NCBI GenBank assembly: GCA_958295785.1 | Contig: OY282377.1 | Location: forward strand, 4,218,896 to 4,282,895 | Source of the DNA: an uncultured Latescibacterota bacterium | Lineage (GTDB): Bacteria; Latescibacterota; UBA2968 | Length of the DNA stretch: 64,000 nucleotides | Direction of reading: 5' to 3' | In this document: positions 1 to 64,000 of the stretch, piece by piece | Layout: every line of letters starts with the position of its first letter | How positions within the stretch are numbered: the first letter of the stretch is position 1 | Translations under genes and position numbers: made by a program | Notes under the pieces: model-generated | The model's input: only the letters and a program-made list of their open reading frames with translations | Told to the model about the DNA's origin: nothing | Databases searched by the model: none

Positions 1-7
1 ATAAAAA

Positions 8-1558
8 ATGCAAAACAAACTCAAACACGGGCGTTTCATCCTTTTCATTTTCATCGCGCTCTTGCAGGGCCGCGATGCCATCGCCAAGCCGGATTTTGCC
101 GTGATCGAGCAAAGCGTTGTGCGTATTATCACGCATAAGCGCCTGGGGGTTCATACTAAAGGCACGGGATTTGTGCTCAATAACCGCGGTTATATTGCGA
201 CAAATGACCACGTTATTGAGGGTGGTCATCGGATCACAATCAGGCCGACAAATTCTACTACGGAGTATGATGCCGAAGTGATCTACGAGGACTTCCAACT
301 CGATCTGGCAATCGTCCGCGTCCCGAATATAGACCTTCCGCCGATCTTGTTGTCGCTCGCGCCAATGGACAAAGGGGATGCGGTGTGGAGTGTAGGTTAT
401 CCCGGTATTGCCGACAAGGGAAGACTCGCCGGTGACCCGACAACGCGAGGAGGCAAGTATGCTCGAGAAGATAGAGTTCCCTGGGGATTGGATGGTAGAA
501 AGCAACCATTAAGAATGATTTACCACTCTGCAGAAATCAACCGCGGCAACAGCGGCGGGCCTTTGTTGGATGATTGCGGCAGGGTGATCGGGGTGAATAC
601 TCAGTCATTCGAGGGAGGAGTCGAAAATCAGGGTCTATTCTTTGCTTCTCACATTGAGGAATTGGCAAAGCTCTTGCAAACGCGCAATATCGCCTTCCAA
701 TCAGAGACCCGCGTGTGTTTGCCGGCTGGTGGTGGTGGAAGTTCTGAGGCTCTGGAACAGGCGCAGCGGAAACTCGAAGAAGCACAGCGCAAAGCCGAGG
801 AGAATGCCACGAAGCTGGAAGAGGCGCGGCGAGCATTCGAAAGAATCCAACGCGATGGCGGGAATACCGGGGTACTGGAACAGGCGCGGCGGGAACTCGA
901 AGAAGCGCAGCGCAAAGCCGAGGGGATGGAATCCAAAGTCAACGATCTGAAAGAGGTGATTCAAAAACTCGAATACGACCTACGCGAATCCGAAGATGCA
1001 CGCGAGCAATTATGGGGCATCGTATTGGGTGTCCTGACATTGATCGCCTTGGCATTGGCGATTAGAAAACCCAGGCAACAGATCGTTCACGCCTTAGAAC
1101 AGGTGAGCAAGTGGATCAACCTGCCGGGCAGAGATAGCGTGGTTCCAGAACCAATCCCAGAACCAATCCCAGAACCAATCCCAGAACCAATCCCAGAACC
1201 AATCCCAGAACCAATCCCAGAACCACTTCCAAAGCGCGGTCTGGTGCTGTCCGGGTTTGACGGCCGCGGCAATCGAGTTCGCATTGCATTATCGCCCGAG
1301 AAATTCGCGGGACAACGCTTGGGGATTTCATTGGGTCGGCATGCCGATTTGGTGGATGAAGTCGTCCCTGATGAAAAGGTATCCCGGCGGCATTTGCGTA
1401 TTGCGTTTCGGGATAATCGTTTTTATGTTGAAGATTTGAACTCCAGCAATGGCACATTTTTGAACGATCACCTCTTGTCGCCATTTGACCCCCAGCGATT
1501 GGACGACGGCACCACAGTCAAGCTGGGCAGTCTGACGCTCACGATCTCAGAACTTTAG
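8..1558 (+). CDS. Secreted/anchored trypsin-like serine protease with coiled coil, TM helix and C-terminal FHA domain
   Basis: 516 residues. A signal peptide (about residues 1-26) is followed by a trypsin/HtrA-type protease domain. The catalytic triad is visible as H68 (ATNDHVI), D99 (LDLAIV) and S182 (GNSGGPLL). Residues about 245-325 form an E/K/R/A-rich coiled coil built from two similar repeats. One TM helix follows (LWGIVLGVLTLIALALAI, about 337-354), then a PEPI repeat linker and an FHA domain to the end (VSRRHLRI, NSSNGTFLN). The protease is expected outside the cytoplasmic membrane and the FHA domain, a phosphothreonine reader, inside. It heads the kinase/FHA/PP2C cluster, so it is plausibly an effector or sensor controlled by phosphorylation of a cytoplasmic partner. 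The domain assignment is secure; the role is inferred. Confidence 0.9.
   Translation: MQNKLKHGRFILFIFIALLQGRDAIAKPDFAVIEQSVVRIITHKRLGVHTKGTGFVLNNRGYIATNDHVIEGGHRITIRPTNSTTEYDAEVIYEDFQLDLAIVRVPNIDLPPILLSLAPMDKGDAVWSVGYPGIADKGRLAGDPTTRGGKYAREDRVPWGLDGRKQPLRMIYHSAEINRGNSGGPLLDDCGRVIGVNTQSFEGGVENQGLFFASHIEELAKLLQTRNIAFQSETRVCLPAGGGGSSEALEQAQRKLEEAQRKAEENATKLEEARRAFERIQRDGGNTGVLEQARRELEEAQRKAEGMESKVNDLKEVIQKLEYDLRESEDAREQLWGIVLGVLTLIALALAIRKPRQQIVHALEQVSKWINLPGRDSVVPEPIPEPIPEPIPEPIPEPIPEPIPEPLPKRGLVLSGFDGRGNRVRIALSPEKFAGQRLGISLGRHADLVDEVVPDEKVSRRHLRIAFRDNRFYVEDLNSSNGTFLNDHLLSPFDPQRLDDGTTVKLGSLTLTISEL
1145..1228 (+). repeat. 12-bp coding minisatellite (PEPI linker)
   Basis: Six perfect tandem copies of a 12-nt unit (ccagaaccaatc) and a seventh imperfect one encode (PEPI)6-PEPL. 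The repeat lies between the TM helix and the FHA domain of the protease. It is a likely length-variable spacer, because the unit is a multiple of three and copy changes keep the frame. Confidence 0.9.
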
Positions 1559-1773
1559 CGCAACCTACCCCCTAACCCGTTGTTCGCCTCGCTCCTTGTA
1601 GGCTACGCCCGTGCCTACAAGGAAGGGGGAATCAGCTTTCAGCACAAAAACGCTGACAAGACAAGGTAAAAAAATTCTGGTGGCAACCATCACCGTGGAC
1701 ACCGAAGGCAATATGCGCGTTTCACGGAGGTGAGGGCCAGGGGTTGCTTCATTAAACCAACGGGAGGCGACTT
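1559..1773. repeat. Intergenic segment with hairpin of a dispersed repeat
   Basis: A stem CCTTGTAGGC (1594-1603) pairs with GCCTACAAGG (1613-1622). The preceding ctaccccctaacccgtt resembles the segment at about 50717-50780, so this is a member of a dispersed repeat family. It could also act as a terminator for the protease gene, although no T-run follows. About 1672-1732 reads open as KKILVATITVDTEGN without a start codon and may be a gene remnant. Confidence 0.5.
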
Positions 1774-2076
1774 ATGGCGAACAATGAGATTTACCGAATC
1801 GGTCGCGTATCGGATATGGATATTCAAATCTCCGATACGTCTGTTTCCCGCGTGCATGCAGAGTTGATCGTGACCCACCAGGGCGCGTATCACCTCACCG
1901 ATTGCAACAGCACAAATGGCAGTCGTGTTGCGCGGGATGGCGCGTGGGTCAAAATCAGGCAGGAATTTGTAAGCGCGACAGAGAGCTTGTCGCTCGGTGA
2001 TTATCAGACGACTGTTCAACAACTCATCGCTATGGTTGATCGTGGAAATCGCGATTCGAACGCAGGGGTTGGTTAA
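1774..2076 (+). CDS. Small FHA-domain protein
   Basis: 100 residues that are almost only an FHA domain: IGRVSDMDIQI, the phosphothreonine-binding SVSRVHAEL, and CNSTNGSRV. No signal peptide or TM helix is seen, so it should be a cytoplasmic phosphopeptide adaptor. The start is supported by gggaggcga 7 nt upstream. It lies between the protease-FHA gene and the membrane protein, directly upstream of the kinase array, which suggests it reads phosphorylation by these kinases. Confidence 0.85.
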   Translation: MANNEIYRIGRVSDMDIQISDTSVSRVHAELIVTHQGAYHLTDCNSTNGSRVARDGAWVKIRQEFVSATESLSLGDYQTTVQQLIAMVDRGNRDSNAGVG

Positions 2077-2080
2077 GGGA

Positions 2081-2470
2081 ATGATGGTTCAGATGGAGAG
2101 CGGTCCACAAAAGACGAGATCCAAGGTCAGGTGGAGCGCAACCCAGAGACGGGTGAAATTATTCAAAAGGAGGCTTGAGGTGGTCAATGAAGAATTCAAC
2201 CAACGGATAACCGTATTCGGCATCAGCCTTGTCGTGGGCATTGCCAACGCGCTGGATTATGCGGGATCCGTGGATCCGCAAGTTGCGAAGACGTCAAAAG
2301 AAATCACCGCACGGCTGGGCGTGGCGTTTTACACGACCTTGCTCGTGCTGATCCAATCCGCAGTGCTGGTGTTCGCGCTGCACATTGCCCAAGGCCGAGA
2401 AGAGATGGCCCTAAACCAATCGGGGCAATCCCGTTTGGACAAATTGATCAAACGACGGGAAAAAAAATAA
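2081..2470 (+). CDS. Two-TM membrane protein resembling the C-terminal half of MotA/TolQ/ExbB proteins
   Basis: 129 residues from the ATG at 2081; an in-frame start at 1997 would overlap the FHA gene by 80 nt. Two hydrophobic helices (ITVFGISLVVGIANAL and LGVAFYTTLLVLIQSAVLVF) are joined by a short stretch with TSKEITARLGVAFYTTL, which resembles the conserved last helices of TolQ/ExbB-type channel subunits. The N-terminal helix and the long cytoplasmic loop of that family are missing, so this is a truncated or derived member. The last 20 codons reappear in front of each later kinase gene. A function beside FHA and kinases is unknown. Confidence 0.5.
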   Translation: MMVQMESGPQKTRSKVRWSATQRRVKLFKRRLEVVNEEFNQRITVFGISLVVGIANALDYAGSVDPQVAKTSKEITARLGVAFYTTLLVLIQSAVLVFALHIAQGREEMALNQSGQSRLDKLIKRREKK

Positions 2471-2495
2471 CCCCAACCACAGACAGGAGGATATA

Positions 2496-4139
2496 ATGCT
2501 TGTTTATCGAGACGACGAAGAGAAACTCGAGCTGCCCCTAGGGTATCGGCTCCAGAAATACGAACTGGTGCATGTGCTAGGCTCTGGGGGATTTGGCATA
2601 ACGTATTTGGGCAAAGACCACAAATTGAACAGGCCCGTGGCGATCAAAGAATATTTTCCCTTGAACCTTGCCAGGCGGCGTACAAGCGATCTCAGCGTGG
2701 TGCCGCAAGCGAGTAAATTTCGCGATACCTTTGAGTGGGGTCAGGATCGCTTTTTGGACGAAGCGCGTACCTTAGCCCGTTTTGACCATCGCCACATCAT
2801 CAAAGTGTATGATTTTTTTGAAGCGCATAACACGGGGTATATCGCGATGGAATACGCCGAGGGCGAGACTTTGACGAAGTATCTCAACCGCAAAGGGGTG
2901 CTGACCGAAGGCGAACTCAAGGAGATTCTATTTCCTTTGCTGGCTGGGTTGGAAGCAGTGCATAGGGCAAAATTCTTGCATCGAGACATCAAGCCGGGCA
3001 ACATCGTCATTCGCGCCAAGGATGGTTCGCCTGTGTTGCTGGACTTTGGCGCGGCACGTCAGGCCATGGGGTCCAGGAGCCGTCCCCTTACAACCATTCT
3101 GACGCGGGGCTACGCGCCTGTTGAGCAGTATTCACCCAGCGGGGATCAAGGGCCTTGGACGGATCTCTATGCGTTGGGTGCGGTGTGTTATCGCGCCTTG
3201 ACAGGTGCTGTGCCCGATGATGCCATAAAAAGGATGATAGGCGATGATCCGCTGGTTCCCCTTGCCGAGCGATGCACCGAGGATCAAGCGAGCCGGGACT
3301 TTCTGTCGGCGATAGATCGCGCGCTCCAAGTGAATAAGGAGGATCGTCCGCAGACTATCGGTGCGTGGCGTGCCGAGTTGGGCGGTGCAGGCGAGACATT
3401 CCAGGACTGTGCGGAGGGTCCACTGATGGTGGTGGTGCCGCCGGGTTCGTTCCTGATGGGTTCGCCCTCGGATGAGGTGGGTCGTGATGATGATGAAGGG
3501 CCTCAGCATCGCGTTGAGATTGGGTATCGGTTGGCCGTGGGTGTGTATGCGGTAACGTTTGCCGAGTGGGATGCCTGCGTGGCGTCGGGTGGGGGCGACG
3601 GGTATCGTCCAAATGATAAGGGTTGGGGTCGCCGCCGTCGTCCAGTGATCAATGTAAGTTGGGAAGATGCCCAGGCGTATGTGCGTTGGCTGTCTAAGAA
3701 GACGGGTCATTCGTATCGTTTGTTGAGCGAATCGGAGTGGGAGTATGTTGCGCGTGCAGGAACGACGACGCCTTTTCATTTTGGTGAGACGATCTCGACG
3801 GATCAAGCGAACTACAATGGAAATTACACGTATGGTTCTGGCAGGAAAGGGGAGTATCGCAGGAAGACCTTGCCAGTGGGTTCATTTCCGCCAAATGCGT
3901 TTGGATTGTACGATGTTCACGGGAATGTATATGAATGGACGCAGGATTGTTGGAATGATAGCTATTCAGGCGCTCCTGATGACGGTTCAGCGTGGGAGCG
4001 TGGCGATTGCTCTAAGCGCGTGTTGCGTGGCGGTTCTTGGGTCGACGAACCCAGGAATCTGCGCTCGGCAAGCCGCCTCGGGGACTCCACCGGGCTCCGG
4101 TGCAACGACCATGGTTTTCGAGTTGCCCGGCGCTTTTAA
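2496..4139 (+). CDS. Ser/Thr protein kinase with C-terminal variable FGE-sulfatase domain (kinase 1)
   Basis: 547 residues. The PknB-type kinase domain (about 22-290) has the glycine loop GSGGFG (29-34), K51 (VAIKEY), HRD at 162-164 (HRDIKPGN) and DFG at 183, so it should be active. An FGE-sulfatase domain (about 305-547) runs from MVVVPPGSFLMGS through PVINVSWEDAQAYVRWLS, LLSESEWEYVARAG and NAFGLYDVHGNVYEWT to VLRGGSW and GFRVARRF. No TM helix is present, so it is cytoplasmic. The catalytic Cys pair of true formylglycine-generating enzymes is absent after GGSW, so the domain is a binding fold. The codons between GGSW and GFRV form a DGR-like variable region. The start follows caggaggatata. 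Confidence 0.93.
   Translation: MLVYRDDEEKLELPLGYRLQKYELVHVLGSGGFGITYLGKDHKLNRPVAIKEYFPLNLARRRTSDLSVVPQASKFRDTFEWGQDRFLDEARTLARFDHRHIIKVYDFFEAHNTGYIAMEYAEGETLTKYLNRKGVLTEGELKEILFPLLAGLEAVHRAKFLHRDIKPGNIVIRAKDGSPVLLDFGAARQAMGSRSRPLTTILTRGYAPVEQYSPSGDQGPWTDLYALGAVCYRALTGAVPDDAIKRMIGDDPLVPLAERCTEDQASRDFLSAIDRALQVNKEDRPQTIGAWRAELGGAGETFQDCAEGPLMVVVPPGSFLMGSPSDEVGRDDDEGPQHRVEIGYRLAVGVYAVTFAEWDACVASGGGDGYRPNDKGWGRRRRPVINVSWEDAQAYVRWLSKKTGHSYRLLSESEWEYVARAGTTTPFHFGETISTDQANYNGNYTYGSGRKGEYRRKTLPVGSFPPNAFGLYDVHGNVYEWTQDCWNDSYSGAPDDGSAWERGDCSKRVLRGGSWVDEPRNLRSASRLGDSTGLRCNDHGFRVARRF
4041..4112 (+). other. Putative DGR variable region 1
   Basis: 24 codons between the invariant GGSW and GFRVAR codons of kinase 1. 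In the four-copy alignment with the regions at 6057, 9731 and 10469, thirty columns vary by my count. Nearly all fit an A in a common template (AAC, AAA, AGG, GAA codons), while the third-position C of each AAC-like codon and the ccc, ctg-cgc-tcg, cgc and cgg codons are constant. This is the classic signature of adenine-specific DGR retrohoming into a C-type-lectin-fold target. Confidence 0.8.
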
Positions 4140-4454
4140 GTCTTGCCTCTTTACCTCTTTTGTTTTTGTGGGGGAAAGGGTATGGATTTTGTAGAAAAGT
4201 TTTGCGTGGGGTGTTCAATTTTTTTTGGGTTCCCTGCCCTCTCTCTTCCCGGCCCTGCCCTTGAAACACAATATCCGTTTCTCTTGTGGCTGATTCCCAA
4301 GCTGGTTTTTATGGGCACGATGAGGGGGGCATTGCAATTGGCATTGCCCAAGCAAAAAAGAAATGGCGTTGAACGAACCAATCGGGGCAATGCCGTTTGG
4401 ACAAATTGATCAAACGACGGGAAAAAAAATAACCCCAACCACAGACAGGAGGAT
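4136..4454 (+). repeat. Intergenic repeat unit of the kinase array, copy 1
   Basis: About 320 nt running from gtcttgcctctttacctc to the ribosome-binding site caggaggatat of the next kinase. It is nearly identical to 6152-6483 and 10564-10891 and present in shortened form at 7550-7765. Its last 80 nt match the 3' end of the membrane-protein gene at 2395-2495. This shows that the array grew by tandem duplication from a breakpoint inside that gene. No convincing gene is seen in it. Confidence 0.85.
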
Positions 4455-6155
4455 ATGATGCCTGTTTATCGAGACGACGAAGAGAAACTCGAGCTACCCC
4501 TAGGGTATCGGCTCCAGAAATACGAACTGGTGCATGTGCTAGGCTCTGGGGGATTTGGCATAACGTATTTGGGCAAAGACCACAATTTGAACAGGCCCGT
4601 GGCGATCAAAGAATATTTGCCCTTGAACCTTGCCAGGCGGCGTACAAGCGATCTCAGCGTGGTGCCGCAAGCGAGTAAATTTCGCGATACCTTTGAGTGG
4701 GGTCAGGATCGCTTTTTGGACGAAGCGCGTACCTTAGCCCGTTTTGACCATCGCCACATCATCAAAGTGTATGATTTTTTTGAAGCGCATAACACGGGGT
4801 ATATCGCGATGGAATACGCCGAGGGCGAGACTTTGACGAAGTATCTCAACCGCAAAGGGGTGCTGACCGAAGGTGAACTCAAGGAGATTCTATTTCTGTT
4901 GCTGGATGGGTTGAAAGTCGTGCATGGGGCAAAATTCCTTCATCGAGACATCAAGCCGGACAACATCGTCATTCGCGCCGAGGATGGTTCGCCTGTGTTG
5001 ATAGACTTTGGCGCGGCGCGTCAGGCGATAGGGGCCAGGACCCGTGCCTTTACACGCATCTGGACGCCGGGCTACGCGCCTGTTGAGCAGTATTCAACCC
5101 GTGGGGATCAAGGGCCTTGGACGGATCTCTATGCGTTGGGTGCGGTATGCTATCGCGCCTTGACGGGCGAGGTGCCCGATGAAGCCATAGATAGGAGAGA
5201 AAATGATGAACTGGTTCCCCTTGCCGAGCGATGCGCCGAGGATCAAGCGAGTCCGGGCTTTCTGTCGGCAATAGATCACGCGCTCCAAGTGAATAAGGAG
5301 GATCGTCCGCAGACTATCGGTGCGTGGCGTGCCGAGTTGATTCCTAAGCCGATTCCTAAGCCGATTCCGCTACGACCAGGCGAGACATTCAAGGACTGTG
5401 CGGAGGGTCCGCTGATGGTGGTGGTGCCGCCGGGTTGGTTTATGATGGGTTCGCCGTCGGGTTGGTTTATGATGGGTTCGCTGTCGGGTGAGAAGGGTCG
5501 TTATGATAATGAAGGGCCTCAGCATCGTGTTGAGATCGGGTATGGGTTGGCCGTGGGTGTGTATGCGGTGACGTTTGCCGAGTGGGATGCGTGTGTGGCG
5601 TCGGGTGGTTGCAACGGGTATCGTCCAATAGATAGGGGTTGGGGTCGCGGTCGTCGTCCAGTGATCAATGTAAGTTGGGGAGCGGCCCAGGCGTATGTGT
5701 CTTGGTTGTCTTCCAGGACGGGTCATTCGTATCGTTTGTTGAGTGAATCGGAGTGGGAGTATGTTGCGCGTGCAGGAACGACGACGCCTTTTCATTTTGG
5801 TGAAACGATCTCGACGTCTCAAGCGAACTACAATGGAAATTACACGTATGGTTCTGGCCGTAAAGGGGTGTATCGCGAGCAGACCTTGCCAGTGGGTTCA
5901 TTTCCGCCAAATGCGTTTGGATTGTACGATGTTCACGGGAATGTATGGGAATATACGCAGGATTGTTGGAATGATAGCTATTCAGGCGCTCCTGATGACG
6001 GTTCAGCGTGGGAGCGTGGCGATTGCTCTAAGCGCGTGTTGCGTGGCGGTTCTTGGGACTTCGATCCCAGGAATCTGCGCTCGGCGAACCGCGACTGGGA
6101 CTCCTCCGAGAGCCGGTTCGACGACGTTGGTTTTCGAGTTGCCCGGTGCTTTTAA
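4455..6155 (+). CDS. Ser/Thr protein kinase with C-terminal variable FGE-sulfatase domain (kinase 2)
   Basis: 566 residues and a close paralogue of kinase 1; the kinase halves differ at few positions up to the activation segment. GSGGFG, VAIKEY, HRDIKPDN and DFG are intact. A short linker of repeated IPKP joins the kinase to the FGE domain. A 27-bp direct duplication (5433-5459 and 5460-5486) adds a second GWFMMGS motif at the start of the FGE domain. The end carries GGSWDFDPRN...GFRVARCF with its own variable region. No TM helix is seen. The FGE active-site cysteines are absent. Expression should be coupled to the array through its own strong ribosome-binding site. Confidence 0.93.
   Translation: MMPVYRDDEEKLELPLGYRLQKYELVHVLGSGGFGITYLGKDHNLNRPVAIKEYLPLNLARRRTSDLSVVPQASKFRDTFEWGQDRFLDEARTLARFDHRHIIKVYDFFEAHNTGYIAMEYAEGETLTKYLNRKGVLTEGELKEILFLLLDGLKVVHGAKFLHRDIKPDNIVIRAEDGSPVLIDFGAARQAIGARTRAFTRIWTPGYAPVEQYSTRGDQGPWTDLYALGAVCYRALTGEVPDEAIDRRENDELVPLAERCAEDQASPGFLSAIDHALQVNKEDRPQTIGAWRAELIPKPIPKPIPLRPGETFKDCAEGPLMVVVPPGWFMMGSPSGWFMMGSLSGEKGRYDNEGPQHRVEIGYGLAVGVYAVTFAEWDACVASGGCNGYRPIDRGWGRGRRPVINVSWGAAQAYVSWLSSRTGHSYRLLSESEWEYVARAGTTTPFHFGETISTSQANYNGNYTYGSGRKGVYREQTLPVGSFPPNAFGLYDVHGNVWEYTQDCWNDSYSGAPDDGSAWERGDCSKRVLRGGSWDFDPRNLRSANRDWDSSESRFDDVGFRVARCF
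5433..5486 (+). repeat. 27-bp in-frame tandem duplication
   Basis: Two adjacent copies, differing by one base, of ggttggtttatgatgggttc plus 7 nt, found only in kinase 2. They double the GWFMMGSPS segment at the N-terminal edge of the FGE domain, which looks like recent slippage. Confidence 0.9.
6057..6128 (+). other. Putative DGR variable region 2
   Basis: 24 codons of kinase 2 aligned with the other three variable regions. It encodes DFD-P-RN-LRSAN-R-DWDSSES-R-FDDV between GGSW and GFRV. Differences from the other copies fall on putative template adenines. Invariant codons contain few or no A. Confidence 0.8.
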
Positions 6156-6483
6156 GTCTTGCCTCTTTACCTCTTTACCTCTTATGTTTTTGTGGGGGAA
6201 AGGGTGTGGATTTTGTAGAAAAGTTTTGCGTGGGGTGTTCAATTTTTTTTGGGTTCCTTGCCCTCTCTCTTCCCGGCCCTGCCCTTGAAACACAATATCC
6301 GTTTCTCTTGTGGCTGATCCCCAAGCTGGGTTTTATGGGCACGATGAGGGGTGAGGGGGCATTGCAATTGGCATTGCCCAAGCAAAAAAGAAATGGCGTT
6401 GAACGAACCAATCGGGGCAATCTCGTTTGGACAATTTGATCAAACGACGGTAAAAAAATGACCCCAACCACAGATAGGAGGAT
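6152..6483 (+). repeat. Intergenic repeat unit of the kinase array, copy 2
   Basis: Near-identical to 4136-4454, with an extra ttacctc and gaggggt insertion. It ends with the ribosome-binding site ataggaggatat of kinase 3. No gene is seen in it. Confidence 0.85.
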
Positions 6484-7449
6484 ATGATGCCTGTTTATCG
6501 AGACGACGAAGGCAAGATCGTCGAAGAGAAAGTCAGAGAAAAAACCGAGCTAGAAACACAACACTCTGTCAACGCCTTGTCCCAAGGGTATCGGCTCCAG
6601 GAATACGAACTGGTGCGCGTGCTGGACTTTGGGGGATTTGGCATGACGTATTTGGGTTATGACCACAATTTGGACAGACCCGTGGCGATCAAAGAATATT
6701 TCCCCTGGGACCTTGCCGCACGTACAAGCGATCACAGCGTGGTGCCGAAAGCGAGTGAATTTCGCGATACCTTTGAGTGGGGGTTGGATCGCTTTTCGGG
6801 CGAAGCGCGGACCTTAGCGCGTTTTGACCATCGCCACATCATCAAAGTGCTTCGGTTTTTTGAAGCGCATGGCACGGGGTATATCGTGATGGAATACGCC
6901 GAGGGCGAGACCTTGTCGAAGTATCTCAACGACCAAGGGGTGCTGACCGAAAGCGAACTCAAGGAGATTCTATTTCCGTTGCTGGCTGGGTTGGAAGCAG
7001 TGCATGAGGCGGATTTCCTTCATCGAGACATCAAGCCGGGCAACATCGTCATTCGCGCCGAGGATGGTTCGCCTATGTTGATAGACTTTTTCGCGGCGCA
7101 TCAGACCATAGGTTCCAAGAGCCGTTCCTTTGAAGCCATCCTGACGCCGGGCTACGCGCCTGTTGAGCAGTATTCGACCCGCGGGGATCAAGGGCCTTGG
7201 ACAGATCTCTATGCGTTGGGTGCGGTGTGTTATTGCGCCTTGACGGGCGAGGTGCCCGATGATGCCATAGATAGGACGCACGATGATCCGCTGGTTCCCC
7301 TTGCCGAGCGGTGCGACGAGGATCAAGCGAGTCAGGGCTTTCTGTTGGCAATAGATCACGCGCTTCAAGTGGATGCGAAGGCTCGTCCGCAAACCATCGA
7401 TGCGTGGCGTGATGAGTTGATTCCTAAGCCGATTCCTAAGAGTCCCTAA
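6484..7449 (+). CDS. Degenerate kinase paralogue without FGE domain (kinase 3, probable pseudokinase)
   Basis: 321 residues. This is a kinase domain only, ending in IPKPIPKSP where kinase 2 continues into the FGE domain. The N-terminus carries an extra 20-residue charged insertion. VAIKEY and HRDIKPGN remain. The glycine loop reads DFGGFG instead of GSGGFG, and the metal-binding DFG reads DFF (LIDFFAAHQ). Both changes should impair ATP/Mg binding. It may be a decaying copy or a regulatory pseudokinase. The FGE domain was probably lost by deletion between IPKP repeats and the next intergenic unit. Confidence 0.85.
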   Translation: MMPVYRDDEGKIVEEKVREKTELETQHSVNALSQGYRLQEYELVRVLDFGGFGMTYLGYDHNLDRPVAIKEYFPWDLAARTSDHSVVPKASEFRDTFEWGLDRFSGEARTLARFDHRHIIKVLRFFEAHGTGYIVMEYAEGETLSKYLNDQGVLTESELKEILFPLLAGLEAVHEADFLHRDIKPGNIVIRAEDGSPMLIDFFAAHQTIGSKSRSFEAILTPGYAPVEQYSTRGDQGPWTDLYALGAVCYCALTGEVPDDAIDRTHDDPLVPLAERCDEDQASQGFLLAIDHALQVDAKARPQTIDAWRDELIPKPIPKSP

Positions 7450-7765
7450 CAAAAAGCGTTGACATGGATTTGTGAGAGGCCGACTTTGAGGCGTTCCTGC
7501 GGGTGTTCTCTCATCTGTTTCAGACGCTTGATTTCTTTATGTTAGGGCTTCTAAGTCTTGCCTCTTTACCTCTTATGTTTTTGTGGGGGAAGGGGTGTGG
7601 ATTTTGTAGAAAATCCTAAGCTGGTTTTTATGGGCACGATGAGGGGCATTGCATTTGCATTGCCCAAGCAAAAAAGAAATGGCGTTGAACCAATCGGGCA
7701 ATCCCGTTTGGACAATTTGATCAAACGACGGGAAAAAAAATAACCCCAACCACTGACAGGAGGAT
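7450..7765 (+). repeat. Shortened intergenic repeat unit, copy 3
   Basis: The first 100 nt are unique and read open as FEAFLRVFSHLFQTLDFF without a start, possibly a gene remnant. From about 7550 the array repeat returns, with an internal deletion of about 110 nt relative to the other copies. It ends with the ribosome-binding site caggaggatat of kinase 4. Confidence 0.75.
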
Positions 7766-10567
7766 ATGATGCCAGAAGCACAACACCCCAAGCATGCCCT
7801 GCCCCTAGGGTATCGGCTCCAGGAATACGAACTGGTGCGCATGCTGGGATCTGGAGGTTTTGGCATAACGTATTTGGGGCATTTCAAAAATTCGGCCGTG
7901 GCGATCAAAGAATATTTTCCCTTGGACTTTGCCACGCGCACAGGCGATCACAGCGTGGTCCCGAGAGCGAGCAACTCTCGCGATACCTTTGAGTGGGGGT
8001 TGGATCGCTTTTCGGGCGAAGCGGAGACCTTAGCCCGGTTTGACCATCGCCACATCGTCAAAGTGTTTCGGTTTTTTGAAGCGCATGGCACGGCGTATAT
8101 CGTGATGGAATACATCAAGGGCGAGACCTTGTCGGCCTATCTGAAACGCAAAGGGACGCTGACCGAAAGCGAACTCAAGGAGATTCTATTTCCGTTGCTG
8201 GATGGGTTGAAAGTCGTGCATGGGGCAAAATTCCTTCATCGAGACATCAAGCCGGCCAACATCATCATTCGCGCTGAGGATGGTTCGCCTGTGTTGATAG
8301 ACTTTGGCGCGGCGCGTCAGGCCATAGGGGCCAGGAGCCGTCCCCTTTCAGCCATCGGGTCGCCTGGCTACTCGCCTTATGAGCAGTATTTAACCCACGG
8401 GAATCAAGGGCCTTGGACGGATCTCTATGCGTTGGGTGCGGTATGCTATCGCGCCTTGACGGGTGCTGTGCCCAATCCGTCTTCGGAAAGGAATCTTCGC
8501 AATCATCCTGATCCGCTGGTTCCCATTGCCAAGCGATGCAAGGATCAAGCGAGCCGGGGCTTTCTGTTGGCGATAGATCACGCGCTCCAAGTGGAGGAGG
8601 AGGATCGTCCGCAAACCATCGGTGCGTGGCGTGCCGAGATAGAAGAAGAACGTCGGAAAGCGGCGGGCTCGACTGCGCTGAGTATCTACAGGCGCCCCAA
8701 AAAAGAAAAAGAACGTAGAAGGAGAGAAGAAGAAGAACGTCAGAAAGAGATAGAACGTCAGAAAGCAGAGGCACGCAAGGCACGTGGCAAGAGGGTGAGG
8801 ATAGCGTTGGGTGCGTTGGTAGTGCTTGTGGTGGCCTACTTGGGTGGGGATTGGGTCATCGGAGAGATAGACCGTCGTCAAGCCGAGATCAAGCGTCAGG
8901 TCGAGGCGCATGTGTCGCAGTTTGAGGCCGCATTGTCGGGTGGAAATTTAAGCTCTGCGTCTGATTATGTGTCTCGCATTCGTGCGTTGGATTCGGATGC
9001 GTCCGTGTTAGGCAAATTGGAAAGGCGGTTGGCAGATGCACTTCCAGCCGAATTAGCGCGTCAACGATCAATCGCCCCTGGTCGGACATTCAAGGACTGC
9101 TCGGAGTGTCCGCAGATGGTGGAGGTGCCCTCGGGTTGGTTTGAGATGGGTTCGCCGTCGAGTGAGGAGGGTCGTGAAAAGAATGAATGGCCTCAGCATC
9201 GTGTTGAGATCGGTTATCGGTTGGCCGTGGGTGTGTATGAAGTGACGTTTGCCGAGTGGGATGCGTGTGTGGCGTCGGGTGGGTGCAACGGGTATCGTCC
9301 AAGTGATAGGGGTAGGGGTCGCGGCCGTCGTCCAGTGATCAATGTAAGTTGGGATGATGCCCAGGCTTATGTGTCTTGGTTGTCTTCCAAGACAGGTCAT
9401 TCATATCATTTGTTGAGCGAGTCGGAGTGGGAGTATGTTGCGCGTGCTGGAACGAGGACAGCTTTTCACTTTGGGAAGACGATCTCGACGTCTCAAGCGA
9501 ACTACGATGGAAATTACACGTATAGTTCTGGCAGGAAAGGGGTGTATCGCGATAAGACCGTGCCTGTGGGGTCATTTTCGTCAAATGCGTTTGGGTTGTA
9601 CGATATTCATGGGAATGTATGGGAATGGACGCAGGATTGTTGGAATGAAAGCTATTCAGGTGCCCCTCGTGACGGTTCAGCATGGGTGCGTGACGATTGC
9701 TCTAAGCGCGTGTTGCGTGGCGGTTCTTGGTTCAACGAGCCCTGGAAACTGCGCTCGGCTGACCGCGGCTGGAACTCCACCGATCTCCGGAGCAACGTCG
9801 TTGGTTTTCGAGTTGCCCGGCGTTCATTCAAGGACTGTGCGGAGTGCCCCGTGATGGTAGAAGTGCCAACAGGTTCATTTATGATGGGTTCGCCCTCGGA
9901 TGAGAAGGATCGTAATGATAATGAAGGGCCTCAGCATCGCGTTGAGCTCGAGTATCGGTTGGCCGTGGGTGTGTATGAAGTGACGTTTGCCGAGTGGGAT
10001 GCGTGCGTGGCGTCGGGTTGGTGCAACGGGTATCGTCCAAATGATGCGGGTTGGGGTCGCGGCCGTCGTCCAGTGATCAATGTAAGCTGGGAAGATGCCC
10101 AGGCTTATGTGCGTTGGCTGTCTAATAAGACAGGTCATTCGTATCGTTTGTTGAGCGAGTCGGAGTGGGAGTATGTTGCTCGTGCGGGGACAACGACTCC
10201 TTTTCACTTTGGTGAGACGATCTCGACGTCTCAAGCGAACTACGATGGAAATTACACGTATAGTTCTGGCAGGAAAGGGGTGTATCGCAGGGAGCCCGTG
10301 CCTGTGGGTTCATTTCCGTCAAATGCGTTTGGATTGTACGATGTTCATGGGAATGTACAGGAATGGGTTGAGGATTGTGGGACTAATAGCTATTCAGGCG
10401 TGCCTCGTGACGGTTCAGAGTGGGTGTCTGACGATTGCATTTTTCGCGTGTTGCGTGGCGGTTCTTGGAGCGTCAGACCCAGGTATCTGCGCTCGGCGGA
10501 CCGCTCCTGGACCTTCCCCGAAAGCCGGAACAACGGCCTTGGTTTTCGAGTTGCCCGGCGTTTTTAG
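7766..10567 (+). CDS. Transmembrane receptor-like Ser/Thr kinase with two tandem variable FGE-sulfatase domains (kinase 4)
   Basis: 933 residues. The kinase domain (about 15-285) has GSGGFG, VAIKEY, HRDIKPAN and DFG intact. A highly charged E/R/K coiled coil (about 290-340) precedes one TM helix (IALGALVVLVVAYLGG, about 346-366). A helical linker leads to two complete FGE-sulfatase domains (about 440-690 and 690-933). Each ends in VLRGGSW, a variable segment and GFRVARR. The topology predicted is cytoplasmic kinase and extracytoplasmic double binding domain, a bacterial receptor kinase. Kinases 1-3 lack the coiled coil, TM and second domain. Both FGE domains lack the catalytic cysteines of the enzyme family. 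Confidence 0.93.
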   Translation: MMPEAQHPKHALPLGYRLQEYELVRMLGSGGFGITYLGHFKNSAVAIKEYFPLDFATRTGDHSVVPRASNSRDTFEWGLDRFSGEAETLARFDHRHIVKVFRFFEAHGTAYIVMEYIKGETLSAYLKRKGTLTESELKEILFPLLDGLKVVHGAKFLHRDIKPANIIIRAEDGSPVLIDFGAARQAIGARSRPLSAIGSPGYSPYEQYLTHGNQGPWTDLYALGAVCYRALTGAVPNPSSERNLRNHPDPLVPIAKRCKDQASRGFLLAIDHALQVEEEDRPQTIGAWRAEIEEERRKAAGSTALSIYRRPKKEKERRRREEEERQKEIERQKAEARKARGKRVRIALGALVVLVVAYLGGDWVIGEIDRRQAEIKRQVEAHVSQFEAALSGGNLSSASDYVSRIRALDSDASVLGKLERRLADALPAELARQRSIAPGRTFKDCSECPQMVEVPSGWFEMGSPSSEEGREKNEWPQHRVEIGYRLAVGVYEVTFAEWDACVASGGCNGYRPSDRGRGRGRRPVINVSWDDAQAYVSWLSSKTGHSYHLLSESEWEYVARAGTRTAFHFGKTISTSQANYDGNYTYSSGRKGVYRDKTVPVGSFSSNAFGLYDIHGNVWEWTQDCWNESYSGAPRDGSAWVRDDCSKRVLRGGSWFNEPWKLRSADRGWNSTDLRSNVVGFRVARRSFKDCAECPVMVEVPTGSFMMGSPSDEKDRNDNEGPQHRVELEYRLAVGVYEVTFAEWDACVASGWCNGYRPNDAGWGRGRRPVINVSWEDAQAYVRWLSNKTGHSYRLLSESEWEYVARAGTTTPFHFGETISTSQANYDGNYTYSSGRKGVYRREPVPVGSFPSNAFGLYDVHGNVQEWVEDCGTNSYSGVPRDGSEWVSDDCIFRVLRGGSWSVRPRYLRSADRSWTFPESRNNGLGFRVARRF
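9731..9802 (+). other. Putative DGR variable region 3 (internal)
   Basis: 24 codons at the end of the first FGE domain of kinase 4. It is followed in frame by ARRSFKDCAECP of the second FGE domain, so this variable region is not at a gene end. DGR variable regions usually are. The base pattern follows the same adenine-column rule as the other three. Confidence 0.78.
10469..10540 (+). other. Putative DGR variable region 4
   Basis: 24 codons at the C-terminus of kinase 4, encoding SVR-P-RY-LRSAD-R-SWTFPES-R-NNGL before GFRVARRF. It aligns codon for codon with regions 1-3. Confidence 0.8.
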
Positions 10568-10891
10568 GTCTTGCCTCTTTACCTCTTTACCTCTTATGTT
10601 TTTTTGGGGGGAAAGGGTGTGGATTTTGTAGAAAAGTTTTGCGTGGGGTGTTCAATTTTTTTTGGGTTCCCTGCCCTCTCTCTTCCCGGCCCTGCCCTTG
10701 AAACACAATATCCGTTTCTCTTGTGGCTGATTCCCAAGCTGGTTTTTATGGGCACGATGAGGGGGGCATTGCAATTGGCATTGCCCAAGCAAAAAAGAAA
10801 TGGCGTTGAACGAACCAATCGGGGCAATCTCGTTTGGACAATTTGATCAAACGACGGTAGAAAAAATAACCACAACCACAGATAGGAGGAT
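10564..10891 (+). repeat. Intergenic repeat unit of the kinase array, copy 4
   Basis: Near-identical to copies 1 and 2. It ends with the ribosome-binding site ataggaggatat of the following FHA gene, which shows that the duplication unit starts at a ribosome-binding site shared by all genes of the array. Confidence 0.85.
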
Positions 10892-11482
10892 ATGATGTCT
10901 GGTTATCGATATGACGGGCCGATAGGCGGCGCAGGTAAGCGACAGTCCACTGCCACAGAGGGTCGCCGCGGTGCTCAGGATGACACCCTCACCAAAGAGG
11001 TTAAGGGAAGGGATGACACCTCCACCGTGTTGATGGACGACGAAAAAAAGACTGTGGACGACGAAAATAAGACTGTGATTATTGGGCCTCGTCGCAGAAA
11101 AGATGAAGAACGCACCGGAGAAACCGATGCCATGACGGATCCGGTTGTGGGTTGGCTGGTCATTGTTAAAGGGCCTGGAAAGGGAAGGGCGATGCAACTG
11201 GGCTATGGCATGAATGCCATTGGGCGCGAGAAGACCAACCGCATCTGTGTTGATTTTGGCGATGATCGGATCTCGCGCAGTAAGCACGCCATTGTCACGT
11301 ATGATCCCCGCGGACGGACATTTTACGTGCAACACGGCGGTGACACCAACTTGACGCATATGGGAGGGGAGCTTGTGCTTGCACCAACCGCATTGCCGGC
11401 GTTGAGTCATATTTCCATTGGCAAGACGGTGTTGCGCTTTGTGCCCCTGTGCGGCGAGGCGTTCGATTGGCAGGATACGTGA
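10892..11482 (+). CDS. FHA-domain protein
   Basis: 196 residues. The first about 80 are polar and rich in D, K, R and T, with repeated DDEKKTVDDENKTV, possibly the segment phosphorylated by the kinases. An FHA domain follows (about 90-190): AIGREKTNRICVDF, RISRSKHAIV. No TM helix is seen. The ribosome-binding site and leader are those of the kinase array, so it is probably co-expressed with it. A phosphothreonine adaptor role is inferred from family and context. Confidence 0.85.
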   Translation: MMSGYRYDGPIGGAGKRQSTATEGRRGAQDDTLTKEVKGRDDTSTVLMDDEKKTVDDENKTVIIGPRRRKDEERTGETDAMTDPVVGWLVIVKGPGKGRAMQLGYGMNAIGREKTNRICVDFGDDRISRSKHAIVTYDPRGRTFYVQHGGDTNLTHMGGELVLAPTALPALSHISIGKTVLRFVPLCGEAFDWQDT

Positions 11483-11606
11483 CGTTCTCTCCTGTCTTTT
11501 TTCTTTGTGCGTGCTGGCTGTGTGAGTAGCGAAGCGAATAACGGGAACGGGGGCCGGAGGATCGGTCCCCTTAAATTCAAAAAATCCCAATATAGAAAGG
11601 CACAAC
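11483..11606. other. Short intergenic gap
   Basis: It contains a T-rich stretch (gtcttttttcttt) soon after the FHA stop, and tatagaaaggcacaac giving a weak ribosome-binding site for the phosphatase gene. No gene or clear hairpin is seen. Confidence 0.4.
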
Positions 11607-12794
11607 ATGAACCTATCAGATGGGCTGTTTATCGCTAGAGACGGACGATTTGCCGCGTTGCAAATTTCCGGTAAGCGGGCGTATCAAGAGGACGATTATG
11701 GCTTTATTGCACGCGGCACTGCCGATAGAAATGGCAACGAAATGTTGGTGGTGGCCGATGGGATGGGCGGGCATGTGAGCGGCGATACGGCCAGTGGCAC
11801 GGTTGTCAGAACCTTTTTTGAGACCTTTCCCAATGCAACCGGACCCATCCCGGATCGCCTGTGTGCGTGCCTTGAGGCGGCCAATAATGCCCTTGCCGCG
11901 GCCATTGATGCCAACCCCCAACTGGATGGCATGGGGACCACGGTGGTCGCAGTTGTTGTTTCCCAACGCATGCTGGAGTGGATCAGCGTGGGCGATTCCC
12001 CGCTGTGGTTGTTCCAAGACGGGCAGTTGCGCCGCCTGAACGCGGATCACTCGATGGCCGCTGTGTTTGCCGAATGGGTGGCGGCCGGGCGCATAACCGA
12101 AGAAGAAGCGGCGACCGATCCCAAACGCCACGCCCTGCGGTCAGCGGTGATGGGCGATGATATTCACCTGACCGATGTCTCATCGCAACCGGTTGAACTT
12201 AAAAAAAGCGACTGGATCTTGTTGGCGAGCGATGGCTTGCTGACGCTCGCGGAGCGAGAGATCGAACGCATCTTGCAAAACATGCAGGACGCGCCCCTCT
12301 CAGAAGTCACCGAGGCACTCATCCAAGCGGTGGAAGCGGTGGGGCATCCCCATCAGGACAACACCACGGTCTTGCTGTACACGCCAGAAGCCGATAGGGA
12401 TGTGGCATCGGTTGCGGCTGATCCTATCCAAGAGGAATCCAATGCGGGCAATTCGCTATTCAACCAAATCCGTCAGCGATTAAGACAAATAAAAAAAATA
12501 GGGCGATTTGGAATCGCAGTCGGCATTGTCTTATTGGCCGCGCTGTTCGGGTATTGGTTCTGGTCGAGCAAAGATACACCCGTTGAAACGCCAACCCCTG
12601 GTGAAACGCCAGCGCCGACCCGTCCCAAAGGAGACGCACCCGACGCTCAGACAGAGGGCGACAGCACGCAGGCTCCGCCCGAAAAAGCACAACCCACACC
12701 GCCGGCAACATCCAGCAAACAAGATGCACCGGCCCCTAGCACGGCAACGACCACCTCCGATTCACAAGCCGCGCAACCCCCTCTACCCCCCTAA
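11607..12794 (+). CDS. PP2C-family Ser/Thr protein phosphatase with TM helix and proline-rich tail
   Basis: 395 residues. The PP2C catalytic domain (about 15-255) shows QEDDYG, the metal-binding VADGMGGHVSG, GMGTTVV, SVGDSPLW and LASDGL. A charged linker and one TM helix (FGIAVGIVLLAALFGYWFW, about 300-319) lead to an extracytoplasmic Pro/Thr/Ala-rich tail of about 75 residues. It would remove phosphates placed by kinases 1, 2 and 4 and resets the pathway read by the FHA proteins. The membrane anchor matches that of kinase 4. It closes the signalling island. Confidence 0.92.
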   Translation: MNLSDGLFIARDGRFAALQISGKRAYQEDDYGFIARGTADRNGNEMLVVADGMGGHVSGDTASGTVVRTFFETFPNATGPIPDRLCACLEAANNALAAAIDANPQLDGMGTTVVAVVVSQRMLEWISVGDSPLWLFQDGQLRRLNADHSMAAVFAEWVAAGRITEEEAATDPKRHALRSAVMGDDIHLTDVSSQPVELKKSDWILLASDGLLTLAEREIERILQNMQDAPLSEVTEALIQAVEAVGHPHQDNTTVLLYTPEADRDVASVAADPIQEESNAGNSLFNQIRQRLRQIKKIGRFGIAVGIVLLAALFGYWFWSSKDTPVETPTPGETPAPTRPKGDAPDAQTEGDSTQAPPEKAQPTPPATSSKQDAPAPSTATTTSDSQAAQPPLPP

Positions 12795-13026
12795 GAAGTT
12801 GTCTTAAAATTATCGGGACCTACCGACAAGAAAGATGCGAGGATAGAAACGTAGGGGCGATGCCCCCGTGCTCGCCCAAAGATACAAGATGCAAGGATAG
12901 AAACGTAAGGGCGCGGCCCCCGTGCCCGCCCGAAAATGCAATGGAGGGGCTGACCGATGAGGACAGGCACAGGGGCCTGTCCCTACGGGTGATGGGGCCG
13001 GGCTGATTGAAAAAGAGAAAAGCAAC
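12795..13026. repeat. Cluster of dispersed palindromic repeats
   Basis: Four elements lie here. At 12797-12824 is the agttgtcttaaaattatcgg element that recurs at 50695 and 62803. At 12851-12880 and 12905-12934 are two copies of the GTAGGGGCGnnGCCCCCGTG family. At 12959-12986 is one copy of the GGACAGGC...GCCTGTCC palindrome family. No gene is seen. Confidence 0.8.
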
Positions 13027-13149
13027 ATGTCTGAGTTGCTCTACCGGCAAGACATTGACTGGGCATATCTCAAAACCCGTGCTCAATCGGAAGGTACGCT
13101 GGAAGCTCTGATCGCGCTTAGAAATCAGGCAGAGGAGGACGGGCAGTGA
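13027..13149 (+). CDS. 40-residue ORF resembling the C-terminal tail of a nucleotidyltransferase
   Basis: It runs from an ATG 11 nt after gagaaaa to a TGA overlapped by the next start. Its DIDWAYLKTRAQSEGTLEALIALR resembles the tail LDWDYLKHWTESLNLSNLLQRA of the nucleotidyltransferase at 57004-57573. It may be a small gene or the remnant of a nucleotidyltransferase cut by the repeat cluster upstream. Confidence 0.35.
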   Translation: MSELLYRQDIDWAYLKTRAQSEGTLEALIALRNQAEEDGQ

Positions 13150-13412
13150 AAACAGTAAATTTTGATCAGCACGTTCGGGAAACGCGACCGCGTGCGCGGC
13201 GTTATCAACTCGAACAACGCGCACGGCAACGCCATCGTCCGGCCCGTCGGCGGCCTCGAGACGCGGATGCGCGACGGGGGTTGCTTCAGTTGGCATTAAA
13301 ACGCCGCGCCCAGTGGTTGGCAGATGGCAGACTAAAAAAACTCGGCCCCAGACACTATCGCGTACGGCTCGATAGGGGTCTATCTCACAAACGAAAAAAG
13401 CAAAGCCCGTAA
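13146..13412 (+). CDS. Arg-rich hypothetical protein
   Basis: 88 residues from a GTG that overlaps the stop of the preceding ORF. It is very basic (many RR and RxR) and has no recognisable motif. Tight overlap and good position relative to the Sel1 gene argue for a real gene. The biased composition argues that it could be a chance open frame in GC-rich DNA. Function unknown. Confidence 0.35.
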   Translation: MKTVNFDQHVRETRPRARRYQLEQRARQRHRPARRRPRDADARRGLLQLALKRRAQWLADGRLKKLGPRHYRVRLDRGLSHKRKKQSP

Positions 13413-13442
13413 TTGAAGCCGCGGGGGGGAAGGAGAGTCACA

Positions 13443-14657
13443 ATGACTGAGAATGTGCAGAAGTTCGGGGGTTTGTTTCGACCATTTGCCATGCTGATGA
13501 TGTGCTCGCTCGTTGCGTCATCGGCGTGGGGTGGGTTTCGGGATGGCAAGGATGCGTATGACAGGGGGGACTACGCGACCGCGCTGTCGGTGTTGCAACC
13601 GCTCGCAGCGCAAGGCCATGCGATGGGCCAGTACCAACTCGGCATCATGTATTATTTTGGGTATGGCGTGGAGGAAGACGACGCGGAGGCGATGAAGTGG
13701 TTTCGCAAGGCCGCAGAACAAGGCCATGCGATGGCGCAGAACCACCTCGGCGATATGTATTACTATGGCTATGGCGTGGAGGAAGACAATGCGGAAGCGA
13801 TGAAGTGGTTTCGCAAAGCCGAAGCGCAAGGCCATGCCGAAGCGCAGTTCAACCTCGGCGTGATGTATGCCAATGGGTATGGCGTGGAGGAAGACGACGC
13901 GGAGGCGGTCAAATGGTTTCGCGAGGCCGCAGAACAAGGCCATGCCAAAGCGCAGTTCAGCCTTGGGGCGATGTATTCAGACGGGTATGGCGCGGTGCAA
14001 AAAGACGTCGATGAGGCGGTCAAGTGGTTTCGCAGAGCCGCGGCCCAAGGCGATGCCAAAGCGCAGTACATCTTGGGCTATATGTATGAAAACGGGGCGG
14101 AGGTGCCGAAAGACTCGGTTGAGGCCCACAGGTGGTTCACCCTCGCCGCGGCATGGGGGGAAGACTTAGCCGACTACAAACGCGATGAGGTTGCCAAAAA
14201 GATGACCGATGCCCAACTCGCCGAAGCCAAGCGCAGGGCGCGCGATGGGCTGAAAGCCGAGGACTTTACGTTGTGGACCCTCGAGGACGAGCGGTTCACC
14301 CTCGCTGAAAACCTCGGCAAACCCATCTTTCTCAACTTCTGGACAACGTGGTGCCCGCCCTGTATTGCCGAAATGCCGGATATGGAAAGGTTGCAACAGA
14401 CCCTGGGCGACTCGCTCCAGATCGTGGGCATTAACCTGCAAGAATCGCCTGCGACGGTGCGGCGTTTCATCCAAAATCGCGGCTTTACCTGGACGTTTCT
14501 TCTCGATTTGCGACGCGAAATTGGCAATGCCTACAACGTCGAGGGCATCCCGGTCTCGCTTTTTATCGACGCCAATGGCAGGATTGTCCACCGCTTCAAC
14601 GGTGCTCGGAACTACGAAATATTCTTAGAGGCCGCGCGGCAGGCGATTGACCATTGA
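13443..14657 (+). CDS. Secreted Sel1-repeat protein fused to a TlpA-type thioredoxin domain
   Basis: 404 residues from the ATG at 13443, preceded by gggaaggagag; a TTG 30 nt upstream is less likely. A signal peptide (about 1-32, ending SSAWG) is followed by about six 36-residue Sel1/TPR-like repeats (MYYFGYGVEEDDAEAMKWFRKAAEQGHA type). A thioredoxin fold (about 275-404) has the redox motif WCPPC in NFWTTWCPPCIAEMP and cis-Pro in EGIPVS. It is probably an extracytoplasmic disulfide/thiol enzyme held on a protein-binding scaffold. The repeats are nearly identical at DNA level, so they probably vary in number. Confidence 0.9.
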   Translation: MTENVQKFGGLFRPFAMLMMCSLVASSAWGGFRDGKDAYDRGDYATALSVLQPLAAQGHAMGQYQLGIMYYFGYGVEEDDAEAMKWFRKAAEQGHAMAQNHLGDMYYYGYGVEEDNAEAMKWFRKAEAQGHAEAQFNLGVMYANGYGVEEDDAEAVKWFREAAEQGHAKAQFSLGAMYSDGYGAVQKDVDEAVKWFRRAAAQGDAKAQYILGYMYENGAEVPKDSVEAHRWFTLAAAWGEDLADYKRDEVAKKMTDAQLAEAKRRARDGLKAEDFTLWTLEDERFTLAENLGKPIFLNFWTTWCPPCIAEMPDMERLQQTLGDSLQIVGINLQESPATVRRFIQNRGFTWTFLLDLRREIGNAYNVEGIPVSLFIDANGRIVHRFNGARNYEIFLEAARQAIDH

Positions 14658-14692
14658 TGTTACGCAAGGCCGCCAAAACCCATTGCACGCGG

Positions 14693-14721
14693 TTGACAAA
14701 GCACTGTAAATTGACTATCTT
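14693..14721 (+). promoter_or_regulatory. Sigma70-type promoter of the yicC-gmk-rpoZ operon
   Basis: TTGACA (14693-14698), a 17-nt spacer and TATCTT (14716-14721) lie 47 nt before the yicC start. The spacing is ideal and nothing similar is nearer. Confidence 0.7.
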
Positions 14722-14768
14722 GTTTGGCTTCTCAACCCCTTGTTTGAAACATTTTTTTAGGAGCGGGC

Positions 14769-15647
14769 ATGATCGGTAGCATGACGGGTTTTGGAAAGGG
14801 TGTTGCAGAAGGAGAGGTCGGGCGCGTGAACGTTGAAGTTCGGTCGGTCAATGGACGGTACGGGGATGTGATGGTACACATGCCCCGTTCGTTGTCTGAG
14901 CTCGAACCGCGCATCAAAGAACGGGTTTTGTCGGTCTTTTCAAGAGGGCGCATCACTGTGAGCGTCACCTTGCAGGGCAACGCGCCAGAACAAGGACTTC
15001 CCGTGCTCAAAACCGCGGTGTTGGCAGCGTATCTCAAAGGGATTGAGGGCATTCGCATGCAGGGCAATTTATCGGGCGAGGTCAATGTGATGCAGGTTGC
15101 CCAGTTGCCGCACCTGTTTGCGTTTGAAGTTCCCGAGATCAATGTCGACGCCCTGTGGGACGCGATGTCTGCCGCGCTGGATCAGGCCCTGTCCGCGTGC
15201 CGGGCCATGCGCTTGGCAGAGGGCGAGAAACTCGCCGAGGATTTTCGAGAACGCATTGCCGCAATCGAGAACTTGCTCGCGCAGGTCGAGGCATTGGCCC
15301 CCGGGCGCGCAGAGGCGGTTCGCAAGCGGTTAGAGGAAAAATTGGCGCGATTCACAATGCCCGAACAGGTCGATGAAAACAGGTTGATGATGGAAATTGC
15401 CCTGTTGGCCGAGCGCAGCGACATCACGGAGGAATGCGTGCGCTTTCACAGCCACAACGCGCAATTTCTCGACATGCTCGACCGCGGAGAAGAGGTTGGA
15501 CGGCGGCTCAATTTTTTGCTGCAAGAAATGCTCAGAGAAGCCAGCACTATGGGGTCTAAGGCCGGGGATGCGGACATCGCGCATGTGGTCGTGGCGATCA
15601 AAGAAGAGATCGAAAAACTCAAGGAACAGGTACAAAATATTGAATGA
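14769..15647 (+). CDS. yicC: YicC/YloC family endoribonuclease
   Basis: 292 residues, the usual family length. It starts MIGSMTGFGKG and has VEVRSVNGRYGDV, PRSLSELEPRIKERV and the C-terminal REASTMGSKAGDADIAHVVV, which are family signatures. Members are reported RNases that act on RNA stability. The neighbours gmk, rpoZ and coaBC are the standard conserved context. It is first in the operon behind a good promoter. Confidence 0.93.
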   Translation: MIGSMTGFGKGVAEGEVGRVNVEVRSVNGRYGDVMVHMPRSLSELEPRIKERVLSVFSRGRITVSVTLQGNAPEQGLPVLKTAVLAAYLKGIEGIRMQGNLSGEVNVMQVAQLPHLFAFEVPEINVDALWDAMSAALDQALSACRAMRLAEGEKLAEDFRERIAAIENLLAQVEALAPGRAEAVRKRLEEKLARFTMPEQVDENRLMMEIALLAERSDITEECVRFHSHNAQFLDMLDRGEEVGRRLNFLLQEMLREASTMGSKAGDADIAHVVVAIKEEIEKLKEQVQNIE

Positions 15648-16266
15648 CCACGCCCGTACATTGCGCCGACAATTGATCGATGATCCCGTGGCTTTTGCGG
15701 TGGTCGTCGCCGGGCCATCGGGCGTGGGAAAAACGTCGATGTGTCAAGGGGTTTTGCGCGCAGATTCCGGGGTGCAACGGTGCGTGACAACAACCACGAG
15801 ACCGCAACGCGCAGGCGAAGTCGATGGCATCTCGCGTCATTTTGTGACAGGGGCCGAATTTGAGGCCATGCAAAAGCGGGGCGATTTTGTCGAACGCGCC
15901 GAAGTCTATGGGCATCTTTACGGCGCGACATTCGCCTCGGTTGCAAAAGCCTTGTGCGGCGGGCAGGTGATGTTGATGGATGTGGATGTGCAGGGCGTGG
16001 CGAACTGGCAAGAGGTGTTGAAAGACCGTTGCGTCACTGTTTTTGTGTTGCCGCCCTCTGTCGAGGTGCTCGCCGAGCGATTGGCCGCGCGGCAAACAGA
16101 AGGCGCAGCCACTTTTGACAGGCGGATGGAAAACGCCCGTTTTGAACTTTCACAGGCAAAAAACAGCGATTATATTGTTGTAAATGACAATTTGGAAAAT
16201 GCCGTCGCCGATTTGCAGGCCATTATCCGCGCCGAGAGACGGCGCACGCAACGCATCAATTTTTGA
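15640..16266 (+). CDS. gmk: Guanylate kinase
   Basis: 208 residues. Converts GMP to GDP with ATP. The P-loop AGPSGVGKTSMC, the GMP-binding TTTTRPQRAGEVDG, FEAMQKRGDFVERAEVYGHLYG and the lid R residues are clear. The start is taken as the TTG at 15640 overlapping the yicC stop; other TTG or GTG codons follow within 50 nt, so the exact N-terminus is open. Translational coupling with yicC is likely. Confidence 0.9.
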   Translation: MNDHARTLRRQLIDDPVAFAVVVAGPSGVGKTSMCQGVLRADSGVQRCVTTTTRPQRAGEVDGISRHFVTGAEFEAMQKRGDFVERAEVYGHLYGATFASVAKALCGGQVMLMDVDVQGVANWQEVLKDRCVTVFVLPPSVEVLAERLAARQTEGAATFDRRMENARFELSQAKNSDYIVVNDNLENAVADLQAIIRAERRRTQRINF

Positions 16267-16279
16267 AAGGAGTTGTGGG

Positions 16280-16507
16280 ATGCCAAACGTGTTTTTCACT
16301 GAGGAATTAACAGAGGATGAGGGCATGAACCCCTATGCGGCCGTGTTGTTGGCATCGCGGGAAGCGCGCAGGCTCAATAAAAATCGCTTGGTCGCGGGCG
16401 TGCCCGAAGGCGAAAAAAAAATTACGACCATCGCGCTGAACCGCGTTGTGAACAAAAAAGTTCAGGTGCGCCATGCTGGCGGAAAAGCGGATTCTTCTGG
16501 GCGTTAG
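16280..16507 (+). CDS. rpoZ: RNA polymerase omega subunit
   Basis: 75 residues from the ATG at 16280 preceded by aaaggag. The core MNPYAAVLLASREARRLN followed by ITTIALNRVV is typical of omega, which assists beta' folding and assembly. Its 3' end overlaps the coaBC start by 35 nt in another frame. Confidence 0.88.
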   Translation: MPNVFFTEELTEDEGMNPYAAVLLASREARRLNKNRLVAGVPEGEKKITTIALNRVVNKKVQVRHAGGKADSSGR

Positions 16508-17678
16508 TGGCGGCATTGCCGCCTATAAAAGCGTCTCCCTCTTGCGGCTTTTGCAAAAAGCAGGTGCCGAGGTTCGGGTGGTCATGACACAGGCTGCACA
16601 GAAGTTTGTGCAGCCTCTCACTTTTGAAGCCCTCTCGCACCACCGCGTTTATACGGATTTGTTTCCCGCACCGGGCGATCCGGATGTCGTCCATGTGCAG
16701 TTGGGCAAATGGGCAGATGTGATCCTCATCGCGCCTGCCACCGCGGATTTCATCGGCAAATTGGCGCACGGGTTGGCCGACGATTTGTTGACCTGTGTGC
16801 TGTTGGCAACAGAAGCCCCTGTTTTGATTGCGCCGGCAATGGAATCCCAGATGTGGGAACACCGTGCGGTTCAGTGCAATGTCCGCATTTTGAGAAAACG
16901 CGGTTGCGAGATGGTCGCGCCGGGCGAGGGGCCGCTCGCGTCGGGCGCGCAGGGCATCGGGCGCGTGGCCGAACCGGAAGAGATCGCCGAAGCGGTCAAC
17001 GCGATGATGGGCGCGGCGCAGTCACTCAACGGACGGCACCTCGTCGTGACCGCGGGCAGAACCGAGCAACCCATCGATCCCGTGCGCTTTATCACCAATC
17101 GCTCCACGGGCAAAATGGGCTATGCCATCGCCGAACAAGCGAGTCGCAGGGGCGCGGAGGTCACGCTGATCAGCGGGCCGACTGAACTGACAGCACCCGC
17201 AGGCGTGCGGGTCGAATCCATTCGCACGGTTGCAGACTTAAAAGCAGCGACCACTCGCGCTTACGAGAATGCCGACGCGCTGATTATGACCGCGGCAGTG
17301 CTCGATTTTCGGCCCGAGGAGGTGGCCGAATCGAAGATCAAAAAACGCGATGGTGGCCTTTTGCTTCGCATGTTGCCAAATGAGGATTTTTTGATTCCAC
17401 TAGGGCAAAACAAGGGAAAGCGCGTCGTGATCGGCTTTGCAATGGAAACGGATAACGCGCTGGAGAATGCCCGCAAAAAGCTCAAAGAGAAAAACCTCGA
17501 TTTGATTGTGTTGAACGAATTAAATGTGGAAGGCGCGGGGTTTGGGGTCGATACGAATGTCGTGACCCTGATTGAACCGCACCGCGACGCGGTCGCCTTG
17601 CCGTTGATGTCCAAGCGCGATGTGGCGGATCGGATTTTGGATTGGCTCGCGTCGCATTGGGAGAACGCCCGTGGATAA
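16473..17678 (+). CDS. coaBC: Bifunctional phosphopantothenoylcysteine decarboxylase / phosphopantothenate-cysteine ligase
   Basis: 401 residues. The N-terminal flavoprotein domain ([16 protein letters not shown], the His of [25 protein letters not shown]) decarboxylates PPC. The C-terminal CoaB domain ([28 protein letters not shown]) ligates phosphopantothenate to cysteine. The decarboxylase motif reads PAMESQMW rather than PAMNxxMW, and the lid loop reads [11 protein letters not shown] where E. coli has a Cys. Ser-type lids occur in other phyla, so activity is probably retained. It overlaps rpoZ and the next gene. Confidence 0.93.
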
Positions 17679-18333
17679 ATCCCCCGATCTTTTGGAAACC
17701 CTGTCGCTTGCACGCGATTTTTTGGCGCGGGAAATCCCGGGCCCAATAGCGCGGGCGAAGGCAGATGAGCAGGGCGACGATCCCTTGGCCGTGTTGGGCG
17801 CAGAGGCGTGTGCGTGTCAAAAATGTGGCTTGGCACAAACGCGGATGTCGGTCGTGTTTGGCAGCGGGCGGGCGGATGCGAACTTGGTGTTTGTCGGCGA
17901 GGCGCCCGGCGCGGAAGAAGACCGGCAAGGCGTGCCGTTTGTGGGCGCGGCCGGGCAATTGTTGACGCGCATGATCGAGGCGATGGGCCTTGTGCGCGAA
18001 GACGTGTACATCGCCAATATCGTCAAGTGCAGGCCCCCGAATAACCGGGATCCCAAGCCGGATGAAATCGCCGCGTGCCGGCCCTATTTGGAACGGCAAC
18101 TCGACCTCATCGCGCCGGTCGTGATCTGCACTTTGGGGCGGTTTGCCGCGCAAACCCTGTTGCAGACGACCGAGGCCATAGGCCGATTGCGCGGGCGGGT
18201 TTTCGACCGCTATGGCGCGAAGGTGGTGCCCACGTATCACCCGGCCGCGCTGTTGCGAAACCCGCAGTGGAAACGCCCCACTTGGGAAGATTTGAAACTC
18301 GTGCGAAAACTTTGCGATGGAACGGAAATTTGA
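17671..18333 (+). CDS. udg: Family 4 (Fe-S) uracil-DNA glycosylase
   Basis: 220 residues from the GTG at 17671, overlapping coaBC by 8 nt. Motifs are [20 protein letters not shown], the C-terminal [10 protein letters not shown], and four Cys for the iron-sulfur cluster (CQKC near residue 50, then KCRPP and AACRPYLE). It excises uracil from DNA for base-excision repair. It is followed by dnaB with a TGATG overlap. Confidence 0.92.
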
Positions 18334-19706
18334 TGGCGTCCCCAAATGCGACATCGAATGCGGTTGAACGCGCCTTGCCCCAAGCCGTGGATGTGGAACG
18401 CGCGGTGTTGGGGGCGATGCTGATCGACAACATGGCGATCAACCGCGTGACCGAGGTCTTGGGCGATGAAACCGCGTTTTACCACACGCCGCACCGCAGG
18501 GTGTACGCGGCGATTCAAAAATTGTCCGAGCGAGGGGAGCCGGTCGATCAAGTGACCCTGGCCGAGGCCCTGTTGCGAAGGGGGCAACTCGACGATGTGG
18601 GCGGGCCGGTTTTTATTGCGGAATTGGCCGGTGACATGGCCACGGCGGCCAATGCGGAATACCACGCGCAAATCGTGTTGGAAAAGGCGCAACGGCGACG
18701 GTTGATCGCCTCGGCAACGCAAACCATTGCCGAAAGCTATGAGGAAACCGAGAATGTGCGCGAACTGATCGACCGCGCAGAGCAACGGGTTTTTCAAATT
18801 GCCGAGGGCGAACTGGGCAAAGGCGTGATGCCCCTCGCGTCTGCCATTACCGAGGCGTTTGTCGCCATCGAGCGCGCACACGAACACCCCGGCGCGCTTA
18901 CCGGCGTGACCACGGGCTATACGGAATTGGACGAGATTACCGCGGGCTTGCAAGCGTCTGACCTGATCATCTTGGCGTCCCGCCCGTCGATGGGCAAAAC
19001 CGCGCTGACCCTGTGCATGGCGCGCAATGCCGCGCTCAAGGGCGATGTGCCCGTGCTGTATTTTTCGCTGGAAATGTCAACCGAGCAACTCGCGCAACGG
19101 CTGTTGTGCGCCGAAGCGCGCGTGAGTTCACACCGCTTGCGAACCGGCAGGCTGTCAGAAGAGGAGTGGCAGCGCTTGTCCGAGTGGACGGGTAAGTTGA
19201 TCGACGCGCCCCTCTACATCGACGACACGCCCGCGATTTCCGTGATGGCGTTGCGGGCAAAAGCGCGGCGCGCAAAGTCCGAATACAATATTGGGTTGAT
19301 TGTTGTCGATTATTTGCAACTGATGACCGCGTCTGAAAATTTCGGCAACCGCGAACAGGAAATCGCCTATATTTCGCGCTCCCTGAAAGCCTTGGCCAAA
19401 GAGTTGGAAGTTCCGCTGGTCGCATGCGCGCAATTGTCGCGCGCTGTGGAGAGTCGCACGGACAAACGCCCGCAATTGTCCGATTTGCGCGAAAGCGGTT
19501 CGCTGGAACAAGACGCGGATGTGGTGATGTTTCTCTTTCGCCCCGAGGTGTATGGCATTGCCAATGAAGAGGGCGACACGCAAGAAGGCGTGGCCGAGAT
19601 CATTTTGGGCAAGCAGCGCAGCGGCCCTATCGGCAACGTTTTTTTGGCCTTTGTCGCCGAATATCTCCGGTTTGAAGAACCCGAACTCTACCGCGAATTT
19701 CCCTAA
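18333..19706 (+). CDS. dnaB: Replicative DNA helicase
   Basis: 457 residues from the ATG at 18333 (TGATG overlap with udg). The N-terminal primase-interaction domain (VERAVLGAMLIDN, FYHTPHRRVYAAI) is followed by a RecA-like ATPase domain with Walker A ASRPSMGKTALTL, YFSLEMS, IVVDYLQLM, and SDLRESGSLEQDADVVMFLFR. The length is normal for the hexameric fork helicase. No intein is seen. Confidence 0.95.
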   Translation: MASPNATSNAVERALPQAVDVERAVLGAMLIDNMAINRVTEVLGDETAFYHTPHRRVYAAIQKLSERGEPVDQVTLAEALLRRGQLDDVGGPVFIAELAGDMATAANAEYHAQIVLEKAQRRRLIASATQTIAESYEETENVRELIDRAEQRVFQIAEGELGKGVMPLASAITEAFVAIERAHEHPGALTGVTTGYTELDEITAGLQASDLIILASRPSMGKTALTLCMARNAALKGDVPVLYFSLEMSTEQLAQRLLCAEARVSSHRLRTGRLSEEEWQRLSEWTGKLIDAPLYIDDTPAISVMALRAKARRAKSEYNIGLIVVDYLQLMTASENFGNREQEIAYISRSLKALAKELEVPLVACAQLSRAVESRTDKRPQLSDLRESGSLEQDADVVMFLFRPEVYGIANEEGDTQEGVAEIILGKQRSGPIGNVFLAFVAEYLRFEEPELYREFP

Positions 19707-19718
19707 AGGAACGAGGCT

Positions 19719-21083
19719 ATGGGCAAAGTGCGCGTGCGGTATGTGTGTCAGAAATGCGGCGCGGATTCGGGGCGCTGGTTTGGGCGGTGCGTGGCATGCG
19801 GCACATGGAACTCGTGCGTTGAAGAAACGCCATTGGCAAATCCAAAACGCCAGTCGGGCGCGTTGGCCGTCGCGGCAAATCCGCCACAGCCGATTACGGA
19901 AGTGAAAGGCGGCAGCGAAGACCGCATCGAGACGGCTATCGGCGAATTTGACCGCACATTGGGCGGCGGTATCGTGCCTGGCATGGCCGCGCTCGTCGGC
20001 GGGGATCCCGGCATTGGCAAATCCACCTTGCTCTTGCAAGGGGCATCGCAACTCGCTTTTTCGGGCATGAAGGCGCTGTACGTCTCCGCAGAGGAATCGC
20101 CCCGGCAGACGCGGATGCGCGCCCAAAGGGTCGGCGCGTTGGCCGATGATTTGTACCTCATTTCCGAATCCAATCTCGATCTGATTTGCGCCCATATCGA
20201 AGCGATGCAACCCACTGCGGTTGTGGTCGATTCGGTGCAGACCATTTTTAGCCCGGATTTGCAAAGCGCGCCCGGCAGCGTGGCGCAGGTGAGGGAGTCT
20301 TCTGCAAAGCTGGTCGCGCTGGGCAAGCGCACGGGCACGGCGATTTTTTTGATCGGACACGTCACCAAAGAGGGCACAGTGGCCGGCCCGCGCGTGCTCG
20401 AGCACATCGTGGATACCGTGCTGTATTTGGAGGGCGAACAGCACGGCGCGTTTCGCATTTTGCGGGCCGCCAAAAATCGGTTTGGCTCGACGAATGAGAT
20501 CGGTATTTTTGAAATGCGCGATGAGGGGATGGTCGAAGTGGCGAATCCCTCGCAGGTGTTTTTGCCTGACCGAGACGCGGAACGCGAGGGCACGGCCATC
20601 GTTTGCACGGTCGAAGGCACGCGGCCCATTTTGGTCGAAGTTCAAGCCCTCGTCAGCCGCAGCAATTTCGGGTATCCACAGCGCGTTTCCACCGGGTTTG
20701 ATGCGCGGCGCATGGCAATTTTGATCGCCGTGCTCGAAAAGCGGTCGGGCCTGCAACTGGGCGGCGAGGATATTTTTTTGAATGTCGCGGGGGGGTTGCG
20801 CGTTGACGAACCGGCCGTGGATTTGGGCGTGGCCATGGCGATGGCGTCGAGTTTTCGCAGCAAACAGATGCCCCGCGACACGGTTGTGATCGGCGAAGTG
20901 GGGCTGGGCGGCGAAGTGCGCGCCGTGGGTCAAATTGAACGCCGAATGGCCGAAGCGCGCAAACTGGGCTTTGCGCGGTGCGTTGCGGCCAAAGCCGATT
21001 TGAGTGGCGCGCGCATTCCCGATGGCTTGTCGTTGATCGGCGTTCAAGATGTGGACGCCGCGCAAGATGTGGTGTTTTCCTAA
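19719..21083 (+). CDS. radA: DNA repair protein RadA
   Basis: 454 residues. It starts with a C4 zinc finger (VCQKCGA...CVACGTWN). The RecA-like core has Walker A GGDPGIGKSTLL and the RadA-specific KNRFGS. The C-terminal Lon-protease-like domain (LNVAGGLRVDEPAVDLGVAMAMAS) completes the family architecture. It drives branch migration in recombination repair. It lies 12 nt after dnaB with aaaggaac as ribosome-binding site. Confidence 0.95.
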   Translation: MGKVRVRYVCQKCGADSGRWFGRCVACGTWNSCVEETPLANPKRQSGALAVAANPPQPITEVKGGSEDRIETAIGEFDRTLGGGIVPGMAALVGGDPGIGKSTLLLQGASQLAFSGMKALYVSAEESPRQTRMRAQRVGALADDLYLISESNLDLICAHIEAMQPTAVVVDSVQTIFSPDLQSAPGSVAQVRESSAKLVALGKRTGTAIFLIGHVTKEGTVAGPRVLEHIVDTVLYLEGEQHGAFRILRAAKNRFGSTNEIGIFEMRDEGMVEVANPSQVFLPDRDAEREGTAIVCTVEGTRPILVEVQALVSRSNFGYPQRVSTGFDARRMAILIAVLEKRSGLQLGGEDIFLNVAGGLRVDEPAVDLGVAMAMASSFRSKQMPRDTVVIGEVGLGGEVRAVGQIERRMAEARKLGFARCVAAKADLSGARIPDGLSLIGVQDVDAAQDVVFS

Positions 21084-21111
21084 GCGATGATGACCAAACT
21101 GGAGAAAAGGC

Positions 21112-21774
21112 ATGAGAACGATGAGAAGGCACAGGGGGCCGAACCCGAGAAAGCGCATGACACCGAGAACTGTTTCCAAATTGTTGTCCTTGATGTTGCG
21201 GCACAAGCCCGATGAGTTTGGGCTGCAAGTTGATCGGCACGGATTTGTCGATCTCGACGCGGTTGTGCGGGCGTTTCAAGGCCGCAATTCGCAATTCGCA
21301 CTTGAAGATCTTGAAAAAGTGGTTTATGATGGAGAGAAGCCCCGGTTTGAAATTGTGGATAACCGCATTCGCGCGCGTTATGGGCACAGTTTTTCCATCG
21401 ATTTGGGCCTCGATCCATCAGCACCGCCCGAGTTTTTGTACAAGGGAGTGGATGCCGCCGATGTCGAGCGGCTGTTGGCCGAGGGCCTGACGCCCGATGA
21501 TCGCGATTATGTGCATTTGTCGTTTGACGCCGATGTGGCTGCGCGCCTGAGTGCGCGGCCCGGCCGCCAGGGGGCCGTCATAAATATCGCGGCTACCCGC
21601 GCACATGACGCAGGCGTGCATTTCTACGATTGCGGCCCAACCATTTTGACCAAACGCGTTCCCACTGAATTTCTGACTTTGGAACAAGCCAGCACTTGGC
21701 AAAGCGATCTGCCGTCGCCTCCTGCACGAGAAAATATGACGTATGGACGGCGGAGACGCTTTGCGCGGCGGTAG
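21112..21774 (+). CDS. kptA: RNA 2'-phosphotransferase (Tpt1/KptA family)
   Basis: 220 residues. Transfers a 2'-phosphate from RNA to NAD, as in tRNA splicing in eukaryotes; the bacterial substrate is unknown. Family signatures are SKLLSLMLRHKPDEFGLQVDRHGFVDLD, IRARYGHSF, PPEFLYKGV, VHLSFD and the R-H-R-R type residues expected for catalysis. The true start may be the ATG at 21157 (MTPRTVSKLLS), as the preceding 15 residues are basic and unlike the family. It lies 28 nt after radA. Confidence 0.9.
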   Translation: MRTMRRHRGPNPRKRMTPRTVSKLLSLMLRHKPDEFGLQVDRHGFVDLDAVVRAFQGRNSQFALEDLEKVVYDGEKPRFEIVDNRIRARYGHSFSIDLGLDPSAPPEFLYKGVDAADVERLLAEGLTPDDRDYVHLSFDADVAARLSARPGRQGAVINIAATRAHDAGVHFYDCGPTILTKRVPTEFLTLEQASTWQSDLPSPPARENMTYGRRRRFARR

Positions 21775-21776
21775 GA

Positions 21777-22709
21777 ATGATGGTCGGTCTTTTTTCAAAA
21801 TGTTATATGGATAAATCACACAAAAATACGCAGTCCATGCTCGACACAGCCGCAAAATTGGCGCAGACCACCTGCGCCGATATGATTTTGCTCGTGACCC
21901 ATTCCGGCGTGACGCCCGCGGCTGTTCAGAAACTCAACGCCACCTGTCCAGTCCTAATTGTGACGCGGAACAAGGACTTTTTGTGTGGCATCGAAGAGAC
22001 CGGGGCGCGGCGTTTGATCGATGATGGTCGCAATGATGGCGCGGATTTTGAGCAGGTGCGGCAATGCGTCATCAAGGGGATGGACGAAGGGTATATTCGC
22101 CGCGGGGCGCGCTTGGTGTGCCTTTGTCGCATGCTGGCCCCGCGGGGGGTTGACGCGCTGATGGTGCTGGATACGGGCGTTGGATTTGGCGGATACGATC
22201 CGGGCGATATTTCGGAACTGGCGGGCGATTTGCCGGTTCGCGTTGTCAAAACCGTGCTCAATATTGCGATCAGCATTGGAAACGAAGGGCGCGAAGGCGA
22301 ACCCGTTGGCACTTTATTTGTCATTGGCGACTCCAAACGGGTTTTGCGCCATTCGCGGTCGATGACATTCGATCCTTTTCGCGGATATTCTGAAGATGCC
22401 AAAAACATCTGCAATCCCGATGTTCACGAAGGGGTCAAAGAAGTGTCGCTGATGGATGGCGCGTTTATCATTCGGGAAGATGGGGTTATCCTGTCCGGGG
22501 GGCGTTATATTTCCGCCAGTATGCGCGGCCTGGTTTTGCCCAAAGGGTTGGGCGCGCGGCATGTGGCTGCGGCCTCGATTACCAAAACCACCCAAGCCAT
22601 CGCCTTGGCGGTTTCTGAATCAACCGGAACGGTTCGCGCATTTAAGCGGGGCAAAATCGTTTTGCAAATCAACTCGAATCAACGGCACATCAGGCAAGAC
22701 CGGCGGTAA
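21777..22709 (+). CDS. Diadenylate cyclase (c-di-AMP synthase) with PK_C-like N-terminal domain
   Basis: 310 residues from the ATG at 21777. The C-terminal DAC (DisA_N) domain shows DGAFIIREDGVILSGGRYIS, then LPKGLGARHVAAASITKTT and AVSESTGTVRAFKRGKI, covering the DGA and RHxxA motifs. The N-terminal part (about 10-60: MLDTAAKLAQTTCADMILL..PVLIVTRN) resembles the pyruvate kinase alpha/beta domain. This combination recalls archaeal DacZ more than DisA, CdaA or CdaS. There is no TM helix, so it is a soluble cyclase. It starts 2 nt after kptA, so the two are co-transcribed. Confidence 0.88.
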   Translation: MMVGLFSKCYMDKSHKNTQSMLDTAAKLAQTTCADMILLVTHSGVTPAAVQKLNATCPVLIVTRNKDFLCGIEETGARRLIDDGRNDGADFEQVRQCVIKGMDEGYIRRGARLVCLCRMLAPRGVDALMVLDTGVGFGGYDPGDISELAGDLPVRVVKTVLNIAISIGNEGREGEPVGTLFVIGDSKRVLRHSRSMTFDPFRGYSEDAKNICNPDVHEGVKEVSLMDGAFIIREDGVILSGGRYISASMRGLVLPKGLGARHVAAASITKTTQAIALAVSESTGTVRAFKRGKIVLQINSNQRHIRQDRR

Positions 22710-22947
22710 GTGATTCGATGCAGCGGAGGCTGACCGCCACTGAATACTGTCGCTCCAGCACCTGCTTGGCTGATCTGATAGCTGATCTCTGCCGCCGATC
22801 CTTTCACCTCTATCTCCTCTTGTATCTTTGGGCGAGCACGGGGCATCGCCCCTGCACACACTCGCCTTTTGTGCCTTTGAACGGGCTGTCGCCAGTTGTA
22901 CCTCGCTCGTGCCTTTTGTGGCTAAACTTCCATCTCGCCTCGTCAAA
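22710..22947. repeat. Intergenic gap with a GTAGGGGCG-family element
   Basis: 22828-22856 carries the family in minus orientation (tgggcgagcacggggcatcg and on). The preceding segment with ctccagcacctgcttggctgat resembles 26303-26370 before the DUF58 gene. No gene is seen. Confidence 0.65.
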
Positions 22948-24255
22948 ATGTTTAGACAACGATGGATTGTCCCCCTGTTGATGGGGGTCATCATGACAGG
23001 CAGTTTTGTTGCAATGCTGGCATGGGGCAGGCAAGTGCCGGTTTTTTTTGTGCTTTTTGGCATTGCATCAATAGCCTATCTGATTGCGGTTTGGCGTTGC
23101 GAATGCGCGCCCATGGCGGTGATTGTGATCGCCGGTGTCGCGTTTCGGCTGATCGCGCTGTTTGCCGCGCCCGCGCTGTCCGATGACATTTACCGCTATG
23201 TGTGGGATGGGCGCGTGCAATGGGCGGGCGTCAATCCATATCGGTTTGCGCCAGTCGCGCCCGAGTTGGCGCATTTGAGAGATGCGCGCATTTTTCCCAA
23301 AATTAACCACCCCGAATTGCCGACCATTTATCCGCCCGGCGCGCAAGTGGCATTTTGGGTCGGATATGGCATTTCGGGTGGCATTTTGGGCATCAAGGCG
23401 TTGCTCGTGTGCGCGGACCTGATCGCGGGATGGCTTTTGGTGCGTTTGCTCAGGCATTTCAATCATCGGGCGCAATGGGTTTTGATTTACCTTTGGCATC
23501 CGCTCGTGGTGTTGGAGATCGCGGGAAATGGGCATCTCGAATCCCTCGGCATTGTCGCGCTGTTGGCCGCCTTGTACTTTTTTGTCAAGGGCCGAGATGG
23601 CATCGCGCTCATCGCGCTGGGCGGGGCTGTTTTGGCGAAGTTTTTCCCGGTCGTTTTTTTGCCCGGGTTTGCGCGCTGGAAAGGGTGGCGACCGACAAAT
23701 TGGCCCGCGCTGCTCATCGCGCCGGGCGTGGTGCTGCTGGGTTATTTGCCGTTTGCATGGACGGGCGCGCCCGTTTTTGGCAGCTTGGGCACGTATGCCC
23801 AACACTGGTCGTTTAACAGCGCGGCATTCGATGTTCTCATTCTGCTTTGCGGCGACGGGCAGATCGCGCGGGGCATCATCGCCGCGCTCTTTTTGGGGGT
23901 GGTGCTGTTTCTCGTCTATCGGCGTCTCCCCATTTTGCATTTTGCGTATCTGACTGCCGCGGCCTTTGTGCTGCTAACGCCCACGCTCCATGCGTGGTAT
24001 GTCGCGTGGTTGATCCCGTTTCTCGTCTTTTTTCGACACCCGGCGTGGATCGTTTTTTCCCTGCTGGTGGTTTTGTCCTACCACGTTTTGATTCAATACA
24101 GAGCTGTTGGCGTGTGGGAAGAAGCCCCGTGGGTTCAATGGGTCGAATTTGGCGGCTTGGCACTGGTGGGCACCTGGCACCTCAAACGCAGGGAAATCTT
24201 GACGAAAATAAGACATTTTTTTAAACTAAACCGCAGTATGAGACGAAGCGCGTAA
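22948..24255 (+). CDS. Polytopic GT-C type glycosyltransferase (mannosyltransferase-like)
   Basis: 435 residues from the ATG at 22948; the upstream in-frame extension is repeat sequence. There are about 11 hydrophobic segments. The first extracytoplasmic loop carries LSDDIYRYVWDGRVQWAGVNPY, the acidic DD motif typical of polyprenol-phosphate-sugar dependent GT-C enzymes. HPLVVLEIAGNGHLE and LAKFFPVVFLP are further family-like stretches. It probably transfers a sugar from a lipid carrier on the outer face of the membrane. No neighbour tells the acceptor. Confidence 0.8.
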   Translation: MFRQRWIVPLLMGVIMTGSFVAMLAWGRQVPVFFVLFGIASIAYLIAVWRCECAPMAVIVIAGVAFRLIALFAAPALSDDIYRYVWDGRVQWAGVNPYRFAPVAPELAHLRDARIFPKINHPELPTIYPPGAQVAFWVGYGISGGILGIKALLVCADLIAGWLLVRLLRHFNHRAQWVLIYLWHPLVVLEIAGNGHLESLGIVALLAALYFFVKGRDGIALIALGGAVLAKFFPVVFLPGFARWKGWRPTNWPALLIAPGVVLLGYLPFAWTGAPVFGSLGTYAQHWSFNSAAFDVLILLCGDGQIARGIIAALFLGVVLFLVYRRLPILHFAYLTAAAFVLLTPTLHAWYVAWLIPFLVFFRHPAWIVFSLLVVLSYHVLIQYRAVGVWEEAPWVQWVEFGGLALVGTWHLKRREILTKIRHFFKLNRSMRRSA

Positions 24256-24815
24256 ATACAGCCCATAGTACGCGACAAAACGCAGGGCAAAGAATGACGC
24301 AGCAACGCAACGGGGTACAATCATGTGCCGACATGGTTTAATCTAAATTGATTTTCAGTTGCCCTGATGTGATGCGATATGCGACCCGCAAATGATTCCC
24401 TTGACCTTACGCAGTCATTCATAGAAGCCATCGCAAAAATGCGATCACAAAATACCGTCACACAAACCCATCACGCACAGCGCGCAAGGCCGTCTCGCAA
24501 CCCACAGCCATCTTGCAACCCACTTGGCAGGCCAACGCATGTTGTGCTGTTACAAAAGCGATTTGCGCTGTGCAAGCCTCTCGGCGCATGAGAGCGGCAT
24601 TTTTGAACTGCTAAGGCAGTTGTACCCCGCTCGCCTACTTTTTTTGCTGTTGAAAAAAAGTAGGTCGCCGAAGGCATCAAAGGCAACTTGGTTTGAGTCA
24701 GTATGCGATAGCAGTTCAGCGAAAAGCGTCGGGTTTTGGGGCTGTTGTGGGGGGCTGACCACTGCCCGCCCGTTTATTCGCGTTTTTGAAAACGTTTGAT
24801 CAAAAGGAGAAATAG
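24256..24815. other. 560-nt gene-poor gap with a perfect inverted repeat
   Basis: No convincing coding sequence is seen. A perfect 12-bp inverted repeat CCTACTTTTTTT / AAAAAAAGTAGG (24634-24645, 24653-24664, loop gctgttg) is present. A second small stem AACTGC/GCAGTT lies just before it (24605-24620). The following gtcgccgaaggcatcaaagg belongs to a type of dispersed element common in other bacteria. Either stem could act as a terminator. Confidence 0.55.
24634..24664. repeat. Perfect 12-bp inverted repeat (hairpin)
   Basis: Arms CCTACTTTTTTT and AAAAAAAGTAGG around a 7-nt loop. The run of seven T inside the arm makes intrinsic termination on the minus strand conceivable. No gene directly depends on it. 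Confidence 0.75.
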
Positions 24816-25298
24816 ATGGTGCGATTCATGTCGCTGTTCTTCGCGTCGCTGTTGTTGGCCTGTAGCGGGCAGAATAAGATGGCGGATGCCCTGTTTGAGG
24901 AGGGTGAAAATGCCACGCATGACGTGGCGACGCATCCGGTTGCCGAGGCCAAGTTGGCGGAATTTTTGGCGCAATTTCCCGACGACCCGCGCGCCGAGGT
25001 GGCCCTCCAAGCCCTGGCGCGGGTGTTGATAAATTTGCAAAAATACAAAGAAGCCATTGCGCGATACGAAACCCTGATCGAGCGGTTTCCGCAGAGCCGA
25101 TATTGCGTGCAAGCGCGGTTTATGATCGGGTACATCCACGATCAACTGGGCGATTACGAAAAGGCGCGGTCAGCCTATCAACAGGTCGTGGATGCGTATC
25201 CGACCTCCGAGTTGGCAGACGATGCCAAAATTTCGATTCAGAACTTGGGCAAGGTGCCCGAGCAGTGGTTGCGTTCCAAACCCATCAGCGAAGAGTAA
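24816..25298 (+). CDS. TPR-type outer-membrane lipoprotein (BamD/YbgF-like)
   Basis: 160 residues with a lipobox (LLLACSGQ, Cys 16) after a short hydrophobic leader. Two to three TPR-like repeats follow (FLAQFPDDPRAEVALQALARVLINLQKYKEAIARYETLIERFPQ type), including the typical AYQQVVDAYPTSELADDA. The family binds other envelope proteins. It has a good ribosome-binding site (aaaaggagaaat) and precedes the moxR gene by 4 nt, so it is its operon partner. Confidence 0.82.
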   Translation: MVRFMSLFFASLLLACSGQNKMADALFEEGENATHDVATHPVAEAKLAEFLAQFPDDPRAEVALQALARVLINLQKYKEAIARYETLIERFPQSRYCVQARFMIGYIHDQLGDYEKARSAYQQVVDAYPTSELADDAKISIQNLGKVPEQWLRSKPISEE

Positions 25299-25302
25299 TG
25301 CA

Positions 25303-26298
25303 ATGTCAGTCGGACGAGATATTCAGGTTATCAATGAGCGGGTGGCACGCGAAAGCGCGTTTGTCGATAGGCTCATGGCCGAAGTGGGCAAGGTCATCGT
25401 CGGGCAGCAGGACATGATCGAACGCTTGTTGATCGGCCTGTTGTGCAACGGCCACGTCTTGCTCGAAGGCGTTCCCGGCCTGGCCAAGACCCTGGCCGTC
25501 AATTCATTGGCGCAGGCGATTCGGGCGTCTTTTAAGCGCGTTCAGTTCACCCCCGATCTGTTGCCCGCCGACTTGATCGGCACGATGGTCTATCACCGGG
25601 AGACGGGGCAATTTGTCGCGCAAAAAGGGCCTATTTTTGCCCAACTCGTACTCGCGGATGAAGTCAATCGCGCGCCGTCAAAAGTGCAAAGCGCGATGCT
25701 GGAAGCCATGCAGGAACGGCAAGTCACCATTGGGAACGAAACATTTGCCATGCCCGATCCTTTTTTGGTGCTGGCAACGCAAAATCCCATCGAACAAGAA
25801 GGCACGTATCCACTGCCCGAAGCGCAGGTGGACCGGTTTATGCTCAAAGTGCGGGTGACGTATCCCAACAAGCAGGAAGAACGCACCATTGTGGATCGCA
25901 TGAGTCGAGACGACACGCCGCACATTGATGCGATCATCACGACCGATGATCTCATTCGCGCGCGCAAAGTGGCCGATGAGATTTACATAGACGCCAAGAT
26001 CAAAGACTACATCGTCGATCTGGTGCTGGCAACGCGAGATCCGGGCACTTATGGCTTGGGCGATTTGCACGCGCTGATCGAATTTGGCGGGTCGCCGCGC
26101 GCGTCCATTGCCTTGGCGCGGGCCTCCAAAGCGCATGCGTTTTTGCGCCACCGCGGCTATGTCACCCCCGAAGACGTGAAGGCCATTGGCATGGATGTGT
26201 TGCGCCACCGCGTGCTGGTCACTTATGAGGCCGAAGCCGAAGAAATCGACTCGGAAGAGATCGTGCGCCAAATATTCGATCACGTTGAAGTGCCCTAA
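25303..26298 (+). CDS. MoxR-family AAA+ ATPase
   Basis: 331 residues from the ATG at 25303. Walker A GVPGLAKTLAVNSLA, Walker B LVLADEVNRAPSKVQSAMLEAMQE, sensor 1 ATQNPIEQEGTYPLPEAQ and the R finger (VDRFMLKV) are all intact. MoxR ATPases act as chaperones for maturation or metal insertion together with DUF58/VWA proteins. The next gene is a DUF58 protein. Confidence 0.92.
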   Translation: MSVGRDIQVINERVARESAFVDRLMAEVGKVIVGQQDMIERLLIGLLCNGHVLLEGVPGLAKTLAVNSLAQAIRASFKRVQFTPDLLPADLIGTMVYHRETGQFVAQKGPIFAQLVLADEVNRAPSKVQSAMLEAMQERQVTIGNETFAMPDPFLVLATQNPIEQEGTYPLPEAQVDRFMLKVRVTYPNKQEERTIVDRMSRDDTPHIDAIITTDDLIRARKVADEIYIDAKIKDYIVDLVLATRDPGTYGLGDLHALIEFGGSPRASIALARASKAHAFLRHRGYVTPEDVKAIGMDVLRHRVLVTYEAEAEEIDSEEIVRQIFDHVEVP

Positions 26299-26460
26299 AG
26301 GTGGAGAGACGACTGAATAGAGCCACTTCAGCACATGCTTTGTTGACTGCCGATCACTTGGTGTGCGGGGTTGGGCGGTCTTTTCCCTTCTTGTATCTTG
26401 CCTTTTCGGGCGGGCACGGAGGCGCCGCCCTACGTTTTTATTCTCGCATCTCACCTTCTC
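26299..26460. repeat. Dispersed repeat between moxR and DUF58 genes
   Basis: 26407-26434 is a minus-oriented member of the GTAGGGGCG family (cgggcgggcacggaggcgcc and on). It separates two genes that are otherwise usually overlapping. Confidence 0.7.
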
Positions 26461-27342
26461 ATGATTCCAACCGAAATCCTAAAAAAAGTGAAGCGCATTG
26501 AGTTGCGGACGCGCAATTTGGTGAACACGGTGTTTGCCGGCGAATACCATTCGGTATTTAAGGGCAGGGGCATGGCGTTTGCCGAAGTGCGGGAATACCA
26601 GCGCGGCGATGATGTGCGCGCCATAGATTGGAACGTGACCGCGCGCATGGGCGATCCCTACGTCAAGGTTTTCGACGAAGAGCGCGAACTCACAGTGATG
26701 TTGATGGTCGATGCGAGTGCATCGGGCGACTTTGGCACAGTCGCGCAAATGAAAGGCGAGATAGGCGCGGAGATTTGCGCGTTGCTCGCCTTTTCCGCGA
26801 TCCAAAATAACGACCGCGTGGGGCTGATCATTTTTACAGACGAGGTCGAGTTGTTCATCCCACCCAAAAAGGGCAAGAAGCATGTGTTGCGCGTGATTCG
26901 AGAGTTGTTGTATTTTCAGCCTTCGGGCCGCGGCACGAATATCGACGCTGCGTTGGCGTATTTGAACCGCGTGACCTATCGGCGCAGCGTGGTGTTTTTG
27001 GTGTCGGATTTCCTGGCGTCCAATTTTGAGCGCACGCTGCGAGTCGCCAATCGGCGTCACGATTTGGTGGCGATAGTACTGGAGGACCCGCGCGAGTTTG
27101 ACCTGCCCGCCATTGGCATTGTGGAGTTGGAAGACGCCGAGACCGGCGAGGGCATCCTGGTCGATTTTGGCAATGCGGGGGTGCGCTACGATTTTCAACA
27201 ATTGGCGCGAAAAGAACGCGATGACCGCGAAGCCTTGTTTCGGCGCGTGGGGTTAGACGCCGTGAATATCTCGACCGAGGGCGCGTATCACGAGCCGCTG
27301 ATGCGATTTTTTAAGATGCGGGCGCGAAAGATCAGGGTATGA
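26461..27342 (+). CDS. DUF58 domain protein (VWA-like)
   Basis: 293 residues from the ATG at 26461; the longer frame begins inside the repeat. The DUF58 signature GRGMAFAEVREYQRGDDVRAIDWNVTARM is followed by a VWA-type fold with the metal-site motif MVDASASGDFG. No TM helix is present, unlike many DUF58 proteins. It works with the MoxR ATPase. It lies 3 nt before the ABC ATPase gene. Confidence 0.92.
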   Translation: MIPTEILKKVKRIELRTRNLVNTVFAGEYHSVFKGRGMAFAEVREYQRGDDVRAIDWNVTARMGDPYVKVFDEERELTVMLMVDASASGDFGTVAQMKGEIGAEICALLAFSAIQNNDRVGLIIFTDEVELFIPPKKGKKHVLRVIRELLYFQPSGRGTNIDAALAYLNRVTYRRSVVFLVSDFLASNFERTLRVANRRHDLVAIVLEDPREFDLPAIGIVELEDAETGEGILVDFGNAGVRYDFQQLARKERDDREALFRRVGLDAVNISTEGAYHEPLMRFFKMRARKIRV

Positions 27343-27345
27343 GTT

Positions 27346-28269
27346 ATGATAGAAGTCGATCATTTGACCAAGCGATACGGCGCGATTACGGCTGTTGACG
27401 ACATTTCGTTTGAGGTGGGCAAGGGCGAAATTGTCGGTTTTTTGGGGCCAAATGGCGCGGGCAAAACCACGACCATGCGCGTGCTCACCTGTTTTTTGCC
27501 CGCAACAGAGGGCACGGCCCGCATCGGCGGGTACGATATTTTTGAAAGTCCACTCGAGGTCAAACGGCGCATTGGCTATTTGCCCGAGTTGCCGCCCCTA
27601 TATCGGGATATGCGCGTGCATACCTATCTCAAATTCATCGCCAAGATCAAGGGGGTTGCGCCGAGCGAAGCCGAACAGCGGATCGATGCGGTGATCGCGC
27701 AGTGCGGTCTCGTGGATCGCGTGCATCAACTCATCGGCCAGTTGTCCAAAGGCTACCGGCAGCGCGTGGGGCTTGCACAGGCGATTTTGCACGACCCCGA
27801 GGTGATTATTATGGACGAGCCGACCTCGGGCCTCGATCCCAATCAGATTATCGAGGTGCGGCAATTGATCCGCGAATTGGCCCATGAGCGCACGGTGATT
27901 TTGAGCACGCATATCTTGCCCGAAGTTGAAATGACCTGCAATCGCGTGATCATTATTCACGAGGGCAAAATTGTCGCGGTGGATACCCCGGAAAATCTCA
28001 CCGCAGATATGCGCGGCACAGCGCGGTTTTTCGTTCGCGTATCGGGCGATGTGGATGTCGCGGCCGAGGCGATAGCCAGGATTGAGGGAGTGGGATCGGT
28101 TGTGCGATCCGGCCATGGCTTGCGCGTGCATTGGCCCGCGGATGCGAATTTGAGCACCGAGGTTTCGGCGCGCGTTGTCGCATTGGGCATGGGGCTGGTG
28201 GAAATGCGGGAAGAAGCCATGTCTTTGGAAGAAACTTTTCACGCGCTGACCACGCAGGAGGAGAGCTGA
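27346..28269 (+). CDS. ABC transporter ATP-binding protein (GldA/NatA type)
   Basis: 307 residues. Walker A GPNGAGKTTTMR, signature LSKGYRQRVGLAQA, Walker B VIIMDEPTSGLDP and the switch His (LSTHIL) are intact. The C-terminal domain of about 85 residues resembles the GldA subfamily. It couples with the permease encoded by the overlapping downstream gene. Function in surface or export processes is inferred. Confidence 0.92.
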   Translation: MIEVDHLTKRYGAITAVDDISFEVGKGEIVGFLGPNGAGKTTTMRVLTCFLPATEGTARIGGYDIFESPLEVKRRIGYLPELPPLYRDMRVHTYLKFIAKIKGVAPSEAEQRIDAVIAQCGLVDRVHQLIGQLSKGYRQRVGLAQAILHDPEVIIMDEPTSGLDPNQIIEVRQLIRELAHERTVILSTHILPEVEMTCNRVIIIHEGKIVAVDTPENLTADMRGTARFFVRVSGDVDVAAEAIARIEGVGSVVRSGHGLRVHWPADANLSTEVSARVVALGMGLVEMREEAMSLEETFHALTTQEES

Positions 28270-29042
28270 TGGGCCATGTGATGGCGATTTTTGGCAAAGA
28301 GATGCGGTCGTATTTTGGCTCGCCCATCGCTTATGTGATGGCCGGCGTGTTCTTGCTGTTCAGCGGGTTTGTGTTCCGCAATCAAGTGCTCGAATTTCGC
28401 GATATGAGCGTTTATTTGCAACTGGCAGAACGCGCGGAAAAAATTCAACTGAATGTCAATACCGATGTCGTAGAGCCATTTTTTGAATTTCAGACCTTTA
28501 TTTGGATGATCGTTATTCCCATGCTGACGATGCGTCTCTACGCCGAGGAAAAACGCGGGGGCACCTACGAGTTGCTGATGACCTCGCCGATTACGTCCGG
28601 GCAAATTCTCATGGGCAAGTTCCTCGCGTGCTATGCGTTGTACTTGCTGATAGAGGGGATGGCATTCGGCTATATCGGCGTGTTGGCCGCACACGCGCAA
28701 TTGGACTGGGGGCCTGTTTTTTCCGGCGCGCTGGGCGTGGTGCTGATCGGCGCAACCTTTATCAGCGTGGGCATTTTGGCGTCGTCTTTGACCGAGAACC
28801 AGATCATCGCGGCTGTGTTGTCGTTTTTTCTGCTGATTTTGTTGTGGATTATCGACTGGGCCGCGCGCTTTGCCGGCGACCTGTTTTTTGTCATTTTGAA
28901 ATTTCTTTCCCTGCTGGAACACACCCGCGACATGATCCGCGGCGTTGTGGATACGCACGACGTGGTGTTTTTTGTCAGTGCCGCGGCGTTTTTTCTTTTT
29001 TTGACCCACACCGTGCTCGAATCGCGCAGGTGGCGGACGTAG
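28269..29042 (+). CDS. ABC-2 type permease (GldF-like)
   Basis: 257 residues from the ATG at 28269, overlapping the ATPase stop by 1 nt. It starts with MAIFGKEMRSYFGSPIAYV and has six hydrophobic segments, with MRLYAEEKRGGTYELLMTSPIT, a conserved ABC-2 motif, between the second and third. It forms the membrane part of the exporter. The GldG-like third component often found next is missing here. Confidence 0.9.
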   Translation: MGHVMAIFGKEMRSYFGSPIAYVMAGVFLLFSGFVFRNQVLEFRDMSVYLQLAERAEKIQLNVNTDVVEPFFEFQTFIWMIVIPMLTMRLYAEEKRGGTYELLMTSPITSGQILMGKFLACYALYLLIEGMAFGYIGVLAAHAQLDWGPVFSGALGVVLIGATFISVGILASSLTENQIIAAVLSFFLLILLWIIDWAARFAGDLFFVILKFLSLLEHTRDMIRGVVDTHDVVFFVSAAAFFLFLTHTVLESRRWRT

Positions 29043-29186
29043 AAGAAAAGTGGTCAGTCCACCCAACTACCCCCGCCGGAAAGGCGCGAGACGCAAGATG
29101 GAAATTTAGCCAATTCAAAGGCACAAAAGGCGATCCGGACGTGTAGTGTTCGCCTCAACACGAAAGCAATTACAGGAGATTTCATC

Positions 29187-30188
29187 GTGAAAATCGGCAT
29201 TATGGGCATGCACTACGGGCATATCGGGGGGATGTTTCACTCGGCCATCAACGCGCCAAATGGCGAGGTGGTCGGGATTGTGGAGGCAGATGACGCGCTG
29301 TATCAGCAATACACCGAGACGCAGGCTATCCCGCGCTTTGCCAGCCTTGAAGATATGCTCGAACAGGCAAAACCCGACTTGGTGATCGAGGGCTTGGCGC
29401 ATCACGAAAAAACGCCCGTCATCGAAACGTGCGCCGCAGCCGGCGTCCACATGTTGCTCGACAAACCGCTTTGCCGCACGCGAGACGAATGGCAGCGGAT
29501 CAAAACCGCCATCACAAAGCACAACACCAAGCTCTCCACTTTTTTCACCTCGCGCAACCACACCGCTTTTATCGCCCTGCGGCAGGCCATTCAAAATGGC
29601 GATTTGGGCGATCTGGTCAGCCTGATCACCACGCACCCGCACAAACTCGGCGCGAATCCCCCATCGCTCTACTTCGATGCCGACAAATACGTGGGTACCT
29701 TCCACGACTTGGCCGGTCACGGCGTGGATCAAGTGCGCTGGCTCACCGGGGCAGAATACACGGGCGTTCACGCGCTCGGCACGCTCAAAAAACACATCGG
29801 AACGGGCCTCGCGTTCGACCACGTCCAAGCGTCGTTCCAACTCGACAACGGCGCGCTCGCCACCGCCACGGCCGATTGGCTCACCCCAAGAGATGCGCGG
29901 TCTTTTGGCGATACGCGCTTTATCATCATGGGCACGGAAGGCTCGGCACACTTGCGGGCGTATGCCGACGACCATGTGCTCGTTGTGTCCAACAAATCGG
30001 GCAGGTACGAACCCGAATTGCCCCCGTCAATGCAGCACGTTTTTGTCGAGAACATGATCGACGCCCTATCGCGCGGCGAAGAAAACGCCATCTCGACAAA
30101 CGACACCCTCGCGGTTGCCAATGCCTGCATCACAGCCGAAGAATCCGCGCGGCAAGGGGGGAGGTTTTTGAAAATTAGGGGGGAGTAG
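29187..30188 (+). CDS. Gfo/Idh/MocA family oxidoreductase
   Basis: 333 residues. The Rossmann N-terminus MKIGIMGMHYGHIGG binds NAD(P). The EKP-type motif reads LLDKPLCRT with the catalytic Lys. A DLAGHGVDQVRWLTG segment corresponds to the active-site H/D region of the family. It probably oxidises or reduces a sugar or inositol. It stands alone, with acaggag as ribosome-binding site and a terminator after it. Confidence 0.9.
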   Translation: MKIGIMGMHYGHIGGMFHSAINAPNGEVVGIVEADDALYQQYTETQAIPRFASLEDMLEQAKPDLVIEGLAHHEKTPVIETCAAAGVHMLLDKPLCRTRDEWQRIKTAITKHNTKLSTFFTSRNHTAFIALRQAIQNGDLGDLVSLITTHPHKLGANPPSLYFDADKYVGTFHDLAGHGVDQVRWLTGAEYTGVHALGTLKKHIGTGLAFDHVQASFQLDNGALATATADWLTPRDARSFGDTRFIIMGTEGSAHLRAYADDHVLVVSNKSGRYEPELPPSMQHVFVENMIDALSRGEENAISTNDTLAVANACITAEESARQGGRFLKIRGE

Positions 30189-30229
30189 GTAGCCCCACCC
30201 ATCCATCTCCAAAATCGAGATGTGGAAAT

Positions 30230-30259
30230 GTAGGGGCGCGGCCCCCGTGCCCGCCCGAA
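30230..30259 (+). repeat. GTAGGGGCG-family palindromic repeat
   Basis: gtaggggcgcggcccccgtg and on, preceded by the aaaatcgagatgtgg leader that also precedes the copy at 50440. The core GGGGCGCGGCCCC can fold on itself. Confidence 0.85.
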
Positions 30260-30294
30260 TAGTTGTCGGTTGTCCGTCCGATCACAATAAACAA

Positions 30295-30333
30295 TAAGCC
30301 CGGGTTCGCAATGAACTCGGGCTTAGTTTTTTT
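30295..30333 (+). terminator. Rho-independent terminator after the oxidoreductase gene
   Basis: TAAGCCCGGGTTC (30295-30307) pairs with GAACTCGGGCTTA (30313-30325) with one G-U pair and a 5-nt loop, followed by gttttttt. Confidence 0.85.
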
Positions 30334-30463
30334 ATTGTGCGTAATGATACCGACGGGCAATAATGGTCAAAGCGTCTCGTGATACAGCATAAACCAAGCG
30401 GTGTTCTGCGTCAATACGCCTTGACCAATATCCCGACAATGCAAAATTTTGGACTTGGGACAG
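30332..30463 (-). pseudogene. C-terminal remnant of a YoeB/Txe-type toxin
   Basis: The minus frame reads [22 protein letters not shown] followed by [12 protein letters not shown] and a stop. This matches the conserved end of YoeB mRNA interferases ([16 protein letters not shown]...RYHY). The first about 45 residues are missing and no YefM antitoxin is seen. The fragment overlaps the terminator arm at its 3' end. Confidence 0.75.
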
Positions 30464-30466
30464 TTC

Positions 30467-30811
30467 TCATTTCGGGATAACAGCATCCAAGTATTTTGAA
30501 TACCATGAAAGTATAGCCACTAAAACGCTGATAATCGTCGTCACAATCAACCCGTAAAACCATCGCCTATCGGTTTTGAGTTCCGCCTCCACGCGGTTGA
30601 TATTATTTTCCACACGGTCAAAGCCCGCGTCTATGCGGTTTAACAACTGCTCAAAACGGGTGATGGATTGACTTTCCACGCGGTCGATATTCTTCTCATT
30701 CTGTTCGGTCTTGGCTTCAACCGCAACCCCACTTTTTTGCGTGTCATCTAAACGGCGGTCTTGCTCGGATACGTCCTTTTCAAGCCTCGCCACCTTCTCG
30801 GAATCCGTCAT
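30467..30811 (-). CDS. Coiled-coil protein with C-terminal TM helix
   Basis: 114 residues from the minus ATG at 30811, preceded by gaaaggagttgtc. Residues 1-80 form a coiled coil with heptad-like RVE/RFE/RID repeats (NEKNIDRVESQS, RFEQLLNRIDAGFDRVENNINRVEAE). One TM helix follows (WFYGLIVTTIISVLVAILSW). It resembles small DUF1640-like or phage-type coiled-coil membrane proteins. Function unknown. Confidence 0.75.
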   Translation of the reverse strand: MTDSEKVARLEKDVSEQDRRLDDTQKSGVAVEAKTEQNEKNIDRVESQSITRFEQLLNRIDAGFDRVENNINRVEAELKTDRRWFYGLIVTTIISVLVAILSWYSKYLDAVIPK

Positions 30812-31007
30812 GACAACTCCTTTCTCATTTCTCATTGTGTTTGAACATGCGTTGCCCGCTTGATGAGCCTTTAAAAAAAGAATACGCAAAACGGGGATGA
30901 GTGACAAGTGGGAATTGCCACTCATTTCGACAAAAAATGATTGACAGGTGTTTCAGGTACTCCTATTATTTTTTTCATAAGCCACCCTTTTTCAGCATGG
31001 TGACCCC
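30812..31007. promoter_or_regulatory. Divergent intergenic region
   Basis: It separates the minus coiled-coil gene from the + ATP-grasp operon. aaaatgattgacaggtgtttcaggtactcctattattttttt contains TTGACA followed after 17 nt by CTATTA, a plausible + promoter for the operon, with the start codon about 40 nt downstream of it. Confidence 0.5.
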
Positions 31008-32492
31008 ATGGATTTTTCGTCTTACGCGCTCGATGGATTTTACGACGAACTCTTCGAAGCACCGGGCATCCCCCACCCCGGCGCGCGGTTGCTCATTGAA
31101 AAGCTCGGATCGCTCTCTGAAAGCGAACTCCAAAAACGGCATCAAGCCGCTGAACTGGCGTTGCTGAACATGGGCATCACCTTCAACGTGTATGGCAGCG
31201 GAGCCGGCGTTGAGAAAATTTTTCCCTTCGACATTATCCCGCGCATCATCTCGCACGCGGATTGGACGTATATCGAAAAGGGCCTCAAACAGCGCATCCA
31301 AGCCCTCAACCTCTTTCTCGCCGACATCTACGCCGATCAAAAAATCCTCAAAGACGGCGTCATTCCCCGTCACGTCATCGACACGGCCAAGGAATTTCTG
31401 CGACCTTGCATCGGCCTTTCGCCCCCCAAAGGCGTGTGGTGCCACATTTTTGGCATCGACCTCGTGCGCGACCAAGACGGTCAGTTTTACATCCTCGAAG
31501 ACAATCTGCGCTGCCCGTCGGGCGTGTCTTATGTGCTGGAAAATCGAGAAGTTCTCAAGCGCGTCTTCCCACAAGTTTTTGCGGCCTCTCATGTGCGGCA
31601 TGTCGATGATTATTCCGCGCATCTGCTCAACACCCTGCGCTCTTTGGCCCCCTCTCATGTTGCTTCGCCAACGGTTGCCGTGCTCACGCCCGGCATCTAC
31701 AACTCGGCCTATTTTGAACACGCTTTTCTCGCGCAACAGATGGGCATAGAATTGGTCGAGGGCCGTGACCTCGCGGTTGCCGATGGCTTTGTGTCGATGC
31801 GGACGACCCGCGGGTTTCAGCGCGTTGACGTGCTGTATCGGCGCGTTGATGCGGACTTTCTCGATCCAACCGTCTTTCGCGCCGATTCCACGTTGGGCGT
31901 GCCCGGGCTGATGGAGGTCTATCAAAACGGCCATGTCGCCATTGCAAACGCGCCCGGCACAGGCGTTGCAGACGACAAGGTCGTGTACGCGTATGTGCCG
32001 CGGATTATCAAATACTATCTCGGCGAAGACATCCTGTTGCCCAATGTGCCGACATACCTTTGTTGGGAAGACACTCAACGCCGGCATGTGCTCGAAAATT
32101 TGGACGCCCTCGTGGTCAAAGCCGCCAACGAGTCCGGGGGATATGGCATGCTCATCGGCACGCACGCCACGCAGACCGAACGCGAAGATTTTGCCAAGCG
32201 CATCGTCCAAAACCCGCGCAATTACATCGCACAGCCCACCATTGCCCTTTCGCGCTCCCCCATTTTGGTGGATGATCACTTTGAAGGCCGGCATGTGGAT
32301 TTGCGGCCTTATGTGCTCTACAACGGCGAAGACATCTACGTGTTGCCCGGCGGCCTGACGCGCGTGGCCCTTAAAAAAGGGTCTTTGGTGGTCAACTCGT
32401 CACAAGGCGGGGGCAGCAAAGACACCTGGGTTTTATACGACGATAGCGATCCGTTTTTCCCGGTTTTGAACCAGTCGCAAATACAACTTTAA
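31008..32492 (+). CDS. Circularly permuted ATP-grasp protein
   Basis: 494 residues with features of the COG2308 family: [18 protein letters not shown] at the start, [37 protein letters not shown] (ATP site), [24 protein letters not shown] (glycine-rich loop) and [16 protein letters not shown] near the end. The family is predicted to make peptide or amide bonds in a system with alpha-E and transglutaminase proteins, all encoded downstream. It lacks the alpha-E fusion that its paralogue at 33565 has. Confidence 0.9.
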
Positions 32493-32507
32493 TCGCGAGT
32501 CCATCCC

Positions 32508-33464
32508 ATGTTGAGTCGCGCTGCGGAATCCATCTACTGGATGAGCCGTTATTTGGAACGGGCTGAAAATGTCGCCCGATTTATTGAGGTCAATTGCCAC
32601 CTCATGCTCGACCTGCCCATTGCGGTCAAAGGGCAATGGGAACCGCTCGTGCTCACCACGGGCGATCAAGACCTGTTCTACGAAAATTACGAAACGGACA
32701 ACCAAGCCAACGTCATCGACTTCCTGACGTTCAACGCCGAAAATCCCAATTCCATTCTCTCCTGCTTGCGAAATGCCAGGGAAAGCGCGCGTTCCATCCG
32801 GGAGATCATTTCAACAGAAATGTGGGAACAGATCAACAAATTCTATCGGACCGTGCAAAACACCGACAAATCCCAAGCGCAGAACGCCCCCCATGCCTAC
32901 TTTACGGATATCATCATGGCGAGTCATTTGTTCACGGGCATTCAGCGCAATACCATGTCTCACAACGAAGCGTGGCAATTTGCCCGCCTCGGCCGGGCCT
33001 TAGAACGTGCGGATAAAACCTCGCGCATCCTCGATGTCAACGATTATTACGTGTTGTGGCCCGAAGTCGAGGACGTGGGAACGCCTTTCAAAAATGTCCA
33101 GTGGTCGGCCCTGCTCAAATCCGTGAGCGCGCTTGAAATGTATCGCAAGCACTTCGGCCCAATTGACCCCCACAATGTGGTCAATTTTTTGATCTTAAAC
33201 CGCGAATTTCCCCGCGCCATTCGCTATTGCCTCTTCGGGGCGAATCAGTCGCTGCACATCATTTCGGGCACGCCCGAAGGCTCTTTCAAAAACACGCCCG
33301 AACAACTTATGGGTCGCCTGCTCGCAGAACTCGATTACGCCAGTATCGACGACATTATCGCAAGCGGGTTGTACGCATACCTCGACGATTTTCAAACGCA
33401 CCTCAATAAAATAGACACGGCCATTTTTGAAACCTTTTTTCAAATTTGCCCTCCGGGCGAATAG
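32508..33464 (+). CDS. Alpha-E domain protein (DUF403)
   Basis: 318 residues, all-helical. It starts MLSRAAESIYWMSRYLERAENVARFI, the family signature, and continues with the E-rich helices typical of COG2307. It is thought to act with the circularly permuted ATP-grasp encoded 15 nt upstream. The fused paralogue is encoded next. Confidence 0.9.
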   Translation: MLSRAAESIYWMSRYLERAENVARFIEVNCHLMLDLPIAVKGQWEPLVLTTGDQDLFYENYETDNQANVIDFLTFNAENPNSILSCLRNARESARSIREIISTEMWEQINKFYRTVQNTDKSQAQNAPHAYFTDIIMASHLFTGIQRNTMSHNEAWQFARLGRALERADKTSRILDVNDYYVLWPEVEDVGTPFKNVQWSALLKSVSALEMYRKHFGPIDPHNVVNFLILNREFPRAIRYCLFGANQSLHIISGTPEGSFKNTPEQLMGRLLAELDYASIDDIIASGLYAYLDDFQTHLNKIDTAIFETFFQICPPGE

Positions 33465-33564
33465 ACGACTCTCACCCGCCCTGAAATCGAGACACCCAGC
33501 CGTAGGGGCGGTGCCCCGTGCCCGCCCTATCTGCCCCAAGCCCCATTCCACATAGGTCAGTCCC
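33465..33564. repeat. GTAGGGGCG-family repeat inside the ATP-grasp operon
   Basis: 33502-33528 is gtaggggcggtgccccgtgc and on, with a gaaatcgagacac leader. It sits between the separate and the fused alpha-E/ATP-grasp genes. Confidence 0.75.
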
Positions 33565-36078
33565 TTGTCCCAAACACCATCACAAATCGCCTCTATCGTG
33601 CCCGAGGGATACGCGCTTGAGCCCGGTGTGTACGACGAAATGTGGGATCAAAAACGCGGGGTGCGTGCCCATTGGCATCCGTTTTTTCGCGCCCTCGAGC
33701 GCATGGGCAGCAAGGAACTGGCACGCCGATACCGGGAAGCGCGGTTGCTTTTGCGCGAAAATGGCGTCACGTACAACATCCACGGCGACCCGGATGGCTT
33801 GCACCGCCCGTGGGAACTCGATCCCATCCCCCTGCTACTTCAGGCTAAGGACTGGGCGCGGATTGCGCGCGGGTTGTCGCAACGCGCCGAGTTGTTCAAT
33901 CTCATCCTCACGGACATCTACGGGCCGCAGACGCTCATCAAAGAGGGCCTGTTGCCCCTTGAACTCATCTACAATCACGCCGGATTTTTGAGGCCATGCA
34001 AGGATGCCCAATCTGCCCAACGCCCCTTGCGCGTCTATGCCGCCGATGTAGCGCGAGGCCCGGACGGGCAGATGTGGGTTTTGCGCGACCACACGCAAGC
34101 ACCCTCGGGCCTGGGCTACGCGCTGGAAAACCGAACCGCGATGTCGCGCATTATGCCCACCTTGTTCAACGACTGCCATGTGCGCCGCATGGCCGATTTT
34201 TTTCGCACGTTTCAGGCCGGGTTGGCCGAACTTGCCGCAGGCGACGATCCCCGCGTCGTGGTGCTCACGCCGGGGCCGTATCACGCCACCTATTTCGAGC
34301 ACGCCTATCTCTCGGCGTATTTGGGCTATCCCCTGGTGCAAGGCGATGATTTGACGGTGCGAGACGGGCGCGCGTGGCTCAAAGCCATTGACGGTCTGCA
34401 TCCGGTGGATATTGTTTTGCGCCGCGTCAATGGCGATTTTTGCGACCCCCTCGAACTCAACGAAGCCTCGCAGTTGGGCGTTGCGGGCCTGCTCAATGCG
34501 GTTCGCAGCGGGTATGTCGCCATTGCCAATCCCTTGGGCAGCAGCGCGCTTGAGAACCCGGGGTTGATGGCTTTTTTGCCCAATATTGCGCGGCACTTGC
34601 TCGGCGAGGATCTCATCCTGCCATCTGCCGCGACGTGGTGGTGCGGGCAAGTGCGGGAGATGGACTACGTGCTCGACCATCTCGACACCTTGGTTTTGTG
34701 CCCTATTGATCGCTCCTCTGAGAAACACCGCGTTTTTGGCGCGCTGCTCAGCCGGGCCGAGCGCGAGGTGTGGCGCGACCGCATCCGGGCCAATCCCGCG
34801 CTTTACGCGGGCCAAGAACACGTCAGTTTTGCCACGGCGCCGTCTTTGGTGGACGACCACCTCGAACCGCGCTACACCATCCTCACGGCGTTTGCGGTTT
34901 CGCATCAAAACAGCTATGCGGTGATGCCCGGCGGGCTGACGCGCAGCGCGCCCGAGCGCGGCAATTTTGTCGTTTCCACACAGACCATTGTCCGCAGCAA
35001 AGATACGTGGATTATCGACGAGCAGCCCGAACCCTATATCAGCCTTTGGCAACAAACCGGCGGCGCGCCCACCTCCGAGGTTTTGCCCAGCCGGGCCGCG
35101 GAAAATTTGTTTTGGGTGGGGCGTTATGCCGAGCGCGCAGAAGGCGGCATTCGCCTCATTCGCGCCATTGTGAACAACCTGACCGCCCGCCGCGAACACG
35201 AAAGCGATACCTGCCGCGTGGCTCTGTTGCGCGTGCTGACCCTCACCACCAATACGTGGCCGGGGTTTGTGGGCAAAGGCGCGGCCAACCGGTTGCGGCA
35301 TCCCAACCGAGAAATTCTCTCTGTCATCAATGACGAAGCGCGCATGGGCAGCCTGTCCTTTACGATCCGCGCGTTTATTCAGGCGGCTTTTGCCATCCGC
35401 GACCGTTGGTCAACCGATACGTGGCGCGTTATTGACGGGATTGAATCGCAATGGCTGCACGCGCGCAAACACCCCGAACTCCACGACGTGCAACACGCCC
35501 TCAATCAGGTGCTCACTGGCCTGCTCGCGTTCACGGGCCTCGCGCAGGAAAGCATGACCCGCGAACTCGGCTGGCGCCTGCTGGACACGGGGCGGCGCAT
35601 CGAGCGAAGCCTTCTGCAAATCGCCCTGTTGCGCCATACGCTCGCCCCGCCCTACAATGGGTTTGACGACCCCTTAGTGCTCGAAACCGTGCTCGCGATC
35701 ACGGAAAGCCTCATCACGCACAGGCGGCGGTATCGCACCTATCTCAACATGGAAACCGCGCTGGCCTTGCTGTTGCACGACGAGAGCAACCCGCGCGCAT
35801 TGGCCTACCAGATGACGCAGTTGACCGACCACATGGCACACCTGCCGCGCCTGCAAAACCGGCACCACCTAAGCGAAGTCGAGCGCCTCGTCCTCGACGC
35901 CTCGACCCGGTTGCGCTTGTCTGAACCGTCCGCATTGGCGCGGCGCGATCTCGATTCTCTGCTCACGGATTTGGAAACGCGCCTGAGAAAAATCTCTGAA
36001 ATGCTCTCGCACACCTATTTTAGCCACGCACGCGACACGCGGCAACTGGCCCCCACCCATCGGGACTTTCGCGCATGA
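33565..36078 (+). CDS. Circularly permuted ATP-grasp fused to an alpha-E domain
   Basis: 837 residues from a TTG start; no ATG is closer to the conserved region. The N-terminal about 480 residues are COG2308-like (EPGVYDEMWDQ, HIDPI-like DPIPLLLQAKDWARIARGLSQR, WVLRDHTQAPSGLGYALENR, TWWCGQVREMDYVL). The C-terminal about 320 residues are alpha-E (LPSRAAENLFWVGRYAERAEGGIRLIRA). The fusion repeats the gene pair directly upstream in one chain. Its ATP-grasp part is diverged from the 494-residue one, including in the Gly-rich loop where [12 protein letters not shown] is not conserved, so it may be the non-catalytic partner. Confidence 0.9.
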   Translation: MSQTPSQIASIVPEGYALEPGVYDEMWDQKRGVRAHWHPFFRALERMGSKELARRYREARLLLRENGVTYNIHGDPDGLHRPWELDPIPLLLQAKDWARIARGLSQRAELFNLILTDIYGPQTLIKEGLLPLELIYNHAGFLRPCKDAQSAQRPLRVYAADVARGPDGQMWVLRDHTQAPSGLGYALENRTAMSRIMPTLFNDCHVRRMADFFRTFQAGLAELAAGDDPRVVVLTPGPYHATYFEHAYLSAYLGYPLVQGDDLTVRDGRAWLKAIDGLHPVDIVLRRVNGDFCDPLELNEASQLGVAGLLNAVRSGYVAIANPLGSSALENPGLMAFLPNIARHLLGEDLILPSAATWWCGQVREMDYVLDHLDTLVLCPIDRSSEKHRVFGALLSRAEREVWRDRIRANPALYAGQEHVSFATAPSLVDDHLEPRYTILTAFAVSHQNSYAVMPGGLTRSAPERGNFVVSTQTIVRSKDTWIIDEQPEPYISLWQQTGGAPTSEVLPSRAAENLFWVGRYAERAEGGIRLIRAIVNNLTARREHESDTCRVALLRVLTLTTNTWPGFVGKGAANRLRHPNREILSVINDEARMGSLSFTIRAFIQAAFAIRDRWSTDTWRVIDGIESQWLHARKHPELHDVQHALNQVLTGLLAFTGLAQESMTRELGWRLLDTGRRIERSLLQIALLRHTLAPPYNGFDDPLVLETVLAITESLITHRRRYRTYLNMETALALLLHDESNPRALAYQMTQLTDHMAHLPRLQNRHHLSEVERLVLDASTRLRLSEPSALARRDLDSLLTDLETRLRKISEMLSHTYFSHARDTRQLAPTHRDFRA

Positions 36079-36983
36079 ATTACCGCATCGTCCACCACAC
36101 GCGCTATCAATACGAAGAACCCGTGAGCTTGTGCCACAATCAGGCGCGTTTGACCCCGCGCAGTTTTTTCAATCAGACCTGCCAGCACAGCCACCTCGCC
36201 ATCGACCCGCAACCGGCGACGTTCTGGGAGTGGGAGGATTTTTTTGGCAATCGCACGGTCTATTTTTCTATCGAACAATCCCACGACGCCCTCTCGGTGA
36301 CAGCCGAAAGCGATGTGCATATCACAGCGCAACCCCCGCTGTCCAATGTCATGGCCTGGGACGACGTGCGCCATATCCTCAAATCCGCGACTGATCCGGA
36401 CCTTCTCGACGCACGCCAATTTTTGCTCGATTCGCCCAAGGTCGCCACGAATCCCGCGCTGGCGCAGTACGCGGCGCCTTCGTTTCCAAAAGGACGCCCT
36501 CTGGTCGACGCGGTTTGCGATCTCATTCACCGCATCCACTGCGATTTTGACTACGTGCCCGGTTTTACCACTGTATCCACACCTTTGTCCGACGTGCTCA
36601 AATACCGCAAGGGCGTGTGCCAAGATTTTGCCCACTTGGGCATTGGCTGCCTCCGCGCAATGGGCCTGGCCGCGCGCTATGTCAGCGGGTATCTCGAAAC
36701 CCTGCCCCCGCTCGGCAAAGACCAAGACCTCTTGATCGGCGCAGATGCCTCCCACGCATGGCTGTCCGCGTTCCTGCCCACCTGTGGCTGGATCGACTTT
36801 GACCCGACCAACGATCTCATGCCCGAAGATCGACACATCACCGTGGCCTGGGGCCGCGACTTCGCCGATGTCACCCCGCTCAAAGGCGTGGTCCTCGGCA
36901 ACAGCCAACACACCCTCGACGTCTCGGTCACTGTGGAACCCCTCGACAGATATGCCCCCTCCCTCAAAGGCAATCGCGGATGA
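36075..36983 (+). CDS. Transglutaminase-like cysteine peptidase
   Basis: 302 residues, overlapping the fusion gene by 4 nt (ATGA). A bacterial transglutaminase N-terminal domain (YRIVHHTRYQYEEPVSLCHNQARL) is followed by the core with Cys 182 (KGVCQDFAHLGIG), His 227 (DASHAWLSAFLP) and Asp in WIDFDPTND. All three catalytic residues are present. In the predicted system it would cleave or transfer the peptide made by the ATP-grasp enzyme. Confidence 0.92.
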   Translation: MNYRIVHHTRYQYEEPVSLCHNQARLTPRSFFNQTCQHSHLAIDPQPATFWEWEDFFGNRTVYFSIEQSHDALSVTAESDVHITAQPPLSNVMAWDDVRHILKSATDPDLLDARQFLLDSPKVATNPALAQYAAPSFPKGRPLVDAVCDLIHRIHCDFDYVPGFTTVSTPLSDVLKYRKGVCQDFAHLGIGCLRAMGLAARYVSGYLETLPPLGKDQDLLIGADASHAWLSAFLPTCGWIDFDPTNDLMPEDRHITVAWGRDFADVTPLKGVVLGNSQHTLDVSVTVEPLDRYAPSLKGNRG

Positions 36984-37222
36984 AACAGATGACGCGGATG
37001 AAAGGCGAGGGGCAAGACGGGAGACATCCTCCCGCCGTCACTCCGGCGAAAGCCAGAGTCCAGGCAACTAAAGTGGGGTTATTCAGCATCGGGATGTGAA
37101 ACGCGAGAGCCATAAGGACGTAGCCCCCGTGCCCGCCTGAAAGCGAAAAGTAAGCAGCTATCACCCCCCGCCGCTCCACCGCTACGCACTTGTTTTGCAA
37201 CCGCTAACCGCTGAAAACTCCC
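36984..37222. repeat. Intergenic gap with two dispersed repeats
   Basis: About 37035-37066 has cgtcactccggcgaaagcca, which resembles the widespread ATTCC..GGAAT type repeat. 37112-37139 is a degenerate GTAGGGGCG-family copy. No gene is seen. Ribosome-binding sequence for the next gene is weak. Confidence 0.6.
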
Positions 37223-38767
37223 ATGAAACGAATTTTGATATGCTGGATCGGAAATGCGGACCTGCGCGCTTCAGAAGGGGATGAAAGCGTTGGGGCGGGG
37301 CCCATTGCACAGGCATTGGATGTGCGCGAGTTTGACGAGATCTGTTTGATGACGGATTATCCAAAGGCCCGCGTCGCACCCTATCTCGCATGGCTCAAAA
37401 ACCGAACCGAGACTCCGCACCGTTTGTTTTGCGAGAAACTGTCAGGCCCCACCCGCTTTGGCGAAATCTACGAAGCGGCTGTGCGCGTTTGCACGGCGGC
37501 TCTGGGGCAACGGACCGATCAAATCGGCCTGACCTTTCACCTCAGCCCCGGCACTCCGGCAATGGCCGCTGTGTGGATCATTTTGGCGAAAACGCGCTTT
37601 CCCGCTGAATTGATCGAGTCCTCGATGGCGCACGGCGTTCAAACGGCCGCTGTGCCCTTTGATATTTCCGCAGAATTTCTGCCCGACCTCCTGCGTCAGC
37701 CCGACGCGCAACTCCGCTCGTTGAGCGAAGAAAAACCCACAGAATCCGCGAGTTTTGAAAACATACAGTACAGAAGCGAGGCCATGGCGCGGTTGGTCGA
37801 AAAAGCGCGGCGTGCTGCTGTGCGGAATATCCCCGTGTTGCTCGAAGGCGAATCCGGCACGGGCAAAGAACTTTTTGCCCATGCGATTCACAAGCACAGC
37901 CCGCGCAAAAACGCGCCATTTGTCGCCGTGAACTGCGGCGCGATTCCGCCCAATCTCGTGGAATCCGAACTGTTTGGACACGAAAAGGGCGCGTTTACCG
38001 GCGCCCAATTCCCGCGCAAAGGCCACTTTGAATCAGCAGACAAAGGGACGCTCTTTTTGGACGAAATTGGCGAGTTGCCCAAAGAGATACAGGTGAGATT
38101 GTTGCGCGTTTTACAAGAACGCGAGGTCGTCCGGATTGGGTCATCCAAACCCATCGCAGTGGATGTACGCATCATTGCGGCGACGAATCGCAATCTCATC
38201 GAGGAAGTTGGCGCAGGGCGGTTTCGAGAAGACCTGTTTTACCGGCTCGCGGTGGCCTATCTCAAATTGCCCCCACTGCGTGACCGCACCGGGGATTTGG
38301 GGTTGTTGATCGACCACTCGCTCGTTCAAATCAACCTGGAAAGCGAAGAACAGCCCGGGTACAAACACAAAAAAATTTCCGCCGGCGCAAAAAATCTTCT
38401 GCTCAACCACCACTGGCCGGGCAATATCCGCGAATTGCAAAACACGCTCAGGCGTGCAATGGTGTGGTCAGACGGTGAAATGCTCACCAAAGCAGACATT
38501 GAAGAAGCCCTCTTGCCCGGGTTTGGAAAACGCACAGAAGACATCCTGAACCGCCCCTTGGGCGCGGGATTTCGCCTGAACGGGCTGATTGGCGAAGTCG
38601 CAAAACACTATTTATACCGCGCTTTGGAAGAAGCTAAGACCAAAAAGGAAGCCGCCGAACTCGTGGGCTTGCCCAACCCCCAAACCTTTACCAACTGGGC
38701 GAAAAAGCACGGCGTGAAGGAAAAAAAAACAAATAAAAAAATTCGGATTGGCACGCGACATGCTTAA
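37223..38767 (+). CDS. Sigma54-dependent transcription activator with CARF-like N-terminal domain (RtcR-like)
   Basis: 514 residues. The N-terminal about 170 residues start MKRILICWIGNADLRA. They contain IGLTFHLSPGTPAMAAVWIILAKTRFPAELIESS, which resembles the CARF-like sensor of RtcR (ITTGTHVAQICWFLLAEARYLPARLIQSS), so a nucleotide or RNA-end ligand is likely. The AAA+ domain has Walker A GESGTGKE (about 208), the sigma54-contact loop GAFTGAQ (about 255), Walker B GTLFLDEIGE and a C-terminal HTH (KKEAAELVGLPNPQTFTNWAKKHG). No rtcBA genes are near. It is placed directly before a sigma54-type promoter and the ATPase modules it may control. Confidence 0.9.
   Translation: MKRILICWIGNADLRASEGDESVGAGPIAQALDVREFDEICLMTDYPKARVAPYLAWLKNRTETPHRLFCEKLSGPTRFGEIYEAAVRVCTAALGQRTDQIGLTFHLSPGTPAMAAVWIILAKTRFPAELIESSMAHGVQTAAVPFDISAEFLPDLLRQPDAQLRSLSEEKPTESASFENIQYRSEAMARLVEKARRAAVRNIPVLLEGESGTGKELFAHAIHKHSPRKNAPFVAVNCGAIPPNLVESELFGHEKGAFTGAQFPRKGHFESADKGTLFLDEIGELPKEIQVRLLRVLQEREVVRIGSSKPIAVDVRIIAATNRNLIEEVGAGRFREDLFYRLAVAYLKLPPLRDRTGDLGLLIDHSLVQINLESEEQPGYKHKKISAGAKNLLLNHHWPGNIRELQNTLRRAMVWSDGEMLTKADIEEALLPGFGKRTEDILNRPLGAGFRLNGLIGEVAKHYLYRALEEAKTKKEAAELVGLPNPQTFTNWAKKHGVKEKKTNKKIRIGTRHA
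38748..38765 (+). promoter_or_regulatory. Sigma54 (-24/-12) promoter
   Basis: TTGGCACGCGACATGCTT fits the sigma54 consensus, with GG at 38750-38751, GC at 38762-38763 and exactly 10 nt between. It lies in the last codons of the sigma54 activator gene and points downstream to the 24-codon ORF and the first ATPase module. Confidence 0.75.
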
Positions 38768-38912
38768 GTAATGGGTGTGACAGCAACGGGGATATTCGGA
38801 AGCGCGAGGCCAATGCCAAATCTGCTGACTTGGCGTGAATTGAACAGGACAGGTAGCCACCTGGGAAACGTGCAATGGCCTGGAAACCATCAGCGGAAAG
38901 GAGGTGAGGTCT

Positions 38913-38987
38913 ATGATTAAAGTTTTGCCATTTTTGTTCCAGTTGGCTATCGCCATAATAGACCACTGGCCATCCAAAAAGAAGTAA
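38913..38987 (+). CDS. 24-residue hydrophobic peptide
   Basis: It reads MIKVLPFLFQLAIAIID then HWPSKKK, a single hydrophobic helix with a basic tail. It has one of the strongest ribosome-binding sites in the window (aaaggaggtgag, 6 nt spacing). It follows the sigma54 promoter by about 150 nt of untranslated leader. The shape is that of small type I toxin-like membrane peptides, but a leader peptide role is equally possible. The second copy (43974 on) has lost its ATG and has an early TGA. Confidence 0.5.
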   Translation: MIKVLPFLFQLAIAIIDHWPSKKK

Positions 38988-39007
38988 CAGTTTGGGCGGA
39001 GACAGCA

Positions 39008-39039
39008 TCAGGGGGCGAGGGTTCTGCCTCGTCCCCTGA
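39008..39039. repeat. Conserved strong hairpin upstream of ATPase A
   Basis: TCAGGGGGCGAGG pairs with CCTCGTCCCCTGA (one G-U pair) around gttctg. It is kept in identical form at 44064-44095 in front of ATPase B. No T-run follows, so it is not a standard terminator. A TTGACA at 39048-39053 follows directly and may be a promoter part for the ATPase gene. Confidence 0.75.
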
Positions 39040-39160
39040 AAAATGGCTTGACAACCCTGCACGGTATTTTGAAAATTGCTCTCACCACAACGAATCATTG
39101 TATCAAACCCGCCAGTTCATGTTTGGCTGAACGCTTTTAACACCTTGAGAGGAATCGATC

Positions 39161-40564
39161 ATGCCCATTACCTCGATCACCATTGAAAACTTCAAGGGCA
39201 TTGGCGAGAAAGCCGTGACCATTCCCATTCGCCCCATCACCTTGCTATTTGGCAAAAACAGCTCGGGCAAATCGACCGTGTTGCAGGCAATGCGCTATTT
39301 TTTTCACATTTCGACCGAACAAATAATCAAACAAATAATCGAACAAAACTCCATAGAAATGAGTGGCGGCTATACTATTGACTTGAGCGATTTTCCTTCC
39401 TTGATACATCGCCATGAGTTAGATCGGAAAATTCGCATTCGTCTCAAAGAGGCCAGTGCCATAAGTGATAGTGATACACAAATTTATTCTTGGATGGAGG
39501 TGGTAACAGGTTGGAAAGGAGGACGCACCCATGTCGAGTCAATTTTACAGGGATGGGATATGAATGGCGAAGAAATGTGTTTCATCGTTTCAGGAACAAC
39601 ACCCAACGATGCAGTGATTGGCTCGAATGGCAAGGAATTGATTCGCCGAGAGGATTTCTTGGAGGATTCCCCATCTGAAATCTATGTGACTGCTAATCCT
39701 ACTAAGGATTTTAAGGATTTTATGAAGACTATATTCAGTGAAAAGCGAAAACCAAAAAAGCTTGATGCTTCCAACTCGTCTGTCGGTGTCGGTGTTGTTC
39801 TTCCGGCTAGTTTAGCTGGAGTAATAATAGGAACAGTAATAAGCGTATTAAAAGCAAGAAGATCAAAAAAAAGACATATTCAAGAATCTAAAAAGTTGGA
39901 TGCTATGCGCCATTTGGGGCCATTCCGCGAAGTGCCTCCTCGCGAGTATGAGAGACCCCAAACGCCCAATGAATCGCAATGGCAAAAAGGATTGGGAGCC
40001 TGGGATGCCCTCGCACGAGACCCCAAATTGCTCGAGAAAACAAACCACTATCTGAAAGAGGTTTTGCAACTTGGATACACCATCAAGCAACCGGAACCCG
40101 ATCAAAATTTTCAACTTTACGATGAAAATAATCAGATAGACGTCGGTCTTTCAGATGTCGGTGTTGGTGTTGCCCAGATCATTCCCGTTGTGGTGGGGGC
40201 ATTAGATAGTAGCTCTATCACTTTTGCGGTTGAACAGCCAGAACTCCATGTTCATCCCGCTGTGCAAGTGGCTTTGGGCGACTTGTTCATTGACGCGATA
40301 AAACTACGTGACCACCGCACCATGCTCATTGAAACGCATTCCGAGCACTTGTTGCTGAGGATTATGCGGCGGATGCGCGAGACTTTTGAAAATAGAATAG
40401 AAGAAAATCGTTTTCCAGTAACCCCCGATGATATTGCTGTGCTATTCGTTGAATCGCATGATTCGCGCACAATAATACGCGAAATGCCCGTCAATGAACG
40501 CGGCGAGTTGGTAGAAAATTGGCCGGATGGCTTCTTTGGGGAATATATCGAGGAGGTATTTTAG
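39161..40564 (+). CDS. OLD/RecF-like AAA ATPase with DUF3696 (ATPase A)
   Basis: 467 residues. Walker A GKNSSGKST (about 31-39), ABC-type signature LSDVGVGVAQ, Walker B FAVEQPELHVHP and LIETHSEHLLLR place it in the AAA_15/AAA_21 group. The end VENWPDGFFGEYIEE is DUF3696. A hydrophobic, TM-like stretch (GVVLPASLAGVIIGTVISVL, about 208-227) is embedded in the divergent middle, followed by RRSKKR. The partner gene overlaps its stop by 1 nt. This gene layout resembles two-gene defence systems of ATPase plus effector. The nucleic acid target is unknown. Confidence 0.88.
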   Translation: MPITSITIENFKGIGEKAVTIPIRPITLLFGKNSSGKSTVLQAMRYFFHISTEQIIKQIIEQNSIEMSGGYTIDLSDFPSLIHRHELDRKIRIRLKEASAISDSDTQIYSWMEVVTGWKGGRTHVESILQGWDMNGEEMCFIVSGTTPNDAVIGSNGKELIRREDFLEDSPSEIYVTANPTKDFKDFMKTIFSEKRKPKKLDASNSSVGVGVVLPASLAGVIIGTVISVLKARRSKKRHIQESKKLDAMRHLGPFREVPPREYERPQTPNESQWQKGLGAWDALARDPKLLEKTNHYLKEVLQLGYTIKQPEPDQNFQLYDENNQIDVGLSDVGVGVAQIIPVVVGALDSSSITFAVEQPELHVHPAVQVALGDLFIDAIKLRDHRTMLIETHSEHLLLRIMRRMRETFENRIEENRFPVTPDDIAVLFVESHDSRTIIREMPVNERGELVENWPDGFFGEYIEEVF

Positions 40565-41541
40565 TGGCTTTATTTTCTGAGTATGCTGTAACACCTGATG
40601 TTTTGGATCCAACTTGTTATCCAGATTCGACCGTGTTTTCTTCATTGATTGCTTCACTCAAAGAGGTTTTCTCGCATGAAGGCATCGTTCGAAATCTGCG
40701 CGATAAAGCATGGGGCGCGAATCTCATAAAGAGATTGAAAGGTGCAAAAAATCCTGAAAGTGAAAAGATATTGAGATTATTAGCCGAATTAAGCAACAAA
40801 GGCCGTTTGATACCCAGTGCTCCAGCATTACCTCCTCCTAGCCCGACAAATGAACGTGAGTGGTGTGAAGAGGCATTGGCTTCCCATAGCAATTTACCTT
40901 TAAACGGCATTATCGTAAGTGATGCGATTCGATCTACCTATCGCAGAAATTCGTTGGTTGAAAGTGTGAAGAGACTGTCGCTATCAACCTGTACATGGTG
41001 GTCCCTTACAAATAACTCGCTTCGGTTGAGCCGCGACATCAATGACTATAAAGACGCGCTTAAGTTGATTCTCAGACATGCAAAATCCATTAAATTTATA
41101 GACCCGCACATTGATCCAGAAAAACCAAACTATCGCCATTTTAGCCAATTGCTTGAGGTAGCGGGCAATAGAACGCCGCAACCACATGTTGAGATACACC
41201 GCAAAATCCTTCGTGGATCTGGACAAAACGTTCCCCTGTGGGATCCGCAAAACATGGAAGATACGTTTCGGAAAGCGTTTGAGCGTGTTCTCTTGGAGGC
41301 AAAATTAAAAATAAAAGTCTTTGTGTGGGATGATTTTCATGATCGTTATCTGATCAGCAATTTGGGGGGAATACAGATGGCTAATGGATTCGACACGTCA
41401 ACAGGCCCCCGTCGAACAACATGGTCACGCCTTGGACGCTCAGTTCGGGACGATGTACAGCGTGAATTTAACGATAAAAATGAAGATCATAGATTGCGTT
41501 TTACGTTTACAATACCGTTCCAGAACTCGCCGAGCGCATGA
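40564..41541 (+). CDS. ATPase partner protein A (putative effector)
   Basis: 325 residues from the GTG at 40564, which overlaps the ATPase stop and follows aggaggt. No family is recognised with certainty. Motifs shared with partner B (45901) are LRHAKSIKFIDPHIDP against LRLAANIHCIDRYFSV, and FHDRYLISNLGGI against FHNRFVLSNHCGV. The H-x-R-(Y/F)-x-x-S-N motif recalls a degenerate phospholipase D-type active site, so a nuclease or phosphodiesterase function is possible. The lengths of A and B are identical. It is probably the effector of ATPase A. Confidence 0.72.
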   Translation: MALFSEYAVTPDVLDPTCYPDSTVFSSLIASLKEVFSHEGIVRNLRDKAWGANLIKRLKGAKNPESEKILRLLAELSNKGRLIPSAPALPPPSPTNEREWCEEALASHSNLPLNGIIVSDAIRSTYRRNSLVESVKRLSLSTCTWWSLTNNSLRLSRDINDYKDALKLILRHAKSIKFIDPHIDPEKPNYRHFSQLLEVAGNRTPQPHVEIHRKILRGSGQNVPLWDPQNMEDTFRKAFERVLLEAKLKIKVFVWDDFHDRYLISNLGGIQMANGFDTSTGPRRTTWSRLGRSVRDDVQREFNDKNEDHRLRFTFTIPFQNSPSA

Positions 41542-41617
41542 GCGATCTAAAATCAACCAGCACAAGCCGCGACAGAACAAACGCGATGGAGGTGGTGGTC
41601 GAAGGGCAAAGCGATAA
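41530..41617 (+). pseudogene. 3' remnant of a GIY-YIG nuclease gene (copy A)
   Basis: The frame reads RRAHERSKINQHKPRQNKRD and a Gly/Arg tail to a TAA at 41615-41617. It is nearly identical to the end of the GIY-YIG gene in copy B. The first two thirds, with the GIY and YIG motifs, are missing and partner A ends at the junction. Confidence 0.75.
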
Positions 41618-41744
41618 TTTGCACACCGGTTAGTGGTCAGGCCACCTCGCTGTCCGGCTGCTTTCAAGCGAGAGGCGAGAGGCGGACACACGGCCCAATC
41701 TTTACACATATAGGTGCGTGTCATCAACAGTGGTTAAAAAAATT

Positions 41745-41789
41745 AAGACTTGTCACGAACAAGGGGTTGCAAGTGTTCGGGCAAGTCTT
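41745..41789. terminator. Hairpin after module A
   Basis: AAGACTTG (41745-41752) pairs with CAAGTCTT (41782-41789), with an inner GAACA/TGTTC. attttatt follows and taaaaaaatt precedes, so it can serve as terminator in both directions. The same structure is at 47439-47483. Confidence 0.6.
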
Positions 41790-41852
41790 ATTTTATTGCC
41801 GTTTCTGGCGTCTTCCCGCTTACTTCTCACCTAAAAAAAGGAGACGAAATTT

Positions 41853-42623
41853 ATGGCAACAGCACTGATTACGGGCGCGTCGAGTGGCATTGGGTTGGCA
41901 TTGGCGCGGGTGTTTGCAGCCGATGGGATCGATGTGATTTTGTCCGCGCGATCTGAGGATAAGTTGCACGCATTGGCAAAAGAGGTGCGCGAAAAATACC
42001 GCGTAAAGGCGCGGGTGATCGCGGCGGATTTATCTCTGCCGGGCGAGGCGCAGAAAATTTATGATCGAGTGGTGGAGCAGGTGGATTATCTGGTGAACAA
42101 TGCCGGATTTGGCGTGTACGGGGGTTTTGCAGAAACAGATTGGATGGCAGAGGCGGCTATGTTGCAGGTGAATATCGTCGCCCTCACGCAGTTGACCAAA
42201 TTGTTTTTGCCGGGTATGATCGCCAGAGGCCGGGGAAAAATTTTGAATGTGGCTTCGACTGCGGCCTTTCAACCCGGCCCGATGATGGCCGTGTATTTTG
42301 CGACCAAAGCTTATGTGTTGTCGTTTTCAGAGGCGATAGCCCGCGAATTAAAGGGCACGGGCGTGAGCATCACCGCGCTGTGTCCGGGCGCGACAGAGAC
42401 GGGTTTTCAACGCGCAGCAGGAGCGACGGGGTCGCGCGTGTTTGACTCGCGCACGTTGCCCACAGGCGCGGATGTCGCAACATATAGTTACAAGGCCCTG
42501 CAAAGGCAGAAGCGCGTGGCAATTCACGGGGCGCTCAATAAAATGCTAGCATTTGGAGTGCGCCTCTTGCCCCGACGGGCTGTGGTGGCAATTACAAAAA
42601 CACTGATTTCGAGGAGTGAATAG
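41853..42623 (+). CDS. Short-chain dehydrogenase/reductase (copy A)
   Basis: 256 residues with ITGASSGIGLALARVFA (NAD(P) binding), NNAGFGVYG, the catalytic Ser in NVASTAAF and YFATKAY (YxxxK). It is a classical SDR, and the substrate cannot be told. It differs from copy B (47546) at only two residues by my reading (T/A in VATYS, L/I in GALNK). Its ribosome-binding site is aaaaggagac. It was probably the original neighbour of the RDD gene now behind copy B. Confidence 0.92.
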   Translation: MATALITGASSGIGLALARVFAADGIDVILSARSEDKLHALAKEVREKYRVKARVIAADLSLPGEAQKIYDRVVEQVDYLVNNAGFGVYGGFAETDWMAEAAMLQVNIVALTQLTKLFLPGMIARGRGKILNVASTAAFQPGPMMAVYFATKAYVLSFSEAIARELKGTGVSITALCPGATETGFQRAAGATGSRVFDSRTLPTGADVATYSYKALQRQKRVAIHGALNKMLAFGVRLLPRRAVVAITKTLISRSE

Positions 42624-42782
42624 GTCGCTGTCCATCAATTTGTATGATATAATGGAAGGCATGCCGAGAAAGCCGACAGGCTGGCACTTTACGGATGTGT
42701 TGACATAGAAACGAGATGAACTGTACACCGCTGCTTCAACTACGCGACGCTCGGAATGACAATGCGTATCAGTACTTAAATA

Positions 42783-43971
42783 CTCTGTAAATTAAATAAT
42801 TTGTTATTTCAATTGTTTCAAGGAGGCGTTCACATGCCCAAACAACACGTCCAACTCACCCCCACAGACCGAGACACTTTGACCGCCTTGATCACCAAAG
42901 GAGACCAAAAAGCCCGAATCTACAAACGCGCTTTGGGCTTGCTTGAACTCGACCGAGGCAAAACCTACACTCAAGTGGCTCAAACCCTCGGCATGACCGG
43001 GCAGACCCTGAGTCATTGGGCAAAGAAATACCGCACCCTCGGCTTGGATGGCCTCAAAGATGCCCCGCGGCCAGGACGCCCGGTGGAGATGACGGGCAAG
43101 CAACGGGCCCAAATCACCGCCTTGGCCTGTTCAACCCCCCCGGCAGGCCATGGCAGATGGACGTTGCGCCTCTTGGCGGATCACTGCGTGGCATTGGGCT
43201 ATTGTGAGCATCTCTCACACACGCATGTCAAGACGATTCAAAAAAAACGAATTGAAGCCCCACTTGAAGAAAACCTGGTGCATCAGCAAAGTGGATGCGT
43301 CCTTTCTCGCACGCATGGAAGCCTTGCTTTGGCTGTATGACCAACCTTATGATCCCAATGTTCCTGTGGTCTGCTTTGATGAACGGCCTTGTTTTCTCAT
43401 CGGACAAGTCCTGGATCCCTTGCCCCTAACAACAGGCCAAGTGACCAAAGAACATGATGCCTATACCAAACACGGCTCGCGTGCGCTGTTGGCTGCCATT
43501 GAGCCTTTAAGCGGCAAACGGCTTGCCGAAATCTATCCCCGGCGCACGATGAAGGAAGACACCCACTTTTGTCAGGCCCTGACACAGCATTGACCACAAG
43601 CGGAGAAAATCCGCTTGGTGCAAGACAATCTCAATACGCATACCCGCCATGCCTTCTATCGTTCCTTGCCGGCCGATGAGGCGTTTGCCCGCGCGCAGAA
43701 GTTTGAGTTCTTCTTTACCCCCAAGTCGGCGAGTTGGCTCAACATGATCGAGATCGAATTTTCGGCTCTGGCGCGAGGATGTTTGAATAGGCGCATTGCG
43801 ACGCAGGCGGAACTACGCCGGGAAGTTTTGGCCTTCTTTTAGGAGCGAGAGGCCAAGGGTATCCCCTTGAATTGGCAGTTCACTTTGCCCAAGGCCAGAG
43901 ACAAGATGAATACCCATTATCAATGCGTTTATCCAGACAATTCAAAACTTAAAATAACTTAATTTACAGAG
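42783..43971 (+). mobile_element. IS630-family insertion sequence (decayed)
   Basis: Terminal inverted repeats ctctgtaaattaa and ttaatttacagag are flanked by TA dinucleotides (42781-42782, 43972-43973), the TA target duplication of the IS630/Tc1 group. Length is 1189 bp. It lies exactly at the junction of the two duplicated segments. Confidence 0.88.
42834..43962 (+). pseudogene. IS630-type transposase, frameshifted
   Basis: The first frame (from 42834) has the HTH part MPKQHVQLTPTDRDTL and YTQVAQTLGMTGQTLSHWAK. A frameshift near 43240 is needed to reach the DDE part: VVCFDERPC, then a TGA at 43591, then VQDNLNTH and SASWLNMIEIEF, then a TAG at 43840 and the end at 43960. One frameshift and two stops make it inactive. 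Confidence 0.85.
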
Positions 43972-43973
43972 TA

Positions 43974-44215
43974 TTAAAGTTTTGCCATTTTTGTTCCAGT
44001 TGGCTATCGCCATAATAGACCACTGACCGTCCAAAAGAAGTAACAGTTTGGGCGGAGACAGCATCAGGGGGCGAGGGTTCTGCCTCGTCCCCTGAAAAAT
44101 GGCTTGACAACCCTGCGCGGTGTTTTGAAATTGCTCTCACCACAACGAATCATTGTATCAAACCCGCCAGTTCATGTTTGGCTGAACGCTTTTAACACCT
44201 TGAGAGGAATCGATC
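43974..44215 (+). pseudogene. Copy B leader: broken small-peptide ORF and hairpin
   Basis: From 43974 the sequence repeats the peptide ORF of 38913, but the ATG is lost to the IS junction and a TGG to TGA change stops it after DH. The hairpin at 44064-44095 and the TTGACA after it are preserved. Module B therefore lacks the peptide and has no sigma54 promoter in front. Confidence 0.82.
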
Positions 44216-45898
44216 ATGCCCATTACCTCGATCACCATTGAAAACTTCAAGGGCATTGGCGAGAAAGCCGTGACCATTCCCATTCGCCCCATCACCTTGC
44301 TGTTTGGCAAAAACAGCTCGGGCAAATCGACCGTGTTGCAGGCAATGCGCTATTTTTCCGAAGTTAAAAACCTATGGCCCAATATGGGCCGCATAGAAAT
44401 GAGTGGCGGCTTGAATACGGACTTGAACGATTTTCGTTCTCTGGTGCATCGCCATGAGTTGGATCGGAAAATTCGCATTCGATGGACGATGGGTGATAAT
44501 GCTACACAAACTGCTGAGTGGTACGAAGTGGTAACGGGGTGGCAAGAAGGGGATCCCAGATTCCACAACTTTGAATCATCCTTAAATGGACTGGTCTTAA
44601 AGACAGGAGAAGAAATATGTTTCAGTTTCAGTTCAAGGCAGGAAACATCCGCCGATGCGGTGATTGGGTCAAATGGCGAGGAATTGATTTTTTGGAAAGA
44701 AATCAAAATAGAGGATATCGGAAAAATATATGTGAATACGACTGATCTTTCTAATCAGGCTAAGAAGCTCATAGATTATATGAATGATCGAATCCATAAA
44801 TTACTTCTTAATCCGAAAGAAACTAAAACGGAAAAGTTTGTTGATACACTTGGACGAAAAAAGTTCATTATACGCCATTTAGGGCCATTCCGCGAAGTGC
44901 CTCCTCGCGATTATGAGAGACCCAAAACGCCCGATGAATCGCGATGGCAAAAAGGGTTGGGAGCCTGGGATGCCCTCGCACGAGACCCCAAATTGCTCGA
45001 GAAAACAAACCACTATCTGAAAGAGATTTTGCAACTCGGATACACCATCAAGCAACCGGAACCCGATCAAAACTTTCAACTTTACGATAAAAATAATGAT
45101 ATAGACGTCGGTCTTTCAGATGTCGGTGTTGGTGTTGCCCAGATCATTCCCGTTGTGGTGGGGGCATTAGATGGTAGCCTTAGAACTTTTGCGGTTGAAC
45201 AGCCAGAACTCCATGTTCATCCCGCTGTGCAAGTGGCTTTGGGCGACTTGTTCATTGACAGCGTAAGAAAACGCGAGCAGGATTTGGCGGAGTTCCGGCA
45301 AAAGCTAAAAAAAGAAAAAGACCTTGAGATCAATAAACTCAATAAACTCAATAAACTCATTGAAAATCTTGAGAAATCAAAAAAAATAGAAAACACCGAG
45401 AACAAGGAGCCCATTGAGATAAGTGAGAGGAGAATTGAGGATTTGAAAAAACACGTGCTTCATGTCAATGAGCGCACTGAGATTTTTGAGACTTTAGACC
45501 TTCTTGATTTAATAAAAAAACTAATAGAAAAAGACTCTATGTTTATTTTTTTTCTTTTGCCTAAAGAAAACTCCATGATCATTGAAAACCCTAAGTTTTT
45601 AGAGTTCATTGACGCAACAAAACAACGTGACCGCACCATGCTCATTGAAACGCATTCCGAGCACTTGCTGTTGCGATTGTTGCGACGTGTGCGCGAGACG
45701 AAGCGACGACGCAGGGCCGAGACAACGGAATCAGAACAGATAGGCTACGAATTGACGCCCGAAGATCTATCAGTGATCTATGTACGGTCAACGCCAGCAG
45801 GTGTTAAGTTCACCCCAATCAATGTAACGGAAGATGGCGACTTTGATGCCCCTTGGCCTGAAGGCTTTTTTGAAGAACGCGATTCGGAGTGGTATTGA
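44216..45898 (+). CDS. OLD/RecF-like AAA ATPase with DUF3696 (ATPase B)
   Basis: 560 residues. The first about 45 residues, the block LGPFREVPPR to QIIPVVVGALD, and FAVEQPELHVHPAVQVALGDLFID are nearly identical to ATPase A. Walker A, signature and Walker B are intact. Residues about 48-215 are diverged and lack the TM-like stretch. A charged coiled-coil insertion of about 115 residues lies between the Walker B region and LIETHSEHLLLRLLRR. The end APWPEGFFEERD is DUF3696. The partner gene follows 2 nt after the stop. Confidence 0.88.
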   Translation: MPITSITIENFKGIGEKAVTIPIRPITLLFGKNSSGKSTVLQAMRYFSEVKNLWPNMGRIEMSGGLNTDLNDFRSLVHRHELDRKIRIRWTMGDNATQTAEWYEVVTGWQEGDPRFHNFESSLNGLVLKTGEEICFSFSSRQETSADAVIGSNGEELIFWKEIKIEDIGKIYVNTTDLSNQAKKLIDYMNDRIHKLLLNPKETKTEKFVDTLGRKKFIIRHLGPFREVPPRDYERPKTPDESRWQKGLGAWDALARDPKLLEKTNHYLKEILQLGYTIKQPEPDQNFQLYDKNNDIDVGLSDVGVGVAQIIPVVVGALDGSLRTFAVEQPELHVHPAVQVALGDLFIDSVRKREQDLAEFRQKLKKEKDLEINKLNKLNKLIENLEKSKKIENTENKEPIEISERRIEDLKKHVLHVNERTEIFETLDLLDLIKKLIEKDSMFIFFLLPKENSMIIENPKFLEFIDATKQRDRTMLIETHSEHLLLRLLRRVRETKRRRRAETTESEQIGYELTPEDLSVIYVRSTPAGVKFTPINVTEDGDFDAPWPEGFFEERDSEWY

Positions 45899-45900
45899 TT

Positions 45901-46878
45901 ATGCTGAAAATTTTTGCTATTGATCCCAAAATCTGTGGAAAATTGGATTGGTTTAAATACTGCACAGAGCACTGCCGGCCATCACAAGGGCGCGTGATGG
46001 CCGATTTGCCGAACGGTCAGTGGTACCGAAATGCGGAACAGATCATCGACCAACTCGCTCAAGACCTTAAACTCAAGCCCGTAAAAAGACGCGGCTTGAA
46101 AGAACGTCTGAAGAGTGTGCAAGCCCAACTGGTAGATCGACCAGGAACTGCTTGGACGAATTGGTATGATGATGATTTTTCACAATTTTCTTGGCTTACC
46201 AAAATAAGGATGGAGCACCAGCGAGAGCCGTTTTCTCTTGTCGTCAGTCCTGACTGCGATGGAGGTGGTATGCAAGAGTATCACCCCGATTATCTCGATA
46301 GAACGGTACCCGCTTGGAATACGCCCAGTGGCGTTTCAATTACGCGCAGTCCTGGAGAATTTGTAACTGCCATCCTGCCAATGCTTCGCCTAGCTGCGAA
46401 TATTCACTGTATAGATCGGTATTTTAGTGTAGATCATAACAGTTCTCACACCCAAAATTACAAACGTATTATCGAGAAGTTAGCCTCAGATTGTGATGAA
46501 TTTCCATCCCTGACAATCCATTGCTGCCCAGAGGAAAGTGCTATGCCTGACAAAAACTACTTTGAAAATGAACTGAGCAAGTACTACGCCCCCTTAATAT
46601 CCAGAGGAAAGTCTATGGCGGTTTTTTTCTGGCAGGTAAAAGAACAGGCACAAATAGAAAGAGGCGCCCATCCTTTTCACAATCGCTTTGTGCTATCTAA
46701 TCATTGCGGCGTAAGTGTGGGATATGGCACAGATAGTGCAAAGCAACAGACTCAGGCACCAGACCTTCTCCAGATTATCGACCATGAAATATATCGGAAT
46801 TTGTGGAATCAAATTCGGGATGAGACATTTCCCATGCTCTACATTGAGCACAAGTTTGAGATTAAGGGGACCGCGTGA
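45901..46878 (+). CDS. ATPase partner protein B (putative effector)
   Basis: 325 residues from the ATG at 45901, exactly as long as partner A; a GTG at 45889 is an alternative start. Overall similarity to A is low, but SITRSPGEFVTAILPMLRLA with IHCIDRYF, and HPFHNRFVLSNHCGVSVGYG, align with the A motifs. No other domain is recognised. The identical gene position, length and motif order indicate one fast-diverging family. Function as effector of ATPase B is inferred. Confidence 0.72.
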   Translation: MLKIFAIDPKICGKLDWFKYCTEHCRPSQGRVMADLPNGQWYRNAEQIIDQLAQDLKLKPVKRRGLKERLKSVQAQLVDRPGTAWTNWYDDDFSQFSWLTKIRMEHQREPFSLVVSPDCDGGGMQEYHPDYLDRTVPAWNTPSGVSITRSPGEFVTAILPMLRLAANIHCIDRYFSVDHNSSHTQNYKRIIEKLASDCDEFPSLTIHCCPEESAMPDKNYFENELSKYYAPLISRGKSMAVFFWQVKEQAQIERGAHPFHNRFVLSNHCGVSVGYGTDSAKQQTQAPDLLQIIDHEIYRNLWNQIRDETFPMLYIEHKFEIKGTA

Positions 46879-46999
46879 CTAACGGCGTATCCTGCGATAC
46901 CACAAAATTGAAACTTACAGCAGGCCGTAAATGGGCATAACATCAGATATCAACGGGAATTGACCAGTCTAGCGTGGACAGAACGCAGGAGGAATTGCA

Positions 47000-47310
47000 A
47001 TGGGCATATTTCGCAGGGGTCGGCCCAGCCGACAGGCGCCACCCCATAAACCCGGTCTCTATCGGTTCAGAGATCGAAACACGGGCGAGATTGATTATAT
47101 CGGCGAGACCGTGAATTTAGCGCACAGGATAGGGGAGCATTTTCGGTCTCCTAAACCCGTATCCCCAAAAACCCACCACGCCGAATGGCAGATGGCGGAT
47201 GGTCGAAGCACCTCCAGACCCGCCGCGCGCATGAGCGATCTAAAATCAACCAGCACAAGCCGCGACAGAACAAACGCGATGGAGGTGGTGGTCGAAGGGC
47301 AAAACGATAA
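47000..47310 (+). pseudogene. GIY-YIG nuclease gene with a frameshift (copy B)
   Basis: It starts at the ATG at 47000 after aggaggaatt. GLYRFRDRNTG, DYIGETVNLAHRIGEHF and EWQMADGRS are the GIY-YIG core. After about 47217 the homologous end RRAHERSKINQHKPRQNKR lies in another frame, ending in a TAA at 47310. Comparison with copy A (41530) suggests a one-base loss in ccagac-ccgcc. Read without correction it is a 108-residue protein ending at 47326. Confidence 0.78.
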
Positions 47311-47438
47311 TTTGCACACCGGTTAGTGATCAGGCCACCTCGCTGTCCGGCTGCTTTCAAGCGAGAGGCGAGAGGTGGACGCACGGCCCAATCTTTACAG
47401 ATTATAGGTGCGTGTCATCAACAGTGGTTAAAAAAATT

Positions 47439-47483
47439 AAGACTTGTCACGAACAAGGGGTTGCAAGTGTTCGGGCAAGTCTT
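47439..47483. terminator. Hairpin after module B
   Basis: Same structure as at 41745-41789: AAGACTTG with CAAGTCTT, followed by attttgtt. Confidence 0.6.
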
Positions 47484-47545
47484 ATTTTGTTGCCATTTCT
47501 GGCGTCTTCCCGCTTATTTTCATGATAAAAAAGGAGACGAAACTT

Positions 47546-48316
47546 ATGGCAACAGCACTGATTACGGGCGCGTCGAGTGGCATTGGGTTGGCATTGGCGC
47601 GGGTGTTTGCAGCCGATGGGATCGATGTGATTTTGTCCGCGCGATCTGAGGATAAGTTGCACGCATTGGCAAAAGAGGTGCGCGAAAAATACCGCGTAAA
47701 GGCGCGGGTGATCGCGGCGGATTTGTCTCTGCCGGGCGAGGCGCAGAAAATTTATGATCGAGTGGTGGAGCAGGTGGATTATCTGGTGAACAATGCCGGG
47801 TTTGGCGTGTACGGGGGTTTTGCAGAAACAGATTGGATGGCAGAGGCGGCTATGTTGCAGGTGAATATCGTCGCCCTCACGCAGTTGACCAAATTGTTTT
47901 TGCCGGGTATGATCGCCAGAGGCCGGGGAAAAATTTTGAATGTGGCTTCGACTGCGGCCTTTCAACCCGGCCCGATGATGGCCGTGTATTTTGCGACCAA
48001 AGCTTATGTGTTGTCGTTTTCAGAGGCGATAGCCCGCGAATTAAAGGGCACGGGCGTGAGCATCACCGCGCTGTGTCCGGGCGCGACAGAGACGGGTTTT
48101 CAACGCGCAGCAGGAGCGACGGGGTCGCGCGTGTTTGACTCGCGCACGTTGCCCACAGGCGCGGATGTCGCAGCATATAGTTACAAGGCCCTGCAAAGGC
48201 AGAAGCGCGTGGCAATTCACGGGGCGATCAATAAAATGCTGGCATTTGGAGTGCGCCTCTTGCCCCGACGGGCTGTGGTGGCAATTACAAAAACACTGAT
48301 TTCGAGGAGTGAATAG
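47546..48316 (+). CDS. Short-chain dehydrogenase/reductase (copy B)
   Basis: 256 residues, near-identical to the gene at 41853, with TGASSGIG, NNAGFG and YFATKAY all intact. The duplication must be recent, or kept uniform by gene conversion. It is followed by the RDD gene. Substrate unknown. Confidence 0.92.
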   Translation: MATALITGASSGIGLALARVFAADGIDVILSARSEDKLHALAKEVREKYRVKARVIAADLSLPGEAQKIYDRVVEQVDYLVNNAGFGVYGGFAETDWMAEAAMLQVNIVALTQLTKLFLPGMIARGRGKILNVASTAAFQPGPMMAVYFATKAYVLSFSEAIARELKGTGVSITALCPGATETGFQRAAGATGSRVFDSRTLPTGADVAAYSYKALQRQKRVAIHGAINKMLAFGVRLLPRRAVVAITKTLISRSE

Positions 48317-48487
48317 GTCGCTGTCCATCAATTTGTATGATATAATGGAAGACATGCCGAGAAAGCCGACAGGCTGGCACTTTACGGATGTGTTGACATA
48401 GAAACGAGATGAACTGTACACCGTTGCTTCAACTACGCGACGCTTGGAATGACAATGCGTATCAGTACTTAAAGACGAGGTGAAGAT

Positions 48488-49021
48488 ATGTTGATGCAAA
48501 GCGAAATCGCCGGCATGGGCCGCCGCGTGTTGGCGACTGTGCTGGATTTTGTGATTTTGATGGTGGCCCTGTCCGTGATTACGCGCAATATGCCCGTGTC
48601 GCATCAGGGAATCTGGTGGGCGATAGTTTTTGCGATATCCGTGGTGTATTCCGCGACCTTTGGCGTACTGATGGGCCAAACCCCGGGCAAAATGTTGTTG
48701 GGGTTGCGCGTGATCGATGCCCATGGGAGGGGATTGGATTACGTGCAGATGTTTCGTCGCGCCGCGCTGAAGTGGTCGCCGATTTTCGCGCTGTTTATGG
48801 CAATGGCCCTGTTGACGCCTGAAGAGTTGTACCCGCGTCCCGCAGATGGCGAGGTGGTCGATACGGTGGAGGTGGAGGCAGAACAGGTTCTCGCGTACTC
48901 GGCTGTGATGGTGGTCGGCACAGTGGGCTGGTTGGTGTTGATCCATTTTGCGCGCCGCCATCCCGATGGGCAAGGGCTTCACGACCGCGCGGCAGAGACG
49001 TATGTGATAAAGACGGGGTGA
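48488..49021 (+). CDS. RDD-family membrane protein
   Basis: 177 residues with four hydrophobic segments. The RDD signature is visible as GRRVLATVLDFVILM near the start and TPGKMLLGLRVIDAHGRGLDYVQMFRRAALK in the middle. A hydrophilic loop of about 30 acidic residues (EVVDTVEVEAEQV) lies before the last helix. RDD proteins are membrane proteins, some with ion antiport activity. The function here is unknown. The start follows acgaggtgaag. Confidence 0.85.
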   Translation: MLMQSEIAGMGRRVLATVLDFVILMVALSVITRNMPVSHQGIWWAIVFAISVVYSATFGVLMGQTPGKMLLGLRVIDAHGRGLDYVQMFRRAALKWSPIFALFMAMALLTPEELYPRPADGEVVDTVEVEAEQVLAYSAVMVVGTVGWLVLIHFARRHPDGQGLHDRAAETYVIKTG

Positions 49022-49280
49022 GAGCGCAGTTGTCCGTTGTCAGCAGTCCGTCCGTCCCCGGCCCTCACGCGATCAGAGATTAGCAATCGCAGTCAGCCAG
49101 CCCTTTGTCATTCCGATGCACGCGAAGCACGACGCAGAATCCTAGATCAAGCGGTTCGATAGCGTCATGCATCACAGGCGAAGCCTACAATAGATGAACG
49201 CAGATGAAACGTAGGGGCGTGGCCCCCGTGCCCGCCCGAAGTGAAAAAGCCCGACCGTCGAGGAGACAGATCGGGCTTTG
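49022..49280. repeat. Intergenic region with GTAGGGGCG repeat and hairpin
   Basis: A repeat of the GTAGGGGCG family is at 49211-49240. A stem AAAGCCCGA (49246-49254) with TCGGGCTTT (49271-49279) follows, a likely terminator of upstream transcription. About 49105-49150 has a degenerate ATTCC..GAATCC element. No gene is seen. Confidence 0.7.
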
Positions 49281-49308
49281 TTGACATCGATCAAAAAGGG
49301 CGTATATC
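49281..49308 (+). promoter_or_regulatory. Sigma70-type promoter of the DHDPS-like gene
   Basis: TTGACA (49281-49286), a 16-nt spacer and TATATC (49303-49308), directly after the terminator hairpin. The gene starts about 120 nt downstream. Confidence 0.68.
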
Positions 49309-49430
49309 TTACACAAGTTCACACGCCGCTTTTGAGCGGAGAGGATAGTTTTTTAATTTGAGGACGCGATTTCATCGCTTATTTTGGGCATATCGTTTTT
49401 ACAATGGTTCGCACAAAAAAAGGAGGCGAT

Positions 49431-50366
49431 ATGAGCAGGGATGCGTTTCGCGGGGTGTTCACCATTTTGTCAACACCGTTTGCGAAAAATGGCGATGTCG
49501 ATTGGGGCGACCTCGAGCGGGTCGTGGATTTTTGTGTGGCATGCGGCGCGCACGGAATTGTGTGGCCCGTCAATGCCAGCAGTTTTCCCGTCTTGACCGA
49601 CGAGGAACGCAAGCACGGAATGCAGGTGGTCGTGGAACAGACCGCCGGGCGCGTTCCGGTGATTCTCGGGGTTCAGGGAACGAGCGGACCCCACGCGGCG
49701 ATGTTCAGCCGCCACGCACAGGCATTGAGGGCCGATGGCGTGATCGCAATGGCGCCTTATGTAGAGCCAATTGAGGACGAAGACGCGATGGTGCGCTATT
49801 ACCAAGCAATTGACCGCGAAGTGGATGTGCCCATTTTTATTCAAAATCACATCCGGGGCAGCGAGTTGTCAATTGACACGATGGTGCGGTTGATCCGCGA
49901 AGTCGAACACATCGAATACGTCAAGGAAGAGACCTTTCCCGCAACGCACATGACCACGGGCTTGATCGCGCAAGCCGGCCCCAAATTAAAGGGCGTATTT
50001 GGCGGTGCCAGCGGGCGGTATTTGTTGCTCGAACACCCGCGCGGCGCAGCCGGGCAAATGCCGGGTTGTCACATAACCGATGTGGTGGTGCGCTTGTGGA
50101 ACGCGCTGGAGGCAGGAGATCTAAAAGAGGCCAAACGGGTGTATGGCATGATGGCGCCGCTGTTCGCGCTGGAGACCTTGAAAGGCACAAACTATCCCGA
50201 AATCCTGCGCCGCCGCCAGGTGATCACGAGTTCGCACAGCCGGTTGACGACTCGATTTCCAACGCAAGATGCGTACGATCACGAGGCCTTAGACGATATT
50301 TTGCGCGATTTGCAACCGCTGTTCACATGGAACAAAAAGCCGTTGTTGTTCGGGCCGCAGGAATGA
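49431..50366 (+). CDS. DHDPS/N-acetylneuraminate lyase family aldolase
   Basis: 311 residues from the ATG at 49431 with aaaggaggcgat before it. The family TIM barrel is seen in GVFTILSTPFAKNGDVDWGDLERVVDF, HGIVWPVNASSFPVLTDEER and the Schiff-base Lys 165 (YVKEET). The usual GxTGE motif is replaced by PVNASSF, and YNxP by QNHI. It is therefore probably not a true DapA but a related aldolase or lyase of sugar-acid metabolism. It stands as a single gene. Confidence 0.87.
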   Translation: MSRDAFRGVFTILSTPFAKNGDVDWGDLERVVDFCVACGAHGIVWPVNASSFPVLTDEERKHGMQVVVEQTAGRVPVILGVQGTSGPHAAMFSRHAQALRADGVIAMAPYVEPIEDEDAMVRYYQAIDREVDVPIFIQNHIRGSELSIDTMVRLIREVEHIEYVKEETFPATHMTTGLIAQAGPKLKGVFGGASGRYLLLEHPRGAAGQMPGCHITDVVVRLWNALEAGDLKEAKRVYGMMAPLFALETLKGTNYPEILRRRQVITSSHSRLTTRFPTQDAYDHEALDDILRDLQPLFTWNKKPLLFGPQE

Positions 50367-50827
50367 GTGGTCGGTGGTCAGTAAAACAAGCGGTCAGCAG
50401 TCAGTCCACCCGCCACCCCTAAAATCGAGATGTGAAACCGTAGGGGCGCGGCCCCCGTGCCCGCCCGATGATACAAAAAGCAGGGGTCAGGAGCCAATCC
50501 CATCGGTTTGCCCTTTCGCGTCTTTCGCGTCTTTCGTAGTAGTCAGAATCAGCAATCAGCGAAACAACGCGACAAAACGCATAGACACATCCTAAAACAA
50601 GCGAATCTACGAATCGGTGGAACGGGGTACAACTGGCCGTTTTCAGGCCAGTTCATCAGCGAAACAACGGAGGTACAACTGGTCGTTTCTCAGAAGTTGT
50701 TTTAATTTAATCGGGACCTACCCCCTACCCCGTTACTCGCTCCGCTCGTTGTAGGTTACGCCTGTGCCTAAAAGGAAGAGGGGAATCAAGACCTCCCTCC
50801 CTCCGAGAAAAGAAACTCTCTTAAAGG
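50367..50827. repeat. 460-nt gap full of dispersed repeats
   Basis: 50440-50468 is the GTAGGGGCG repeat with its aaaatcgagatgtgaaa leader. About 50512-50545 is tttcgcgtctttcgcgtctt, a low-complexity repeat. 50695-50722 is the agttgttttaatttaatcgg element, followed to about 50790 by sequence similar to 1561-1630. No gene is seen. The last part may contain the right end of the IS110 element. Confidence 0.7.
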
Positions 50828-51835
50828 TCAAGGGGTTTGAGAGGTGATGCGATAGAATTTCTCGCCCTCAAAATCTTGGTCGTGCCGCAACATCCCCCAG
50901 ATCGAATGGAGCAACTTTCGCATCACGGCAACGATGGCTTGTAAGGGCTTTTTGCCTCTGGCAATGAGTTTGTCATAGAAGGCTTTGACATGGACTTCGT
51001 GCCTACAGGCCACCCACGCAGGCATATAGAGGGCATGTCGGAGGTACTTATTCCCGGTTTTTGAGATGCGTCTGGGCGGATTTGCTGTGCCCGATTGTTT
51101 CGGTTTTGGGTCAAGCCCTGCGTGTGCGACCCATTGGGACGGTTTCATATCTTGTGGCAGGCGTGCCAGTTCGTCCAAGAGCCGCCAGGCACTGGTTTGT
51201 GCGATACCCTGGACAGAGCAGAGGCGTTGATAAGCGCGCTTGAGGGTCAAGTCCTGCTTGACCCAGTCAAGGGCTTGGGCTTGCAGGTACTGGATTCGGC
51301 GTTTGAGGTGTCGAATATGCCCCTGAATATCGCGTGCGATGAGGTGTGTGCTGCGGATGGGGTAGCCCTGTGCGTGGGATCGGTTGCGCTCGCGGATGAT
51401 CGCTTGTTTGAGTTGCTCCATCCGGCGTGTCAGGGCTTGCAGTTGCAGGACGTGCTCGCTCGGGGGTTGCCAAGCCACAAAGGGCATGCGCTGGGCATCA
51501 TCGAGGATCAACAGCGCATCCATCGCGTCTGTCTTCGCCCGTTGCATGCGGGCTTGCGCGTCATTGTGCATCGCTTTGGGATTGACGACCATGACGTGCG
51601 TGCGGCGATGATGATGCAAGGCCAAAGCCACCTCCAGGCTATAAAGCCCGGTGGCTTCAAGGCAGACACAGACCGTCCGTCCGCCCTTGGTGAGCCACTT
51701 CAGCAAACGCTTGTGTGCCGGGGGATCGTTGTCAAAGGTCGCTTGCTTGACGGCTTGCCCAGCGCTTGACAGGGCAACGCGCAACGCACGGGCACTGACA
51801 TCAATGCCTGCAAAAGAGGGGTGGGATTTCGACAT
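50828..51835 (-). CDS. IS110-family transposase
   Basis: 335 residues from the minus ATG at 51835, preceded by aggaggccgcg. The N-terminal DEDD catalytic domain shows FAGIDVSARALRVAL (Asp), CLEATGLYS (Glu) and AKTDAMDALLI (Asp). The C-terminal Transposase_20 part has LCSVQGIAQTSAWRLLDEL and HAGLDPKPKQSGT. The frame is intact, so the element may be active. IS110 elements lack long inverted repeats, so the ends cannot be fixed from one copy. The noncoding flanks should hold the bridge RNA of the family. Confidence 0.93.
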   Translation of the reverse strand: MSKSHPSFAGIDVSARALRVALSSAGQAVKQATFDNDPPAHKRLLKWLTKGGRTVCVCLEATGLYSLEVALALHHHRRTHVMVVNPKAMHNDAQARMQRAKTDAMDALLILDDAQRMPFVAWQPPSEHVLQLQALTRRMEQLKQAIIRERNRSHAQGYPIRSTHLIARDIQGHIRHLKRRIQYLQAQALDWVKQDLTLKRAYQRLCSVQGIAQTSAWRLLDELARLPQDMKPSQWVAHAGLDPKPKQSGTANPPRRISKTGNKYLRHALYMPAWVACRHEVHVKAFYDKLIARGKKPLQAIVAVMRKLLHSIWGMLRHDQDFEGEKFYRITSQTP

Positions 51836-52179
51836 CGCGGCCTCCTGTGATGAGGGGGTGCTAAGGGATACTGTCTTCGCTCGCGTCCCGACCTTTTCAC
51901 GCCAAGCGTACCGACCTTGTCTATGCAGCCTCAATGGACTTAGATACTCTTCGGTATAGACCCGGCGGTCGGGGGGCCTATCTTTCCTCCAAGGTCATCG
52001 CCTTCAAGGGGGATCGGCCTTCCCCGAGCCGGGCATCAAGATGCCTTGTCTCGATACGACGGTGCAACACCTAATTAACCCTTTCTCGCAAGATACAAGG
52101 GGAAGAACATCTCCCCTTCCCATGAACCGTAGGGACAGGCCCCCGTGCCTGTCCTCATCCTTTTTGAAAGGAGCAAAAT
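51836..52179. other. Non-coding flank of IS110 and upstream region of the sulfatase genes
   Basis: The first about 200 nt are upstream of the transposase and are the likely place of a structured IS110 noncoding (bridge) RNA; I see short stems such as ggtcggggggcc but cannot define it. 52129-52156 is a minus-oriented GGACAGGC...GCCTGTCC palindrome. aaaggagc before 52180 is the sulfatase ribosome-binding site. Confidence 0.45.
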
Positions 52180-53574
52180 ATGTCCAACGCCCATCCAAAT
52201 GTCCTCTGGCTGTTTCTCGAGGACATGAACCCGTGGATGAGTTGCTGCGGCGATCAAACCGTGCAAACGCCGAATATAGACGCGCTCGCCGCCTCGGGCG
52301 TGCGATTTGATCGGGCGTATCAAACTTCGGGCGTGTGTTCTCCTTCGCGCTCTGCGACGATTACGGGGATGTATCAGACAACCATTGGCGCGCACAATCA
52401 CCTCAGTTCACAGCCCCAATTCCGCGGGTTGGATATGGGCGATGAGTACGACGCCATCCACCTGCCCGACGGGGTGAAGACGATCCCCGAGTATTTTCGA
52501 GACGCGGGATATTACACGTTCAACGAGGGCAAGACGCACTACAATTTCGTGTATGACTCCGCTGTGTTGTTCGACCACCACAACGGCGCCAATGATTTCA
52601 AAGGGGCGAAAAATGGAACCGAGTGGTCCGCGCGTTCCCCCGGTCAGCCGTTTTTTGGACAGATACAGCTTCGAGGCGGCAAGAGCATTGGGGTGCTCAA
52701 ACGCCGTGAAACCGATCCCGCCGCCGTGCCCGTGCCGTCGTTTTATCCAGACCACGAGATCATCCGCCGGGAACTCGCCCTGCACTACGATTGCATTTTG
52801 CACACGGACGAGCAGGTGGGCTGGATTTTGTCCCGCTTGGAGGAAGACGGCTTGCGCGAGAACACGATCATTTTCCTGTTCAGCGACCACGGCATGCGCC
52901 TGCCCCGGCACAAGCAGTTCATTTATGAAGGCGGTCATAAAATCCCGTTGATGATTTCTTGGGCCGGCAACACCGCGGTCGTAAAACCCGGCACAGTGCG
53001 GTCAGATCTGGTCAGCGGCATCGACATCGGCGCCACGTCGCTCGCGCTCGCCGGGCTTGAGGTGCCCGATTACATGGAGGGTCAAGATGTGTTCGGCGAG
53101 GAGTTTGTCCCGCGGGATTACGTGATCGCGGCAAAGGATCGCTGCGATTTTACCATAGACCGCATGCGCGCGGTGCGGTCGCAACGGTATCGCTACGTGC
53201 GGAATTTTATGACGGATCGCCCCTTTATGCAGGCGCAATACCGCGATGGATCGGATTTTATGGAACTGATGCGCGCGATGTATGCCAACGGCGAACTGGC
53301 GCCTGAGCAGGCATTTCTCTGGGCAGAAGAACGCCCGGCAGAAGAGTTTTACGATTGCGATGCCGATCCCGACGAGGTGATAAATCTCGCAGATGATCCC
53401 GCCCATGCAGACGCTTTGCAACAGCACCGCGATATTTTGACCCGGTGGATCGCACAGACAGACGACAAGGGCCAATATCCCGAATCCGAAATTGGCCTGC
53501 GCTGCGTGCTGAAACGCTGGGGCGAGAAGTGCATCAATCCAGAGTACGACGCGATCAAAAAGGAGACGCAATGA
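52180..53574 (+). CDS. Cys-type sulfatase 1
   Basis: 464 residues. The sulfatase signature CSPSR (Cys 53, GVCSPSRSATITG) is the formylglycine site. NVLWLFLEDMNPWM at the start holds the metal-binding acidic residue, and FLFSDHGMRLPRHKQFIYEGG the second metal site. It resembles arylsulfatase/heparan N-sulfatase-like proteins of polysaccharide users. No signal peptide is visible. Maturation needs a formylglycine-generating enzyme, not found here. The second sulfatase starts in a 4-nt overlap. Confidence 0.93.
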   Translation: MSNAHPNVLWLFLEDMNPWMSCCGDQTVQTPNIDALAASGVRFDRAYQTSGVCSPSRSATITGMYQTTIGAHNHLSSQPQFRGLDMGDEYDAIHLPDGVKTIPEYFRDAGYYTFNEGKTHYNFVYDSAVLFDHHNGANDFKGAKNGTEWSARSPGQPFFGQIQLRGGKSIGVLKRRETDPAAVPVPSFYPDHEIIRRELALHYDCILHTDEQVGWILSRLEEDGLRENTIIFLFSDHGMRLPRHKQFIYEGGHKIPLMISWAGNTAVVKPGTVRSDLVSGIDIGATSLALAGLEVPDYMEGQDVFGEEFVPRDYVIAAKDRCDFTIDRMRAVRSQRYRYVRNFMTDRPFMQAQYRDGSDFMELMRAMYANGELAPEQAFLWAEERPAEEFYDCDADPDEVINLADDPAHADALQQHRDILTRWIAQTDDKGQYPESEIGLRCVLKRWGEKCINPEYDAIKKETQ

Positions 53575-55268
53575 GCAAACCCAATATTCTCGTCATTTTG
53601 ACCGACGATCAGGGATGGGGCGATTTGAGTGTGCATGGCAATGCGAATCTCAATACGCCGAATGTGGATTCGCTGGCGCGGGATGGCGCGCTGTTCGACC
53701 GGTTTTACGTGTGCCCGGTGTGCGCGCCCACGCGGGCAGAATTTTTGACCGGACGCTATCATCTGCGCGGCGGGGTACACGGCGTGAGCACGGGTGCCGA
53801 AAGGTTGAATCTCGACGAGCAGACCATCGCCGAGGTGTTTCAGGCCGCGGGCTACGCCACGGGCGCGTATGGCAAGTGGCACAATGGCACGCAACATCCC
53901 TATCACCCCAATGCGCGGGGGTTCGACGAATTTTTTGGATTTTGTTCCGGGCACTGGGGGCAGTATTTCGACGCGGAACTCGAGCACAACGGCGAATTGA
54001 CACGCGGCAAGGGCTATTTGCCGGACGAGTGTACCGATCGCGCGATGGCCTTTATGGCGGAGAATGTGGCACAGGATCGCCCATTTTTCTGCTATATCCC
54101 CTACAATATTCCGCATACGCCCTTTCAAGTGCCCGACCGGTTTTACGACCCGTTCCGCGACAAGCCCATAACCATGTGCGCGACCCGTCCGGAACAAGAA
54201 GACCTCGACCGCACCCGGGCCGCGCTCGCGCTGTGCGAAAACATCGACTGGAACGTGGGGCGATTGCTGGGCAAGTTGGATGACTTGGGCATTGCGGAAG
54301 ATACGATTGTGTTTTACTTCGGGGACAATGGCCCCAATGGCGCACGGTGGAATGGCGGAATGAAGGGCACGAAGGGATCAGCAGATGAGGGCGGCGTGCG
54401 CGTGGCCGGGCTGATGCGCTGGCAAGGGCAGATCGAGGCGGGCGCGGTGATTGGGGAAATCGCGGGCGCGATTGATTTGCTGCCGACCTTTGCCGATTTG
54501 GCGGGCGTTGATGTGGAAGGTGGCAAACCGCTGGACGGGCGCAGTTTGAAGCCCCTGTTGTTGGGCGAGAATATCGCCTGGCCCGATCGGATCATTTTGT
54601 CTCACCAGCGGGCGCAACTAAGTGCGCGCAACCAGCGGTTTCGTTTGGATGTGGCGGGCAAGTTGTACGACATGGTCGCAGACGGCGGGCAGACCACGGA
54701 TGTGTCGCAAGACCATCCCGATATACACGCGGAATTGTCCGATGCAGTGGCGAAATTTCGCGCCGAGGTGTTGCCCGTCACCGACGACCGCCCCTTTGCC
54801 GTGGGCCATTGGAAATCCACGCGATTGCCCGCGCGAGATGGGGTGCATTTCGGTTCGATAACGCGCAGCGCCGGCGCGCCCAACTGCTCGTATTTTACGC
54901 ACTGGACCGAAGGGGGAGATCGGATGACTTGGGAAATTGAAGTCGGCACAGAAGGCGATTATGACGCGGCGATTTACTATACGTGCCCCGAAGAAGATGT
55001 GGGCGCGACCGTGGAATTGGCGTTTCAAGGCGCGAATACCGCTGCCGTGCAAGGGCGAGTCTTTGACGCGCACGACCCACCCCTCGTCGGCGCGGACGAT
55101 GATCGCTGCCCGCGCAAGGGCGAGTCTTATGTCAAGGATTTTGTGCCCCTGACCTTGGGAACGATTCGCCTGACCGCGGGGCGTGGGACCCTGACCCTGC
55201 GCGCCCTTGACGTGCCCGGGTCGCAAGTGATGGACGTGCGCCGCGTCGTGCTGACCTTAAAGGAATAA
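53571..55268 (+). CDS. Cys-type sulfatase 2 with C-terminal beta-sandwich domain
   Basis: 565 residues from the ATG at 53571 (ATGA overlap). The metal site ILTDDQGWGDL, the formylglycine motif CAPTR (Cys 51), GAYGKWHNG and FYFGDNGPNG are intact. The last about 110 residues (MTWEIEVGTEGDYDAAIYYTCPEEDVGATVEL type) form a jelly-roll-like domain, possibly carbohydrate binding. No signal peptide is seen. With sulfatase 1 it probably desulfates a sulfated polysaccharide. Confidence 0.93.
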   Translation: MSKPNILVILTDDQGWGDLSVHGNANLNTPNVDSLARDGALFDRFYVCPVCAPTRAEFLTGRYHLRGGVHGVSTGAERLNLDEQTIAEVFQAAGYATGAYGKWHNGTQHPYHPNARGFDEFFGFCSGHWGQYFDAELEHNGELTRGKGYLPDECTDRAMAFMAENVAQDRPFFCYIPYNIPHTPFQVPDRFYDPFRDKPITMCATRPEQEDLDRTRAALALCENIDWNVGRLLGKLDDLGIAEDTIVFYFGDNGPNGARWNGGMKGTKGSADEGGVRVAGLMRWQGQIEAGAVIGEIAGAIDLLPTFADLAGVDVEGGKPLDGRSLKPLLLGENIAWPDRIILSHQRAQLSARNQRFRLDVAGKLYDMVADGGQTTDVSQDHPDIHAELSDAVAKFRAEVLPVTDDRPFAVGHWKSTRLPARDGVHFGSITRSAGAPNCSYFTHWTEGGDRMTWEIEVGTEGDYDAAIYYTCPEEDVGATVELAFQGANTAAVQGRVFDAHDPPLVGADDDRCPRKGESYVKDFVPLTLGTIRLTAGRGTLTLRALDVPGSQVMDVRRVVLTLKE

Positions 55269-55280
55269 AGCGTTTGGGCT

Positions 55281-56621
55281 TCACATCTCGCGCAATTTTT
55301 GCGACAAATTTTCAACTGGCGTAAAGATCCATTGCTTGCCCACTTTCGCGGCATCGAGCAATCCGCTCTTTTGAAGGGCCAGCAAATCCGTGCGCGCGGT
55401 TTGGTACACCACATTGTGGCTGTTCCGGTGGCCGTGGATCGTATATCGATGGCGCGGATGGCGAAGCGCGTGACTTAAAAGGGCGCGTTGGCGATGATTG
55501 AACGCGGCGGATTTCAGCACCTGATCAATGGCGTCGAACTGTCGCGTTTTGCGTTCAATATAGTCGCGCAGGGCCTGCACCGCTCGTTCAATAACGCGCA
55601 GTTGGTACAAAATAAAATAGGTCAAATCATTGTCATCGGTCTCAGTGTACAAAAAGGATCGGTCATAGCTCGCGGGGGCCTCGCGCAAAATTTGGGAAAT
55701 GGACAAAAATTCAAACAGCCAGTACCCATTGTGCAACATTGACCAGCAGAAAAGTGCGCGTGCCGTGCGACCATTGCCATCGACAAACGGGTGGTCGTAT
55801 CCCAACCAAAAATGCAACATAATCGCCCGAAGCACCGGATGAATAAACCCATCCGGCGTTTTGCCATTGGCAAAATCGCACATCGCCTGCATGCGGTCGG
55901 GCAGTTCTTCGGCAGGCGGGGGGCGGTGCAAAACATCACCCGTAGTCTGATCGGCAACATAAATCGATTCGTCGGCATTCCGAAAACGCCCCGCCCCTGA
56001 AGTGGCGTCCAGTATATCTTCTGTCACCATTCTGTGCAGGTCGAAAATGAGGCTTTGCGTTAAGGCGCGATCTTTCAACTCTGCGATAGCCTGCATCGTG
56101 CGATAATTGTTCAAAATCATCTGCTCACTGCGATTTTGCGGGGCGCGCCCAGCGCGGAGCATTTCTCGGGCGACCCGACGCGTGGTTGTGGCGCCTTCGA
56201 GTTGGCTAGACGTAATGGCCTCTTCAATCCGCGAATCCACGGCGTAGCGGTTGCGGTTCTCAACAATCTGGTCGGGCAGACCGACAAAACCGCGCATTCC
56301 CAAATCAATTCGATGCAAAGACTCGGGTATGGGATCTGGAATCAAAAAGCGAAAACGCGTTCCCGAACAGTCGATAAGTGGAATATCGCGCCGCGATCCC
56401 CTGCGCAACAGCTTTATGCCCAACCACCACTCGCGATGTGTCAACCCCTCGGGCGGCGTCCGATGTCGCAACTGCTCCCAGTGCAAGTAATCGGACGGTT
56501 TTATTTTTCCGATCACATGCGGAAAGCGTTCAACTTGCAATTCGCGCACCAAATCAGCGAGAGCCGGTGGTGTTTGGGGCTTTTTCACGGTGAATTGTCC
56601 CAATGATGTGTTCATACTCAT
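55281..56621 (-). CDS. Fic-domain protein with inhibitory motif and HTH end
   Basis: 446 residues on the minus strand. The Fic motif HPFVDGNGRTAR (about 275) is complete, so it should transfer AMP or a related group from a nucleotide to a protein hydroxyl. The inhibitory motif SSQLEGA (about 138) lies N-terminal, making it a class II Fic that is self-inhibited. A C-terminal winged-helix-like region (about 385-446: HPRHRYTIHGHRNSHNVVYQTARTDLLALQKSGLL) follows. The start codon lacks a Shine-Dalgarno sequence and sits next to an inverted repeat. Confidence 0.92.
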   Translation of the reverse strand: MSMNTSLGQFTVKKPQTPPALADLVRELQVERFPHVIGKIKPSDYLHWEQLRHRTPPEGLTHREWWLGIKLLRRGSRRDIPLIDCSGTRFRFLIPDPIPESLHRIDLGMRGFVGLPDQIVENRNRYAVDSRIEEAITSSQLEGATTTRRVAREMLRAGRAPQNRSEQMILNNYRTMQAIAELKDRALTQSLIFDLHRMVTEDILDATSGAGRFRNADESIYVADQTTGDVLHRPPPAEELPDRMQAMCDFANGKTPDGFIHPVLRAIMLHFWLGYDHPFVDGNGRTARALFCWSMLHNGYWLFEFLSISQILREAPASYDRSFLYTETDDNDLTYFILYQLRVIERAVQALRDYIERKTRQFDAIDQVLKSAAFNHRQRALLSHALRHPRHRYTIHGHRNSHNVVYQTARTDLLALQKSGLLDAAKVGKQWIFTPVENLSQKLREM

Positions 56622-56624
56622 TTC

Positions 56625-56649
56625 ATACTAATATATATAAAATTAGTAT
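56625..56649. promoter_or_regulatory. Inverted repeat in the divergent fic promoter region
   Basis: ATACTAAT (56625-56632) and ATTAGTAT (56642-56649) form a perfect 8-bp inverted repeat around an AT-only spacer. It lies just upstream of the fic start and ahead of the divergent small-protein gene. It is a likely operator, perhaps for the Fic protein's own HTH. Confidence 0.6.
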
Positions 56650-56735
56650 AAAAGACCACCCTTATGACTATCAAAATAGGGCGTGTTTGGAAAAGCGAAG
56701 TGTCGTATATTGAAATACAAGCATCGGGGCGTGGT

Positions 56736-57002
56736 ATGGCTTACAAAACACAATCGTGCGACACGAGTTTCAAAGTGGAACGCCTGCTCATTGAAGCGTA
56801 TCGGCGCATGACGCCGCACGAGAAAGCCAAAAAAATATCCCAACTCTCTCAGACGTGTACAGACCTCGCAGTTGCGGGCATTCGCAGTCGGTATCCCAAA
56901 GCAGATGATCGGGAAATTCGCCTTCGCCTCGGCGCGTTGCGCTTGGATCGACAGACCATGATCGAGGCATTTGGCTGGGACCCCCACAAAGAGGGCTATT
57001 GA
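56736..57002 (+). CDS. Small hypothetical protein preceding a nucleotidyltransferase
   Basis: 88 residues from the ATG at 56736; the frame is open from 56664. It is charged and helical (FKVERLLIEAYRRMTPHEKAKKISQLSQTC, YPKADDREIRLRLGALRLDR). Proteins of this kind are often encoded directly before nucleotidyltransferases. It ends 1 nt before the next gene, so the two are coupled. It may be an accessory or toxin-antitoxin-like partner. Confidence 0.7.
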   Translation: MAYKTQSCDTSFKVERLLIEAYRRMTPHEKAKKISQLSQTCTDLAVAGIRSRYPKADDREIRLRLGALRLDRQTMIEAFGWDPHKEGY

Positions 57003-57003
57003 C

Positions 57004-57573
57004 GTGCTTTCCGAACCTCTCTGCGTCGCCCTACAGATGGCGGAAATACTCGAAAATTTGGACATTCCATATCTCGTGGGTGGGTCAATTGCCAGTTCAA
57101 TCTACGGTGAACCTCGGGCCACCCAAGACATCGACATCGTCGCAGAACTGAAGGGCCGACATGTTCAGCCTCTGATTGCAGCGACACAAAACGCATTTTA
57201 CATCGCAGAAGAAGACGTTTTTCACGCTGTTTCTCGGCTTAACTCCTTCAATGTCATCCATCTCGAAACAATGACCAAGGTCGATATTTTTGTCCTCGGG
57301 GCTGACGCACTCGACCGCGAAGAAATGCGCCGGCGACAACCGCGTTTCGTTGCGGGTACTCAACTATTTGTGGCGACGCCAGAAGATATTGTGTTGCAAA
57401 AATTGATCTGGTTTTGGAAAGGTGGAGGCGTTTCGGATCGGCAATGGCGGGATGTATTGGGCGTCTTAAAGGTACAGGCCGAACGCTTGGATTGGGATTA
57501 TCTCAAACATTGGACAGAATCTCTAAATTTGTCCAATTTATTGCAACGGGCAAAAGCGGAATCAACGCCATAA
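57004..57573 (+). CDS. Nucleotidyltransferase-fold protein
   Basis: 189 residues from the GTG at 57004; a TTG further upstream would overlap the preceding gene. The polymerase-beta-like motif YLVGGSIASSIYGEPRATQDIDIVAE carries GGS and the DxD metal site. KVDIFVLGADALDREEMRRR and ATPEDIVLQKLIWF are typical of the DUF6036/AbiEii-like group. It may nucleotidylate a protein or tRNA as part of a two-gene toxin-antitoxin-like pair with the preceding gene. Confidence 0.85.
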   Translation: MLSEPLCVALQMAEILENLDIPYLVGGSIASSIYGEPRATQDIDIVAELKGRHVQPLIAATQNAFYIAEEDVFHAVSRLNSFNVIHLETMTKVDIFVLGADALDREEMRRRQPRFVAGTQLFVATPEDIVLQKLIWFWKGGGVSDRQWRDVLGVLKVQAERLDWDYLKHWTESLNLSNLLQRAKAESTP

Positions 57574-57585
57574 GATCAAAAAACA

Positions 57586-58422
57586 ATGGGATTACTCGAC
57601 GGAAAAATTGCGATCATCACCGGGGGCGCGAGTGGCATTGGGCGCGCAACCGCTCGCCTTTTTATTTCGGAAGGCGCGCGCGTCGTCATTGCGGATATTC
57701 AGGAAGACAAAGGCCAAGCCCTCGCAACAGAACTCGGACCTGACGCCATCTTTCAACACGCCGACGTCAGCCGGGAATCCGATATCAAAGCGATGGTCGA
57801 TCTCGCTATCGCGCACTTTGGACGCTTGGATTGCCTGTTTAACAACGCCGGATACGGCGGCGTATCCGGGCGCATCGAAAAAACATCCATGCACGGGTTT
57901 GACAACACTATCGGCGTTCTCCTGCGCGGCGTCTTCATGGGCATCAAACACGCGGCTCCGATCATGAAAAAACAAAAATCGGGCAGCATCATCAACACCG
58001 GGTCTGTCGCGGGCCTTCGCGCGGGGTATGGCCCGCATGTGTACAGCGCGTGCAAGGCCGCAGTCATTCACCTGACCAAATCAACGGCTATGGAACTGGG
58101 GCCTCACAATGTGCGCGTCAACTGCATCTGCCCAGGCGGTATTGCCACTCCCCTCTTTGCCCCGGTATTGGGCCTCGCGCCCGAGGAAGCGGACCGCGCC
58201 TATGCGATCATGAAAAAAATGCTCGCCAGCGAACAGCCCATTCATCGCGCGGGTCAACCCGAAGATGTTGCACACGCGGCCCTCTATCTCGCCAGCGACC
58301 ACGCCTCGTTTGTCAGCGGTCACGCCCTCGTTGTGGATGGCGGCCTCATCGCCGGCAAACAATGGGCAGACGCTTGGATTGCACGACGGGGATCGGCTTC
58401 TGATCACAATCCCCAAAAATGA
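57586..58422 (+). CDS. Short-chain dehydrogenase/reductase
   Basis: 278 residues with ITGGASGIGRATARLF, NNAGYGG, the catalytic Ser in INTGSVAG and YSACKAA (YxxxK). It ends with the usual FVSGHALVVDGG. This classical SDR is unrelated at DNA level to the duplicated pair at 41853/47546. It overlaps the binding-protein gene by 4 nt, so it probably acts on the transported or sensed sugar or its derivative. Confidence 0.9.
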   Translation: MGLLDGKIAIITGGASGIGRATARLFISEGARVVIADIQEDKGQALATELGPDAIFQHADVSRESDIKAMVDLAIAHFGRLDCLFNNAGYGGVSGRIEKTSMHGFDNTIGVLLRGVFMGIKHAAPIMKKQKSGSIINTGSVAGLRAGYGPHVYSACKAAVIHLTKSTAMELGPHNVRVNCICPGGIATPLFAPVLGLAPEEADRAYAIMKKMLASEQPIHRAGQPEDVAHAALYLASDHASFVSGHALVVDGGLIAGKQWADAWIARRGSASDHNPQK

Positions 58423-59420
58423 GGAAAACAATGAACCGCTCGCGTCTGTCGATTCTGTTGATCGCGTGTTTGGCGATGATCGCCTGTGGAGGCGAACCGC
58501 CTCGCCCGTCAAAAACGACCATTGCCGTTATTCCCAAAGGCACGACCCACGAGTTTTGGAAATCGATCCACGCAGGCGCCGTCAAAGCGCAACGCGAGTT
58601 GGACATCGAAATAATCTGGAAAGGCCCGCTCAAAGAAGACAACCGCGAAGACCAAATCGCGCTGGTCGAAACCTTCATCGCACGCGGCGTTTCCGGGATT
58701 GTGCTCGCGCCCCTCGACGACGCGGCCCTTCGCGTGCCCGTTGCCAATGCCACGCGCAGTGGCATACCCGTCGTCATTATTGACTCGGGCCTTCAAAGCG
58801 CGGACTTTGTATCCTTTGTCGCCACCGACAATTATCAGGGTGGGCGCATGGCAGGCACGCACATGGCCCAACGCCTGAACCACAAGGGCAGGGCGATCAT
58901 GCTGCGCTACCAGGAAGGCTCGGCCAGCACCGCAAAACGCGAACGGGGATTTTTGGACGCGATAGGCGAGTACGCGGGCATTGAAATCGCCTCGTCAAAT
59001 CAGCACGGCGGCGCCACCACGGAAAGCGCGTATCGCGCTGGCGAAAACCTGCTCGCGCCCTTGAAAGACGCAAGCGGCAAACTCGTCATTCAAGGCATCT
59101 TCTGCCCCAACGAATCCACGACCTTCGGCATGTTGCGTGCCCTGCAAGATGCGGGCCTCGCCGGCAGCGTGATTTTCATTGGGTTCGACAGTTCGGAGAA
59201 ACTCGTGGAGGCCTTGGAAAACGGCGAGATCCACGCCCTCGTTTTGCAAAACCCCTTCAAAATGGGCTACCTCGGCGTCAAAACAATGGCCGCGCATCTC
59301 GCGCATCAACCCGTTGAAAAACGCATTGACACCGGCGTTGCCCTCGCGACCAAAGACAATATGAACGATCCGGATATCAAAGCGGTATTGACGCCGGATT
59401 TGGACAAATGGCTTCGGTAA
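58419..59420 (+). CDS. Sugar ABC transporter substrate-binding lipoprotein (RbsB-like)
   Basis: 333 residues. The signal peptide ends in a lipobox (LAMIACGG). The periplasmic-binding fold of the ribose/xylose group follows: IAVIPKGTTHEFWKSIHAGAVKAQREL, GVSGIVLAPLDDAALRVPVANATRSGIPVVIIDS and NPFKMGYLGVKT. No permease or ATPase is encoded nearby, so it may serve a distant transporter or act in sensing. Confidence 0.9.
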   Translation: MRKTMNRSRLSILLIACLAMIACGGEPPRPSKTTIAVIPKGTTHEFWKSIHAGAVKAQRELDIEIIWKGPLKEDNREDQIALVETFIARGVSGIVLAPLDDAALRVPVANATRSGIPVVIIDSGLQSADFVSFVATDNYQGGRMAGTHMAQRLNHKGRAIMLRYQEGSASTAKRERGFLDAIGEYAGIEIASSNQHGGATTESAYRAGENLLAPLKDASGKLVIQGIFCPNESTTFGMLRALQDAGLAGSVIFIGFDSSEKLVEALENGEIHALVLQNPFKMGYLGVKTMAAHLAHQPVEKRIDTGVALATKDNMNDPDIKAVLTPDLDKWLR

Positions 59421-59499
59421 TCAGTGGTCACTCTCCACTCTTCACTGAAAATCAGCTATCAGCGTTTGGCATTCAGCTATCAGCCCTGCCGCTGGGTAC

Positions 59500-59527
59500 G
59501 AGGACAGGCACGGGGGCCTGTCCCTAC
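59500..59527 (+). repeat. GGACAGGC palindromic repeat
   Basis: gaggacaggcacgggggcct and on to ccctac; arms GGACAGGC and GCCTGTCC. It is followed by aactgattggggcag, which is duplicated at 61172 together with the next gene. Confidence 0.85.
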
Positions 59528-59594
59528 AACTGATTGGGGCAGGGGACTAACTGCTGACTGCTGACCGCTACCTTTCACACAGGAATCCAAAATA

Positions 59595-61118
59595 GTGAAA
59601 AAACTCTGTCGCATTGCACTGGCGATCCTCGCGATTCCCGTAGTCGCGCTGTCGCAAAATCTTCCGGATTTGACCGCGTTGAGTGAACGGATCGAGCCCG
59701 AGATCGCGCAAATTCGATCCCTCAATTTTGTCCGTCCGTTCACCGTGCGCTATCAGACAAACGCGGAGATCAACGCCTTCATAGATGCCGGCGCGGATGA
59801 GTTGCCGCAAAACTATCGCCAAAACTACGATCTGATCATCCGCGCCATCGGGCTTCATCGCGGCGGCGACCCGATCAGCATTGAGACGATCACAGGGGCC
59901 ACTCAGGACCAAGTCGCCGCCTATTACGATTCCGAAACCCGATCTGTCAACATCCCGATCAGAACATATTTCTTGGCGGAACTCGAGCCAATCATGGCTC
60001 ATGAACTCGTACACGTGCTCCAGGACATGCACTTTGGGCTCGCCCGCCTGATCAGCGACGCGGCGAACAGCGATCAATTGATCGCACATCAGGCTCTGGT
60101 CGAAGGCGATGCGACGCTGGTCGAAACCCTTTGGCTTTTCGCTGACTCAAGGCAGGTCGTACCAGATGCCGAACTCCAGAGAGTCATAGACAGAATTGCC
60201 GACATAAGTGCCGCCGAAATCAAGCGACAAGTCAAGGACTTAGAGTCCGATCCACAGGCTGTCAAAAAGATCGAAAACACCCCCGACTTTTTTTGGGATC
60301 AGTTAATCACAGCTTATTTTCGCGGGCAGGCTTTTGTCTTTGCCCTGAAGCGACACGGAGGTTGGCCCGCGGTGAATCGCGCGTACACCAATCTGCCATC
60401 GTCATCGGAACACATCTTTCACCCGGACAAATACATCGCGGGGGAATCTCCCGAGGAGATCGCCCTTCCCGATTTGGCGAATGAGCCTTTTGCAGGCGAT
60501 TGGGAATTGCTGGATCGGGATACGCTGGGCGAGTTTGGCCTCAGAAACATCTTCAACGCCTTTGATATCGAAACCTCACACACCGCGGCCGCGGGCTGGC
60601 ATGGCGACCGGTATGCGGTTTTCAAACATCAACAGGCAAACGCCGCCGCGTTCGTCCTGTTCACGACTTGGGATACGGAACGGGACGCGACAGAGTTTAT
60701 GACCGCATACAAAAACGTGCTCGCCATCAAGCGGCGTGGGACCGAGGACTTCAGGATTGAACAGCGCGGCACCGATGTCTTGATCGCGGAATCGCCTCGG
60801 GATCTCGACCTGTTATTCGCATACCTTGAAAAGGTTCGATCCACGCCCACAGTCGCCTTCAAAGTCTTTGATGTTAATGACGATCTCAAAATCGACTTTG
60901 AGGATTTTCTCGCATTCGCCACGCACTTTGGACGGAGCCGTTCAGATCCGGATTTTGATCCGCGCTTCGACTTTGACAACGATGGCATGGTCGGCTTTGA
61001 GGACTTTCTCGCATTCGCCGCCGCGTTTGGAAAACCAATCGCCCCAACGCCCAACGCAAAACCCGCTGTCGTGATCGATCCCCGCTTTATCCACAGCGCG
61101 TTGGGATTTGTTCGGTAA
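59595..61118 (+). CDS. Secreted HExxH metallopeptidase with dockerin-like EF-hand tail (copy 1)
   Basis: 507 residues from a GTG. A signal peptide (about 1-20, ending ALSQ) is followed by a zinc site HELVH (His 136) with a downstream EGDATLVE Glu as third ligand, gluzincin-like. The C-terminal about 65 residues hold two EF-hand/dockerin-like loops (DVNDDLKIDFEDFLAF and DFDNDGMVGFEDFLAF), which bind calcium. The middle (FRGQAFVFALKRHGGWPAVNRAY) matches bacterial proteins of this type. It acts outside the cell on unknown proteins. Confidence 0.85.
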   Translation: MKKLCRIALAILAIPVVALSQNLPDLTALSERIEPEIAQIRSLNFVRPFTVRYQTNAEINAFIDAGADELPQNYRQNYDLIIRAIGLHRGGDPISIETITGATQDQVAAYYDSETRSVNIPIRTYFLAELEPIMAHELVHVLQDMHFGLARLISDAANSDQLIAHQALVEGDATLVETLWLFADSRQVVPDAELQRVIDRIADISAAEIKRQVKDLESDPQAVKKIENTPDFFWDQLITAYFRGQAFVFALKRHGGWPAVNRAYTNLPSSSEHIFHPDKYIAGESPEEIALPDLANEPFAGDWELLDRDTLGEFGLRNIFNAFDIETSHTAAAGWHGDRYAVFKHQQANAAAFVLFTTWDTERDATEFMTAYKNVLAIKRRGTEDFRIEQRGTDVLIAESPRDLDLLFAYLEKVRSTPTVAFKVFDVNDDLKIDFEDFLAFATHFGRSRSDPDFDPRFDFDNDGMVGFEDFLAFAAAFGKPIAPTPNAKPAVVIDPRFIHSALGFVR

Positions 61119-61143
61119 AGCGAGTGGTCAGCTATCAGCCCTT

Positions 61144-61171
61144 GAGGACAGGCACGGGGGCCTGTCCCTAC
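61144..61171 (+). repeat. GGACAGGC palindromic repeat, duplicated with the gene
   Basis: Same element and same following sequence as at 59500, up to the GTG start of the second metallopeptidase. It shows that the duplication unit included the repeat. Confidence 0.85.
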
Positions 61172-61238
61172 AACTGATTGGGGCAGGGGACTAACTGCTG
61201 ACTGCTGACCGCTACCTTTCACACAGGAATCCAAAATA

Positions 61239-62699
61239 GTGAAAAAACTCTGTCGCATTGCACTGGCGATCCTCGCGATCCCTTCGGTCACGCTGTCGCA
61301 AAATCTTCCGGATTTAGACTCGCTGAGTACAAGGATTAAGCCAGAGGTCTCGTCGGTGAGATCACTCGACTTTGTCCGTCCGTTCACCGTGCGTTATTAT
61401 TCAGGCGCGGAGATCGACACCTCTGAGTTTTATCCACAGGAGGCGTATCTTCAAAACTACGATCTGATCATCCGCACTATCGGGCTTTATCGCGGTGACA
61501 TACCGCTCAGCAGTGAGGTGATAACAGGATCCCCGGAGGATCCCCTTCCTCCCTCTTACGATCCCGTAACCCGCTCTATCAACATCCCAATGGAGGAATA
61601 TGACGCGGAGGAACTCCAACTCGAGAGGATCATGGCCCATGAACTCGCACACGCGCTCCAAGATATGCACTTTGGGCTCGACCGCTTGCTCAGCGGCGCG
61701 ACGAACAGCGATCAATTGATCGCACTTCAGGCTCTGGTCGAAGGCGATGCGACGCTGGTCGAAACCCTTTGGGAAAATGTTGAATTGGGGGCGATGATAT
61801 CAGATGCCCAACTACAGCAGATCATAAACGATGTGGCCAACGAGATGCCTGGAGAAAGTGTCCCCGGCTTTTTGTATGAGCAGTACAATACACCCTACTT
61901 GCGCGGGCAGGCTTTTGTCTTTGCCCTGAAGCGACACGGAGGTTGGCCCGCGGTGAATCGCGCGTACACCAACCTGCCATCGTCATCGGAACACATCTTT
62001 CACCCGGACAAATACATCGCGGGGGAATCTTCCGAGGAGATCGCCCTTCCCGATTTGGCGAATGAGCCCTTTGCAGGCGATTGGGAATTGCTGGATCGGA
62101 ATACGCTGGGCGAGTTTGGCTTCAGAAACATCTTCAACGCCTTTGATATCGAAACCTCACACACCGCGGCCGCGGGCTGGCATGGCGACCGGTATGCGGT
62201 TTTCAAACATCAACAGGCAAACGCCGCCGCGTTCGTCCTGTTCACGACTTGGGATACGGAACAGGATGCGACAGAGTTTATGACCGCATACAAAAACGTG
62301 CTCGCCATCAAGCGGCGTGGGACCGAGGACTTCAGGATTGAACAGCGCGGTACCGATGTCTTGATCGCGGAATCGCCTCGGGATCTCGATGCGTTATTCG
62401 CATACCTTGAAAAGGTTCGATCCACGCCCACAGTCGCCCTCAAAGTCTTTGATGTTAATGGCGATCTCAAAATCGACTTTGAGGATTTTCTCGCATTCGC
62501 CACGCACTTTGGACGGAGCCGTTCCGACCCGGATTTTGACCCGCGCTTCGACTTTGACAACAATGGCATAGTCGGCTTTTCGGACTTCCGCCTATTCGCC
62601 GCCGCGTTTGGAAAACCAATCGCCCCAACGCCCAACGCAAAACCCGCTGTCGTGATCGATCCCCGCTTTATCCACAGCGCGTTGGGGTTTGTTCGGTAA
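61239..62699 (+). CDS. Secreted HExxH metallopeptidase with dockerin-like EF-hand tail (copy 2)
   Basis: 486 residues from a GTG. It is a tandem paralogue of the preceding gene: the signal peptide and the part after RGQAFVFALKRHGG are nearly identical, while residues about 25-210 are diverged. The zinc site is HELAH (His 134), with EGDATLVETLW downstream. The EF-hand tail has DVNGDLKIDFEDF and DFDNNGIVGFSDFRLF. It probably has a different specificity in the protease half with the same anchoring tail. Confidence 0.85.
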   Translation: MKKLCRIALAILAIPSVTLSQNLPDLDSLSTRIKPEVSSVRSLDFVRPFTVRYYSGAEIDTSEFYPQEAYLQNYDLIIRTIGLYRGDIPLSSEVITGSPEDPLPPSYDPVTRSINIPMEEYDAEELQLERIMAHELAHALQDMHFGLDRLLSGATNSDQLIALQALVEGDATLVETLWENVELGAMISDAQLQQIINDVANEMPGESVPGFLYEQYNTPYLRGQAFVFALKRHGGWPAVNRAYTNLPSSSEHIFHPDKYIAGESSEEIALPDLANEPFAGDWELLDRNTLGEFGFRNIFNAFDIETSHTAAAGWHGDRYAVFKHQQANAAAFVLFTTWDTEQDATEFMTAYKNVLAIKRRGTEDFRIEQRGTDVLIAESPRDLDALFAYLEKVRSTPTVALKVFDVNGDLKIDFEDFLAFATHFGRSRSDPDFDPRFDFDNNGIVGFSDFRLFAAAFGKPIAPTPNAKPAVVIDPRFIHSALGFVR

Positions 62700-62783
62700 A
62701 GCGAGTGGTCAGCTATCAGCCCCTTCCCATCCGTCCTATTTGTGCAAGAGACAAAAAGAACGCGCCTATATGAGAATTGCAGA

Positions 62784-63523
62784 ATGATCAAAAAATCTCT
62801 TGGAAACTGTTTTAATATTATCGGGACCTACCCCCCTAATCCCCGTTGCGGGGAGAGGCCGGGGGAGGGGTCATATTTTGTTTTAAGACAGCTTCTTAGG
62901 CTATTTTTTTGCGCGGTAATTTTGGGCCAAAGTGCTTGTCGCAATGACAAGACAATTGTGCATCCACCAACAAATGCCCAACCTGTATCTACGCAAACTC
63001 CACTCCCCAACCCAACTAAAAAGGAATTGGATAGGTGGGATATTGCCGACAGAGAAACGGTCAGACTCCAACCGTCCGCCTTTTCTCAACTGCCTGAGAA
63101 TATAGTCGTGGAACTTCAAGCCAGACAATGTGCGATTCCGCAGATACACGGCGATCCCAAACCCCACAACGTCATCAGCGGAGAATTTCAGAAAAGAGGA
63201 CAAACAGATTGGGCTGTCTTATGCTCAAAAGACCTGATATCCTCCATCCTGATATTTTGGAGCGGCTCTGTGCAAAATCCCTCAACGCTCGAACACATGT
63301 CAGACAAATATGCCCTGCAAGGAATTGGCAATGACAATATTGGTTACAGCAGATATATCGACGCAGTCGGGAAAGCGTTTATTGAAGAACATTATAGAGC
63401 TTATGGGGGCCTCAACCCCCAGAAATTGATCACGAAGGCATAGCGGACGGGATAGCAGGCAAGGGCTCAATAGTCCACTATTACCACAATGGCAAATGGT
63501 TACAACTTTCGGGTGCTGATTGA
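62784..63523 (+). pseudogene. Lipoprotein of unknown function with an apparent frameshift
   Basis: A lipobox (FFCAVILGQSAC) is followed by a polar linker and a conserved region (VELQARQCAIPQIHGDPKPHNVISGEF, DWAVLCSK). The open frame stops at 63443. If one G were added to the G5 run at 63405-63409, the reading would continue PQPPEIDHEGIADGIAGKGS and VHYYHNGKWLQLSGAD to a TGA at 63521. The dispersed element at 62803-62899 lies between the only ATG (62784) and the signal sequence, so the start is also in doubt. Confidence 0.7.
62803..62899. repeat. MITE-like element with imperfect inverted ends
   Basis: The left end gaaactgttttaatattatc and the right end, read in reverse, gaagctgtcttaaaacaaa, are similar. 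Related ends occur at 12797 and 50695, each followed by gggacctacc. It is about 97 nt and has no ORF of its own. Confidence 0.6.
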
Positions 63524-63772
63524 GATGCACCGCTATTCGTCCCTATTACCCCGCCCAGTTGTCACAGAACCAATCCCATTATCGAGAGCCAAGACGCGAA
63601 CAAGAAGGCCAACGATCCAAAAGAAACCCTGTCGCTCAGAGGGCTTGTGCGTGAAACACCGCCTCTATCTCAAAGCCACTCGATTCAGGTACTAAAGCGA
63701 TTTTATTTTTTGACGTTACGCAGTACGTCAAATAAGCCATCCCCAAAAGTACCATCCCAAAAGACCATCAGT
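63524..63772. other. Intergenic region with an inverted repeat
   Basis: TTTGACGT (63709-63716) and ACGTCAAA (63725-63732) form a perfect 8-bp inverted repeat following tttttattt. It is possibly a terminator on the minus strand or an operator of the next gene. A short ORF (63489-63695) overlaps the end of the lipoprotein in another frame and looks non-coding. Confidence 0.5.
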
Positions 63773-64000
63773 ATGCTTTTGATGAACTACAACTTCTTAA
63801 AGCTATATAACGTCAGTGATTTGGTCGTTTTGGGCGTGGGGGGGTTTTTGATCGGCGTGATGCGCGCGGGGTTTGGCGGGGGCATTGGGGTGGTGGCCGC
63901 GCCCGTGCTGGCATTGGCTATCCCCGCGAAGGACGCATTGGGGCTGATTGTGCCGCTGTCGCTGGCAACCGATGTGATCAGCGTGCGCTACTACTGGGGG
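63773..64000 (+). CDS. TauE/SafE-family permease, N-terminal part
   Basis: 76 codons to the window end, starting at the ATG at 63773 or at 63782. LGVGGFLIGVMRAGFGGGIG and VVAAPVLALAIPAKDALGLIVPLSLATD are typical of the COG0730 anion/sulfite exporter family. The rest lies outside the window. With two sulfatases nearby, sulfur-compound export is an attractive but unproven role. Confidence 0.8.
   Translation, partial: MLLMNYNFLKLYNVSDLVVLGVGGFLIGVMRAGFGGGIGVVAAPVLALAIPAKDALGLIVPLSLATDVISVRYYWG

Follow-up and report, generated by a model that had tools for sequence, protein, structure and literature searches.

Does the short open reading frame that lies between a sigma54 activator gene and an ATPase gene in the window (the whole 64-kb stretch of DNA analysed here) encode a peptide, and what could such a peptide do? 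The frame runs from an ATG at 38913 to a TAA at 38985-38987 and would encode the 24 residues MIKVLPFLFQLAIAIIDHWPSKKK; it lies on the + strand, as do the activator gene, promoters, leader, hairpin, ATPase and partner genes and dead peptide copy described below. Its coding status and promoter are well supported, and we regard this 24-codon gene as a candidate for a very small, rapidly changing effector that acts at the membrane in a bacterial defence module. The first-pass annotation had described a membrane peptide, regulated and toxic or signalling in appearance, situated between regulator and ATPase, behind a sigma54 promoter and a long leader. Its frame, coordinates and ribosome site proved correct to the base, the arrangement was confirmed by the sequence and by profile matches, and its interpretation is supported in part: a translated, regulated membrane peptide is supported, a toxic or signalling action is a hypothesis.

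The 24-codon gene and its homologues

The Shine-Dalgarno sequence AAAGGAGGTGAG (38897-38908) has a GGAGG that ends eight bases 5' of the ATG, and a strong AAAGGAG(G) also precedes the peptides of the related genomes G040, G027 and G010. The predicted peptide has a 13-residue mean hydropathy of 2.55 and a net charge of +3. On both strands of the 64-kb window, AGGAGG is followed 3-10 nt downstream by an ORF of 15-45 codons in five cases, two of which have strongly hydrophobic cores, namely the peptide (2.55) and one minus-strand ORF (2.39). Because that ORF scores similarly, ribosome site and hydrophobicity alone are not decisive. Comparison of the peptide with known toxin families gave no match in Pfam, PADLOC, NCBIfam or PHROGs.

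Homologues of the peptide occur in G040 and G010. In G040, which belongs to another family of the class, the peptide MRKWLPIAIQVVIVVIDTLSKKRR is found at the same position, and the order of sigma54 element, leader, aaaggaggtacggct-ATG, peptide and hairpin is that of the window. The two peptides align without gaps, with 9 of 24 residues identical and a BLOSUM score of 41. This score was reached by one of 200,000 free shuffles and by 13 of 200,000 shuffles that preserved the profile of hydrophobic core and basic tail; the other five frames all gave negative scores (-3 to -23). Second codon positions are shared at 14 of the 24 codons. The third homologue, MFTLLKICVPVVVALAFEVVENWSDITKDKR, lies in G010 upstream of a second ATPase of this type, and here 13 of 15 second codon positions are identical to those of the window but only five first and six third positions, which at the sequence level is the mark of selection for residue class. 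By itself, the similarity between window and G010 is weaker under profile-preserving shuffles (269 of 20,000), so the case for this pair rests in part on the shared position, ribosome site and hairpin. In G027 the sequence breaks off at a contig edge within a gene of this type, of which the start, aaaggaggtgatgctATGAAAAAATGGCT, is present.

Conservation of the ORF in homologous loci had been suggested as a check, and it revealed that frame and hydrophobicity are kept where the DNA has diverged. The pattern that would speak against a gene, nucleotides conserved and frame not, was looked for as well, and the opposite was found in the homologous loci. These comparisons show protein-level selection on the reading frame, and by the same evidence the peptide gene is genuine and has been retained in distant relatives, although hardly any of its DNA sequence has.

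A profile built from the three sequences matches the peptides of the window, G040 and G010 at 50, 48 and 43 bits, as profile members do by construction, and a dead copy described below at 37 bits. A search of 64 genomes from the phylum with this profile gave nothing further at E <= 0.001. Weak matches in the rest of the class (E 0.07 to 10) were rejected, being mostly within other frames or without a start; of the eight inspected, seven held nothing convincing and the eighth was the G040 homologue already described.

Promoter, hairpin and the variation of the peptide slot

The activator gene (37223-38767) is intact and encodes an RtcR-type sigma54 activator of the RtcR_PspF2 group, with CARF domain, sigma54 AAA domain containing the GAFTGA loop, and HTH all present (PADLOC PDLC01995, RtcR_PspF2, E 3.3e-195, residues 2-498; Pfam Sigma54_activat, E 4.8e-72). 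Its nearest named matches are in metagenome-assembled genomes labelled Latescibacterota and Gemmatimonadota, and no homologue was found in viral contigs. The locus resembles the RtcR/rtcBA RNA-repair operon in that a CARF-AAA-HTH activator drives a neighbouring sigma54 promoter, but its targets differ: the first genes 3' of the activator are those of the peptide and an AAA_15 ATPase, not rtcBA, and the activator scores 341.9 bits against the true RtcR equivalog, below the cut-off of 650. The ligands of RtcR itself include 5' tRNA fragments that carry a cyclic phosphate (PMC7790460). The related group of RtcR-like (PspF-type) activators precedes restriction and defence superoperons, including restriction-modification loci and CoCoNuT genes (PMC4012209, PMC11090510); these loci drive large defence genes directly, whereas a peptide cistron was found only in the class to which the window belongs.

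The sigma54 promoter is a -24/-12 element, TGGCACGCGACATGCT (38749-38764), which reaches 13/14 of the consensus weight and overlaps the end of the activator gene. With rpoN present in the genome (5.66 Mb, a single contig), both marks of a sigma54-dependent operon were found. In the RtcR-like loci examined, the promoter lies immediately downstream of the activator: of 75 homologous loci, 62 have such an element behind the regulator gene, typically 3-15 bases past the matched activator end, compared with 3.3% of length-matched random stretches. Most other RtcR-type loci keep this promoter, but directly ahead of a large restriction or ATPase gene. The idea that such a peptide generally accompanies RtcR-type activators was rejected by a scan of 69 locus entries, in which a hydrophobic mini-gene led by a ribosome site came right after the activator only in the window, G040 and G027. 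The first ~50 nt at the promoter are conserved with the second modules of G010 and G006.

Counted from the -12 element, the 5' leader would span 138 nt (about 38775-38912). Its fold is no more stable than those of shuffled sequences (z +0.6) and no Rfam match was found, and we rejected a non-coding leader RNA as the main story on these grounds. After the peptide follows a 13-bp G-rich hairpin (39008-39039; -27.8 kcal/mol, z -5.6), which is not an ordinary terminator because it has no U tract. G040, G010, G006 and G027 also have hairpins in this position, with z values of -4.5 to -7.0; the stems differ in sequence with all pairs standard, and three two-sided changes between window and G040 constitute covariation. 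A sigma70-like promoter, TTGACA-17-GAAAAT (39048-39076; 10/12), is possibly the basal promoter of the ATPase operon, and its -35 box CTTGACAA is conserved in related loci. No terminator-like site was found in this stretch of the window. In another locus, an attenuator-like inverted repeat with a T run (GTTTCAGGCAGACCTGAACGTTTTTT) was observed about 20 bases before the ATPase start (L014:7700-7730), with equivalents in L012 and L013 and a weaker one in the window at 39115-39138.

What occupies the slot between promoter and hairpin varies among relatives. In the second module of G006, the promoter and the first ~50 bases of the leader are almost the same as in the window, but the slot holds a non-homologous hydrophobic peptide of 41 aa (MGPSVGIAYGGTAIGLPALVLVGTPLLAGFVIAAIIFSDDD), after which come a hairpin and the ATPase. 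G040 has a second small peptide (MSKMFNKDNARLAAELAVAILNVLLGRSKRGR), G027 has two other small peptides, and in G010 the second sigma54 promoter is separated from the peptide by a GIY-YIG gene. Four first modules of the same genus keep the promoter, part of the leader, the surroundings of the hairpin and the ATPase, and have no peptide ORF, no 5' arm of the hairpin and none of the remaining leader, an absence that looks like a deletion. Because these four relatives keep the ATPase without the first-module peptide, the peptide is dispensable. The sigma54-contact loop is GAFTGA or GSFTGA in 47 of 49 loops tallied from the wider set; it is replaced by GAFSNA in L004 and L014, NAFTDA in L012 and GTFANA in L013, and the L012 activator (G010) also contains an in-frame stop. 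Activator decay and peptide loss coincide at the first module; G006 and G010, two of these genomes, nonetheless keep peptides in their second modules.

From this variation we tentatively propose, with more doubt than confidence, a module consisting of sigma54 promoter, leader, optional GIY-YIG gene, exchangeable tiny membrane peptide, conserved hairpin, AAA_15 ATPase and partner, in which the peptide slot would be a variable effector that is replaced, or evolves almost beyond recognition, within conserved surroundings. An arms race with phage would be expected to cause such turnover of effectors. The small GIY-YIG-domain gene of G010 (L012:11283-11594) has an RRGRPSRQ start; a relative in the window (47000-47326), whose end is divergent or frameshifted, follows the second ATPase pair. 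A 52-codon mini-gene at L009:3266-3424 (MARRIRSDARVRTVEKKLG...) is basic and non-hydrophobic, has its own ribosome site and lies between two membrane-peptide genes; it is possibly an antagonist or RNA binder.

Downstream genes and the possible role of the peptide

The first gene after the hairpin encodes an AAA_15/DUF3696 ATPase (39161-40564; Pfam AAA_15, E 7.8e-24), which by its PADLOC matches resembles the defence candidates PDC-M55A (E 8.4e-51) and AriA (E 3.9e-26). Its partner gene (40564-41541) begins with a GTG that overlaps the ATPase stop and encodes a protein with a conserved FHDRYLISN motif. For this partner no family match was found in Pfam, PADLOC or NCBIfam and its profile gave no PDB relative; a structure model was unusable (pLDDT 37). 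AriA of PARIS and the PADLOC candidate PDC-M55A belong to the same ATPase superfamily and likewise have a downstream partner gene. Unlike in PARIS (AriA-AriB), the ATPase of the window matches PDC-M55A and NsnB better than AriA, and its partner has no PADLOC match. In a P2 prophage record, a related ATPase is paired with a partner of 333 aa that is unrelated, which is defence-like company and no evidence on the peptide.

We judge it an even call that the gene encodes an RtcR/sigma54-induced, 24-residue, single-helix peptide of the inner membrane with TisB-like membrane action, as first cistron of an AAA-ATPase defence-like operon. As far as sequence can tell, no known peptide family matches the candidate effector in its RtcR/sigma54-controlled module, and no fitting literature was found on tiny membrane effectors in such operons. 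TisB, the type I toxin of tisB/istR-1 in E. coli, is similar in having fewer than 30 residues and one amphipathic membrane helix, a K-x6-Q pair, C-terminal lysines, stress-induced transcription and a leader before the ORF. In TisB, K12 and Q19, seven apart, are essential, and the charged C-terminal residues, lysines, matter (PMC11449926). The peptides of window and G040 share K3, Q10 and D17 at a spacing of seven as well as the basic tail; the stripe is not kept in G010, where Q10 aligns with A and A14 with E. The TisB-like polar pattern, found in two of the three homologues, is by analogy a lead. The peptide differs from TisB in showing no sequence homology to it, in sigma54/RtcR control instead of the SOS response, in having an ATPase operon downstream and in that no antisense RNA was found: a simple consensus scan of 38600-39250 detected no minus-strand promoter-like site for an antisense antitoxin, and Rfam gave no match.

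If the peptide acts in this way, RNA fragments with cyclic-phosphate ends that accumulate upon tRNA damage or phage infection would probably stimulate the RtcR-type activator, a signal suggested by analogy with RtcR. The activator would switch on the operon through sigma54 with the peptide as first cistron, and the strong ribosome site would allow a burst of peptide translation followed by membrane insertion. Small peptide oligomers could then perturb the proton gradient, making the peptide toxic, so that the cell slows or stops. The AAA ATPase and its partner would be linked to the peptide and serve this defence-like response inside the cell, and the hairpin just past the stop codon may delimit or protect the peptide message.

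The peptide could instead be a small membrane subunit or anchor that recruits the ATPase/partner complex to the membrane and is not toxic alone. All homologues found directly precede this ATPase family and the basic tail suits the cytoplasmic membrane face, but we consider this role fairly unlikely, as four relatives keep the ATPase without the first-module peptide and the G006 peptide is unrelated in sequence though the ATPases are related. It is unlikely, too, that the gene is a regulatory leader peptide whose translation, together with the hairpin, adjusts how strongly the downstream ATPase is expressed, the product itself being irrelevant. What is selected is hydrophobicity (second positions 13/15 in G010 and 14/24 in G040) and not particular codons, no terminator-like site was seen in the stretch, the hairpin lacks a U tract and the leader has no unusual stability, although the position between promoter and ATPase and the conserved hairpin with its covarying stem, right past the stop codon, would suit such a device.

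A secreted or membrane-shed signalling peptide might equally be small and hydrophobic with a basic end and under inducible control; we give this hardly any credence, as the genes adjoining the peptide include none for a dedicated exporter, a peptidase or a receptor. That the ORF is accidental within a non-coding leader RNA is highly improbable: frame and hydrophobicity are kept while the DNA diverges and a strong ribosome site stands before each peptide, against which can be set the four same-genus first modules that have promoter and partial leader but no ORF. Were the peptide an effector, a membrane-acting peptide would be under the direct control of RtcR-type RNA-damage sensing, tRNA cleavage would be linked to abortive infection, and the regions from other sigma54 activators to their ATPase operons would be worth searching for unannotated peptides. 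Gene callers and defence-system libraries readily overlook membrane peptides this small.

The dead peptide copy and the second ATPase pair

A dead copy of the peptide gene lies at 43973-44046, without start codon and ribosome site. Codon W19 has become TGA (44024-44026) and one base is deleted in the lysine run. From codon 2 to the stop, this copy and its downstream flank repeat the first at 97-99%, ahead of the second ATPase pair. A duplicate that had lost its start codon and gained a stop was already recognized in the first-pass annotation, which placed its beginning at 43974 instead of 43973 (codon 2); the accompanying claim of one functional copy also held, as the profile finds the peptide, the dead copy and no other in the genome.

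The second pair (pair B) comprises a diverged AAA_15 ATPase (44216-45898) and its partner protein (45901-46878), and has an orthologous tandem pair in L013. We rejected 44216-46878 as a plain tandem duplicate, since the diverged second ATPase/partner pair also follows the first pair in L013. Near-identity between the pairs is confined to the stretch upstream and to portions of the ATPase gene, its 5' end in particular. As pair B is old, being also present in L013, the recent event copied flank and ATPase stretches, not the whole block. Directly before the dead copy lies a transposase-like remnant with stops and frameshifts (42801-43842), which may have helped the flank copying. Two near-identical short-chain dehydrogenase-like genes (41853-42623 and 47546-48316; ~99% over the 300 nt compared) bracket the second ATPase pair.
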